In this document: positions 1-64,000 of the stretch, in pieces | Position numbering within the stretch: position 1 is the stretch's first letter | Layout of the letters: every line of letters starts with the position of its first letter | NCBI GenBank assembly: GCA_030063045.1 | Contig: JAQSEB010000023.1 | Span: forward strand, 4,154,001-4,218,000 | Length of the DNA stretch: 64,000 bases | Source of the DNA: Pratylenchus scribneri | Lineage: Eukaryota > Nematoda > Chromadorea > Rhabditida > Pratylenchidae | Direction: 5' to 3' | Notes under the pieces: model-generated | What the model saw: only the letters and a program-made list of their open reading frames with translations | Told to the model about the DNA's origin: nothing | Databases searched by the model: none | Translations under genes and position numbers: made by a program

Positions 1-325
1 ATATCTAGTGATGTAATAATAAATAGTAAATACTCGCCAGCCTAAGCATCAATCAGATCAAGCCTTCTGTTTTAATTTAATTTTAATTAAGATAGTAGTT
101 GAGATTAAAAATGGACACACATAACAAAATCATTTCGTATTTCATAATTCTAATAAGCATAATTTTGATAAAATTTAAATTATTTCTTTATGATCGCATT
201 TTTCATATTTATTTTTATTATTGATCGATTTAATTATTGAGTATGTATATGTATTGACAAATTTTAGATTATTGAATTCTCATTCTCAGTGTTCAACAAT
301 ATTTTCCTACTTCAAATCGCGAAAC
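1..325. other. AT-rich upstream region, no gene seen
   Basis: AT-rich sequence before the coiled-coil gene. The reading frame of that gene stays open upstream to about 221, but the upstream residues do not look like part of the coiled coil, so the region is taken as 5' flank or UTR. No RNA gene or repeat was recognised. Confidence 0.4.
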
Positions 326-923
326 ATGGCAAAAAGGATGAAGTCAAATTCACATGTTCCTGAGCTGGATGAGATAGCAGCAAAGATGGCGAAAATGGAA
401 GAAGAAAAGACGGAGATGGACAAGAAAATGTCGAAATTGGAAGAAGAGAAGGCAAAATTACAAGAAGACAAGTCGAAATTGCAAGACGACAAGGCGGTGC
501 TTGAGGACAAAATGGAGATGATAATCGACATGTTGGAGAAGACGGAAGATTTGCTGAAGAAGACGGAAGAATGTAGCGATCTCAAGTCGAAATTGCAATC
601 GAAAACGGAAGAATTGCAATGGAAGACGGAAGAATGCGGCCTCATCAAGTCGAGTTTGCAATTCAAGACGGAAGACTTACAGACAAAGATGGAAGAATGT
701 GGCCAGCTCAAGCTGAAATTGAAAGAATATGAAGCCAAAATTGACATATTGGAGAAGGTAGCTGCTAAACGATTCAAAGAGAAGGTTTCATTTGTTAAAT
801 TTATAAATTAAGCATAAATTTTATTTTCAGCAAGGAACATGTGACAAACGTACGAAGGCAACTATCTCTCTCTCGTCGAGTGTCAGCAGCAGTGATAGCG
901 ATGAAGAGGAAGAAGAAGAGTAA
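326..923 (+). CDS. Lys/Glu-rich coiled-coil protein, 183 aa
   Basis: Two exons, 326..784 and 831..923, joined in phase 0 by a 46-nt GT-AG intron, give 183 residues. Residues about 15-150 are a nearly unbroken charged coiled coil. Within it a 21-residue (three-heptad) unit repeats about three times, each with a K-[TM]-E-E-C block, so three cysteines fall at residues 83, 104 and 125, exactly 21 apart. The second exon adds a basic patch (about 155-161) and an acidic serine tail ending in a run of glutamates. No signal peptide or membrane segment is visible. I do not recognise the family. Regularly spaced cysteines on one coil face could allow disulfide-linked or otherwise tight oligomers; that is inference. 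The start at 326 was chosen because it opens the charged segment. Confidence 0.75.
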
Positions 924-1276
924 AAAAGTGAAATGATCGAAGTCGGTTATGTTATAATATAGGTTAAATTGTGATCAATTCTGTATGTAATGTTAAATCG
1001 TATTGTTGTTATTGTTAAATTAAAGCCCTTCTGTTTTAATAAACTCTTCTTGTCTTATTTAATGATACTATTTTATTAAATAGAAGAATGTTAATTGTTA
1101 ACTAAAAGGTTTATCAAAAATGTGGGAATGTGTCAATTTCGTGGTAACAATGTTTAATAAAACAAATTGTTGCTTTGCAACAAACAAATTGATGTTATTT
1201 TGGTGTGTTAATCAGTAATAAATAATTGATAGTCAAGGCTGGTCATCATTTCCATAAATTAATTTCTCCTCATTCC
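924..1276. other. Intergenic between convergent genes
   Basis: AT-rich spacer between the coiled-coil gene on the plus strand and the convergent gene ending at 1277. AATAAA-type polyadenylation signals are present, for example near 1038. No gene was recognised. Confidence 0.4.
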
Positions 1277-1964
1277 TCATTGCTGTTCAAATGACGCTGA
1301 TTCCATGTTTCCTTGTTGTCCCAATGTATGGAAGTTGAACGAATTGAGCAGAGGAGGAATGGGCTGCGGTTGCATTGGCATCATTGGTTGCTGGCGGCCA
1401 TCGAAATTGTTCAGCAAATGTGGATTTGCGAATGAAGATGTCGATGCTAGAAAGTAAAGGAATAAATCTTAAGGTCAAACTCAAAATTACCTTGTGGAAA
1501 CAGCGAATTGTAAAATTGTTGTGCACCGTTTTGTCCTTGCTGCTGGCGAACCATTCCACCAATGTTGTTGGCGCCACCCGATTCCAGCTTATAAAGCCGC
1601 TCTTCCAATTCACGGATGCGTTTAATCAGCCAAATATTTTGGGAGATCAGAGTGTCCGCCAATTCCTAAGGGAAAATGGAATCATTCATGTTTTAAATTA
1701 AAGTAGAATTCAGTTTTCCTATTTTTGAAATTCCGATATACCCAAAAAAAACCTCAATTAAGCCTAAATTCTGTCATCTATCCCGGAATAAAATATTTTA
1801 ATCAAAATATAGCCTTCGATTTTTATTGGGTTTTTTATAATAAATTTTGAACTAACATTGATGTTATCCAAACTTTCGGACAAGGTCTCACAACGTTGGG
1901 AGGCGGCAGCACCAAATTGATGAGGAGTTGAGGTAGATGATGTTGATGTAAAGTAGTCGGACAT
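1277..1964 (-). CDS. Small coiled-coil protein, 150 aa, unknown function
   Basis: Three exons on the minus strand, 1964..1857, 1665..1491 and 1446..1277, with consistent phases (0, then 1), give 150 residues. The order is a Ser/Thr-rich N-terminus (residues 1-20), a helical coiled-coil core (about 23-67, containing I-R-E-L-E-E-R-L), then a Gln/Gly/Asn-rich and Met/Pro/Gln-rich disordered C-terminus. An in-frame ATG nine codons upstream (1991) is an alternative start. No signal peptide or membrane segment. The layout, a short coiled coil with a polar tail, is common in small subunits of larger complexes, but I cannot name the family. It lies 331 bp downstream of the H2A.Z-like gene on the same strand. 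Confidence 0.7.
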
Positions 1965-2295
1965 GTTGGTTGATGATTGTTTTAGAAACAAATTGTTAAC
2001 AATTTTATAAAACTGCTCACTGGATTCGGGGTTATGTTAAATTATAATTATAAGATTTTTATTTTATTAAAAAATATTGGCAGAATAAAACTTCATTTGG
2101 TCTGAAGAACACTGTAAAAATAAGATTGATCCAAATTTATTCAAAGAAAAAAAAAACGTTAAATGATTGATTGTGGAGAATTTAGAGAGAAAATCCAAAT
2201 AAATAACCGTAGGTGGGATTGTGATATTGATGTCATCAAAAATTAAATTAAATAGTCCTTCATTTCCATTATTCCCATCATTCGTCCAATTTTCT

Positions 2296-3267
2296 TCAAT
2301 CTTCAGTGATTGACATGTCCGTAGCCGTCACTGCCGTATCCGCCGTCTTGGCCGTTTCGATGCTGACCTTCTTCGCCAATGCGGCATGCTTCAGTTGCTT
2401 TTGACCGGCAATTTCCTTCGGTTGTGGCGATTGCTGTTGTTCTTTCGGCTAAAAAGTGTGGAGTATTATTATTCTTTATTGAACTTTATAGTTTTGAAAA
2501 TTTTCGACCAAAGATGGACCCTTCACTTTCGCTTTATATAGACCTCGGGTTCGAATCCCGGTTAGGGATGTTATTTTTTAGAATTGTAGTCAGTTTTATC
2601 CAATTTTACACATTCTGCTTAATTTTTAGACGAAATACAGTAATTAGAGCAAAAAAAGACAATTGTTTTGATAATTTGAGGTATTGCTCTATTGTTGGTC
2701 TAATCCATTTTTATTTTTCTAATTTTGGTCAAAATGAAAATTTTACCTTCATCAATGAACGATGAATATGCGGGATAACACCTCCGCCGGCAATTGTTGC
2801 CTTGACAAATGAGTCCAGCTGAATATGTTTGAATTGGAATTAAATTTAAGGAAGTATTTTTTTACCTCTTCATCTCCGCGAATTGCCAAATACAAATGAC
2901 GGGGCGTAATACGGATGACCTTCAGATCCTTCGCAGCATTGCCAGCCAATTCCAGCACCTCAGCAGACAAATATTCCATAATGGCGGCCCTAAAATGTGA
3001 CTGATTAATATAAATTTTGAATTTTTAACAAACATATAGACGGCTCCACTTGCGGCAATTCGACCTCCGCTGGTTCCATATTCCTTAAGCTTTCGATGAA
3101 CACGGCCAACAGGAAATTGGAGACCGGCACGAGAGCTTCGAGTCGTTTTCTTTAAAATCAAATACATTAAAATCATTCATAGAATAGTGGCTTGCCTTGG
3201 GTTTGGACAGAATTTTGCCACCTTTCCCGCCCTCCTTTCCTCCTTTGCCCCCAGTAGTCGGTGCCAT
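2296..3267 (-). CDS. htz-1-like: Divergent histone H2A.Z-like variant, 178 aa
   Basis: Five exons (3267..3196, 3149..3034, 2989..2866, 2818..2747, 2448..2296) give 178 residues in phase. The Gly/Lys-rich N-tail leads into a histone fold with [10 protein letters not shown], the [15 protein letters not shown] helix and [17 protein letters not shown], followed by the H2A.Z signature [14 protein letters not shown]. It should replace H2A in nucleosomes, as H2A.Z does at promoters. Oddities: the L1-loop region ([18 protein letters not shown]) differs strongly from usual H2A.Z, and after the fold there is a tail of about 50 residues rich in Lys, Gln, Ala and Thr, much longer than usual. Intron 1 (3150..3195) has a GC donor (AAG|GCAAG) with an AG acceptor; the other introns are GT-AG. 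Intron 4 is long (298 nt). Identity as an H2A.Z-class protein is secure; whether it is the main H2A.Z or a specialised paralogue is open. Confidence 0.9.
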
Positions 3268-3924
3268 TTATTCAATGAAGATTTTGATTTGTTGGAAGAA
3301 TTTAATTAAACAAGCGCACAATTTATTCTCGCTGTAATAATATAAATAATTTATTAATTAAGATGTTTAATCTCCAATTAGGTTTTAAGAAGTTAGGTTT
3401 GGACTGTGTAGTGTTGAGAGGATTGAATCATTGGATAGACAAGAATAACATCTAGTCTAACACAGGAACATTCTCAACTTTAAACTTTATCACTTATTAA
3501 TTGGGCTATAGCGCTTTGATTCAAATCACCTTCTTATCGATTGGATGAATCTAGAATTTGTTTAGTCTTTTCTCTTAACCACTAAACATGAAGAATCTTT
3601 AAACAATAAAGATTAAATTACTTTTATTCCGAAATCCGAACACCAAATTTTAAAAATTATAGTAATTATATAAAGCAAGAGTATTAGAACTCTTTGTTCA
3701 TCATAAAATTTCATGTGAATCATCATTGCGAGAAAATAATTTATCAAAAATTTAAATAAAAGCAAATTTGTCTTGATTTATGGAAGAAAAGCATGTTGTG
3801 TTTTAAAGAATATATCAAATCAAAAGAGGAGTAGTTTGTCAACTTTTTTTTTATTTAATTTAATCCAAAAATGGTCATCTCCTTCTTTATATTCTTGGCT
3901 CATGCCATCCTTTCACGCTTTGCT

Positions 3925-4264
3925 TCACTTGCTGCCGGCAAAGTCCACCTTCAGAGCCCGTCCGTTGAAATCGGCACCATTCAGCTTCGATACGGCGTCT
4001 TGTGCTCCTTGTCCATCCTTGAATTCGCAAAAGCCGAAGCCCTTGAAGCGGTTAGTTGTACGGTCGTAGATCAAGCTTTAATACTTAATTTTGAATAAAT
4101 TTTCTAAAAAATGCTAACCGAACATTCGCGACCTCGCCGCACTGAGCAAAATGGTTGCCAACATCATTCTCGGTGACATTGAACGGAAGGTTGCCAACTG
4201 AAATTAAAAATTTGATTTAATTTGATAAAGTTCAAAAAATACCATAAACGCTGTTTGCAGACAT
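3925..4264 (-). CDS. Single-RRM RNA-binding protein, 83 aa
   Basis: Three exons (4264..4243, 4197..4119, 4075..3925) in consistent phase give 83 residues that consist almost only of one RNA recognition motif. RNP2 is VYVGNL (residues 7-12) and RNP1 is KGFGFCEF, and the fold ends with the usual L-N-G...G-R-A-L-K-V-D. The closest family by motif is the RRM of cleavage stimulation factor CSTF64 (KGYGFCEY in RNP1), but no hinge or C-terminal domains follow, so it is a stand-alone RRM. Likely role: RNA binding in mRNA 3'-end or splicing factors; the exact partner is unknown. It lies between the H2A.Z-like gene and hsp-1 on the same strand. Confidence 0.85.
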
Positions 4265-4732
4265 TTTTGATTGAGATAAAAATGGAAGCCAGAAATTCAA
4301 TGGAAGTTGTTCGTTTTATTTCTAAAATTTTGCTGTTAATTTTAAAATTTTGATGATTAGTACATAGTCATCTATGATTTATAGTTCATATCTTCATAAT
4401 CAATAAAAATAAAATTATGGCAAAATATAGCCATTTACATAATAAAAGGTATGGCATTTTTATTGCAACAATTTTTATCGATAAGCGAAAAATAAAAAAT
4501 AAAACATACTTATGAGAAAACCAACAAAAAAAAAAGAATGTCATATTCAAAAAAAGGTCATCAAATGTCCTGGGTTTAAGCAACAACAAAAATTTAAATA
4601 TAGTAAGATAAAGGAGGAAGTTTTTACATCAAAAAAGAGTGAAGGGGGAAGAGAGGATTTAGGTAAGGAGATCCATCTTATGACATTCTTCATCCATCAA
4701 TTATTGCGTCTTCCTCTTCTGCTTGACCATCA

Positions 4733-7164
4733 TCAATCGACTTCTTCAATGGTTGGACCGCCAGCACCACCTTAAAAATGGAAAAATGAGAGGAAGAAGG
4801 TGAAAACAATTACCAACCTGCACCACCTGCTGGACCGCTTCCGGGCATTCCACTTGGCATTCCTTCGGGAGCACCGCCTGCCGATTCGTAGAGTTTGGCG
4901 ATGATCGGATTGCAGATTGATTCCAACTGCTTTTGATGGTGCTCGAATTCTTCTTTATCGGCAGTTTGGTTAGCATCCAGCCATGACAAAGTTTCTTGGC
5001 ATTTGTCCAGCACCTTCTTTTTGTCGTCCCCGTTGATCTTGTCCTTCAGCTGAAAATTGTTACAAGTTTGATGTTGGGTATTGAATAATGAATAGATAAT
5101 TTGATCCAACCTTTTCATCTTCCATTGTTTGCTTGATGTTGAAGCAGCAGGATTCCAAGGCATTTCTGGCTGCGACTCGATCACGTTGGGCCTCATCCTC
5201 GCCGCGGAATTTCTCAGCTTCGTTGACCATTCGCTCAATCTCCTCCTTGGAAAGACGGCCTCTGTCGTTGGTGATGGTGATCTTGTTTTGTTTGCCGGTG
5301 GATTTGTCCTCTGCCGACACATTGAGGATTCCGTTGGCATCGATGTCAAAGGTGACCTCAATTTGTGGGACGCCGCGTGGTGCAGGTGGGATGCCACTCA
5401 ACTCGAATTTGCCCAACAGGTTATTGTCCTTTGTCATGGCACGTTCACCTTCGTAGACCTGAAAATATGATGGATGTAGTAAATTAATGTTAAAGAGTAA
5501 AGTCATAGGTTTTTGGTTATGGTCATCTTGAGGTCTTTTGCTAATCTTAAGGTTTTTTGGCCATCTTTAGTTTTTTTTTGGAAATTTTTTTTACCTGAAT
5601 GAGAACACCCGGCTGATTGTCCGAATAGGTGGTGAATGTTTGTGAAGTTTTAGTAGGAATTGTAGTGTTTCGCTTGATCAATGGAGTCATCACACCGCCA
5701 GCAGTCTCGATTCCAAGCGAAAGAGGTGCCACATCGAGCAAAAGGAGATCCTATAAATTATTGTATGTAATTTATTAAGAAATTTAAATTTAGTGTAAAC
5801 CTGAACATTCTCAGATTTGTCTCCCGATAGAATTGCTGCCTGAACTGCAGCGCCATATGCCACGGCCTCATCCGGATTGATCGATTTGTTCAATTCCTTG
5901 CCGGAGAAGAAATCGGACAGCAATTTCTGCACCTTCGGAATACGAGTGGATCCGCCAACCAGTACAATTTCATGAATTTGCGATTTGTCCATTTTGGCAT
6001 CGCGCAACGATTTCTCGACTGGATCCATTGTGGAGCGGAAGAGGTCGGCACAAAGTTCTTCGAAGCGGGCACGCGTGATGTTGGTGTAGAAATCGATACC
6101 ATCAAAGAGGGAGTCGATTTCGATGCTAAAATTTCAGTTATTTGTGTTCAAAATTATTCCCTTTCCCTTTCCAAACCTTGCTTGAGTCGAACTGGACAAT
6201 GTGCGTTTGGCACGCTCGCATGCAGTGCGAAGACGGCGAAGTGCACGTGGATTTGTGCTGATGTCCTTCTTGTGCTTTCGCTTGAATTCCGCCACGAAAT
6301 GGTTGACCTAAATGTGAAAATAGTCATCCTAATAATCTTTTCAAAAAAAAACCAACCATTCGATTGTCGAAGTCCTCACCGCCTAAATGAGTATCGCCGG
6401 CCGTTGATTTGACCTCGAAAATGCCATCCTCAATTGCCAGAATGCTCACATCGAATGTGCCGCCACCCAGATCGAAAATGAGCACATTGCGTTCGCCTTG
6501 GCCCTTCTTGTCCAGTCCATAGGCGATTGCAGCGGCCGTCGGTTCATTGATGATGCGCAAGACGTTCAAGCCAGAAATGGTGCCGGCATCTTTTGTGGCT
6601 TGGCGTTGACTGTCGTTGAAGTAGGCTGGCACGGTGATGACCGCATTTTTGACGGGTTGGCCCAGGAATGCTTCGGCGGTTTCCTTCATCTTGGTCAAGA
6701 CCATTGCAGAGACTTCCTGGAAGATTTTTTTGTTACATTTCCAATATTTAATAGATGGAACGAAAACCTCGGGGAAGAATGTTTTTGTTTCGCCTTTCAC
6801 CTCCACTTGAATTTTTGGACGGCCGCCTTCTCCTTGGATAACCTTGAATGGCCAATGCTTCATGTCCGATTGAACCGCTGGGTCGTCAAATTTGCGGCCA
6901 ATTAGACGTTTAGCATCTGAAAAAATTAGGTAATTTCGTGTTAGGAAATTGTTTGATACCGAAAATAGTGTTCGCTGGATTCATTGCCACTTGATTTTTG
7001 GCAGCATCGCCGATCAAACGTTCAGTGTCGGTGAAGGCAACATAGGATGGCGTGGTGCGGTTTCCTTGGTCGTTGGCAATGATCTCGACTTTCCCATGTT
7101 GGAATACACCGACGCAAGAATAAGTGGTGCCTAAATCAATTCCGATTGCGTTGGTTTCCAGCAT
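4733..7164 (-). CDS. hsp-1: Cytosolic heat shock cognate 70 (HSP70), 647 aa
   Basis: Nine exons (7164..6960, 6916..6768, 6716..6357, 6307..6177, 6125..5801, 5750..5595, 5458..5111, 5049..4818, 4770..4733) join in phase to 647 residues, the normal length for cytosolic Hsp70. The ATPase domain begins [16 protein letters not shown] and contains [28 protein letters not shown] and [13 protein letters not shown]. The peptide-binding domain and helical lid follow, and the protein ends with a Gly/Pro/Met-rich linker and EEVD, the cytosolic tag that binds TPR co-chaperones. It is an ATP-driven chaperone for nascent and misfolded proteins. Introns are 43-136 nt. Long open frames on the opposite strand are shadows of the coding sequence. 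No heat-shock element was confidently identified upstream. Confidence 0.98.
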
Positions 7165-7502
7165 TTTATTTCGATTTTTGTTGTTTTGTTGAAATCAAAT
7201 TTAAGATTGTTGTATATTCGCTGAAATTGTAAAACTAATTTGTGATTTTGATTGATTATAATTATAAACATTGGGAAATATCCTAACAAAAAATAAATCA
7301 AAAAGGAGTGTTAAATAATGTAGGTAGCTGAAGTTTATTGAGAATGAATGGAGTAACTTGTTCACTTAAGAGGAGTTCATTTTTTGTTCGAAAAATATTC
7401 TAAATCATGATTCATGAATCAAGAATATTTGTTAAATGGAAGGTCGAATGCTTGAATGATATGATGAACAAAATTAAATGAATGAAATGAATGCGCTATG
7501 TA

Positions 7503-8032
7503 ACGAAACATCCAAATCACGAAACATCCAATCACGAAACATCCAAATCACGAAACATCCAAAAGGAGAAGCATCACGAAATATCCAAAACACGAAACAT
7601 CCAAAAGGAGAAAGTGTCACGAAATATCCAAAACTTGAACTTGTGGATAAATTTTTTGGATCGATATACCAATCGACGCGTCTCAATGAGCTGATCATTA
7701 ATATTCTATTTATTTCGCACAAAACTCAAAAATAAAAAAGTTATGGCCATTTTAGTCAAGCTAGGTCATCTTTCGCAATTTTAAATGGCCATAACTTTTT
7801 TATTTTTAAGTTTTATGCGAAACCAATAGCATATTCGGCATTAGCTCATCGAGACGCGTCGATTGGTATATCGATCCAAAAAATTTATCCACAAGTTCAA
7901 GTTTTGGATGTTTCGTGACACTTTCACTTTTTGGATGTTTCGTGTTTTGGATGTTTCGTGATGCTTCTCCTTTTGGATGTTTCGTGATTTGGATGTTTCG
8001 TGATTGGATGTTTCGTGATTTGGATGTTTCGT
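7503..8032. repeat. 530-bp fold-back inverted repeat with internal tandem repeats
   Basis: Two arms of about 250 bp (7503..7755 and 7781..8032) are near-perfect reverse complements around a spacer of about 25 bp. The outer part of each arm is built from short tandem copies of acgaaacatcc-type units (about 13-15 bp). The inner part is unique and includes a gatcgatataccaatcgacgcgtc stretch (only partly palindromic) and, next to the loop, aaaagttatggccattt. It looks like a fold-back transposon or a non-autonomous element with long terminal inverted repeats. No transposase is present and I see no clear target duplication. Small mismatches between the arms, such as atatcc versus acatcc, show it is not an assembly mirror artefact of perfect identity. 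Confidence 0.85.
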
Positions 8033-8360
8033 AGTAGAGCCAAATGAATGATGATGATGATGATGGATGGAAACTTGTTCTGCGTTCTGCATTCTATTCT
8101 GCTGCTTCTGCCAATGCCATTGCCATTGCCATTCAATATTGCATAGCGATATGCCAATCAATATTTCTATTTTTCTTTTTCTCTAATGTCTCAGACATTA
8201 TATGGATACGATAGAAATCGTTGCAAAAATTATTTTTCAAATCCATTACAGTAACGTAACGCTTTTTCTCATTCATCCAAAAAAAGTATTAAAACCGCAA
8301 AATTGTATCCACATTCCTTCACAATCACAACTTCTTCCACAACCAATTCATTCCTTCGCA

Positions 8361-9384
8361 ATGGCTCTTCCCCAGGTAATTCCCGCAGCGGTCGGTTAAT
8401 TTAATTCATTTTTTTTAATAATCTACCCCTCATTTTCAGCTTATCCAGATTGATCAAATGTTCGCCAGGAATGATGCACCGGACCGGATTTACAACCAAC
8501 TATCGCGGATCTACAACTCAGCAGAAGAAAACCGACGCAACATTGGAGTGCTTTGTAGGGTTGCAAAGTGTTATCTTCGCCGAGGATTGGATGTGAACAA
8601 TGAAACGCTGGAAGGAAAGGCAAGAAGGCGGCAACTCTTGGAGACGGGTAAGTCGTAAATCATCACCATTGATAAAATGATTTTAATATTGCACATTTAA
8701 GGTCTTCAGTTCGCGGACAGAGCTTTGCAAAGGAACCAGGCGGACTTCGAATCACTCAAATATAAATGTATGCTGATGGGGCAGATTTTCGACCACAGTA
8801 TGGGGATAAGAGAGAAGGCAGAACGTGGACTTCGGCTATACGTAAGTCATTTTCGATTATTTGATCATATGTAAAAAATCCCCCAATATTTTAGAACTAT
8901 CTCGAGAGGGCTGCCGCGATTGATCCAAACCAGCACGAAATTCTTCACATGCAAGGACGTTTGGCCTACTCAGTTGCAAATCTCAATTTTTTTGAACGAT
9001 GGACGGCAGGCAGACTATTCCCGGCAATGAGAGCACTTCTTAAACAAGCAACAATTCCCTATGCGATTGACAAACTCATGCAGGTATTTTTAAATCTTCG
9101 ATTTTTAACTTTCACTAATTTAATCAATTTTCAGTGCGAACAAACGACTCGCGGAACTTCAATTGACAATATGTTCTACCTGGCAAAGTAAGTTTTATAC
9201 TCATCATCTTTAAAAACAGTCCAATAAAAATCATTTATTTTACAGGTGCTATCAGAAAAATGGCCAAGCGGAAATGGCGATGAATTGTCTGCGCGCAGTC
9301 ATTGGAATCCGGCCCAACAACGAGTATGAACGTCTGCTTGTGGAAGAATCGAAGAGAACACTGGCCAGATTGGAGGACGATTGA
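8361..9384 (+). CDS. Regulator of microtubule dynamics (RMD/RMDN) family protein, 247 aa
   Basis: Six exons (8361..8375, 8440..8647, 8702..8841, 8895..9083, 9135..9187, 9246..9384) give 247 residues in phase. The protein is made of TPR-like helical pairs. The segment AFA-type helices around LQFADRALQRNQADFESLKYK-like text, then AAAIDPNQHEILHMQGRL and a C-terminal FYLAKCYQKNGQAEMAM unit match the RMD family in order and spacing. In C. elegans RMD-1 binds microtubules and is needed for chromosome segregation; vertebrate RMDN proteins sit at ER and mitochondria. Those roles are family knowledge. The first exon encodes only five residues; an in-frame ATG at 8202 is an alternative start but its extra residues look non-coding. 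An AATAAA signal follows at about 9529. Confidence 0.85.
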
Positions 9385-9999
9385 TGTGAACAACGCAAAT
9401 GGCGATGAAGATGAAATGAACAAGGACTTCACACACAGATATGCATTCATTCATTTCTTGCTCTGTTCCCAAATCCTTTCCCTATTCCATTTTGTATATT
9501 GTATGTATTTTTTGTATATGTAATGTTGAATAAAATGCTTTCATAAATTTTATTTTATTATGTTGTAAACGTTAAGAAAAAACGTTTTTGTTTTCGATGG
9601 AAAAATTTGTCACTTTTTTAAAACATTAGTTATTTGGAACTAATTTCAAATGATAGAACGGAAGCTAATTGAGCTGCTTCTATTGAATCGATATTTATAG
9701 GCCATAGAAATTAGGCCAGCTATCGGTCCCTCTTGCTTTTTACTTAGAAGTTAATAAAAGTCGGCATTATATTACAAAGATGGCAAGATATAATAAAATG
9801 AATCATGCCCAATACCTTAAATTACCGCAGATAAAAAAAATTATTTATGAATTTTTTAAAACCGGAGCTCTAGATCTTTACTGCAATTTTTTATTGCTAT
9901 AAGATTCCACATTTTTCATTAAATAATGATATCAATATAAAATTATAAATCCTAATACTTAATTTTAATTAAAGATTTAAAGCAAAACCATCAAACGAA
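9385..9999. other. Intergenic region upstream of the rpl-5 cluster
   Basis: AT-rich spacer with a polyadenylation signal for the RMD gene (about 9529..9534). Just before the rpl-5 ATG lies TTTAAAG followed by a 19-nt leader, a likely trans-splice or 5' UTR acceptor. Nothing else was recognised. Confidence 0.4.
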
Positions 10000-11144
10000 A
10001 TGGCTCTTGTTAAAGTTGTTAAAAATCGTGCATATTTCAAACGATACCAACCAAAATTCAAAAGGCGTCGCCAGGGAAAGACTGACTATTATGCACGAAA
10101 ACGTCTCACGGTCCAGGATAAGAACAAATATAACACCCCGAAATATCGCCTCATTGTTCGTTTCACCAACAAGGACATTGTTGCCCAGGTTTGTAATATT
10201 AAAATTACTAATTGAATGAAATCAATAATAAAAAGATTGCCTATTCGCAAATCCAAGGCGACATGATTGTTAATGCCGCCTATTCCCATGAGCTTCCACG
10301 TTATGGAATCAAGGTTATTTATTTGAGATTTATAAAATTGTAAATTTTTATACATAATAGTTGGGTCTGACCAATTATGCGGCTGCTTATGCGACTGGAC
10401 TTCTCCTTGCTCGTCGCCATTTGCAAAAGCTTAAAATGGACTCGGCCTACAAAGGCAAAGAAAATGCGGATGGCGAATATTTCGATGTGGAAGGTGAGAA
10501 CCCATTCACATGTGTTCTCGACGTTGGCCTTGCCCGTACTACAACCGGTGCAAAAGTATTTGCCGTGATGAAGGGATTCGCAGATGGTGGAGTTCACATT
10601 CCGCACAGGTTTTATTCATTTTTGGAAAATTTACTTTACTCAAATGAAATGAAATTAAGTGAGACCCGATTCTTCGGTTATGACAAGGACTCAAAGAATT
10701 ATAACGCCGAAGCACATCGAGACCGCATTTTTGGCAAGCATGTTTCGGAATATATGAAGTAATTATAAAGCATAATTTAACCATAATTAATATTCCTATT
10801 CCTTTATAGGTACTTGAAGGAAAATGACGAGGAAGGTTACAATCGCCAATTCTCGAAATTCGTCAAGGAAGGAATTGCACCCGAATCGGTCAATCTTACT
10901 TAGTAAATTAATTAAAGTGTATATCAAAATTTTATAGATGGAAGCAATGTATAAGAAAGCCCACGAAGCAATCCGGGCCGACCCTGCACCTGTGAAGAAG
11001 GAAACCAAAAAGCCGGCCGAACAGAAACGATTCACTGCGAAGAAGCTGTCACTGCGAGAACGCAAACATCGCGTTGCCAACAAGAAGGCCTATCTTCGTC
11101 ATTTGAAGAATCTTCAAGAACAGCAAGAGGCCGGAGCCAATTAA
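10000..11144 (+). CDS. rpl-5: 60S ribosomal protein L5 (uL18), 299 aa
   Basis: Six exons (10000..10188, 10236..10313, 10361..10608, 10660..10758, 10810..10888, 10938..11144) give 299 residues in phase, the usual length. The start [20 protein letters not shown], the 5S-rRNA-binding core ([51 protein letters not shown]) and a basic C-terminal helix are all present. The protein binds 5S rRNA, is delivered as the 5S RNP and becomes part of the central protuberance of the large subunit. It is the first of four same-strand genes with gaps of 187-216 bp and could lead an operon. Confidence 0.97.
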
Positions 11145-11360
11145 ATGGGGGGCGATGGCAAAAAGAAATGACCAATGGAATGGACATTTATAATTGTTAT
11201 GTTAAATCATATTTTGGAAGGAATTGTTTATTTTAAAATTGATAAAAATGTTGTTGAATTTAAAATACATTTCATTTATGTTAATATATTCGATTATATA
11301 TTTTAATTGAATTGAAATGGTTAGAATGTTTCGTTTTTCCAGGACATATTTAACCAAAAA

Positions 11361-13154
11361 ATGGACATAATTGAAGAAGAAGAATCGTCGAGTTCACCGG
11401 GCACTTCCAATTATTTTGTATCCAACGCCACTTGAAACCTCTACCGAAAATGGGGGATCGACGGCCAATCTTTGGGTGGATTTAACATTAGGCAGTGATG
11501 TTTGTTTGTTCGCCTGTTTGTGGGGCAATTGCCAACAAAGGTTGGCAGAACGCGAAAAATTTGAGGAACATATGGAAACACATTTGGCCAATTATGCCAA
11601 CCAATTGATTTTATCCAATAATGGTCAGTCATTTATTACTGAGAATATAATAATCATTATTTTTAAAGCATTTGGTGCAAATAACAATCCAATCTGTCAA
11701 GTTCGGGGTTGTCAAATTATAGTCACTTCAATTGAGGAATTGTCTCGTCACCTCAAAATGCACATTTTCCATGCAAATAAACAATTAATGGGCCTTCATT
11801 CAGTCAGGGAACGATATCCTCATTTGAATAAGTAAATTTAAATTTATCAAAAACATTCGCAATTTAATTTATTTTAGTTGCCGATTTCCGGCCACCAGCC
11901 GTCTTGTTTACCAAGGTGATCCGCTAATATGCGAATGGGATTCTTGCTTTGTGAGTCATTTAAACTTTAGAATAATTTATTAACTTTTTAGGCCAGTTTT
12001 ATCGATATTAATGACTATTTTGTGCATATTGAAGAGCATGTATTGGCATTGAACACCAAAACGAGTCGAAATGAAAAAGGCGATTATCCGTGCAAATGGA
12101 ATGGTAACAATTAATGGGGGAATAAGTTTAATTAAAATGGAAATAAATATTTGATTAACCGTAAATCTTTGACTAAATTTTACGAATAATTTTTGGTTTA
12201 ATTTGGAATATTTTAGGCTGTACAGCAACATTCAATAGCCGTGGCAGCATTCGTTGGCATATCCAGCATCATTCGGGCGATAAAATGTGTGCATGTCCAT
12301 TCTGTGGTTCATTTTAATATTCATTTCCAAAATGATTTTTTCTTCAATTAAGGCGGCTTTTTTGCCCATACTTCACGCCTGGCGGAACATGTGATCCGAA
12401 GGCAACCCGGCAATTTGGTTTGCCATTTTTGTCAAAAAACATTCATGGATGAGCGAATTTTGCGACGACATTGTCGGAGGCATATTAAACAATACAAATG
12501 CCATTTTTGCCAATATTTAGCCGATACTCCTTGTGATTTGAAAAGGTAAATAAATATTGCTACTTTCCCGTCTTTCCGTAATTCTTTTTTCTTTTTAAAA
12601 ATTCAGACATATTCAAGCAGTTCATGCCAAAGTGAAAAATCATTTTTGCGATTATTGTGAAAAGGCTTTCCACCAAAAATCGGATTTAAATCGACATTTG
12701 GATACTCATTTTGGCAGAGTGGAAGAAAAGCTTTTTTCGTGTTCAATGTGTGACCAACAATTTCGGTGGAGTAAACAATTGAGGGAACATGAACGGAAAC
12801 ACAGTGAGGTTAGCCAAAAAGCATAATAATTACATATTTGAATTAATATATATAATTTTCAGGACTACATTCAATCGCCCTACCAATGTCATCTCTGCGA
12901 ATTGCGATATCGTCGTGGATCGGCTTTAACTAAACATTTGGTCCAAATTCACAAATTGGAAGTCCCTGATGGGTTTTCTCGCTTTCAGGTATTTTTTTTA
13001 TTAAAAATTTAATTAATTGAAAAGTTTATTTAAGTATAAAAAATGCTCGGACAAACTTTTTCGACTACAAACTCAGCGATATGTTCGAGAAAATTTACTA
13101 AATGAAGAGAAAATGGATATTATTGATAGGAGGAATATTGCAGACGATGAATGA
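11361..13154 (+). CDS. HINFP: Histone H4 transcription factor HINFP, C2H2 zinc-finger protein
   Basis: After an uncertain 5' exon, clear exons end or start at 11623, 11669..11831, 11878..11950, 11992..12103, 12217..12306, 12353..12545, 12607..12808, 12863..12988 and 13035..13154, all in phase. About ten C2H2-type fingers are visible; several of the first ones have the C-x4-C spacing (CLWGNC, CEWDSC, CKWNGC) typical of HINFP. The C-terminal finger RRGSALTKHLVQIH followed by FSRFQYKK and FRLQTQRYV matches the conserved HINFP C-terminus. Known role of the family: activates replication-dependent histone H4 genes at the G1/S boundary. The start is unresolved: the ATG at 11361 opens an acidic-serine frame that stops after 24 codons, and the frame of the first finger differs. 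A GTTCAC donor at 11392 with the acceptor ending at 11491 would reconcile them. A splice-acceptor-like TTTTTCCAG lies just before the ATG. Confidence 0.88.
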
Positions 13155-13350
13155 ATGAATAAATTGATGGATGGGAATAATTTATTGACTGGACATTATT
13201 TGTAATTTTCATTTTTGTCATTCTTCTTCAAATAAATAAATAAATGATCATTCAAAATTTAAATCAATTTCGGCAAAGGATTATTAAATGTCCTAATAAT
13301 TTTTTACTCATTTTTTGTATTTACATTTTTAAACAATTTAAGCCATAAAA

Positions 13351-15619
13351 ATGTTCATCAGCCGATGTTTTTCCCAAGCCCGCGTTTCGGCCGCCACTGT
13401 GACAAAAATGAGAGGTGCTGCCATTTTACAAAATCCAAATTTTCCACTCAATTCGGAATGGGCTAATCGATTGAAAGAATTAAAACAACAGAAAATTGGC
13501 CATGATTCCTACGAATGGATTACGCTAGTGCAGAAGAAATACAGCGGAGGGGGAAAAGCCAGGTTTAAATAATAATTTAATTATTATTTAATCCATTCCA
13601 CAATATTTAGTGCCATTGATTTGGATGTGGCCTGCACATTGGCTGAATATGATGATCAAATCAAGGAATTGGTGGATTTGTACTATAAACTTCGACATAC
13701 TGAACAAACCGCCGATACATTGCCATCAACGGATTATGCACTTTGTCGGCTATTTCTGGCCAATATGCGACATGAAGAATTCTTCAAATTGCTCAATGAT
13801 CCGGTTCATTATTTAAATAAAAAAATTTTTGGTGAGAATAGTGAAAAAATTTAATTAAATTCAAATTAAATAATTGAATTATTTAATTTGTTTTTATTTT
13901 TAGTTTAATTATGGCCTTTTTCCCAATGAGCATTGTTGTTGCCTTTATTTGAACCATTTTTTGGATAGCGGCGATCTGCATGGTTTCTTTTTAAATAATG
14001 AAAGTGGATTTAAATTAATAATATTATTTATCATCTACTCCCATACCAAATAATAAAATAAATAAATTGAATTAAATCAACCTAAAAAATAATTCAAAAT
14101 AATTTCAAAAGGGGCCGCACGACTTGCAATTTATGTAATGCACCAGGAACTTTTCGCATTCCCATTGCTTAATTATCTTTGCACTCGATCTCTTTTACAA
14201 TTCCTGGAAAGTGGCACAAATGAAGGGGATGGAGGGGGGAATTTGGCTGAATTGGATGAACGCGTTTTTCCCAAACGAGCGGCCACACTCGAAGAGGAAC
14301 TCAGCTTCAGCGAAGAGAATGTGGTCAGTTTGGAAAATAATGGATGGAAAAAATCTTAATAAAAAATCAAGTTGTTAAAAAATCTATAAATTTAATTATT
14401 TTTGAATATTTATTTTGTTATTATTTTTGCCATTAAAATTCAAATTCATCACATTTAATAATTTATTTATTTTGCAGAAAATATATCGATTTCCCTGGCT
14501 AAAAGTCCCCTACAATGATGGACATTTCGATTTGGCTGGAACAAATGAATTGGCCGGCAAATCATTGGAATGGCTGAGTTGGCATTTAAAATTGGCAAAG
14601 GAAGGACACAATTGGGGCGGCGAATTATTGCCAACAACAATCCGTCTTTTGGCATTCATTTTGCAGAAAAAATTAGTGGAAACCGAACAAACATTGGACA
14701 AATTGAGAAAAATTACAGGTTGGATTGGAATTAATTAAATTTTAAAATTAATAACAAAAATTATAGTTTCTCGACCAGAACATTCAAATTTTTTGCTGCG
14801 TGCATTCCAAATTGGCCGTCCATATTTGGCTAAAACTGCTCAACAAGAAGAGACACAAGGAGGAGAAAATGATAGCCAAACGGAATCCACCAATGAATTG
14901 AACGAAAAATCAACAAAATTATTGGCACTTTTGGATGAATTTGCGACCAAATTGGACACCGATGTGAAGGCAGAATCAACCCAAACAATGATGTTGTGGC
15001 GGCCATTGGCCGATGCATTTGGACCAATTCAAGCGGAGGAGGAAGAAAGGATTATGGAGGCACAAAAAAGGCAATTTGTGGAATGGGGACGAAGGAGGAT
15101 AGAATTCATTGAAAGCCAGGTGATTAGTACAGAGAAATGGAGAACAAATTAATATATTAATATTTGAAAATATTTTACTAAAATTTAATTAATTTTAAGT
15201 CATTGAATTAAATTTTTCCAGACTCAATGTGTCGAATTGAGTGTTCGTCTGGAGGAAATGCGACAAAGAAGAAAAGAATTGACCGACGAACGGGAATTGC
15301 TTTATTTCTTCGAGAATCGACCTCATTGGGAGGACAAAGCATTGCAAAGGAATTTATTGGAGGAACATTTGGGAATGCTCAAAAAGAAGGGACATTTAAC
15401 GTAAGTCAACTTGTGCTGATTATTGCTTATATTAACGGACTATTGTACTTTTTAATAATTTTTTTGCAATTAAGCGAGGACGAATATGGCAAAACATTAT
15501 TCGAAATGGGCCAAATGTTGAAGGAGGGAAAAACGGCCAGTGAAGCAATCGAAAAATTGCAGCCCGGCGTTGGACCAAATGTTCATGTGGCACTGAAATC
15601 GAAGAGCACAAAAAAATAG
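13351..15619 (+). CDS. MRPS27: Mitochondrial small-subunit ribosomal protein mS27 (MRPS27), 537 aa
   Basis: Eight exons (13351..13562, 13611..13803, 13904..13982, 14112..14323, 14478..14718, 14767..15119, 15222..15400, 15475..15619) join in phase to 537 residues, longer than the roughly 410 of the human protein. An N-terminal basic, Ser/Ala-rich stretch fits a mitochondrial targeting sequence. The helical PPR-like core has YGLFPNEH and the ARLAIYVMHQELFAFPLLNYL block, which align in order with human MRPS27. The C-terminus is a charged coiled coil. It is a structural protein of the mitochondrial small subunit. The second intron uses a weak GTTCAT donor; the stronger-looking GTGAGA site 27 nt downstream leads to a stop, so the weaker one was chosen. 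Third gene of the possible operon. Confidence 0.85.
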
Positions 15620-15805
15620 GAAATTTATTATTCAGAATATCCATTCAATTGTTTTTGTTTTATTTTTTCATTTTTGTTTTGATTTTATAATAAAATTAAT
15701 TTTATCTTTTTATAAAATATTTTCAAAAAAACGTATTCACTAAATTTCAATATTTATTGCTGTGAATTTATTTCTTTTTCCTAATTTTGAATGTTTCAGC
15801 CAACA

Positions 15806-16322
15806 ATGAACAATAATAATAACCGGGATTTACAACTTCGTTCCAAACAATGTTTGCTAAATGTGCTTTTTATTTCAATTCTACTTTTTTAGTAGCCGAA
15901 CGTCTTTCTGAATCATTGCATATTTTGGACCATGACCCTTCAATGGTTATATTTTAACCCTTATTATTTGTTTGTATTTAAAATTCGCCTTTAAGGCACT
16001 CTACCGTCTGCAAGAGCACATGAACAAAGTTGTGCACAAATTGGTCAGTCGAAAATGTCAAATGGCCCGATTGAATTCTCAATTGCAAGGAGCATGCTTT
16101 GATTTGGACAATTCCATTCAGTTCCATTTTGAGTAATTATTAATTGAATATATTTAATTGTTCAGAACGGTGGAACAAATCAAACGGACTCAGCTAACAT
16201 TTGAGCGAATTCAGGAGGCTTTGAAGAATGCGGTCCATTATAAGCAACAAATTCAATATGAAATGGCAAGAAGGACGGCAAAATTTGAAGAGGGAGAAAA
16301 TGGAAATTCCTCAGGAAAATAA
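15806..16322 (+). CDS. BORCS8: BLOC-1-related complex (BORC) subunit 8, 126 aa
   Basis: Four exons (15806..15851, 15893..15945, 15996..16120, 16166..16322) give 126 residues in phase. The core carries DPSMALYRLQEH, nearly the same as the DPSVALYRLQEH-type motif of BORCS8/MEF2BNB, followed by two amphipathic helices. BORC sits on lysosomes and recruits Arl8 and kinesins to move lysosomes and, in nematodes, synaptic-vesicle precursors toward microtubule plus ends (family knowledge). A TTTCAG acceptor lies seven bases before the ATG, which suits trans-splicing. The N-terminus is an Asn-rich stretch not seen in vertebrates. Fourth and last gene of the possible operon; a short acidic C-tail follows the helices. 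Confidence 0.87.
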
Positions 16323-16985
16323 TTTTTCATTCCATTTCCTTTAATATTTTTATTTCCAACTACTAAATATATGCATTTATATTTAATTTTTTATTCATCG
16401 TAAAATTATAAATGTTCCTTGTATAATAAATCATTTATCAAAATTCAAAAATGTGTGGTAAATTTATGAAATAAAAATGCAAAAATCAAATCAAATTGAA
16501 TAATTTTGAAAATGTGAATGAGGGAGGGAAATTGCACGGAAAAGGCACATATGGATGGATTTGGGTGGAGGAATGGCAAATTTATTGAAGGACGGATTCC
16601 AAAGATGAGAAATAGCCAAAAATAATTTTTACACAAATTGAGGTTTTTCTACTTCGATTTTATTTGATGGATTATAATTAAAATACAATTATAATTAAAT
16701 GAGAGCCAAAAAACACAAAAAGAATTATAACAAATACCCGGGTGAATATATTGAATTGAATATAGGTTTATTGAATTAAATGGAAATTAAAAATGAATTA
16801 AACAATTGATGGAAAGAAAAACACGAGAAAAATTGCAAATATTAAAATTTAACATAAAGCTCAAATTAAAATTAGATTATTAAAAGAAAGAAGATTCAAT
16901 AAAAATGAAAATGGATGAGATGATGAAAAACATTTGTATTTTAATTTGAAATATAATTAATTAATCGGCCATTTCACTTCAAATT
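16323..16985. other. Intergenic between convergent genes
   Basis: AT-rich sequence between the 3' ends of the BORCS8 gene and the Cys-rich membrane protein gene. It contains AATAAA-type signals (for example near 16424) for the plus strand. I see no gene. Confidence 0.4.
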
Positions 16986-18594
16986 TCATACGTCGGAATG
17001 AGTTCGGCTGCTGAATGCACCGCCGGTGTTGGAACGAGGCATAAAATTGTTGGCATTGTGGGAATGAGGGGAATGGTGGTTAATGTGCTGCTGATGATGA
17101 TTGCCGTGATGGATTCCTCCATTGATGCCGCCCAAGGGAAAACGTTGTTTGTCGGGGAGTGGAGCCGCTTGAATCCCATCGTCCCTGAAGAAGAAAATTA
17201 AAAAATGAATTTGGATAGTTCATTGTTGACCAAATTAGTAATTACACTTCGAAAATATGTAATAAATTATATTTTTAATTATTCTAAATTGTAACTCAAA
17301 ATTAAACGTGAATGTTCCTTTTGGAAAATTAATACAACTTTCTTTGAAATCGTAGTACGTAGTTTTACATTCAATAAATTCCCTCCTAATGCCTAATATT
17401 CCCCTAAATTATAATAAAATGGACAAACTAACATTTGTTGGTGAATGTTGCTGTTTGTGAGGGATTCATGCTCCGGACTGAGCCCAGAAGTACTCAAAGT
17501 GCCACCGCCATTCAATGGAGAATGTGCTCCGCCTTTGCCACTTCCGCCAGATCCATTTGGGCCTCCATTTTCGACATCATCAAATGAGGCAGCCCCATGT
17601 CGACGACTCATATAGGCGGTTCGGCCTCCTTTGCAGCAACACTGCCAAAATACATAATTAGAATATTTTTTTCGATGAATAATTAATTTTTTCTTTGAAC
17701 TATAAAATGTTTTTTTTTGCTCAAATCCAAACAAATAATGCCCTTTAGCCAATTTTTACCTGATAGCATGAACAAATGCAACAAATTAGGACGGAGAATG
17801 CCAAAACGCCGCCCACAATGAATTCAAAAATGCCGGCTCGATTGAATCCGTCTACAATTTTCTCGTGGAATGCTTTTGGCGGCGGTCGCAATTTGGCACA
17901 ATAGAATAATTCCTCCGGCTCATTGTCCCTTCCGGAGAAGAACAATTGAAGTTGGCAGTCGAATTCGCATTTTTCCTGGCAAAAGTCAGCCTCACGAAAC
18001 ATTCCGGAACCTTAAAAAATAGAAAATTTGATTATTCAAAAAATATTTATTTTCGCTAGAGAGGATGGGGAAAGGAATCGAAGGCCTTTTTCCTTATTAT
18101 TTAATATTTTATAAATTGTGAATTTACCCAAATTCTTTTGCTGTTGACGTTGGTCCAGAAGGGCGGCGCTTGGATTTGGATGTCGACCATTATTGAGCTG
18201 TAAATTTAATATTTTTGACAAAAATTCTGTTTTGATTTACCCTTCGCCTGCTGGCATCGGATTCGACGCGATATTCAACCTGCGAAATTGGCATCCCTCC
18301 AGCCGAATTGCTTCGATAACCGCCTCCTCCATTGGCGCCGCCACCCAAATATTGGCCATAATTGCTGTAGGAGGAACCCTGCGAAAAATGAATGGAGAAA
18401 TTAATAATAATAATTTGATAAGTTAATTCCATAAAATTTTCTTTCATAAAAATTTGAAGAAGTTTAATAAAAATTTGGCCAACCTGGTTTTGTTGTTGGC
18501 CGCCACCATAGGAGGAAGGTGCCGGATGGATGGGCGGGACGAGGGCCAAAAACAAAATTGCGATGAGCAGCAAAAAATGAGGAGAAAAAGGCAT
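16986..18594 (-). CDS. Type I membrane protein, Cys-rich ectodomain and Gly/His-rich tail, 325 aa
   Basis: Six exons (18594..18484, 18378..18241, 18197..18128, 18010..17760, 17641..17433, 17184..16986) give 325 residues in phase. Residues 1-24 are a signal peptide (LLLIAILFLALVPP core). A Gly/Gln/Ser-rich stalk follows, then a short ectodomain with C-x3-C-x3-C spacing (FCQEKCEFDCQ) and one more Cys, then a membrane span (EFIVGGVLAFSVLICCICSC) running straight into a Cys cluster (CCCKGG) that suits palmitoylation. The cytoplasmic tail is rich in Gly, Ser, His and Asn. The layout recalls Shisa/CYYR1-type single-pass adaptors, but I see no decisive signature, so the family remains unknown. Confidence 0.8.
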
Positions 18595-21500
18595 TTTTTT
18601 GTGAAATATCGATGGATGGAATGGACGAAAATATGAATTTAGAATTGAATGCCTTGATTGGACCTTGAGGCGAAATTGAAGCTGAAAAATCTGAATATTT
18701 TGTTTAAAAATTGAAATGGATTCGGAAATCAACGGTTATTATCATTTAGAAAAGGGAATTGGCGATTGGGGAAATAGAGGATTTGCGGATTCGGTGGCAT
18801 TCATTTCGGTCAATTGATGAATTGGGGGAAGTCAATCACATTGAGCTTTGTTGGGATTTGGGGGCCGTCCCAAAGTGGGGAAAGCAAACTGTACAAACAG
18901 CAGAAAATGGTGGAATGGAGGGAAGGAAAAGCCAATCGTTGAGGAGAAGCAAATACAGCCAAAAGGGAGGGGAAAGGCACGCGTCCCCCACTCCACCTTC
19001 AAATTCTTCTCTCTTCTATCAGCAGTCGAGCTTTAGAGGCGTAGGAGAGCACCCCGGGAGCTTTTTGGCTGTTGTTTGTGGGCCAAATTGCTCCCGGTGA
19101 TTTGAAAATTTAGAGAAAATTGAAGCAAAGGAAGGGGACTGAATAATCAGTGAGAATTAGTAGCAGAGGTTGGGGGTGTGAAAATTAATTTTTTTTGGAA
19201 TTTTCCTGTTGGTTTTGCTAATAAGTAAAATTTGTTAATTGATTGAAGAATTTTGCGGGAATGGTGGCTTTTACTTACGGTACCAATTAAAAACCATTAG
19301 TCAGGGTCAAATGATGAAATTGTAATGGATTGGATGTGTGGCCAAAAGCAGGGGAATGGAAAGTGAATGGAATGAATGAATGTGGGTGGCCGTGGCGATT
19401 GGCCAAATGGAGAAGGAAGGAATGATTATTCACCGCCATCACCCATCATTTTGGTTTGAACATTGGAAGGAATCTTTTCGATTGGGAGTGAATAATTATA
19501 CCAAAAATTTTAGTAAAAATGAGAGTAGTTTTGGAATGTAAGCTCAAAATTTGGAATTGGAATGGTGGCTGAAACAAAGTTAAGAGACGGTAAAGGGGGG
19601 GGGGGACAATGTGAGGGGATATAAAATGGAAGGTGTAGGATTTCTGGCCAATGGAAGAATCGGCACAATGCGAAGGCTTCTTCTGCTGCCAGTTTGGACT
19701 TGGAGGATGGGCGCAGAGAATGGACGGAGAAAAAGTCAGCAGAAAATGACCAGCAACGGCCAGAATTGCGCTTTTGATGCTAAAAATGAGGAAAAGCGAG
19801 TGAAAGGAAAAGCGAGTGAAATTAGAAGCTTATTTTGGGAATTTTTGTGCGGATTAATTTGCTAAAAGAATGGATGAATAGAGGGGAAGTCATAATGAGG
19901 AAGTTGGGTGGATAAAATGGTTGGGTAAATATGTGATAATGAAATGGGGAGCGGAAATGAAAATTCTGATTTATATTTCATTTGGCAACATTTTAATTGT
20001 TTTATTGACTAAAATTGATTCTAAATATTGGGCCAAGGTGGGTATTTTAGACATATACATATTGATTTAAGTTGAAATGCCGGGATTCTCTATTTTGATT
20101 GGGTTAGTATATAAAGTTGATGGAGGAGAGTCAAAATTTTTGGATAGGCACAAATTTTGCAAATGATGGGCAAATTGCCGGCATTATCGTCATTCATGGA
20201 TTGAAATCGAGGGCATTGGATTGATTTGTGGGAAGATAACCCCTTTAGCCTTGATTTGTCCCTATGATTGACAAGTGAGGAAGGAAAATTCATTTTTGCA
20301 AAGGATGAGGGGCATTTTGGGTTGAGGATGGATTGATGGATGGGGATTTTGCCAAAGGCGAGATTGGATGTTATTTTGCCGCTGGCATTTGCGGTTAAAA
20401 TGAAGGGCGGAAAATGGGTAAAAAAACAATCATTTGAGTGAAACAATTGTCTTTTTTTGACAAAAATTTTGAGGGCATAATGAATTAACTTAATTATTTT
20501 AACGGGAATTGGCTACCCTAATTTTATCTATATTTTCAATTTCCATATGTTCATTGGGCCAAATATTAAAAAGATGAACATTTTCCCGTCTACAAAGAGA
20601 TTGAATTGTAAATAAAAACGGGCAGAATGGAGGAATTCTTCATTTGGCACCAACAAAGGCGGCGTAGCCCAAAGGCATATTTTCCCCTCCTCTGTCGGAT
20701 GGTTTAAAGAGGGAAAAAATAAAGGGAAAAATGGGTGGTGGGGCAATGTAGCATCGGCCATATTGTGGACGATGATAAAGCCATTGCAGGGTGGCGGTAA
20801 ACCATTTCAACGGGAAAGGAATGGGAATCGAAGGAATGAAATGGACGATGGGCAAAAAAGGAGGCTGGCAGGGACGATGATGATCACGAGTGGATGGGAA
20901 TTAAATTTACAGGGATGGGTAAAACTAATATTTGATATGGAATATGGACATTGGGAAGGGAAGGAATTGGTGCTTTAGTTTAAACTTGGTCAAAAAACGG
21001 GCTTATTTTCCCTTTTTAATAATGTGATTATTTGTGGAGAATTGAATTGGTTGGCACAAATCCAATCCACATAAATGATTCCAGAATTCAGAGACCATAT
21101 TTTCTACATTAATGACTTGGCCTGCGGCATCAATCAAATATTAAATGGGAAAAAACGGATAAGATCCGGGCCATTAATTAGGGTCAAAATTTTTTTATTC
21201 AGTGCTAAATCTCAAATTAAATTAAAATGGCCATGGGCCATTGTCTTACTTCTACATTTCGAATCATCCCGAATTTGATGGCTATTTAAAAGGAAAACGT
21301 ACGGAAGGATAGAGGGGAGGGTGGGGCCGATATGTTGATGTGAGAAAATCGTTGCTTTTCCTTCCAATGATTTTTTTCCGTTGTCCAAATGGAAAATGCA
21401 AATCGAGGCATTTTTGCGGGGGAAGGGAAGGTAAAAGCCATTTTGGCCAAGAATGAATGAATGAATAATACGATAGATGATGCATTTGGATGGATGGGAA

Positions 21501-22433
21501 ATGGTGGATTGGAATTGATCGAAAATATTTAAAAAAAACGTATTACTTATTATTGGCTGGAGAATGAAAGAAAGACAAAAGCAATTCATTTCTTTGATTA
21601 TTTTTGCGTGAAATCTTTGTTTCCATAAATTATTTAATTTATTTTAGGAATATTGTCTATTTCTATCCAATACCAAATTGGGAAGAGGAAATTCATTTCC
21701 TCGGCCAAATGTCAAGCCTAAGTCAAAAAGAATAATTAATTTCCGCTGTTCCTTTTTTGGCAAACAATGAAATAATATAAATGATCATTTTAATAAGGAA
21801 GGAAGGAAGGGTGGATGGACGGATTTGATCATTTGCATTTGGCATATTTATATACTCAATTCAATAGATAATCAATCATTTGGACAAAATAAAATTGTGG
21901 AATAAGGAATAGTCCCTTGAGGGGCAAGTCCATTTGAATGAAGGAAGGGAGGAGAACATTAAGGTGGGACCACCTACCGGCAAACTAACCTAATTCCCCC
22001 ATACATCGTCGTCCACTTCGGTGCGAGTTTCCCCCAACCCCACCCATATTTGACCATTTTCCTATAGTCGCCAATGTTTGCCATCGGTGACCCCCAACCC
22101 AACTCCCTGTGAGTCCATTTCTCCGCCACCATTCGGCCTAAAGCTCCCTGTGGGGCCCCAATGGTCAGTGGGGGGATTGGGAGGGAAGGAGATTATTTTG
22201 GCGGGGATTTGATGGACAGGAGTTTTGGACGGGGGCAAAAGTGGTTGGGGGCCAAGGAAGGAGGTGGACAAATATTTGTGCGCAATTTGGGACATTGGGC
22301 GAACGGAAATGGTGGCAAAATACAGGCAGGACATTTTAGGGAATAAATTCCCTCAAATTAATTGAAATATTTAGTAAATTAATTTAGATTAATTGTAGAT
22401 ATTGGATTGGATGAGATAATTCCTCAAAGGACT
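18595..22433. other. Gene-poor region
   Basis: About 3.8 kb with no supportable gene. It is purine-biased, with many gga/aat-rich low-complexity stretches and a G run at about 19597-19606. Open frames here are short and lack recognisable domains or paired splice sites. It may contain the promoter of the membrane protein gene ending at 18594. Confidence 0.4.
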
Positions 22434-24027
22434 AAATTCCGCCTGCTGTTTGACTAAGTTTTAATTCCGCCTGGTCAACTAAGAATAATTCCGCCTGTTT
22501 GACTAAGTTTTAATTCCTCCTGATCAACTAAGAATAATTCCGCCTGATTGACTAAGAATAATTCCGCCTGGTCAACTAAGAATAATTCCGCCTGTTTGAC
22601 TAAGTTTTAATTCCGCCTGGTCAACTTAGAATAATTCCGCCTGTTTGACTAAGTTTTAATTCCGCCTGCTCAACTTAGAATAATTCCGCCTGGTCAACTT
22701 AGAATAATTCCGCCTGTTTGACTAAGTTTTAATTCCGCCTGGTCAACTAAGAATAATTCCGCCTGTTTGACTAAGTTTTAATTCCGCCTGGTCAACAAAA
22801 AAGAATTCCGCCTGTTTTACTAAGTTTTAATTCCTCCTGGTTAACTAAGAATAATTCCGCCTGTTTGACTAAGAATAATTCCGCCTTGTTGACTAAGTTT
22901 TAATTCCGCCTGGTCAACTAAGAATAATTCCGCCTGTTTGACTAAGTTTTAATTCCGCCTGGTCAACAAAAAATAATTCCGCCTGGTCAACTAAGAATAA
23001 TTCCGCCTGTTTGACTAAGTTTTAATTCCGCCTGGTCAACTAAGAATAATTCCGCCTGTTTGACTAAGTTTTAATTCCGCCTGGTCAACAAAAAATAATT
23101 CCGCCTGTTTTACTAAGTTTTAATTCCTCCTGGTTAACTAAGAATAATTCCGCCTGTTTGACTAAGAATAATTCCGCCTGGTCAACAAAAAATAATTCCG
23201 CCTGTTTGACTAAGTTTTAATTCCGCCTGGTCAACTAAGAATAATTCCGCCTGTTTGACTAAGTTTTAATTCCGCCTGGTCAACAAAAAATAATTCCGCC
23301 TGTTTTACTAAGTTTTAATTCCTCCTGGTCAACAAAAAATAATTCCGCCTGTTTGACTAAGAATAATTCCGCCTGGTTGACTAAGTTTTAATTCCGCCTG
23401 GTCAACTAAGAATAATTCCGCCTGTTTGACTAAGTTTTAATTCCGCCTGGTCAACAAAAAATAATTCCGCCTGGTCAACTAAGAATAATTCCGCCTGTTT
23501 GACTAAGTTTTAATTCCGCCTGGTCAACTAAGAATAATTCCGCCTGTTTGACTAAGTTTTAATTCCGCCTGGTCAACAAAAAATAATTCCGCCTGTTTTA
23601 CTAAGTTTTAATTCCTCCTGGTTAACTAAGAATAATTCCGCCTGTTTGACTAAGAATAATTCCGCCTGGTCAACAAAAAATAATTCCGCCTGTTTGACTA
23701 AGTTTTAATTCCGCCTGGTAAACTAAGAATAATTCCGCCTGTTTGACTAAGTTTTAATTCCGCCTGGTCAACAAAAAATAATTCCGCCTGTTTTACTAAG
23801 TTTTAATTCCTCCTGGTCAACTAAGAATAATTCCGCCTGTTTGACTAAGTTTTAATTCCGCCTGGTCAACAAAAAATAATTCCGCCTGGTTGACTAAGTT
23901 TTAATTACGCCTGGTCAACTAAGAATAATTCCGCCTGTTTGACTAAGAATAATTCCGCCTGGTTGACTAAGTTTTAATTCCGCCTGGTCAACTAAGAATA
24001 ATTCCGCCTAATTGACTAAGTTTTAAG
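22434..24027 (+). repeat. Minisatellite array 1, 24/25-bp units, TTCCGCC core
   Basis: About 1.6 kb of tandem units of 24-25 bp. Two main unit types alternate: one reads ttccgcctggtcaac plus taagaataa, the other ttccgcctgtttgac plus taagtttta. Variants with tcaacaaaaaataa and with ttcctcc recur in the same order several times, which shows higher-order amplification of multi-unit blocks. The TTCCGCC core is almost invariant while the following bases vary. No reading frame is implied. Confidence 0.97.
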
Positions 24028-27000
24028 GCAGAAGTGGAATTCAAGATAATATTCTCCAAATTAAAAAGCGATATTGTTCGAAGGCGAATAAAAAAATTAA
24101 TTTGGATTGAATCAAATTAGAATAGGGAATTCCTCTGTTGGAAGAAAGGAACATGACCAAAAATTATTTGAAGAATTTGGAAGAAAAAATAAACAACGCT
24201 TTTCGAGTGGGCTAAAATGCCATTGAGGGAATTTTGAAAGGAGGAAAGGAAATAATTATTTGGAAGAAGAAAGGCCTAAAAGTAATTCTGGAAAGTTGGT
24301 CAATGGAAGGAAAGAGCAAAGAATGACACAATTTGCTGGTTGGAGAGGGAAAGCATTTTTGGCATATTTGGAAAGGGTTGGAGGCCCATTTAAAAAGAAA
24401 TATTAATTGCTCTTTGATTGATGAGATGATTTTGTAACATTTTTGGGTGTAAATACCTTTTCATCCATGTAATTTTAACTTTGACCTTCCAATTCCAATC
24501 CATCCAAATTCAACTCAGTTTCAGACATTTCTCCTTGCTCTTTTTCTTTTCTATATAAAGAGGAATTTAAGCTTGGGTAAACCACCTCCACAAAAACACT
24601 TGAAAATATTCCCCCTGGCAATGATGCATTGACTAAAAAGTGGCACCCACAAATTCAGTATCCAATCCAAATGATCATCAAGAAGGGGTGGGGAGGGGAC
24701 TAATATTTGTGCCAAAAAGGTAGCGGCATTGGCCAAAAGCACAAAAGAATGGAAAGGGCGGGGGAGTAGGAGTGCAGATGTGTGGCCCCGGGGGACAAAA
24801 GAATTGGAAATTGGAGAGGATTGTGATTGCTTAGGAATTAGGATGGAATGGATGATTGATAAATTGACTTTCAATGAAATGGACATCTGTGCCCACTTTT
24901 GTACCCAATTATATTCAAAAAGATGCCTTTCTTTTGGCCAAAATATAGCGCAGAAGCCAAAATTGTTGGCCAAGTTTTATTAAAATAATTTCGGCGAGGA
25001 TTAGTATGTCCGATTGAATGAATCATAGGAAAATGGTTCAAACATAAATTTGCATTAAAAGGAAGCAAAGGCAAAACGGAGGAAAGTCTTAAAAATAAGT
25101 AATTTCATCTTCCTTTTTGGAAAAAGGTCGGCACCGGTAGAATATTTGTTCTCATTTTTGGTCTCCATTTCCTACTCTCCAAAAGGGCCTCTCGTCCTTT
25201 TATCTTCTCTTTTCCACTTCAAAAAGAAGTACAAAGTACCCTGCCGCCAAAAAATATAGCCTTAAGCCTTTTCATCATAATAATTTTTGGATGTTTTTGT
25301 TTTGTTGCACTCTAATCTAAATCCTCATTGAAAAAACAACAAATTTTGATGTTTTTTTGCATATCATTTTGGAAAGAAAATGAAATTAATTGGATTTATT
25401 TATGGCACTTGTTTGAGGAAAATGAGGTGAATTTTGATGGTTGCCGCTGGCCAATTTAATTCAATTTTCCCATTGATAATAAAAAATCGAGAAATGGGAA
25501 ATATGTTAATATATTTATCAGTGGACATCCATTATTGCTTATCAGAATTTGGGCAAAAAACCACAACAAATTTGTTGTCGTTGAAAATACGGATGGAATT
25601 CAGTGGGAAAATAAGCAAATTCAGCAAATTCCTCTTTTTTTTGGTTTAAATTAAAAAATTATGCAAACATTGATTGATTTAATAGCTAATTTACATTTTG
25701 ACAGCCGACGGAATGAATGTTTTTTCTATGGATTTGAGAAATGTTTTCGAATGAAAAAATGGATGGACAATGGACTGGACAATTGGGCATATTGACCAAA
25801 TGGAAAAGGCCATAAAAATTTCCGCGCCCTTCTTTCAAATGATCTTCCGTCCATATGGATGGGAATTGGGCATTTTTTCAATTTTGATGATGAAAAATGA
25901 ACATTGGAATTGGAAGGGAAGAAGGCAAAAATATGGAGGAATATGTGGCAGCTGGTGGATTGGATTGTGGGAGGGAAACGGGTTCATTTTTGGATGGCCA
26001 TTCCCCCAATCCAAATGGCCAATGGCCACCCTCAACAGTAGCAGGTGTTCATCCATTTTGAAGGGGAAACAAAGGGGAAAATGGCGGGAAAATTGCTAAT
26101 AATATTGGGACAGGAAGAATCAAGAATTCCTTTTGAATTATGCAATAAAAAGGGAAAATGCCAAAGGAATGGTTGCGAATAATTATGCCGAAAATGAGTA
26201 AGTAATTTTATGAATTTGGCCAATTGAAGGCATAAAAGCCCATTCATTAATTTCCTTTTAAAAGGCAATCCCATTCTATCTTGCCCACTCAGCAAAAAGT
26301 CCATCGGCGCGGGCGGTCATTTTGGGGCAATTTTTACTTCGGTTGACCGATGTCCCCTCCCAATTCTTCGCCTATAGAAAAGTCCAATTCATAGAGGGCA
26401 CCCCAAATTTCTAGTCCATTAATTCATTTTCCCCAAAAAACTTTGAATGGAAAAATAATGGGCAAAAAGTAGAAAAATGGATTGAGGATATAAATATAAA
26501 AATGGCTGAAATGAAGAATGAATGGAATGCCATGATCGATCAAAATTGGCACAAAATCAATGTAATGTGTGTTTAGGCAAAATGTATTTGGGGAACATTC
26601 ATTTTAGTCAGAGGATCCTTTAATGGACGAGAATGGACTGAAATGAGTGCGCAATTATGATTTGAGGGGAAAATGGGGACATTGGCATTGGAAATGGGAG
26701 GGAGGAATGGGCATTGAATATAATGGGTTGGAGAGGGTTGCTTTATTTCCATTGTTTTGGTTGGCGGTCAAACATAAAAAGAAGGATATGGGAAGAATAT
26801 GGAATAATGGATGGAGATGAAAGGGGACGAAATTGGCCTATGGAAAATGACCGGTGACCGATGAATAGCTCCTCAATTTGGTGAACCAAATGGGCAAAAA
26901 TGTTTTATTTGGGTGAAATCAATTGTAGTTATTATTACTAATAAATGATAATTCGAGTATTGCGCATTTATGCAGAGAAGTGGCATTTTCAGATTGAAAT

Positions 27001-29366
27001 TTGGCTAATTTGACGAATATTCCTTTTGCTCGACCCAACTATTTTATATTCACATCAGAGAATTATGCCATTTTTAAAATGGGAAATTTGTCTGAATTTG
27101 TGGGTCGTGGGAAAATATTAATTTACAATGTCCAAATTTGTATGTATCAAAATATAAAATACATAATTGTGTGGGGGTGGGGGAGAGGGATATTGGGAAT
27201 TTGGCCAATCAAAATGTTGGATTTTGTCCCTCACTCACAGGCAAATTCGGGGGGATAAGTTGGTGGGAAAATAAATGGGGCTAAAGAAAATTGGCAACAT
27301 CATAATTTCCTGTAAAAATGAACCGGAAATATACATAAATAAGCTAAAAATGTTTAAATAATTTAATTAATTCATTTTAATTTATAAAATATTTATGAAT
27401 TTACAAATGGAATTTAATTTTTGAAGTTTATATTCCACGAACCAGTGTAAATTCAGAATAATGCTCTTTCCACTCCAATAATAATTTTCCCGGGTAATTG
27501 CCAAAAACCCTTCAAAATGATGGGTAAATCCAAGCCAAAATCTTCCACTTCTGAGTGAGCCAAATCCCTATTAAAATGGCCAAATTTTGGGCCTTTATTT
27601 TGGCTTTTTGAGTGGAACAAAATTGGATAAAGGAGGAAAGGCGGCAAGGAAAAAGGGAAAAATGCCGAATTATTAATTAAAATGGACGGGAAATTGGCAC
27701 TCATCAGAAATGTTTTCGCTGGGAAGAAGAAAATTACAACAACAAATTTAGTGGGATTGGGTAAATGGAATTGGTCAAATTTAGTGCTTTTGATGATGAT
27801 TTGATTGGTTCGTGGGAAAATGGCCAAATCAAATATAATTGGAGGGGGCGGTGGACAACAAAAATGTCAAGAATTATAAAGAAAAATAAAGTTTTGCCAA
27901 CCAAAAACCAATTCTAAAATAAATTTTGGCAAATTTTTATTTATGGAATTGTCTGTGGGAGTGGGAGCCAAAATCCAGTCAAAGGAAGAATTTGTCTCTT
28001 AAATTTGAATTTGCCAATTTCAATGCGGGAGTTTGGCCCGATTGAACATTAAAAAAATGGAAAAAGGAATAAAATGGAATAGTGGATGGCTCACCAATTT
28101 GGAACAATCGGCCATTGGAGGAATTGAGGGGACAATTCAAAAGAGATTCAAGGAAAATTCAAATAATATTGGGCCAAACATGCTAAGGAATTTTTGACAG
28201 GATTTTGTTGGAATGAAAGTATGTTGGAGTGCATTGGGACAATTCACATATTGGAACCATAATGTGGAAGGAAGAATGGGAACAATGGAAGGCGGCAAAA
28301 AGTCAGCTGGAAAGATGGATTTGGAGGGGAGGGGGGCAGTTGCCGGGCAAAGCAAGAAAGGAATCAACATATTCAAAATTCACAAATTCATCATATCCAG
28401 CTGGCAACAATGCCAAAAGCAGAAAACACAATGAGCAAAAAAGGGCAAACCAAGGATATGGAGGTGGGACATTCTTCGAGGAATGAATGAAGATGGCCAC
28501 GGAAAAAGGCAAAAAGATGGTACAAAAAAGTATGAATGGAATGCTAAAAGAAGTTGTTCCTACTAGGAGAATCCATCCGTTTCCGGAAAAAGGTGTCAAA
28601 AATGGTCGAAAAATGAATTTAACAATTTTTGACAAATTTTTACATCATACAAAAAAAAGATTTTTGACAAAATTTTTATTTTCAAAGCTCATTTCCATCA
28701 TTTTTCACATTCTGAATTGAGAATGCCAATTGTCATCAATTCATCAGAATTTAAATAATTGATATTAACGGCAATTTTCCATTGTCAATGGCAAAATTAA
28801 TACCTAATTGTAAGTGGCCTTTCCTACATTTCCCTACTGTACGCCCACTTTTTGCCTAATAATCGCCCTGTCACCCTATCAATCAAACATTGCCCCAATC
28901 TGCATTTTTAACTCGCTCCTTTCTCCACTAAAAGCTGATTTCCCCGTTAACTTTTTGGTTCCCCTTCACATCACATTAACGACGTTCTGCTATCACCATT
29001 TTCCGCACAACAGATAAATAAATTTACTAAATTCCAGTCCAACTAAACTCAATCACCTTCTTTGGGCCATTGGAGCTCAGGCCACCGGCGAAGGCCGGGC
29101 GAGAGCTAGGCCCACTCTCACCTCGAACCAACCTTAGTCCCGCCGGTAATATTGGGATTATACCTATCATTTTTACGAAAATAAATACTTTTTTTACTCC
29201 AATTTGATTGAGAAAGGCATTTTCAAATATTCCTTTTCATTTAATTCAATGTTTTCCAATTCACATCAAAGGTCAAGCCCGCAAAATTCTTTATTCAAGA
29301 TCACTAATTATTAATTTGATAAAAATATAAATATAAAATATTGACAAAATCTACAAGGAAAAATAT
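24028..29366. other. Gene-poor region
   Basis: About 5.3 kb without a supportable gene. Composition is strongly biased toward ggaatgg, aattggcc and caaaatgg words. No splice-consistent coding chain or known domain was found. The only distinct local feature is the GC-rich island at 29065..29155, listed separately. Confidence 0.4.
29065..29155. other. GC-rich island in AT-rich DNA, possible structured element
   Basis: About 90 bp of clearly higher GC than its surroundings, containing ggccaccggcgaaggcc, then gggcgagagctaggccc, then cctcgaaccaacc. Short complementary pieces (ggcc/ggcc, gggc/gccc) could form hairpins. It does not match 5S rRNA, tRNA, U1, U2 or U6 patterns that I can recognise. 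It may be a fragment of a SINE or of an RNA gene. Confidence 0.3.
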
Positions 29367-31079
29367 TCAAAAAGTTGGAATTAATTGAAGGAAAGGGAGA
29401 AAAATGGCAACAAATTGAATGAACAAAATTGAAATTATGGAGTCAAATTTGATGATATTCGTTCCAGCACTGGTGTATAAATCGAATTCACAATCCAATT
29501 GGCCAATTGGGACTTCGCTGATTCTTGCGCCTTCGAATCGTTGGGGCGAAGCACGGGAACAACTCAAAGTGCGGTAATCCTCAATCTGATGAATGTGGCG
29601 AGAATTATTTTGGCTATTTGCTGGGATTTGGAAATATTTATCCCCGGATAAAAATTTAGTTGATAAATTTATAAAACTCCATTCATCGAATGGCTCTTTT
29701 GCATTGGGATGTTATATTGAATTTTAAAAAATGCCCTCAATGAATTTGTAATTTTTAAAATTTGAGTGAATCTGTTTTAAATTTGAACCAACCATTTGTG
29801 AATGGCCTCGAATCCATTGGATCCATTGACTGCTCGAACAATCACAGAAAAATGAATTGCGAATTTGGATTTGGGCGAGTGGATTTTTGGCATGTAAATC
29901 ATCGCCAAAAGTGCGGAATGTTTGGTCCAATGAATGGAAATAATTCCTCTCCAAATTAATTCGGCCAATTCGGGATAGGCAGGTGGCATTCATTGATAAT
30001 CCCGTCAAAATATTTTGCCTAAAAAATGAATGAATGAATTGGATTGAATTGAATTTACCGTAAATCCAAATGCCTCAGAGAAGGGAACGGACATGCCAAA
30101 TTGAGGGGAACATTGCTGAAATAATTGTAGCTGAGATCCAAATACTAAAATGAATTTTAATGGAGGGAATAAATATTCAATTTTACTTCAAGTCTATTAA
30201 GTTTGGCCAATTCAAACATTTTCATCATCAAAATGAATTGGCCACTTCGATTCAATGGAGTGGTGAATGCCCTTCGAAGATAAAGCTGAAAAAATAAATA
30301 TATTTAAATTTAATCAAAATCGACCACAACCTTTTTTAATAGAGGAACATGGCTGAGAAAATGGACATTTTCCTCGGATAGAACAATCTGAACAGCGAAT
30401 TGGAATAATTAAATATTAAAATTAATTTTGGCCAACTTCATTATTACTCAAATCGAGTACTTCAATATTGGGGCAACCGGATAATGCATTTCCGTGCAAA
30501 TTGACAATATAATTTGCGGAAATATTCAAAACCCGTAGTCGATCCAATCGATTTGAGGGGCCAAAAATGGAGGCATCCGGCAAATCTTGGAAATTATTCC
30601 CATGGAAAGTTAATTGCTCAACATTCCTGCAAATTTGTCAAATATAAATGGCCTAAAATAAAATATACAATTTATTCAATCCGAAAATATTCACATTTAT
30701 TTTAATTCATTTGAACCCTATAAATGCACTCACTCATAATGTCCAATCAAATATTGGAAAATGGCGGTGTCCACAAATTGTGCATTTATGCAGGCCACAT
30801 CCTTGGCCTCATCATTGCATAAACAGGCCGCAAATTCGCCTAAAGCCCCTCTGCATTGATATTGTAAATTTGGATCCTTCAAATACGATAAATATTTAAA
30901 TGTGTCAATTCTTCCCTCCTTCATTCATTTACATGTTCAAGGCCTAATTGAATTTTTCGTTCCCTTTGTAATTCCTTCCTGGACGCATGGAAATTGGCCC
31001 CAGGCAAAATCAGAAGGAAAATGAGGGAAAATGGAGGAATAAAATTGGTCAACAATTTTTGGAATGATGATCGCCACAT
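29367..31079 (-). CDS. Secreted leucine-rich repeat protein with GPI-type C-terminus, 388 aa
   Basis: Eight exons (31079..30933, 30876..30734, 30626..30437, 30387..30331, 30285..30187, 30144..30059, 30018..29793, 29585..29367) give 388 residues with every phase consistent. Order: N-terminal signal peptide (FSLIFLLILPGANFHA), LRRNT cap with spaced cysteines (C...ACLC...ACI), several LRRs (LTFHGNNFQDLPD, LDLSNN, YLDLSYNYFSNVP, HLDLRQNILTGL), and an LRRCT cap (FFCDC...WIQWI...LSCSRASP...LDCEF). The protein then ends in a polar stretch and about 24 hydrophobic residues with no cytoplasmic tail, which suits a GPI-attachment signal. A cell-surface adhesion or receptor role is likely by architecture; the ligand is unknown. 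Confidence 0.87.
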
Positions 31080-33415
31080 TATGGACAAAAATTGTTGTCA
31101 ATGATGGTGGAATGATTTGAAGGCATTTTGAATTTGGTTTATCTTCAAAAATTAGCAAATCAAATAATATTTATTTTAAGAAAATTGGTCAAAAAAAGTT
31201 ATTTAAAAGATCGGACGAAATTTTTTTGCCTCAAAGAAAGGAATAATAGATTTTTCTGCTCTGGAATTTAAAAATTGAATTAGTAATGTAAAATTTGGAA
31301 GAATGAGGCAATTATTTGAGGTGAAAATAGATTGATATAATTGCTTTACAAGGCATGGGAAGCGTTCAAAGTTGGACAAAAAGACAAAATCATACGAGGG
31401 AAAATTGGCCATAAAATTGCTTCAAAGAATTTGGCAAAGGCAAAACATTTTGAGGCCAAAAGAATTTGACGTTGACATTTGCGTGGGAAGTGGAAGAATA
31501 TATTGAAGAAAAATGGAATGGATAATCCCAAAAAAATTGTCATTCCGAGGGGTTTGTTGATGAAGAAGATGAAAATGGATGGAAAAAGGCCATGAATCCT
31601 TCTTTCCTTCCATAAATAGAGAATGGATGGATTTTAAGGGGGGGGGGGGGGGGGGGGATTTACGCATTTTAAAATTCAATTTTGCTGTCGTTATATTCGT
31701 AGAAAATCAAATGTTGGAAAGGCTAAATGCCGTTTAAAGACTATGTTGAAGCTCAAAGATTAGTTTTATTATTTTTGACATTTTTTAATGGAATTAATTG
31801 GCTAAAACCATTCAAATTTCAACTGGGGTCAATAAGCCAAAAATGAATAAATTAATTCATCAATAAGTTTGCATTAAATAAATTGGAAATAAAATTTACA
31901 TGGTAAGAAAAATTATTTTGGAAGGAGATTTTATATTTGCTCCATTGCATTTTGATGAATTTTAGCAAAATAATTTAATGGCCAGATTTTGCGCTTGGAT
32001 TGGCTGAATTAATGTGGATGAAAAGTTACATTTTATGCCAAATTTATTTGGGAGAGAAATGAAGGAGAAGAAGCATAAATAAATATAATAAAAGGGGAAA
32101 ATGAAGATGTCCAAATAGGAGAATTCCCCCAATGGCCATATCCATCCATTTTTCAAACAATGTTTTGGTCGCCTTGGAAAATGTGCCGCACTTGCAAATA
32201 TTCATCCACCCATATCCACCATAGTAGCAATATTGACAAAAAGAGTGGGATGGGTGGCCTCCTCATTTGTTGGACATTGGCACATCTCACACAAGAATAT
32301 AAATTTGAGTCCAAAGGCCAATGCCATTTTAAAGAAAGGAGAAGCAAAATTAGGTTGGAAGATGGAAATGAAGCCTGAGGGCATCCATTCATTTGCAGAG
32401 AATGGACCAATTATAATTGGGAGGAGGAGGGAATAATATTATTGGCATAAATTTGTAGACACTGGGAAGAATGACATTTTTTGGATATCAAAATTATTTG
32501 AATGGAAGGAGGGAAAATAATTTATAATAATTAATTGGGAGGTATATAAAATATAATTAATAACCTATTAGAATTGGGATATTTTTGTCAACATGAAAAT
32601 CCAAGAAAGGACCGCAAATGGGGGCAACATATTATCCGGCAAAATGAGGATGAAAAATGAGGAAATTAGTGCATAGAGCAGCGCGAACAAAGCCGGGAGG
32701 GGGGGGGGGGTAGGAAAGGCCAGGGGCAAAAAAGGGGATGGCCTTTTAGGCCAATAAAGGCATCGCCTTGGCCCAGTTGAGTATGTTATTTATTCCCCTA
32801 CCCTGCCATTGGTCTCCCTAATCCTTCGTCTTCGTCGCCAACTGGTCCATATTCTCCTTTGCATTTCCTTCCTCCCTTTCGGCGCCCATGTTCACATTCA
32901 TCCCGTCAGTCGGCGGTATGGGAAAAGGAGTAAAAAGAAGGAAAAATGAGCTCGCAGGGCCAGCAGCCGAGAACCAACATTGCCGATGGAAGAGGGCTTC
33001 CAAAGGTTGTCGAGCCAAAAGGAAGGAATGAGGGAAAAGAGGAGGAATATGGCCTAGGGCTTGGCCGAGGGGCTAGCTTTTCCCTACAGACAGCCGACGA
33101 CGAAAAACATAAAAAAGAGAGGGAGAAAATATCGGAAAAGAATAGAAATGAAGTCGAGAAGCCAGTCAATTTGGTTGGTTGACGAGAGAGGAAGCTTAAA
33201 ATTGTGATGGCATGGACGCGGATGAGAGAATAGCAAAATGGACATTTGACAAAGATAAATGGGAGGAAAGAAGAATTGAAATGGAGAAAACATTTGGATT
33301 GGATTTACGTGAAAAAATAATGTGTAAAGCAGCCAATTTTAGGAATTAGCATAAAATTATGCTAAATTTCTGATTTAAAAATAAATATTCATCCAAGAAT
33401 ACTTAATTAAAAACT
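31080..33415. other. Gene-poor region with long G runs
   Basis: About 2.3 kb with no supportable gene. It contains an uninterrupted G run at about 31639-31657 and another at about 32698-32711, both able in principle to form G-quadruplexes or to mark assembly-fragile spots. The region 32800-33180 has open frames on both strands but with low-complexity, unconvincing translations. Confidence 0.4.
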
Positions 33416-34770
33416 GTCGGAATTATTCTAAGTTAACCAGGCGGAATTATTCTAAGTTAAATAGGCGGAATTATTCTTAAGTTAACCAGGCGGAATTATT
33501 CTTAGTTGACCAGGCGGAATTATTCTTAGTTGACCAGGCGGAATTATTCTAAGTTAAATAGGCGGAATTATTCTTAAGTTAACCAGGCGGAATTATTCTT
33601 AGTTGACCAGGCGGAATTATTCTTAGTTGACCAGGCGGAATTATTCTTAGTTGACCAGGCGGAATTATTCTTAGTTGACCAGGCGGAATTATTCTTAGTT
33701 GACCAGGCGGAATTATTAAAAACAGGCGGAATTATTCTTAGTTGACCAGGCGGAATTATTCTAAGTTGACCAGGCGGAATTATTCTAAGTTTACCAGGCG
33801 GAATTATTCTAAGTTGACCAGGCGGAATTATTCTAAGTTGACCAGGCGGAATTATTCTAAGTTTACCAGGCGGAATTATTCTAAGTTGACCAGGCGGAAT
33901 TATTCTAAGTTGACCAGGCGGAATTATTCTTAGTTGACCAGGCGGAATTATTCTAAGTTTACCAGGCGGAATTATTCTTAGTTGACCAGGCGGAATTATT
34001 CTAAGTTTACCAGGCGGAATTATTCTAAGTTGACCAGGCGGAATTATTCTAAGTTGACCAGGCGGAATTATTCTTAGTTGACCAGGCGGAATTATTAAAA
34101 ACAGGCGGTATTCTTAGTTGACCAGGCGGAATTATTCTAAGTTGACCAGGCGGAATTATTCTAAGTTGACCAGGCGGAATTATTCTAAGTTGACCAGGCG
34201 GAATTATTCTTAGTTGACCAGGCGGAATTATTCTAAGTTTACCAGGCGGAATTATTCTTAGTTGACCAGGCGGAATTATTCTAAGTTTACCAGGCGGAAT
34301 TATTCTAAGTTGACCAGGCGGAATTATTCTAAGTTTACCAGGCGGAATTATTCTAAGTTGACCAGGCGGAATTATTCTAAGTTGACCAGGCGGAATTATT
34401 CTAAGTTGACCAGGCGGAATTATTCTTAGTTGACCAGGCGGAATTATTAAAAACAGGCGGTATTCTTAGTTGACCAGGCGGAATTATTCTTAAAAACAGG
34501 CGGAATTATTCTAAGTTGACCAAGCGGAATTATTCTTAAAAACAGGCGGAATTATTCTTAGTTGACCAGGCGGAATTATTCTTAAAAACAGGCGGCATTA
34601 TTCTTAGTTGACCAGGCGGAATTATTCTTAAAAACAGGCGGAATTATTCTTAGTTGACCAGGCGGAATTATTCTAAGTTAAATAAGCGAAATTATTCTTA
34701 GTTTTGACCCAGGTGGAATTATTCTTAGTTGACTAGGCGGAATTTAATAAAATCAGTACAGGCGGAATTA
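33416..34770 (-). repeat. Minisatellite array 2, 24/25-bp units, inverted relative to array 1
   Basis: About 1.35 kb of tandem units reading ggcggaattattctaag plus ttgaccag on the plus strand. The reverse complement is the ttccgcctggtcaac unit of array 1, so the array is the same satellite family in the opposite orientation. Variants with tttaccag, ttaaatag and a short form joined through aaaaacag recur in blocks (for example two near-identical blocks around 33730-34090 and 34120-34440), again showing higher-order amplification. The apparent 63-codon frame across it is only the repeat translated. Confidence 0.97.
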
Positions 34771-37700
34771 ATGAATAACATTTTTTCCTTTCTACAGTTG
34801 GAATAGCATAAAAGCGGATGATCAGATTCACTCAAATCAGCGGCTCAATAATCTAAGTATGGGACTCAAGATCAAGAGGGGTTGATGGATTTTTTGGATT
34901 GAAAAAATTACAGCTCCAAAATATATATTCATTCATTCACAAATGTTGGATTGGGAGGCGGAAACGGGGCGAGGGAATATTATGGCCATCCCAAAAATAG
35001 GAAATGGGGAGGATGGCCATGAATGAATTCACCGACATAATCCGACCGATGCTAATCCCCTCTCATCGATGAGAATCCCTAAAAGTGGCAGTATCCTCCA
35101 CGTTTTGGAACTTTTACATTTTTATTTTTAACATATATGGTTGCGATGGAATAGAATATGGAAAATGTGATAGGTGAATACGAATATATAGTAACTAATA
35201 GATATTGATATAGTTGATCTTATTTCCTAAATCCTAATCCTAACTGATTAATTTACTATGGGATGTGAATATATATTTCTTTGTTAATTCAATTTAATTA
35301 TTTATCCGTTGATCCCATCCTTCTCCCTTTCTCATTTGTTGGTCCGACTCCAATAATTCCTGCAATTATCTCCATTACCACCAGAGCATCCAACCATGGA
35401 ATTTTGCTGAATTATCGTATTAATTGCCACCAATTCCTTTAATTAAACAATTAAATAGCCCTTATTCCAATGGCCATTCCTAATAAGTGGGGAATTGAGA
35501 TTAAAATTGATAATATATTTAGAAATGCGTGAACAAGAATGTTTTTCAATATTGGACAAACCCTATCAAAAATATCTTCAATTTTTTCTTCCTTCAATAG
35601 CATTCCCCTTTACTTCTTTTAATTAGCTAGCAACACTGTAACTGTACAACCACCGTTCATTTCGGAATCAGAAGCCATCATCCTTCAAATGTCCATCCAC
35701 CACTGGCTGCCCCCAGCAGAACATTACGCATTTGGCGAAGGAGTTCATTTTGCCATTTTCATGGTCGACGGTCACCATCCCATCCCATTCCCATCCAAAA
35801 ATTCATTCTAATGACCTTGAGCCAGTCGCCGCCGCCCCTCATATATCGAATGCGCGGGCAAATGAACAAATTCGAATATATTTTTGGTCAATTCAAAAAT
35901 ATCCGAATTGGAATGGGAGCAGCGGATATGAAGGGGAAATTGTGTTGAAATAGATTGGAATTAGGGTGTAACTAGTTGGTTTGGCCTCCATCCCCCATTT
36001 CTCAAAAATCAACGCAAAATGGAAGAGCGCGAAATGAAGTCCATTAATTCTTTCGCATTTTAATTTTATGCCATTAACGCTAAATATAGTGCCTAATTCA
36101 ACTTAATTATGTCTCTACATTTATCAATCATTTATAGAATGAAAATTTTTGTGGAATTATTCCTCACTCAATAATATACTCCTTTTACTTTCATTTCAAT
36201 GGAGAATTCCATCGCGCACTGCGCACAATGTGTGGCTCTTTCCCCAATCCATCCATTCCATTCCAACCATTCTCGGTGGCGGAGACTATCAACCGGTGGA
36301 TGACCGGTTTGTTCCAATCCGCCCACTACACATTTGCATGCATTTTGTCCATCATATTCCTCTATTCTCACTCTCAAATAACACAAAACATTGGGGGGAA
36401 TTGGCTACATTTTGCCGGCATCCCCCCCAACAGTTCCAGCAGCTCACATTCCCCTCATCATCTCCATTCCACCCAACAAAAATATATAAGATCCACCACA
36501 ACAAAATATTCATTCAAACTAACAAAAACATAAATTAATTTTTGATTTGCTTTGTAAACCCTTTATAGTTATTCTCACTCAAACATTTTGGTCAAAATGG
36601 GGAGAATCGATTTTCATCCATTGTTCATCACACCGCTCACCCAAATTATCCCATCCATCCATCCATCCCTGCGCAAATCCATCCCATCCAATCCTTTGCT
36701 TTAACCCCATTTCGATCTGCCACCAAATTTCGCCATTTCTCCCACAAAATTACCTTTTGAAAGCGACTGCCCCCAATCAAATTACTTCCGATGATACAAA
36801 TCTTTGATATTCCCTCCTTCGGATATATTCGAGAATATAAATCTTCCCTACTCCCTCCTCAGCTTCCGCTGATTCCTCTAATCTTCCGTTCCATCGAAAA
36901 TGGGGAATATTCAACCGACATTTTCCATCCATTCTGCGCATTCGGCGCCATCATCAACCCAAAATGGGAAATAATTCCCTAAAACAAAGGTGAAATGGTC
37001 ATTTGATTAAAACATTATGGAAAATTGATGAAAATTGTTTGAACTGCACATTTTGGCAATTTAAAATATAACATTTTTAATAAATTCAAATTATATAGGA
37101 ATTCATATTTTATCCACCCAAATTCATAATTCCTGCAAAGGAATTGTCCATTCGATTGCTCCCAATCCCCTTTTCATTATATGGCGATTAAATGGATGGA
37201 TAAACGGACTGGCTTTGTATTTGTATGGGTTGGCTGCGCACACACAACACACAAATTTCCGGGACGATTTTGGGCGAAATGAATAAAATTTGCGGGGCAT
37301 CCAACGATGGTCTTTATGAGGACAACAATTGAATGGAATAATAATGATCAGCAGAGAATGGACACCCTCATGCAAAACTTTTGGTTGAATTCGATCCAAA
37401 TGAATTGATAAAATCACCTAACTTTATGCCATTTTGTAAATTCATTTCAATATTTCCACTTTTAATTGCCACTAGATATTCTCTCATCCATGAGAAAATC
37501 ACATTCTCTTTTTCTGGGGATTTCCGGAAAAGCCAGAAAATTGCGCAACCCAAATCGCCTCCAAATCCTCTCTCGATCCGCGCACCCTCCTTCTTTCCAT
37601 TTCCATCGATCTTTCTGCCATACATTTTCAATTCAACTGACAATTCATTCATTCATTTATTCCCTCCACAAATAATCATCATCATTGTCCATTCAATTGT

Positions 37701-38410
37701 TATTAATTTGCCGCCTTTGACTGTGCCCTCCGGCTATTGCTGCGCAACTGTATATTCCCTTCCCCCAATAATCCTCTCCCAAATGTCCACCATCTCGCCC
37801 AATATTTTCAATTCCTTCAATGTTCAATCCATCGTCAAATCCCCCAAAGCAACAATTCTTACCTCCAATTCCATCCATTATATCCTCTTTTATGGTCATG
37901 CCGCCGCTTCTTCGCTTCCATCAAAAATAATTGCGCATCTGGCGAAAGGCAGCAACAATAATAAATTAATTATTAAAAAATGCGAATGGAATGCGCGGCC
38001 GAATTAATAATGAGATGATTGATTGAATCATTTGGAGTTTGCTTAGGGAAAATCATGATGGCATCGATGACTAAAATATTTCAGAAGCAACCATTTGAAA
38101 GGGACAAAATTGGAAATGAGAATGAATCTCGAATATGAATGGATAAATTTGTTAAAGAAGTCTTTTTCCGCAAATTTATTATGTTTAATAGACATGAATT
38201 ATGACAAATTTCAATCCAGAATATTCATTCATTTAGTTTTATTTCAATTTTGAGGGCAATAATTTGAAACTAAAATTTGTACTTCATATTCCGCGAATAC
38301 ACAATTTTAATATAATTAATAAAAAAAATATATTCATTATAGGATTTTCATTATTCATTCAAAATTTATATAATTTAATTGAATAAGCAACGAAAGTTCC
38401 TCCCATTGGA
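34771..38410. other. Gene-poor region upstream of the Src-family kinase gene
   Basis: About 3.6 kb, pyrimidine-biased on the plus strand (many ccatcc and attcc words), in contrast to the purine-biased DNA before 34 kb. Open frames up to 208 codons occur around 37381-38007 but their translation is low-complexity and hydrophobic with no domain. It likely includes the promoter or untranslated leader of the kinase gene starting at 38411. Confidence 0.4.
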
Positions 38411-41247
<2,837 letters not shown>

Positions 41248-41886
41248 AAATGAATTAATAAATTCAATTCTCCAACAAAAATGGAAGAGAATAAAAAATG
41301 TGCATTGTTCATTCATTAAAATATATTTTATATATTTTATTGCTCAAATCTTCTCAAATTCGCAAAAAAATACACCAATTTCCTTGTCAAAATGGTTGAC
41401 CGAAATTTGCGACGATAAAAATTTATAAGAAATTAAAAATAATTATAATTAGTCAGAAAATTGAGAAAAAAAATATACTTTTATGTACAAGGAATAATTT
41501 GGTTTTATTCAAATTTATTTGCTTCAATTTATTCGGTGCCAATTTATTTTTTTGTTCGCAAATTTCGCTGTCAATTCAGAATTAATTTTCACAAATAAAA
41601 TTAATATTAAAATAAAATAATATTTTGTGTTTTATTTTATTCTCATTTTTATCATATTTATAAATTTTCCAAAAATAAAAATATCAACAAATCAAATGAA
41701 TATTTTGAATTGATATAAAAAATAATAATTGCATTTATTTGGATGGAGAACCCGTCAAAAATTTAATTTTTGGGAATTATCCCGGTTTAAAATGCATTGC
41801 AAAAATATGAATGGGATTTGAGAATTGGAGAGGGAAAAGAGAATTTGGCAGTTAAATTATTTTGGTGAAATTGCCTCCGGCCAAAA
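41248..41886. other. Intergenic between convergent genes
   Basis: Very AT-rich 3' flank shared by the kinase gene and the disordered-protein gene. AATAAA-type signals occur on the plus strand. No gene was recognised. Confidence 0.4.
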
Positions 41887-44800
41887 TCAAGGACGAATGA
41901 TTTTAAGGTGTTGATCAGAGGAAGAAGGAGGGAATCCAAATTGGGAACCTGGAAAATATTAAAAATTCAATATTTTATAATTAAAATTACTGACTTTGAC
42001 TCCGAAATGAAGCGGGAATGACTCGAACGAGTGGAGGGGACATTGAATAATTTGTGGGGAACGGAGGAGGCAATGAACATTGAGAAGGCCGAGGCGATGG
42101 ATTCGTCGTTGAATTGGCCTGCTGGGCCATTGGGCTGCAAAATGGAAATGAATTGAATGAAAAATGGAAGAATAATTGGATAATTGAATGAGAATAGAGA
42201 GTAGATGAACATATTTGAATTTGGGAACTGGGGAAAGGGATGCCAATTATTGGTTAAGGAATGAACTATAAATTGGCACAAAATTCGGTAAAAATTTGCT
42301 CAATGGATTGGCCATATTTTTTGTTTGCCAAATTAGTGGCCCATAAATTCATTTTCCCTCAGTTCACCTCACTGAAATTGTCACCCGATTAATGCCAGTG
42401 ATATTTTGACAACCAGGAATGTGCATTGAAGTGGACCGTGTCATAAATGGACTAAATTTATTGGATTTATTATTAAATTTGGGGGAGGAATATTCAGTAT
42501 TATACCTTCCAGGGGGCGTTGTGAAGGGCGAGGAAAGGGCGGTCGGTGATTTGGCACGGACACCGTGGATGACATCATCCAAATGGGTTTGCAACAAATC
42601 ACAAACCAAAAGTGAGTCTTTGACCTGCAAAATGTGAATTTATTCAATTGAATTTTTAATATGATTTTATCAAAAAATTATGCCATTAGGCTTAATTGGG
42701 ACGCAAATTCATTGGCAAAAATGCGAAAATGTTGAAAAAAAAATAAAAAAATAATATTTTTTTTTGTACCAATTTGCCTTTTCAAATTCTTTTCAATGTA
42801 TTTTGCATTTCTAAATATTTGTCCAATTTCCCTCACCATTTTATCATAAACATCCTGCGGATAAAGGCAATCCCTTCTGAGGCGATCCTGAATTCTTTTT
42901 GGGTCCTGCGAAATATACGCATGTTTTGGAGTTGACCTTCAAATTGAAATTGAAAAGGGATATTATGAATTAATGCGAAGATGTAACCAAAATCAAATAA
43001 ATTTAATAATAATTTTTTACCTGGCCACTTTTGGCTGCTCATCGCCCAATGTCCTCAATGTCTCGGCAATATAGTCTGGATCTTGGCTGAGTTCATGGAT
43101 GGCATCCGCCGACATATAAACACCAGCAGATGAACCTTTGTTTTTGGCAACACTCGATTTTTTGCCTCCGCCTCCAAAAAATGATGCTGAAAAGCAATGG
43201 CAAGATTGAAATATGCAAATATTTAATTTTAGCCTAAGTCCCAATGCCCTCTCATTGTTACCTGTTGCCCCAGAATCTATGGATCCCAAATTTTCGAGAC
43301 CCAAAAAGGAAAGGATTTTTGCATTTGAAATGAAAAAGAAGACAAGATTGGATAGGAAAATGGAATTTGGGATGGAATGGAATTGGAGGATGAGACACGC
43401 AATTTGCCAGAATTGCAAAAGAGAATGAATGAGGCATTCCATTCATTCATTCACAAAAATGGGGCAAATTGATAGAAATGGAAATGGTAGGGGGGGGAGA
43501 ATCCGGCTAAGTAAGCAAAATGAAAAGAAGAAGCTGCCTTTTGGCCCATTTTTCATTGTGTTTTTGTTGAATCATTTGGAATGGAGGGAGGAATAATGTT
43601 TGATGAAGGGGAAAACCATAGAAAATGAGGATGGATGGGTGAATAATCCACGTAAATTTGCCCTCAATGGGAAAAGAAAATAAAAGGACAAAAAGCTTAT
43701 AAGATTTGTTTGAAGTTAGAGTAGGAGAATCTTTTAAAGGAGGATTGAAATTAAATAAATCTTTTTTAAACCATCTTTTCACCTGAGTCCTGATTCTGAG
43801 CTAAACTAATTTGAGTCCTCCTCAATCTTTGTTTATTAAATTGTGCCCAATCCCATGAATTCCCCATAATTTAAATATGAATATTCCACTCACCAGCTGT
43901 CCTTCCAACGGCGCCACAACCCCCGGCCCCTGTTGCCGATGTATTTGTTCCCTTCATCGGGAAAAAATGATGGCCTCCATTATGTTGGATGCTGGCCTGG
44001 CGAAGGGCATCAACGGGAATTTTGCCGGTCCTAACACCTTTGTGCAGTTTGATCCTTTGCGCAAATGAAAGTGGCGACATTGAAGATTGGCCGTGCGGTG
44101 GTTTTTGGGGTGGTTGAGAAGAGGAAAGGGGCCGAAATGTTTGGAAGCCAATTTCCGGTTGTTTTTGTTGCAAATGCAGATTATTGGCATCATCAAAAAT
44201 GAACCTAAAATTGGAGGAAATTATTTGAATATTTAATTGTGAGGAAAAAGTTTAGATAATTTGAATTCAAATGAAATTTATTTAACCAAGTTAAAGAAAT
44301 TTCTGATATTAATTTGGTCCAAAATGTTGCCATAAATATTCACTTTTATTCCTATTTAAATTTACCCATTTCGATGTGTTTCTTCTCCCTCTTTTATATG
44401 TCCATTTTGTTCTGCCAATTTTGGGGAAGGATACGGTGGCGGCTCCTGTGACTGAGCCTTCTGGGCACGGATCCCTCCAAAGGGCCAACGCCTTCCACTT
44501 TGTGGCGAATTTGGCGCAGAATTTACCTTTTTGGTGGCGTGCAAATCCGGCGATGATGCTGGAAATCAAATTAATGAATTGTTTGATTAAGATTCGTTAT
44601 ACTTTTGTAATATTATTCTAATATTATAAAAATTATTTAATCCATCAATTTATAAAAGCCAAAGGTGATTCTAGCTGGGTAGCCCAATTTAAATGTTTTT
44701 CCTTCATTTTCCCCTTCAAAAATACGTTCAATTTCGCGCCATTTTTTGCCCTCAGCTGCTGCCTTTTCCTTGGCCAATTCCACCGTTGATCTGGATCGAC

Positions 44801-45379
44801 TGCTGGAAGTATGCCCTGTATGGGTCCCTCTTCGTTGGCCACCTCCATCTGCCACAGCCGTGCTCTTCGATTTGGACGATGGAAGAGGTGGCTTATCCGC
44901 AAATTTCTGTTAAAAATGGCCAAATCAAGTTTTGAATAAATTGTATTTGGTCACAAATAATTGCCATTTATTCGAATAAAAATATTTTTCCAAATTATTC
45001 AAACTATCCCTACTTTCATATATTAAATTAATAATTAAAATTTCCAATGTTCCTCCGATTCCATTTTCCCCTTCCATACCCGACTGCTTTGTTGTGTGCT
45101 CCGATCCATTCGATCCTGTTGTTGTTGATCGCCCATTCCAATTTGTTGTTGGCCTGTCCCGCTGCCACCTCCTTTGGGACCTGCCTCCTTTTCCAATTCG
45201 GCCCTACTTTGGGATCGATTAATTTTTGTGATTCCTCGATAAAAAATTGAGAAGAATGGAGCAATTTCACGGGACGGCGATGTTTTTGCTGATTGGCTGC
45301 CTTTTTGTGAATGTTTTCGCTTTTCCAATCCGGCGGATGAGGATTTGGCCGAGGATGGCTTCATCTTCTCCTGCGGCAT
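41887..45379 (-). CDS. Large Ser/Pro-rich, mostly disordered protein with a helical core, 589 aa
   Basis: Nine exons (45379..45080, 44906..44726, 44558..44366, 44204..43894, 43186..43021, 42936..42770, 42617..42368, 42134..41995, 41948..41887) fit together with consistent phases to 589 residues. The N-terminal 330 or so residues are disordered, rich in Ser, Lys, Pro, Gln and Gly (for example PPLPSSKSKST, PSSPDLHATKK). Then comes a predicted helical part (ADAIHELSQDPDYIAETL, DKMVREIGQIFRNAKYIEKN, LLVCDLLQTHLDDVI) followed by a Pro/Ser-rich tail. No signal peptide, membrane span or catalytic motif. It resembles a cytoplasmic scaffold or adaptor by composition. I do not recognise the family. The acceptor of the seventh exon (GTCAAAG) is the least certain splice site. 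Confidence 0.7.
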
Positions 45380-46519
45380 TCTTTTCTAATTAATTTGGGA
45401 GCTGAAAGAAAAAAAGAATAAATATAATTGTTAAAAGGGAAATTCGAATGAAGTTGGATTTTCAATAAATGAACAAAAACATTGAAAGAAATGGTTAATT
45501 CCCAATTAAACTAATAAAGCATGCAAATACCGCTTCTGAATATGCTATTTATTTTCTTACAATTTATGCGTTAATTAGTATGTAATTTTGTAAGCAAAAA
45601 TGAAGGATGTTTTACTTTTTCTCTAATTCGCTTGTCGCTTCATTAAATCCAAAAAAATTTCAACCGGATTTGGTCCATTTCGTGCCAGATGGACTTCCAC
45701 CAAATTTATTACTCTACTAAAATTGGGGACAATGGAAATTCTTTCAAAAAGTCATCCAACTGTTGGACAATAAAACATGCCCCCAAGGCCCATTTCTTCA
45801 AGTCCCTTTTTGTGTCTTTTTTTGCTTGGCCAATGTCCATCCATCCACGAATCCCGTTGGTGGACAGATTATTCTCCCAAGGGATTTTATATGAAGGGAG
45901 CACATTTTTGGCTGCTGCTGCTGGTGGGCCAAATTTTATGAAATTTGATGTGACAGCAAAAAAAGAAGAGTTTTTGAATATTTTTTTTTGGATTTAAAAA
46001 TTCCAGCAAATTTCCCAGAGGAGAATGAAAAGAATCGGAAAAAGTGCAAAAAAAACCATAAAATGTTCATAAAAGTGAATAGAGGAAAAGGAAAAATTAA
46101 TATGAAAAATATTTTAAAATGAAGAAAAATTTTATAAAGGGCATTCATTAATAAATTGTTAAATATTTGAGCATTTAAATGAATTAAATATTTGGATTGG
46201 ATTTAAATAAATTTGTACGACCCACAGGGATTAAGATCTCCCTGGGTGGTTTATTGGGCAAAAAAAGGGGTTTGTCCCAAAAGTTTTGGCCAATTTTATG
46301 GCCAATAAATGATTGGGGACCAAAACAACATTGCACATTTTTGAGAGAATAAATGCTAAAACATTTTATGCCGGAAAAAGGCTTTTAAAATAATTTCTGG
46401 AGGAAGAAAGAATCGGGAAAATGTTCAAAGCAAATAACAACAAAAAAAGGAAATCCCATTAAAATTAAATATAGCCGGCGGGATATATCAAAAGCATTCC
46501 CATCCCCATGAGGATTTTT
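45380..46519. other. Intergenic region before array 3
   Basis: About 1.1 kb of AT-rich sequence, upstream of the disordered-protein gene on the minus strand. No supportable gene. The open frames near 45689-45997 lack domains and splice context. Confidence 0.4.
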
Positions 46520-47498
46520 ATTTCCGCCTAGTTAGAATAATTCCGCCTGGTTAGAATAATTCCGCCTAGTTAGAATAATTCCGCCTAGTTAGAATAATTC
46601 CGCCTAGTTAGAATAATTCCGCCTAGTTAGAATAATTCCGCCTAGTTAGAATAATTCCGCCTGGTTAGAATAATTCCGCCTGGTTAGAATAATTCCGCCT
46701 AGTTAGAATAATTCCGCCTAGTTAGAATAATTCCGCCTAGTTAGAATAATTCCGCCTAGTTAGAATAATTCCGCCTGGTTAGAATAATTCCGCCTAGTTA
46801 GAATAATTCCGCCTGGTTAGAATAATTCCGCCTAGTTAGAATAATTCCGCCTAGTTAGAATAATTCCGCCTGGTTAGAATAATTCCGCCTAGTTAGAATA
46901 ATTCCGCCTGGTTAGAATAATTCCGCCTAGTTAGAATAATTCCGCCTGGTTAGAATAATTCCGCCTAGTTAGAATAATTCCGCCTGGTTAGAATAATTCC
47001 GCCTAGTTAGAATAATTCCGCCTGGTTAGAATAATTCCGCCTAGTTAGAATAATTCCGCCTAGTTAGAATAATTCCGCCTAGTTAGAATAATTCCGCCTA
47101 GTTAGAATAATTCCGCCTAGTTAGAATAATTCCGCCTAGTTAGAATAATTCCGCCTAGTTAGAATAATTCCGCCTGGTTAGAATAATTCCGCCTAGTTAG
47201 AATAATTCCGCCTGGTTAGAATAATTCCGCCTAGTTAGAATAATTCCGCCTGGTTAGAATAATTCCGCCTAGTTAGAATAATTCCGCCTGGTTAGAATAA
47301 TTCCGCCTAGTTAGAATAATTCCGCCTAGTTAGAATAATTCCGCCTAGTTAGAATAATTCCGCCTGGTTAGAATAATTCCGCCTGGTTAGAATAATTCCG
47401 AGAATAATTCCGCCTGGTTAGAATAATTCCGCCTGGTTAGAATAATTCCGCCTAGTTAGATTAATTCGCCTGTTCTGATTTTAATTCCGCCTAAGATT
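46520..47498 (+). repeat. Minisatellite array 3, 19-bp units, TTCCGCC core
   Basis: About 1 kb of very regular 19-bp units reading ttccgcct, then agttagaataa or ggttagaataa. The A/G choice after cct alternates in runs, so the array is two near-identical monomer types. The core ttccgcct and the aataa joint match arrays 1 and 2, but the unit is 5-6 bp shorter because the tcaac/ttgac segment is reduced. Orientation is the same as array 1. One truncated unit occurs at about 47400, and degenerate units close the right end. Confidence 0.97.
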
Positions 47499-50400
47499 AT
47501 GGTCAAGAATAAAAAAGGGATGCTCATCATTTTCCCAATTTTCTGTTGATAAATGCTCAATTTGAACATAATAAAATATTTCATTGAATGGAGAAAATGA
47601 TTGATGAGGGAAATATATGGCCATATGATTGGCTCAAAATTGAAAATAGAATTTTTTTGGACGAATATTCAGGATGGATTATGGAGGAGGAAAAATAATT
47701 GATGAACATTTTTATGAAGTTTGGCCATTGTTTTTCCCAACAAAAATGGGAAAGACTGCAAAAAAATTAGCCGAATGGATTGAATTTGGAAATAGAAGCT
47801 AACAAAAAAGTGGGATAGGGGGGATAACACTTTTTTGAGGGAATAATGAACCGAATGCTCAATGCTTCTCCTCACATTTTGTTTCGCATTTAATAAACAG
47901 AAATGCGGAAAAAAGGCTTAAAAAGGAATGGAAATGGACGGTTGAAGAAATGAGTCAGCTGGGGCCAAAAGAAAGAAGGGAAGGTTGTCCTTATTTTGTT
48001 AGGTAGAAAATGGGATTGGAAGAAGGATAAATGAGAATTGTAAATATTCAATCCTTTGTGGATGACGTTCATCCCCCCTCTCTTATTATTTGTTTGTTTA
48101 AAAAAATGGGAAATTGGTTAACGTGAAAAATTATTTGAACCATAAATTTGGCCAAATTCAGGTCACAGTCACATGAACAATATCCATTTTTTCAGCATTT
48201 TTCAGTACAGTCCAAATTCGAAATTTTCCATTTTTTTGGCATTCGGAGATTTGAAAAGGCCACCATAAAATATTCAATCACAGAAACCAAAACAAATTCC
48301 ACCTCATTCTCTACCGTTGGCTGATGAGGAAAATGAAAGGGCGGCAAAAAGGAAAGGAAAAAATGTGAATTGAGATTGAGGGGAAATTGGTGTTGGGTGG
48401 GGGCAATAAAAGTTGGCCTTGGGGAATGGGGACCCATCAAAATGTGGAGGCAAGCCAAAATTGGCTCCAATCAAAATCACACCTCCTTCTCCCTTGGCAA
48501 AATATAAAAAAACATTGGGGTGTGCAATTTATATTATTGTATTTTTTGGAAAGAAAACCGCAAATAAGAATGAAAAAAGGAATTTATGTATTGGCCAAAA
48601 CTACCTCCTCGATTTGTTGAAAGTATGAAAATAAAAATTGCCAAAAAAATTGAAAAGAATCAATTCTTTTTAGCAAATAAAAAGGGCCGATGTTTAAGTG
48701 AATTGAGATTTGTTTTTTGTTTCCCTTCTTCCAATATTGGCCCTCAATTAATTTAAAGTATTTACTAAAGGGGGAATGTGGATACTCAAGTGGAAAAAGC
48801 GAAGGAACATAAATTGCTTTTAGCTCTATTAAAAAAGGGAAAATTGGTTGAATTTTGTTTGTTTTTTTCAACCTTCATTATTGCCAAAAATATTACAATT
48901 GGAATATGAATGTGGGAATGAAAGGGAAATGCTTTTAAGGAGAATTTGGGAGAAAAAGAAGGGAGAAGAAATTATGGCACATTGGCCCATTTATTGGCCA
49001 TGCCATTGACCCGCGAAAATAGAATTGACACTTTTGGCTGGAGGAAGCCAAACTGGCAATTATGCAAATGTTCCCATTCCCAGTGAGAACAAAAGATTTG
49101 GGGCCAAAAAGTGACCAAAAGGAAGATTTTTGGTTGGCCAATACAAATGGCATATTATATTAGTGATAATGATAATTATTATAAAATTGAGATTGAAAAA
49201 TGGAAGCATATTTTAGGACATTCTAAATTTATTGATGTTTAAATTGTTTAAAAAGCCAATTGCCGAAAAAGATGGCAAATTGTTGTCTACAAAATCATTG
49301 GAGAAAATGGGGAAATTGAATTTGGATTGAATTTCCTTGACGAAAGAAGGCCCAATTTCCTATATAAAATAAAATGAAACATTTTAACGATTAAAATTTG
49401 GCACTGAAATGAAAAGAAAAATGAGAAAACATTCATAAAAGAACAATTAGAGCGAATAATTTCAATTATTCATTGTAAATTTATGCAACAAATTTGCACT
49501 TTGGCAGATTTTCCGCCCATTTTTGAGTATTTTCACACTATTTGCGGCATTTAAAAGAGGAATTTGCCAAAATTGGTCCATGCTAGTTTGGAAACAAATG
49601 ACACATGGCGCCCAAATGGCCAATAAATTCCTTTTAATGGAATGCGAAAAATGAGCCGAAAATTGATGAAAAAAGAATAAAACAATTTAATTGGGAGGAA
49701 TAAAAAATGAGTGAATTAAAAAAGGAAAAAATCAAAATGAATTGAAAGGAAAATGTGCCCCAAAAAGAACTATAATTTTGAACTATTTTTTGCGCGTTAA
49801 ATTAGGACAAAATTTGTAGATTTCATTGAATGCATGGAATCCAATCCAATTCAATTCAATTCAATTCAAGGAATATGTATGCAATATTCTCCTTGAATGG
49901 ACACAAAGAATGAATGAATGAATTGGGGGAATGGTCAACTCAAAATGGATGGAATATGGGTGAATAAATTGTTGTCGGGGAATTGTGGGTGGGTAAAATG
50001 GATTTTGGGGAATTTTGCTGGATGGATTGAATTTTGGAAGGGGCGAAGGCGGTCAGCCCTTTGAAATGCAAATTTTCAATGGGGGGGGGGGGCGGAAGGC
50101 AGAGGAAAGGCCAATTTCTTGGCTAATTCGCGGGAAATTGATGGATGGTGAAAATGGATTGAGATGCGAATATTTTGCATGGAATTGGATTACTATATTA
50201 TTTTATAAAATTCAATACATCGAGTTTTAGATGTTCCAAAATGGATGGATGGGTAATATATATTCCATCCAAAATATTTGCGCAAAAAAATGCGCACACT
50301 CAAAAGATTCAAGATAAGAACAAATTTGTGAGCGATGTTTCTCTCAGCGGGTGCGCGGGATAGATGGATTTGGGGGAGGAGATTGGATTGGATTCAAATT

Positions 50401-53292
50401 TGGATGTTACCAAATTAAAGGATAAAAAAGAGAGAAGATGGTATTCGATATTGGTATATGTATTATTTTTAGAATTATTTTGGAAAAAGTGAATAGAAAT
50501 GAATTTTTGTTCAGCAAATCATTCATCAAATCTAAGGGATTGAATGGATTTTAATATTGTTTAATAAATTAAATTTGCATTTAAATCAATTGTTCCTCTG
50601 GCTAAAGAATTTTCAATAAAAAATTTTAATTTTAATAATCTAACTAGTTTAAAGAAAAGTGGAGGTTGGACTATATTTGGCCAAAATGGACATAAAGGTG
50701 AGAGAGAAAGTCAAATGGGGTGAAGAAATAATTGCAAAAAGATTAAAAAAAGGAAAGGGCCAAAAAACCTGTGGCCATCATAAAAGCCAAAAATGGACTT
50801 CCGAGGCAAAAAAGTCATTCATTCATGTAAAAATTCCAATGGACAAAAAGATTCTTCCCTCTGGCATTTGACAAAAATGATGGAATGGGATAAGTGGAAT
50901 GAATGGATGGACACACATTTGAATTTGAATAAAATAATTAAATCTTTAATAATTAATTTGAAGAATATTCCAGGAAAAAGCTGTGGTAAATTGAAACAAA
51001 TAACAAAAATGAAAAATAAGGCCAACAAAGATAGAAAATAAGTCGGAAAATTTGGGAAAAATGAAGAGAAAATTGGCAGAAAAGCTATTAAGTGATTAAT
51101 TGGTCTCCTTTCGGTGGAGAAAATGATGGCGGAGGAAGTAAGGAGGAATCGATGGCCCCACAGGGGAGAAAGGCGATGAAAATTATAAGGAGGGCTATGG
51201 TGCCAAAAGCCAAAACACCCCAAACCTATTGGCGCCAATTGTTTGCAAGGTCTTCTCCCCCCAAGGAAGGAGTCAACAGCTGTGGGTATAAGAAGGAAAG
51301 AAACGAATATATAGGTGGCAAAATTAGGTCAAAATAGGCGTCAAAATGCGTAAAAATGAGCTAATAAGCTGCATTTTATTGGCCAAAAAGAATTTTTAAT
51401 TAATTAGGATAAGCGTGAAAGTGATCGAAATGATCCATTTAATGCGATATTGATGCAAAAATCGAGTCAAAATTGGCATTTTTGGATTTAAATTTTTTAA
51501 AATTATTATGGATTAAATTGAAAATGTGCAGAAAATGAAGATTTCTCATAGGAATAATTTTTTGTAGAATTCCGGAAAATCGTAAAATTGAGAGGTATTC
51601 CTCCCAATTCCATTTGACCGTTGTTGCCGATGGTCAGCACAGCACATTTTCGCCTTCATCGAGTGCAATATTGTTCCCCATTCCAAAATTTCCTCCCTGA
51701 TGAGGAAACCGCAGCGGCAAAGTCCATAAAACATTTTTTACCGTCGCCGATTCCATTTGGATGAGATTATACCCTCCGGGCGAATCCAATCAAATCCATC
51801 AAATTGGACATGGGGCAATGACATCCCAAACCCATCAATTCCCAACCCTACATCATAATTTTGTGTCCGAATTTTCAAAAAAAAAGCCAGCTGTTCCAAA
51901 TGGATGACTTTCTCAAAAATATATGAGGTCATTGCATGCTTAATTTTTTATTTTCCTGAATATTTTGTACAATTCCTTTAAGAAATTTTTACCATGAAAA
52001 AGATGGAAAAAAGGCTTTTATTGAAATAAATGAATGAATCAATTGGGAATAAATAAAGCCAATTGGCCGCAAAAATGTGAAAGAAATTGGCCATAAGGTA
52101 CATCAATTCAATGGCGGAATGCGCATGGCCTTTGCCCCTTTCGTTCATTATTTATTGACATTTTATTGGCCAATTCAATTGAAATAGTGTGAAAGGTTAA
52201 ATGAATGAATGAGTAGAGATTTGCTCATCACATCAATCTTATTTTTGGCCAAAAGTGGAAAAGCTACAATAATCATTCGCTTCTTTTTATTTTGGCCCAT
52301 TAAAAAAGGCGAATCTATTGTTAATTTTAAAAAAAAATTATTATTTGTTCCCTCGAAAGTGACATCCAGTCATCAAATGTTCCCCCATTCATTTTGGCCA
52401 ATAGCAAAATTCCGCGCATCAATTATTATTTGGCCTTTGAAAAGAGGGGAACAACAATAAAAAAGGAGAATGCAAGGAAGTAATCCAACAAATATTCCTC
52501 CTAAAATTGATATTTTTATTTAAATTTCTTAACCAAATCGGTCTTGTCAAAATTGTAGCACATAATCATGTCATTTTGGATTAAAAATATGAATTACCTA
52601 CAACAATTTGGGGAATGAGGGGAATCTAGGGCGGACAGGTTAGAAGCTGTTGCTGTTGCTGGCTGCATCGGCGGATAATTTGCCCCATGGATAGGAGGGA
52701 TTAAAACTTAAAAATGAGAGAATTCAGATTCAGATCATTTTTGGATGCACATCTAATTAGCATTTTTCCCGATGGAATACATAGTTAAGGTCGAAAATAA
52801 AAAACCTCCTTTTTAATAAAACTTTCCATCAAGCATGAATGGCATATCAAAAAGCCATTATTTCCATAAAAATCCATCTATCCTATGAATACAAATGGGA
52901 TAATAGCATCTTTAACAAACGACCGGTTACGGTTTTTTAGATCAATTAAACAAGACATTACTTAAAGATGCTTTAATGGAGAAGAGAGGATATGCTTCAG
53001 CATTTTTTATTTTATTTTGGGTTAATTTGGCCTAGGCTCAGTGTGGAAACTGCTTATTATAGGCGATTTCTTGGTAATAAAAGTGCTGCCACAGGGAGTT
53101 TGGAGTGTGGACCCCCCAATGTTGGGGCAGAGACTCAGTTAAATGTGCTAGAGCACTGGTTTATTTTACAAATAAAGAATTTATTAAGGATAAAATTAAT
53201 GAATTGAATATTTGGATATAGATGAGGCGATCAATGTTTTTCCATCATTTTAATTGCACTTTTTCTTTCAACCATATTTTCACATCATCCGT
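47499..53292. other. Gene-poor region
   Basis: About 5.8 kb with no supportable complete gene. It has a G run at about 50082-50092 and repeated ggaatgg/aattggcc words. A possible decayed minus-strand coding remnant at 51546..51932 (translation includes GLGIDGFGMSLPHVQFDGF, then a weak donor) has no partner exons. At about 52920 a ccggttacggtttttta stretch resembles one at about 54605 next to the second small coiled-coil gene. Confidence 0.4.
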
Positions 53293-53575
53293 TCACTGTT
53301 GTCCACCTTGTTGGTCTCGATTTCGTCGATTTGCACGCCAACGAGCCTTCTTCTCGCGCATATGTCGGCGCCGTTCTTCTTCCTGTATACGTACTTCATT
53401 TTCCCTTTGCCTCAGTTCTTGTACCCGTCGCCTCAAATCTTCACATGCACGTCGTTCCATTTCCATAAGTTGCTCCGATTCTTCAATTCTTCGCACATAT
53501 TCTTCCTGTTCTCGTCGTATACATTCGCGTTCAGAATCCGAAGAAGAATCAGAAGAAGTTAACAATTTATTGAGG
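53293..53575 (-). CDS. Arg/Glu-rich small coiled-coil protein, paralogue A (start unclear)
   Basis: An open frame of about 94 codons follows a CCCTTTCAG acceptor (exon start 53575) and ends at 53293. It starts with a phosphoacceptor-like acidic serine patch (TSSDSSSDSERE), continues as a strongly charged coiled coil rich in Arg and Glu, and ends ARWRANRRNRDQQGGQQ. There is no ATG between the acceptor and the coiled coil; the first in-frame Met is about 33 codons in (53464..53466). So the true start is either in an undetected upstream exon or lost. Its C-terminal tail is shared with the next gene, which makes the two clear paralogues. Confidence 0.55.
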
Positions 53576-54165
53576 CTGAAAGGGAATTGGCCAATTTGAG
53601 CTGGGATTTTTTTAGGGAATTTGAAAAAGGATAAAATTGAAAAAATGCGCGCCAGATTTGGAATGGATGAAATAAAAAGGGGAAGAAATCCGGTTTTAGA
53701 ACCGATAAACGGGTACGGCCAATAAAGATAATGAAAAACTAATGCTAATTAGGATTCTCCATTTAACGAAAACCCCTAAATACATGTTTTTAGTAAAAAA
53801 TAAATTTTTTTTGGAAAAAATGGGAGGGGGTGTACGAACTCCACCATTACCCCAAAGTCCAAATTGGCATTAAAAACTTAATGTTTAAATCAATACTGAA
53901 ATTGGTATTGCACAATTTACAATTGATAAATTTGCTCGTGAAAAATTTTATAGAATTCATCCATTTATAAGTCTAGCATTTATTATTTAATCAACTGAGA
54001 TTTGATCCAGCAGGGAAATTTTGCAAGGATAAATCATTAATAATTAATAAAAAGATGACATTATTAAAAATAGAAAACATTTTTGTGATTTCTTTTAAAC
54101 AAAATTATTTATTTCTCTTCTTTCTTTTATTCTTTCTTAATTTCCAATCCATCGCCATTATCGGA
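53576..54165. other. Spacer between the two paralogues
   Basis: AT-rich spacer between the two small coiled-coil genes. It probably carries the 5' side of paralogue A, but no convincing upstream exon could be picked. A ccggttttagaaccg palindrome-like stretch lies near 53690. Confidence 0.35.
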
Positions 54166-54420
54166 TCACTGCTGTCGTCCGCCTTGTTGATCACGATTCT
54201 GATTGTGACGTGCACGCCAACGGGCCATCGCTTGGCGATGTTGTTCTCGCACTCGATCTAGGGCAGCCTCACGTTCTTCCACATCAATCTGGCGCCGCAT
54301 CAATTCTTCTTCTAATTGACGACGATTTTCTTGGGATTCACGAATCCATTCTTGTTGACGGCGAAGACGTTCCTCCACACGTTGAATAAGTTCTCGGTGT
54401 CTACGTAGTTCCTCCGACAT
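54166..54420 (-). CDS. Arg/Glu-rich small coiled-coil protein, paralogue B, 84 aa
   Basis: A single exon of 84 residues starting MSEELRRHREL, a nearly pure Arg/Glu/Gln coiled coil, ending ARWRARHNQNRDQQGGRQQ. The tail matches paralogue A almost residue for residue while the N-terminal halves differ. A TCCCTTTCAG acceptor lies about 20 bases upstream of the ATG, in the same place as in paralogue A, which suggests a conserved 5' UTR intron or trans-splice site. Highly basic C-terminus suggests nucleic-acid or chromatin contact; that is inference. Family unknown. Confidence 0.65.
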   Translation of the reverse strand: MSEELRRHRELIQRVEERLRRQQEWIRESQENRRQLEEELMRRQIDVEEREAALDRVREQHRQAMARWRARHNQNRDQQGGRQQ

Positions 54421-54738
54421 TTCTGGTTTACAATTTTAAGCTGAAAGGGATCAGAATCAGAGGTTCAATTTGTATAAAATATAAATCTGTTATTAAGCAA
54501 TAGAAAATAAAAAGAAATGAGGAATTTGAATGTATGGGAAAGGTACCCTATTGGAATTGAAATGGATGGATGAATGAAGGAGGCATAGGCATAGTTTCAT
54601 TTTTAACAAGCCACCGGTTTCGGTTGTTTAGGTCAACAAGAACAATAGGGGAAAGGATATGGAATATGGCTGAAAATTTTTTCATTTTTGCTTTAATTTT
54701 TGGTGATGAAAAACGAAACGAAAAACCTATTTGGATAA
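54421..54738. other. Flank of paralogue B up to the LTR element
   Basis: AT-rich DNA between paralogue B and the target duplication of the LTR element. It holds a ccaccggtttcggttgttta stretch similar to one near 52920. No gene was recognised. Confidence 0.35.
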
Positions 54739-54742
54739 AATG
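54739..54742. repeat. Target-site duplication, left copy (aatg)
   Basis: The bases aatg directly outside the left LTR are repeated as aatg at 62880..62883 directly outside the right LTR. A 4-bp duplication is the size expected for several LTR-retroelement integrases. Four bases could match by chance, so this supports but does not prove the element ends. Confidence 0.6.
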
Positions 54743-55126
54743 AGTGAGGGAGGTGTGATGGGCCGAGGAGTCACCGTTGATGGATCGAATTTGGGGGAAT
54801 GGAAAAGGGAGAATTGGGGAAAGGGAGAAGCGACGAACGGCACAAAGACATCGAAGACTTGACTTTGGAGTCGAATGAGAATCAGGCCAAATATTCCCGC
54901 CCAAAGTGTACAAGTTCAATTAGAATAAATTCATTTATTGTGCTCATTGAAATGTCATAAAATGGAAATGATGAACGGTCGCTCCCCCCAAGGAGAAGAG
55001 CTCAAGCCTTTAAATAGCATAGTGATGATGGGGAATGGGGGTGTGTCTTTATAAATATCAATCACAAATCACAGAAAATAAATAAATATTTAAATAATTA
55101 AACCAGTGAAAAGCGAGACTCTTACA
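54743..55126 (-). repeat. 3' LTR (element orientation), 384 bp
   Basis: Direct copy of 62496..62879; by eye the only difference is a C/T at the cttga[c/t]tttgg position. In element orientation it begins TGTAAGAGTC and ends CCCTCACT. It contains a TTTATAAAGACAC-like TATA region and, in element orientation, AATAAA-like signals. Confidence 0.95.
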
Positions 55127-55140
55127 CCTCCCCCCTTTCC
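55127..55140 (-). other. Polypurine tract of the LTR element
   Basis: In element orientation GGAAAGGGGGGAGG lies directly against the first base of the 3' LTR (TGTAAG). This is the expected place and composition for the plus-strand primer of reverse transcription. Confidence 0.85.
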
Positions 55141-55447
55141 AAAACATCGTCCCCGATGGACTTTTTATTTTTTTTTTAATTCCATTTATTTATTCAAATA
55201 TGCTTTATTGTTTTAAAATGGTCAAATAATTTAATTTCAATATTCGCTCGAAAGCGATGGTCTCCTCTGATGAAATGTAGGTTCGCCTGCCCATACACTT
55301 TCAGCTGGAGTAAATTTAATAATTATATATTCTGCTCGAAAGCACTTCAAGGAGAATTTTGGAAACAAACATATTTGAATACTCAATTTTGACTAAAAAT
55401 TACTATTTTTGACTAGAATTTCCCCTCAAAAAAATTAATCTCGCTCT

Positions 55448-56389
55448 TCATCGATGGCTTTGACAAAATTTAGCGATATGTCCAGTTTGTCCACATTTGA
55501 AGCAGGCTCCACTTCCTCTACTTCTGATTCTTCGTTGATGTTCATCAGCATTCTCCGCCCCTCCTGGCTGCCTGTATGGATGATTGCTTTGCATTGATGG
55601 ACCAGCAGCAGGCCAAATTTGCCCCTGAGGATGAAATTGTTGAGGAGGCGGTGGTGGCGGTGGAGCAGCCAACTGAAATTGGGATTGGGTTGGGGGAAGC
55701 CTTGGCCAATTTTGCATGTCTCCTCCTGGACCAAAATTTGGTTGAGGTGCCATTGGTGGTGGTGGTGCCATTTGCCAATTTTGATTGTAGAAGACTCGTG
55801 GAGTGGGAAATTGGGGATGGGAAACTTGCCTTTGAGGTGCCATTCGTTGGTAAAATTCCAACGACATTGCTGACATGCCATTGGGACCAACCAGCCGACC
55901 ATTCCTGTAGCTGCTCATTGGATGGCCCATCAAATCAACATAATCCGGTCCCACTACCTCCGTCAAAGTCATCGCCTCCTTAATTATTTTTTTCCAAATT
56001 CCCTCTTCACTCCCTAAAAGGACCAAATCTCCAATAACAATAAGTCCCTCCTTTGCACGAGAAATGGCCACATTGACCCGCTCTGGGTCATTCCAGAATT
56101 TACCTCCACCTTTGCCATTTTCCCCGGCACAGGTCGTGACCACTAAAACAATATCGGCTTCATGGCCTTGGCACTCATCCGAAGTGGTTACCAAAACTTT
56201 TTCAAACCCACCCCTTTTACATTCCCTTCCTAATTCCGAGGCTTGAGCCGAATAAAGACACACAATTCTTACAGATTTATTGTTCGAAAGGGCCGGGATT
56301 AAAAGGCTCAAAAGCTGCATGGTCATCCAAGTTTGTCCATTATTGACCATTGAAAAAGAGGTTTCTTCTTTTTGTGATTCCCCCGACAT
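55448..56389 (-). CDS. Helicase C-terminal part (motifs V and VI) with Pro-rich linker and CCHC zinc knuckle
   Basis: A 313-codon open frame, shifted by one base relative to the upstream helicase frame; the two overlap at 56340..56389 around a run of five G. Residues 70-80 hold helicase motif V (ECQGHEADIV) and residues 103-121 motif VI (ERVNVAISRAKEGLIVIGD), the end of the RecA2 domain. After that comes a linker rich in Pro, Gln, Met and Asn, then a perfect retroviral-type zinc knuckle C-x2-C-x4-H-x4-C (CFKCGQTGHIAKFC, residues 296-309) and the stop. A Gag-type knuckle at the end of a UPF1-like helicase is unusual and could tether the helicase to the element RNA. Whether the two frames are joined by programmed frameshifting or separated by a mutation or sequencing indel cannot be told here. 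Confidence 0.85.
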   Translation of the reverse strand: MSGESQKEETSFSMVNNGQTWMTMQLLSLLIPALSNNKSVRIVCLYSAQASELGRECKRGGFEKVLVTTSDECQGHEADIVLVVTTCAGENGKGGGKFWNDPERVNVAISRAKEGLIVIGDLVLLGSEEGIWKKIIKEAMTLTEVVGPDYVDLMGHPMSSYRNGRLVGPNGMSAMSLEFYQRMAPQRQVSHPQFPTPRVFYNQNWQMAPPPPMAPQPNFGPGGDMQNWPRLPPTQSQFQLAAPPPPPPPQQFHPQGQIWPAAGPSMQSNHPYRQPGGAENADEHQRRIRSRGSGACFKCGQTGHIAKFCQSHR

Positions 56390-58814
56390 ATGAATAAAAA
56401 TTAAGAGGGGATTCTGCCATTGGCAATTTTATATTGGTCAATCCAGTCAATCCATTTCTTTGAGCTGGTTCTAAACCTGCTTCTAATACTTGATTTGGGC
56501 GGTAAGCGCCCGCTTCTACTATTTTGACAATGTGTGGATGAGATCGGAAACTGGTTGTTAAAAGCGTGTGGTCCACCCCTACACTGGCTAATAAATTATA
56601 GATAATTGTGTCGAGTCCTTTGTCTTCTCTGACGGCCTCCGGAATACTCTGCATGTTTACCTTTAATTGTTTTGGGTCCCTGGTTATTAACACCTTTTTA
56701 AGAAAATTAAATTTGGAAATGATTGCTATGGTCTGAGAGAATGGAACCTGTCCGGCTTCATCTATTATTAATTGGGTTGCTCCCCCAAAGAGGTTACCCA
56801 GCTGTTCGGCAAACCCTAAAGTTGCAAAGAATATCCTTCTTTTTTCAAACTCGGCCAATAAAGCGGCCATTTTTCCCTCCTCTGCTTGTTTGGGATTGGA
56901 CTTGCACAAGTCCACATATTTTTTTACCTTTTTCTGTTCTTTCCTACCCATTTTATTTAAAATTTCCGGCACGCTAATCGCGCTGGCTAGGCAATGTTGG
57001 GATATTTTTGAAATATGTTCCGCATAGCGGCTCTTCCCATTTCCACTAAATAAGGCCAACATTTTTATATTTAATCCTTCAATTTTTAACGCTTCCTCCA
57101 TTTCTTCCACCATTTTGACCACGGCTATGTTTAAGGGTGCTAACCCTACAGCATTTTCATCATTTTTCAAAATTGCCGCCATTATGGATACGGCGGTTAG
57201 GGTTTTACCCGTTCCCGGTGGTGAATTCATAAACACCGCTCTGGGTATTGGGTCCATCATTAATTGGGCAGTCTTTACTTGCTCTCCTTTAAGTCTTTCT
57301 AATGCTTTATACTGGATTGGATGCTCGAGAGCAATGGGAAGAGATTTACCTCCCCTACCCAATAAAATATTTATTATTCTTCCTAATGCCGATGGGCATT
57401 TTTCGGCAATTTCTGAGAAATGGTTTTGGCCAAATAAATCAATTCTTTTCTTTAGTGCCATCGTGGACCCAATTGGATAAAGTTCTACATCAAAACCGTT
57501 TCTAATTGCTTCCCAATCCGGCTCTACATCGTAGTTCCTGGCTTCTTGTATGCTCAGGACCACTGTTCCAACCACCAAAAACCCATTATCTACTAATCTT
57601 CTTTCAATAGCTTTGAGGAAACCTACTCCACAAAATTTTACATCACCTGGAAGTTTGGCGTGAATGGCAACATCCTCTTCCCAGATGTCGCAGAAATTTA
57701 CTAATTGTGTTTTCGATTCCAAAAAGTATTCAAATTTGAAATTACAAATCTTATCATTCGAAAATATTGGAATTGGCCGAACTATTATGGTAAATTTGTC
57801 TATTAAATCTTGCACAGCATGAAGTTGAGTGGCTATTGAAGCGGAAATCACTAATTCACCGAATTGAATGTCTTCTTTTGTTTGATTTTGCCTGAATGGA
57901 AACACGAATTTTTGTGCCACTTCCTCAACCCCTACAATCACCCATGGATTATGGGCTCTTTTTTCATTGCCTACATAAAAGGGTGTTTTTTCGGGCAATA
58001 CATAGCTAACACCCACTTTCCAATCAGAAGGCCTTGTGATTTGGGTGGCCAAAACATTTACAATATTTCCTATTTTCAGTCTATTTTCATTTTCTACAAA
58101 TAATTGCCTTTTATAGGCTCTTGCGAAAAAGTCCAATGGAGGTGTTGACAAAACTAATTGTTTAAAGTTTTTGGTTTTTGAGTCCCGATTTATATCTGCA
58201 ATAATGGCTACAAATTTCTGAGGTTTTGGCTTAAAATAATCAGCAATTACGGTAGCATTTCCCTGGGCATTAATGTTACCCAAATGGATCCAAGGATGCT
58301 CACCTGGTCGGCATTTGCTTTGATCACAATGAAGAGACAAATTTTTATATTTTCCCCATTCAAAACTTTTAATTTGCACATAATCGCCTATTTGGGGATT
58401 TTCTTTTACCCCTAAATTCTCCAACATTTTGTCCTCCAAACTTAAAAAGTAGGGCCAATCAAAGGGAAAACCATGGGTTTTAACAAGGACAATCTTATCA
58501 CTCCTTGTTGTTTGGGAGACCATGTATTCCACTGGATCATCCTTAGAGGGTTTTTTCGTGATTGATGGCTCGAGAGCCGAGGGATTATTTTCATATTCCC
58601 CTAATTCATCCACCTCATCCATTTCCATTTCTGCATCGTCCATTTGTTCATCCTCCAATTGTTCATCCGCCAACGGCATTTCCTCCACATTTTCCACTGA
58701 CAAAGTCGCCAATTCATTGGGCAATTGGTGTGCACTTGGAGCAGCCATTTCCGAAGTCGTTCCTGTCTCCTCCTGTCCAAATTGATCCCGGAGTTCCATC
58801 AAGATCTCTCCCAT
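56340..58814 (-). CDS. UPF1/MOV10-like superfamily 1 helicase, N-terminal and RecA1 part, 824 codons
   Basis: One uninterrupted 824-codon frame, intronless in a genome where neighbouring genes are cut every 100-350 bp. Residues 20-100 are acidic and disordered; 105-500 form a large N-terminal region of unknown fold; then SF1 motifs: Walker A PPGTGKT (532-538), motif Ia LAPLNIAV, motif II DEAGQ (685-689), motif III RDPKQL (712-717), motif IV-type SFRSHP (755-760). Motif III has Arg in place of the usual Gly before Asp. The order and the DEAGQ/SFRSHP wording place it in the UPF1-like group that includes MOV10 and nematode ERI-6/7 type proteins, which act on RNA and in small-RNA pathways. The ATG at 58812..58814 overlaps the end of the envelope-like ORF by 16 bases. 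Motifs V and VI are in the next frame downstream. Confidence 0.9.
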   Translation of the reverse strand: MGEILMELRDQFGQEETGTTSEMAAPSAHQLPNELATLSVENVEEMPLADEQLEDEQMDDAEMEMDEVDELGEYENNPSALEPSITKKPSKDDPVEYMVSQTTRSDKIVLVKTHGFPFDWPYFLSLEDKMLENLGVKENPQIGDYVQIKSFEWGKYKNLSLHCDQSKCRPGEHPWIHLGNINAQGNATVIADYFKPKPQKFVAIIADINRDSKTKNFKQLVLSTPPLDFFARAYKRQLFVENENRLKIGNIVNVLATQITRPSDWKVGVSYVLPEKTPFYVGNEKRAHNPWVIVGVEEVAQKFVFPFRQNQTKEDIQFGELVISASIATQLHAVQDLIDKFTIIVRPIPIFSNDKICNFKFEYFLESKTQLVNFCDIWEEDVAIHAKLPGDVKFCGVGFLKAIERRLVDNGFLVVGTVVLSIQEARNYDVEPDWEAIRNGFDVELYPIGSTMALKKRIDLFGQNHFSEIAEKCPSALGRIINILLGRGGKSLPIALEHPIQYKALERLKGEQVKTAQLMMDPIPRAVFMNSPPGTGKTLTAVSIMAAILKNDENAVGLAPLNIAVVKMVEEMEEALKIEGLNIKMLALFSGNGKSRYAEHISKISQHCLASAISVPEILNKMGRKEQKKVKKYVDLCKSNPKQAEEGKMAALLAEFEKRRIFFATLGFAEQLGNLFGGATQLIIDEAGQVPFSQTIAIISKFNFLKKVLITRDPKQLKVNMQSIPEAVREDKGLDTIIYNLLASVGVDHTLLTTSFRSHPHIVKIVEAGAYRPNQVLEAGLEPAQRNGLTGLTNIKLPMAESPLNFYSYVGGITKRRNLFFNGQ

Positions 58815-60196
58815 CTTGTTGTTTCCAAGCGGTCCAAAATTGCCTGATTCATTGAAAATGAGAGCATTTCCCCTAATTCGGTGTCCAAATATATCAATTG
58901 GGCTGCTAATTGTGAAGAAGTAACCAACGAGTCAATCCCCCTTCTTGACCTTTTTCTCCTATTTTGCCTAGGCTTATTATTCAAATTTTCAACAGCAAAG
59001 CCTTGATCCGAAAGGATCAATTCATTTCCACAATTATTAACTTTTGAGGAGTTTGACGAAAATGTTAACATAAACCTTTTTTCATCTGAGAGCCAGGCAG
59101 TTCCCAACATTCTGCCTTTCCAAATTCCAATTTGCCTAAATTCACAGTTTTTCACTCCATCCGTTTTCCATTGAATCAAAGTATTGTCTTCAAGCCGACA
59201 GCTTCCTTCTTCAAATTTGCATTGGCCAGTTTCGCCCAAATGACTGTGAATGGCGGGATTCCCAAATTTTGTCATAATTTTGGTTTTGAAAAGATAGCAA
59301 TTATCACTCTTTTCCTTTTTCCAATTAAAAGTACCAATAAGCCAACGCCTGGGGGAACGATCAATCTCCAAATCTGTATGGAAAAGACCAGACTCATTTA
59401 TTAATTTGCCTAGAGAACACTCTCCTTCATTTATCATTTGCTGACATTCATTGTGGTTGATTGGCAAATTTTCAGGGTCCAAACATTGTTCAACTGGGAC
59501 CCCACTTAAAGCAGTATATTTCCTTAAGCCTTTCCTAACTTTCCTACATGCCCAAGCATCCATTTCACGTTCAAATATATTCGGGGTGTAAAGCACGAGT
59601 GCTTCTGGTATTGGAGAATGAGTATAATTAAGATTAATTTTTGAACAATTTGCAATTTCTGGCAACTTCCAAACCGTCCCTTCTTTCTGAGTTTGGCAAA
59701 TCATTGGGTTGTTAGGTAAGCCAAATGCTGCTGAGCAAGGGGTTAAGCCAAATAAGAAAATCATTATTAAAAGCAAATGATTGGCTAAAGTCAATTTTGG
59801 ACCAATTCCAGAACTTTCCCAATTTGAAGTCTTCTTCGGAGCTTCATTTTTTACCTTTTCAATTTCCAACTTGAGTGTATTTTTTTTCACATTTCGCCTA
59901 ATCATTTTATCATCATTTTCAACCTTACTAATTGCATTCATCGTTCCTGTCCGGTTATTCGGGATTTCTTGACTCGAAAGTCGGTTATTTTGCAAGCTCA
60001 TATTCGCTATTGCTTTCACCAATTCATTGGCATCAATATTTAGTGATGTTCCGGGAGGATTTTGTAAACTATTTAAAGGTGCCGTGGAATAATTATCCTG
60101 TCTTTGATATTGGTTTCCAGATTGATTTCCTCCATCAAATTCCTTTTTCCTTTGGAAGCAATTCATTGCTGTGTGGCCTTCCCACAAAAAGTACAA
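58799..60196 (-). CDS. Envelope-like glycoprotein, surface part only, preceded by Gag tail
   Basis: A 465-codon frame overlapping the end of gag by 34 bases. The first 20 or so residues contain the second half of the Gag zinc knuckle (GHTAMNC) and there is a polar Gln/Asn-rich linker to about 130. A hydrophobic signal-like segment at 137-157 (LLLIMIFLFGLTPCSA) starts a Cys-rich ectodomain with several N-glycosylation sites (NCS, NYT, NES, NSS). A furin-type polybasic site lies at 413-419 (RRKRSRR). Only 46 residues follow, with no membrane span, so the fusion/anchor subunit is missing. I cannot assign the glycoprotein class. The frame joins gag directly to envelope, where pol would normally lie between them. 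Confidence 0.75.
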   Translation of the reverse strand: MYFLWEGHTAMNCFQRKKEFDGGNQSGNQYQRQDNYSTAPLNSLQNPPGTSLNIDANELVKAIANMSLQNNRLSSQEIPNNRTGTMNAISKVENDDKMIRRNVKKNTLKLEIEKVKNEAPKKTSNWESSGIGPKLTLANHLLLIMIFLFGLTPCSAAFGLPNNPMICQTQKEGTVWKLPEIANCSKINLNYTHSPIPEALVLYTPNIFEREMDAWACRKVRKGLRKYTALSGVPVEQCLDPENLPINHNECQQMINEGECSLGKLINESGLFHTDLEIDRSPRRWLIGTFNWKKEKSDNCYLFKTKIMTKFGNPAIHSHLGETGQCKFEEGSCRLEDNTLIQWKTDGVKNCEFRQIGIWKGRMLGTAWLSDEKRFMLTFSSNSSKVNNCGNELILSDQGFAVENLNNKPRQNRRKRSRRGIDSLVTSSQLAAQLIYLDTELGEMLSFSMNQAILDRLETTRWERS

Positions 60197-60771
60197 TTTG
60201 GTCTATTTGACCAATTTCGATCATTAATCCGTCTCTGGTTTTGCGGACGATTAAATGGTCTCGATTGGTTCCTATTTCTATTTTTCCAATTGGTGCCTTT
60301 GGAATTATTCCTAACCGGGTTGAATCTCACCGCTCTTTTCAACTCATTCTGGTATCGACCTTGGGGATAATCAGAAGGAGGGGGAGTTTGGGCTCTATAT
60401 GAGGAACTTGATTGTTGGTAGTAATTGCTTGCTTCCGGCACATTATTTTGGGTGTTAATGGCCTGAACTGCCTGTGGAATTATGCCTAGATTCCCTTTTT
60501 CAGAGTCCAAGAGGGCTTCCAATTCCTCAGCTTGTGCCATAACCATATCAAGATTTTTGGTTTTTGAAAGCCCAACCAACTTTATTAAAAACCCGATATT
60601 CGGCCTTATTCTTTCCAAGAGTTCTTCGCAGATTTTCTCCTTCATTTGGGGTTCATTCATGGTGGAGTTAACTATTTCAACCAGAGGACTTAATCTTTGA
60701 AGGAATTGGGAAACAGTTTCGCCCTCTTTTTGTTTGCACATTCCCAGTGTTCTTTTTGCTAGTTCCCTTTT
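60163..60771 (-). pseudogene. gag, C-terminal capsid and nucleocapsid part
   Basis: Continues in the same frame directly after the TAG at 60774..60772. It contains the capsid C-terminal part with a major-homology-like stretch (EGETVSQFLQRLSPLVE) and a Gln/Asn/Arg-rich nucleocapsid with RNRNQSRPFNRPQNQRR, then the first half of a zinc knuckle (NCTFCG) before a stop. The rest of the knuckle (GHTAMNC) is in the overlapping frame of the envelope-like ORF. The spacing across the two frames would be C-x2-C-x3-H-x4-C, one residue short of standard, which suggests a small deletion. Confidence 0.8.
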
Positions 60772-61488
60772 CTAGGGAGAATCGAGCTTTTCCCGCAATG
60801 CTTTTATCGCATTTTTTACTGTGTTCAATTGGGCTTGAGGGAATCCCTTAAAAAGCTTACGAGGAACATCAACCAGTGCCAATTTTAATCTAGCAACTTT
60901 TTCTTCCTCATCCCAATTTCTGCCCATGGCATCCACATAATCTACAAACTTTTCAACCCATTTATCAAATGCAATAACAGATTCTTCCCCAAACGGCTCC
61001 AAATTGCCGGTTTTGGCAGTCAAAGAAAAGAGACCAAAAGCATCCATTCCATCGTCAATAAAATTGTCTTCATTATTGGTTCGGTTATGATTTTCGGGAT
61101 TTTCCTCCTCGAAAGGGGGTGGTTGATTATGATTTCCCATATTTTCCATATTATTAAAATCAATCATATTCCTTCGGGGATTTCCTTGAGTTCTAACTTT
61201 CCATTGGGTTAGTTCATCAACCCTCTCCCCTAATTGGTTCATTTGGATTTGAAGAGTTTCGATGTTCATATTGGTGTCCTTAGCTATTTTGTTGATTTGA
61301 TCAGCATTCTGGAAAACCCATTTTTTGAGTTGCCTATTGCAACGATTTACACCATCTTCCAATCTTCCAACATCAAGATATGCTCTTTCTACATCAACCA
61401 ATTTTAGACCACTTTTTCCAAGCCAAAAATTTCGATCAATTGCAACTATTTGAAGATCATTTTGAAGATCGTCTTCTATTCTGGATTG
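60772..61488 (-). pseudogene. gag, N-terminal matrix/capsid part, ends at in-frame TAG
   Basis: Open frame from after a stop at 61489..61491 down to TAG at 60774..60772. It begins with a helical part, has a coiled coil (INKIAKDTNMNIETLQIQMN), an Asn/Pro/Glu-rich linker, and the N-terminal capsid helices of LTR-element Gag (FDKWVEKFVDYVDAMGRNW, LALVDVPRKLFKGFP). There is no good ATG near the start of the frame, so translation may begin at an internal Met or a spliced leader. The TAG falls inside the capsid, which is not where retroelements normally use readthrough, so a nonsense mutation is most likely. Confidence 0.8.
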
Positions 61489-61491
61489 TTA

Positions 61492-62495
61492 GCTCGAAAG
61501 CCAATAAAAAGATTTGTCCACCTCTTTTCTGCTCCGAGGTTGAAGCACCACAACAGCCAAAAAGGGGTGAAGACAGGCAATGAACAATGAACGCTGTTTT
61601 GTTTGTTTGGTTGTACGATTTGAGAATTGAGTTTGTAAAATTTGAAGCTTAAAAAAATGAAAAATTATTGTACAATTTGGTGCCCCAACAATAAATGGAA
61701 AATGATGGGAAATGGGCAAAAGTAAGATAAAAATGCCTAGGGGAGGAAGGTTGAATCAGCCGCCGACAAATGAAAATGAAGAAAATGTGTGAAAGCCGTC
61801 GGGAATATAAAGCGGCGATCCGACGATCAAGAATGAAAGGGGCGTCGAGAATACGAAGGGCGGATGATTCCTCTTGACAGCATTTATTTTCCCATCCTTT
61901 TTACGATTTTATGTCCGATCATTCCTGGGAAGTCATTAGCCACTTAAGGATGGAGGAAACCTTTCCGTTTTCCCACCATTAATAGTTTTATTCCTCAGCC
62001 TATTAGATTTATCTTTGAAAACAATTTGGAATGTCGGGAAAATATTGGGTGGCTGAAATGGACTTTGTGGACTCTGTCCTTATCCTTTTTGCTTTTATTG
62101 GAATTGAAATGAAAAGAAATTGCCTAACTCTGAACTTTTGAAATGAATTGGATTTGGGCCTATCTTTGGGAAAAATAATTTTAAATTGGTCCACTTTGGT
62201 TTATTCATGAATCGTTATGAATCTCTTTTTTTTGAGTGATTGATTTGAAATGAATTTCCTCTCAGGCAATTATTTTGACAAAATTTTACTCAATGTTTCT
62301 GCAATCATTGGGCTTGATTTTATTCAATTAAGCGCTATTTATTCAAAAATTTTGGATCCGAGATTGTGTCCCTCGAAAGGAACGGAAGCTTCCTGACAAT
62401 GATAAGCCGGCATTTTATTTTACAATCCCCAAAAACTCATCCTTTCCATTGTATTTCGGCTGCCACTTCTGGAGTAGCAACCATTCGGTGCTACC
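61492..62495 (-). other. Leader of the LTR element with primer-binding-site candidate
   Basis: About 1 kb between the 5' LTR and gag. Directly after the LTR, in element orientation, the sequence runs TGGTAGCACCGAATGG (the T is the last LTR base), which has the TGG start expected of a tRNA primer-binding site; I could not name the tRNA. The rest holds no coding evidence and probably includes packaging signals and a splice donor for the downstream ORFs. No pol-like translation was found in any frame. Confidence 0.6.
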
Positions 62496-62879
62496 AGTGA
62501 GGGAGGTGTGATGGGCCGAGGAGTCACCGTTGATGGATCGAATTTGGGGGAATGGAAAAGGGAGAATTGGGGAAAGGGAGAAGCGACGAACGGCACAAAG
62601 ACATCGAAGACTTGATTTTGGAGTCGAATGAGAATCAGGCCAAATATTCCCGCCCAAAGTGTACAAGTTCAATTAGAATAAATTCATTTATTGTGCTCAT
62701 TGAAATGTCATAAAATGGAAATGATGAACGGTCGCTCCCCCCAAGGAGAAGAGCTCAAGCCTTTAAATAGCATAGTGATGATGGGGAATGGGGGTGTGTC
62801 TTTATAAATATCAATCACAAATCACAGAAAATAAATAAATATTTAAATAATTAAACCAGTGAAAAGCGAGACTCTTACA
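62496..62879 (-). repeat. 5' LTR (element orientation), 384 bp
   Basis: Direct repeat of 54743..55126, same length, one difference seen. In element orientation it starts TGTAAGAGTC and should carry the promoter of the element. Confidence 0.95.
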
Positions 62880-62984
62880 AATGTCATAATCTTTTTCTTT
62901 CTTTTTACTCTCTAATTTTACCATTCACACTTTTTTTGGAATGGATGAATGAATGGATTTGATCAAAAATTTGGCGCATAGTCA

Positions 62985-63125
62985 AAATACCAAATGTTCA
63001 AAATCCCAAATGTTCAAAATCCCAAATCACCTTAAAACGCTCAAAATCCCAAATCAGCTAAAAACGCTCAAAATACCAAATGCTCAAAATCCCAAATCAC
63101 CTAAAAACGTTCAAAATCCCAAATT
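62985..63125 (+). repeat. Short imperfect tandem repeat
   Basis: Repeats of tcaaaatcccaaat-type units, some joined by cacctaaaaacgc, over about 140 bp. The units are 14-26 bp and imperfect. An open frame across it is just the repeat translated. It lies between the LTR element and the FLYWCH gene. Confidence 0.8.
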
Positions 63126-63275
63126 TCATTTTTCCAATATAATTTTAATTAAAAAATTGGGCAATTAATATTGCAATAAATTACTCTCGATAACCTAACC
63201 GGAAATTATCCGAAAATGTCAAAAAATTTAATTTAATATTAATTTTTCATTCCAGCCAAATAAAAATATCAAAAA

Positions 63276-64000
63276 ATGGATATTCGAGACAAATTCCAAC
63301 AACTACAAAAGCGCAAACGACAACGGCCATTATCAAATGAATTGAATGAAACTTCAGTTTTGGCCAACGTACAGAACAACAATGAACAAATTGATGTGGT
63401 CGGCGTGGATGAAAACATTGAACCCGGAGAAGTGGAAGCAATTGATGAGCTGATTGAATTTGAAGTGGGGCCAACAAACAAAGGGGGAATTGCTCTTTGG
63501 CATGAAGGTTTATTATTTGGATTAATTCTTTTATGTAAAATAATATTTAAAAGGATACCGTTATGTGAAAATACATAACAATTATTTCAAATGTTCAACT
63601 GCGCGTTGCCCTTCAAAGGCCATTATCAAATCAAAAGAAAATGGATGGCGAGGAATCACAAAGAATCAACATAACCATGCAACGAAGCAAGAACAAAAAG
63701 AAGCTGAACAATTGAGGGCGCAAGGGAAGCAAATGGCAAAAACCGGGTGCGAACCGCCAAAGGAAATTCTTGTCCAACTGCAACATGGGGCCGATGCGGA
63801 AACATTGGACGCGATGGGGGAACCCCCCGCACTCATGCAAATGCTTCGCCGGTTGGTTCAATTAATTTGGCAGAAATTAAAATATATTTTTAAAAAAGGG
63901 AGCGAAAAAAGGACAAAAAGAAATACAAGAAAGTGGATTGCCAAAATCCACTCCAAATTGATATTCCCGATGAATTGGCATTTTTTGAAGGAGAACAAAT
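63276..64000 (+). CDS. FLYWCH zinc-finger protein, 3' end outside the window
   Basis: Exons 63276..63507, 63554..63851 and 63899..beyond 64000 in consistent phase. After an acidic N-terminal region (about 75 residues) comes a FLYWCH finger: GYRYVKIHNNYFKC, then C-x4-C (CSTARC), AIIKS and a closing NQHNH, giving the Cys2His2 set. Then follow a helical segment and LQIDIPDELAFFEGEQ, which continues past the window. FLYWCH fingers occur in nematode transcription repressors (FLH-1/2, PEB-1) and at the N-terminus of Mutator-like transposases; the I-P-x-E-L wording after the finger is like the latter. Without the downstream part I cannot tell a transposase from a domesticated DNA-binding protein. 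A CATTCCAG acceptor lies about 20 bases before the ATG. Confidence 0.8.

What the first reader, a model, noticed from the sequence alone, without database searches (positions are those of the whole stretch)
54743..62879. LTR element that carries a UPF1/MOV10-like helicase in place of pol
Seen: LTRs, duplication, primer-site candidate and polypurine tract enclose gag, an envelope-like ORF and an 824-codon SF1 helicase with motifs from Walker A to SFRSHP, with motifs V and VI in the next frame. No YxDD, RNase H, DDE integrase or aspartic protease motif was found in any frame between the LTRs. Known: UPF1-like helicases such as MOV10 and ERI-6/7 affect retroelements and RNA silencing. Inference: a retroelement captured a host-type RNA helicase and lost pol, spreading with help from a complete relative. 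It might use the helicase to resist small-RNA silencing or to remodel its RNA. I know of no described LTR family with this layout.
Basis: partly seen in the sequence, partly recalled or inferred. Interest (0 to 1): 0.92.

Follow-up and report, generated by a model that had tools for sequence, protein, structure and literature searches.

The report
Retroviral-like elements carrying their own helicase
The stretch is a broken, shortened copy of a group of very long virus-like jumping elements in a roundworm genome whose fuller members carry, besides the usual copying enzymes, their own RNA-helicase gene of a kind cells use for RNA quality control.

Summary
Confirmed: a minus-strand LTR element at 54743-62879 (384-bp LTRs, 1 difference; TSD CATT; PBS; polypurine tract) holds gag, part of an env-like gene and a UPF1-like SF1 helicase, without protease, RT or integrase. 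Changed: it is not an LTR family with a helicase in place of pol, but a single young copy with an internal deletion, a stop in gag and frame breaks in gag and helicase. [quoted passage not shown] Of the 14 loci best matching the window's env (window included), 12 have a helicase downstream on the same strand; among the 77 weaker rows 2 do. The helicase is under purifying selection (dN/dS 0.07 in the informative comparisons) and keeps its SF1 motifs at about 25-30% identity; 5 of 7 ORFs have a nematode-type splice acceptor before the start. So the helicase is a lasting gene of a Ty3-type clade. Env between gag and pol is known from Burro, viral-type helicases from insect retrotransposons; a UPF1-type helicase as a standing LTR-element gene did not appear in my paper searches. 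Function is inferred: protecting or remodelling element RNA.

The parts
62496..62879 (-). 5' LTR (TGTAAG...CTCACT), 384 bp
   Evidence: direct repeat, 1 difference to the 3' LTR
54743..55126 (-). 3' LTR
62880..62883 (.). target-site duplication CATT (other copy 54739-54742)
62481..62495 (-). primer-binding site GGTAGCACCGAATGG; its first 12 bases occur exactly in 11 of the 49 other loci then held (some overlap each other); C23 and C165 have one-base variants of the site
60163..61401 (-). gag in one frame, cut by an in-frame TAG near 60774 and a frame break in the CCHC knuckle near 60180
58799..60196 (-). gag tail plus N-terminal part of an env-like glycoprotein (hydrophobic segment, several Cys, RRKRSRR near 58960); C-terminal half absent
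58733..58810 (-). inferred deletion junction: env homology ends near 58806 and helicase homology starts near 58733; [quoted passage not shown]
56340..58814 (-). SF1 helicase, first part: acidic N-terminus, Walker A SPPGTGKT 57224-57201, DEAGQ 56762-56748, SFRSHP
55448..56389 (-). SF1 helicase, second part in the next frame (AAA_12; motifs V and VI) with C-terminal CCHC knuckle
55127..55140 (-). polypurine tract GGAAAGGGGGGAGG

Best explanation
The window holds a recently inserted, internally deleted and frame-broken copy of a clade of giant Ty3-type LTR elements in a nematode. Fuller members read LTR - gag - env - protease - RT - RNase H - integrase - UPF1-like SF1 helicase - LTR. Shown: gene order, LTRs, open helicase frames, conserved motifs, purifying selection. 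Inferred: (1) the helicase is made from a spliced or trans-spliced mRNA, like a retroviral late gene; (2) it acts on the element's own RNA, most likely shielding or remodelling the 16-21 kb genomic RNA against nematode RNA surveillance (nonsense-mediated decay or small-RNA silencing of the UPF1/ZNFX-1/ERI-6/7 kind); (3) this copy lost the env C-terminus and pol by one internal deletion, perhaps template switching, and was inserted with enzymes of relatives. My confidence is about 0.95 for anatomy and clade membership, 0.7 for (1), 0.4 for (2), 0.7 for (3).
For: Three relatives with identical LTR pairs: C23 981099-997121 (16.0 kb, 406 bp, TSD ATTA), C10 695826-717116 (21.3 kb, 341 bp, TSD ATTA), C165 182569-202069 (19.5 kb, 349 bp, TSD TTTC); LTR pairs also at C16, C19 and C181. 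[quoted passage not shown] in the C23 family RT and integrase were seen in the deleted copy C216. Helicase AAA_11/AAA_12 in C23, C10 and C165. 12 of the 14 env loci above 200 bits, window included, have a helicase within 25 kb downstream on the same strand. 14 of the 53 AAA_12 sites entered (of 75) have gag within 30 kb upstream, against 0.004 expected per site (one of the 14, C1:4716305, is probably a host exon). Helicase dN/dS 0.071 (C23/C19) and 0.075 (C23/C216), dS about 0.1. SF1 motifs kept. A profile of four element helicases, the first window part among them, hits NAM7/UPF1 at 1e-31; the RT profile hits Ty3 at 8e-89. Acceptor motif within 130 nt before the first ATG in 5 of 7 helicase ORFs, against 19 of 404 control windows. 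Window env and helicase are 39% and 36% identical to the C165 element.
Against: No transcript or protein data. The pol stretch of the C23 element itself was not fetched; C165's gag-env, protease and RT-integrase lie in three separate open frames, so C165 is not intact. Two of the 14 best env loci (C54, C130) show no helicase within 25 kb. C19 versus C216 helicase dN/dS is 0.45, on very few changes; deeper pairs are saturated. Two of 7 helicase ORFs (C19, C165) lack the acceptor motif as defined. The PBS of C23 and C165 differs from the window's by one base. No close relative with pol was found for the window copy (best 41% in env), so its deletion junction and mechanism cannot be fixed; no splice signature is seen there. 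First structure model unusable (pLDDT 40); second only moderate (pLDDT 64).
Confidence: 0.85

Rival explanations
1. One reading: an LTR family that took up a host helicase, lost pol and spreads as a non-autonomous family.
For: The window copy has LTRs, gag and helicase without pol and inserted recently (1 of 384 LTR differences). Other deleted copies also keep helicase sequence: C216 (no gag or env match in the 4.75 kb between 5' LTR and helicase, open helicase) and C41 (no RT match; broken helicase).
Against: Only one LTR pair found; gag and helicase frames broken; relatives already carry the helicase besides pol.
Confidence: 0.08
2. The helicase is an intronless host gene that LTRs flank by chance.
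For: UPF1-like helicases are ordinary host genes; a number of other AAA_12 matches in the genome are split like exons.
Against: Same gene order inside LTR pairs at several unlinked loci. On a profile from five element helicases the two window parts score 315 and 136 bits, the other element copies 568 or more, the second RT/integrase-linked group (C15, C23:3.92 Mb) 171-177, and pieces of five other AAA_12 loci at most 37 (these last are short, exon-split fragments, which lowers their scores).
Confidence: 0.01
3. The helicase serves reverse transcription or packaging of a very long structured genome rather than opposing host surveillance.
For: Elements are 16-21 kb; SF1 motifs kept; CCHC knuckle at the helicase C-terminus in the window and just past the helicase frame in C165.
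Against: In C23 it is a separate ORF starting 128 nt after the polyprotein frame ends, and it diverges much faster than RT: 32% against 76% identity for C165/C10, as host-facing genes often do.
Confidence: 0.3
4. The helicase is passive cargo with no role.
For: Most weaker env matches of this genome show no helicase nearby (75 of 77 rows).
Against: dN/dS 0.07 between mobilised copies and conserved motifs at about 25-30% identity.
Confidence: 0.03

Closest known systems
Burro giant Gypsy elements of planarians (PMC6431247, section 7 read)
   Same: Giant Ty3/Gypsy-type elements with env in frame between gag and protease-RT, and accessory domains.
   Different: The extra domains named in that section include AIR1, Smc, MATH, BIR, ankyrin, BCL2, SUMO-like, dUTPase and midasin-like; no helicase. 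Here a UPF1-like helicase sits in its own ORF after integrase; elements are 16-21 kb against over 30 kb.
Insect retrotransposons with viral SF1 helicase (PMC5563155, passages; PMC6338049, text parts 1-2 of 4)
   Same: Retroelements carrying an SF1 helicase with full motifs; silencing suppression proposed as role.
   Different: There the helicase is of plus-RNA-virus type, mostly in LINEs, with two Ty1/Copia fusions reported. Here it is UPF1-like (AAA_11/AAA_12), separate, and nearly constant in a Ty3-type clade.
Cer1 of C. elegans and its CERV protein (PMC3315495 and PMC10309623; abstract start and passages)
   Same: Nematode Ty3-type element with an extra protein from a spliced mRNA, required for export of its genomic RNA.
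   Different: CERV is described as a novel protein, not a helicase.
UPF1/IGHMBP2 host helicases
   Same: Best sequence-profile and fold-search matches in the PDB.
   Different: Element helicases lie inside LTRs and form their own group against the loci sampled.
Bdelloid rotifer LTR elements with enzymatic ORF3 (PMC5408684, passages)
   Same: LTR elements with an enzyme in the third-ORF position.
   Different: GDSL esterase or DEDDy exonuclease, not helicase.

Membership tests
Ty3/Gypsy (Metaviridae) LTR elements, tested on relatives | LTR pair with PBS and short target-site duplication | tested here: met
   (C23, C10, C165; PBS of C23 and C165 are one-base variants); window itself
Ty3/Gypsy (Metaviridae) LTR elements, tested on relatives | RT closest to Ty3 | tested here: met
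   profile of C165 and C10 RT, best PDB match Ty3, E 8e-89
Ty3/Gypsy (Metaviridae) LTR elements, tested on relatives | protease - RT - RNase H - integrase order | tested here: met
   (C10, C165)
Autonomous LTR retrotransposon (window copy) | own protease, RT and integrase | tested here: not met
   no match at E up to 1 with probes of one relative
Burro-like giant elements | env in frame between gag and pol | tested here: met
   C10 gag, env, protease, RT and integrase in one 3,032-aa frame; in C165 the frame is broken between env and protease
Burro-like giant elements | shared ancestry with Burro RT | not tested
   no Burro sequence was compared
UPF1-like SF1 helicases | AAA_11/AAA_12 core with motifs I-VI | tested here: met
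   C150 has no AAA_11 match at E 0.01 or better
UPF1 proper | N-terminal CH zinc domain that binds UPF2 (recalled) | tested here: inconclusive
   no such Pfam match in five relatives' helicases scanned nor in the window; not searched for separately
Viral-type SF1 helicase (Viral_helicase1) | best match to PF01443 | tested here: not met
   AAA_12 scores far better wherever PF01443 matches

The most novel reading that the evidence does not exclude
Nematodes host a clade of giant env-bearing Ty3-type retrovirus-like elements for which a UPF1-type helicase is a true viral gene, expressed as a spliced late product and used to defeat host RNA surveillance or small-RNA silencing, evolving fast in an arms race; a second, more distant group of RT- or integrase-linked helicases in the same genome (C15, C23:3.92 Mb) would then mark an older origin or a second gain.
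Probability: 0.35. Interest if true: 0.85.

Novelty: new variant of a known kind. Interest (0 to 1): 0.72.

Why it matters
Helicases of the UPF1/MOV10/ZNFX-1 type are known as host factors that act on retroelement RNA. A mobile clade that has kept its own copy under selection would be a natural counter-tool, and makes a testable case of a retroelement using the host's own class of RNA-surveillance enzyme. It also adds a second animal phylum to the env-between-gag-and-pol layout that PMC6431247 called a first case in Burro.

Tried and rejected
A protein search with the 824-aa ORF gave nothing (6,798 candidates, none at E 0.001 or better). A viral-contig scan with the helicase alignment gave no relative (92 pattern stretches, none confirmed). 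Origin of the window copy from a spliced subgenomic RNA was considered: the env/helicase junction shows no donor or acceptor signature when set against four relatives, so it is not claimed. AlphaFold on the whole C165 helicase failed (pLDDT 40); a trimmed core reached pLDDT 64 and Foldseek ranks IGHMBP2 and UPF1 first (E about 1e-18), but TM-scores of 0.36-0.40 mean the domain placing is unreliable. Of three loci of the weaker AAA_12 group looked at upstream, two lie beside RT or integrase and one (C63) showed neither in 4 kb. Host species not identified; 227 exact SL1 leaders, 0 of the reversed control, show a nematode. The helicase- and RT-protein searches of the own genome did not complete, so the helicase census rests on the AAA_12 family search and is a lower bound.
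Full report
What is there. The element runs on the minus strand from 62879 to 54743. Its LTRs are 384 bp and differ at one position; CATT flanks both ends; the LTR begins TGTAAG, a PBS follows the 5' LTR and a polypurine tract precedes the 3' LTR. A search of the whole genome (227 Mb, 276 contigs) with 358 of the 384 bases of the 3' LTR found only these two LTRs. Inside lie gag in one frame cut by a TAG and then by a frame break inside its zinc knuckle, a gag tail running into the first part of an env-like protein with a hydrophobic segment and a furin-like site, and an SF1 helicase whose two RecA halves lie in different frames. Probes for protease, RT and integrase taken from the C165 relative found nothing in the window at E up to 1.

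The host is a nematode: 227 exact copies of the 22-base SL1 leader, 0 of the reversed control. The species was not identified.

Relatives with pol. The gag search gave 65 matches, some in open frames over 2,000 aa. Ten places were fetched as 10 kb pieces. Four of them (L039-L042) carry gag followed by the env-like domain. Pieces of two of these four (L039 = C165, L040 = C10) were scanned and show aspartic protease, RT, RNase H, integrase zinc domain and rve; the part of C165 env missing from the window has a weak match to Monjiviricetes fusion glycoproteins (20.9 bits, below Pfam's cut-off). In C10 gag, env, protease, RT and integrase share one frame; in C165 they lie in three. The other six pieces show a gag ORF and no pol-sized frame. 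An AAA_12 search gave 75 matches, many of them downstream of gag on the same strand: 14 of the 53 sites I entered lie within 30 kb, against an expectation of 0.004 per site. One of the 14, C1:4716305, is probably a host exon. LTR pairs enclosing these genes were found at C23 (16.0 kb, 406 bp), C10 (21.3 kb, 341 bp) and C165 (19.5 kb, 349 bp), identical in each pair, with duplications ATTA, ATTA and TTTC. The pol stretch of C23 itself was not fetched; its polyprotein frame is 2,853 aa, and its relative C216 has RT and integrase. A search with the C23 LTR found 11 matches: pairs at C23, C16, C19, C181 and C216 and a single one at C1. C10, C90, C107 and C62 share the LTR end CGCTCACT and the window's PBS; C23 and C165 have one-base variants of the PBS.

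How constant is the helicase? The env query gave 91 matches (91 of 146 candidates scored, so a lower bound). Of the 14 above 200 bits, the window included, 12 have an AAA_12 match within 25 kb downstream on the same strand; C54 and C130 do not. Among the other 77 rows only C38, and a second piece of the C90 locus already counted, are so paired (which used the 36 best of the 75 AAA_12 matches). The helicase therefore marks the window's clade. A more distant helicase group also sits beside RT (C15) or integrase (C23:3.92 Mb); a third locus looked at, C63, showed neither in the 4 kb fetched. C15 RT is 47-52% identical to the others.

Selection and expression. Between C23 and C19 the helicase has dN 0.0070 and dS 0.098 (ratio 0.071); C23/C216 gives 0.075; C19/C216 gives 0.45 on very few changes; deeper pairs are saturated. 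As a yardstick, the gag and early env of the C23/C16 against the C19/C181 copies give 0.125-0.131; C19/C181 gives 0.67 on few changes, and C23/C16 has no synonymous change. Walker A, DEAGQ or DESxQ, GDKxQL-like, YRSHP-like, motif V and motif VI are recognisable across the copies aligned; the window copy departs in motif III. In C165 against C10 the helicase is 32% identical while RT is 76%. In 5 of 7 helicase ORFs a TTTYAG-type acceptor lies within 130 nt before the first ATG, against 19 of 404 control windows. C19 has CTTTAG there, which the motif as defined misses; C165 has none.

What the helicase is. A profile of four element helicases (one of them the first window part) matches NAM7/UPF1 at 1e-31 and IGHMBP2 next. 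The two window parts score 315 and 136 bits on a profile built from five of the element helicases; the second group scores 171-177; pieces of five other helicase loci of the genome score at most 37 bits, though these are short exon-split fragments. So there is no sign of a recent capture from those loci; other host helicases were not tested.

What the window copy is. Its env is 39% and its helicase 36% identical to the C165 element. It is a lineage of its own with no close relative with pol found. Env homology ends near 58806 and helicase homology begins near 58733, so one internal deletion removed the rest of env and all of pol. Other deletion copies exist: C216 shows no gag or env match but keeps RT, integrase and an open helicase; C41 shows no RT match and has a broken helicase. 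With LTRs this alike, the window copy was probably inserted by enzymes of a relative; that is inference.

Mechanism. Most likely the helicase is a late gene product acting on element RNA. I favour protection from nematode RNA surveillance because the protein is UPF1-like, is separate from the polyprotein, and diverges fast while staying under purifying selection; a helicase of the wider family, ERI-6/7, serves a nematode small-RNA pathway (PMC6468775, passages). Help in copying a 16-21 kb genome is the main rival. Neither was tested.

Known and new. Burro has env in frame between gag and pol (PMC6431247, section 7). Insect LINEs and two Copia fusions carry plus-RNA-virus-type SF1 helicases (PMC5563155, passages; PMC6338049, parts 1-2 of 4). 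Eight paper searches bearing on this, of open-licence papers and seen mostly as listings, showed no UPF1-type helicase as a gene of LTR elements; two more searches were on other points. Subscription papers, preprint servers and element databases were not searched.

Noticed in passing
C41:274950-275600 (L070) and C41:287550-288190 (L071): An LTR family (519 of 519 compared bases identical) has an exact nematode SL1 spliced-leader 22-mer inside both LTRs; SL1 pairs about 11.4-12.6 kb apart also flank six other env loci with large open frames (only the first 100 of 227 SL1 places were listed). Possibly a trans-spliced genomic RNA fixed into the LTR.
   Followed up: partly
L033-L038 (C4, C48 twice, C121, C130, C43): Elements whose gag is 75-79% identical to the window's over about 86 residues but with no pol-sized frame in 10 kb; four of the six pieces show the same PBS: likely gag-only non-autonomous relatives.
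   Followed up: partly
C41:285247, C65:185786, C11:243917 and others: In the family with 3,697-aa frames the env match lies about 10 kb from one SL1/LTR and 2-3 kb from the other, so env seems to be at the polyprotein's C-terminal end, unlike the helicase clade.
   Followed up: no
C23:984338-996156 versus C19: Between these two copies dS is 0.38 in gag/env but 0.10 in the helicase, suggesting mosaic elements formed by recombination.
   Followed up: no
C10:706923-712500 (L047): About 5.6 kb between polyprotein frame and helicase piece; the three plus-strand ORFs of 181-246 codons scanned there have no Pfam match at E 0.01.
   Followed up: partly
62976-63124: Short repeats (AAATCCCAAATCACCTTAAAACGCTC-like, spacing 16 and 27) just outside the 5' LTR.
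   Followed up: no
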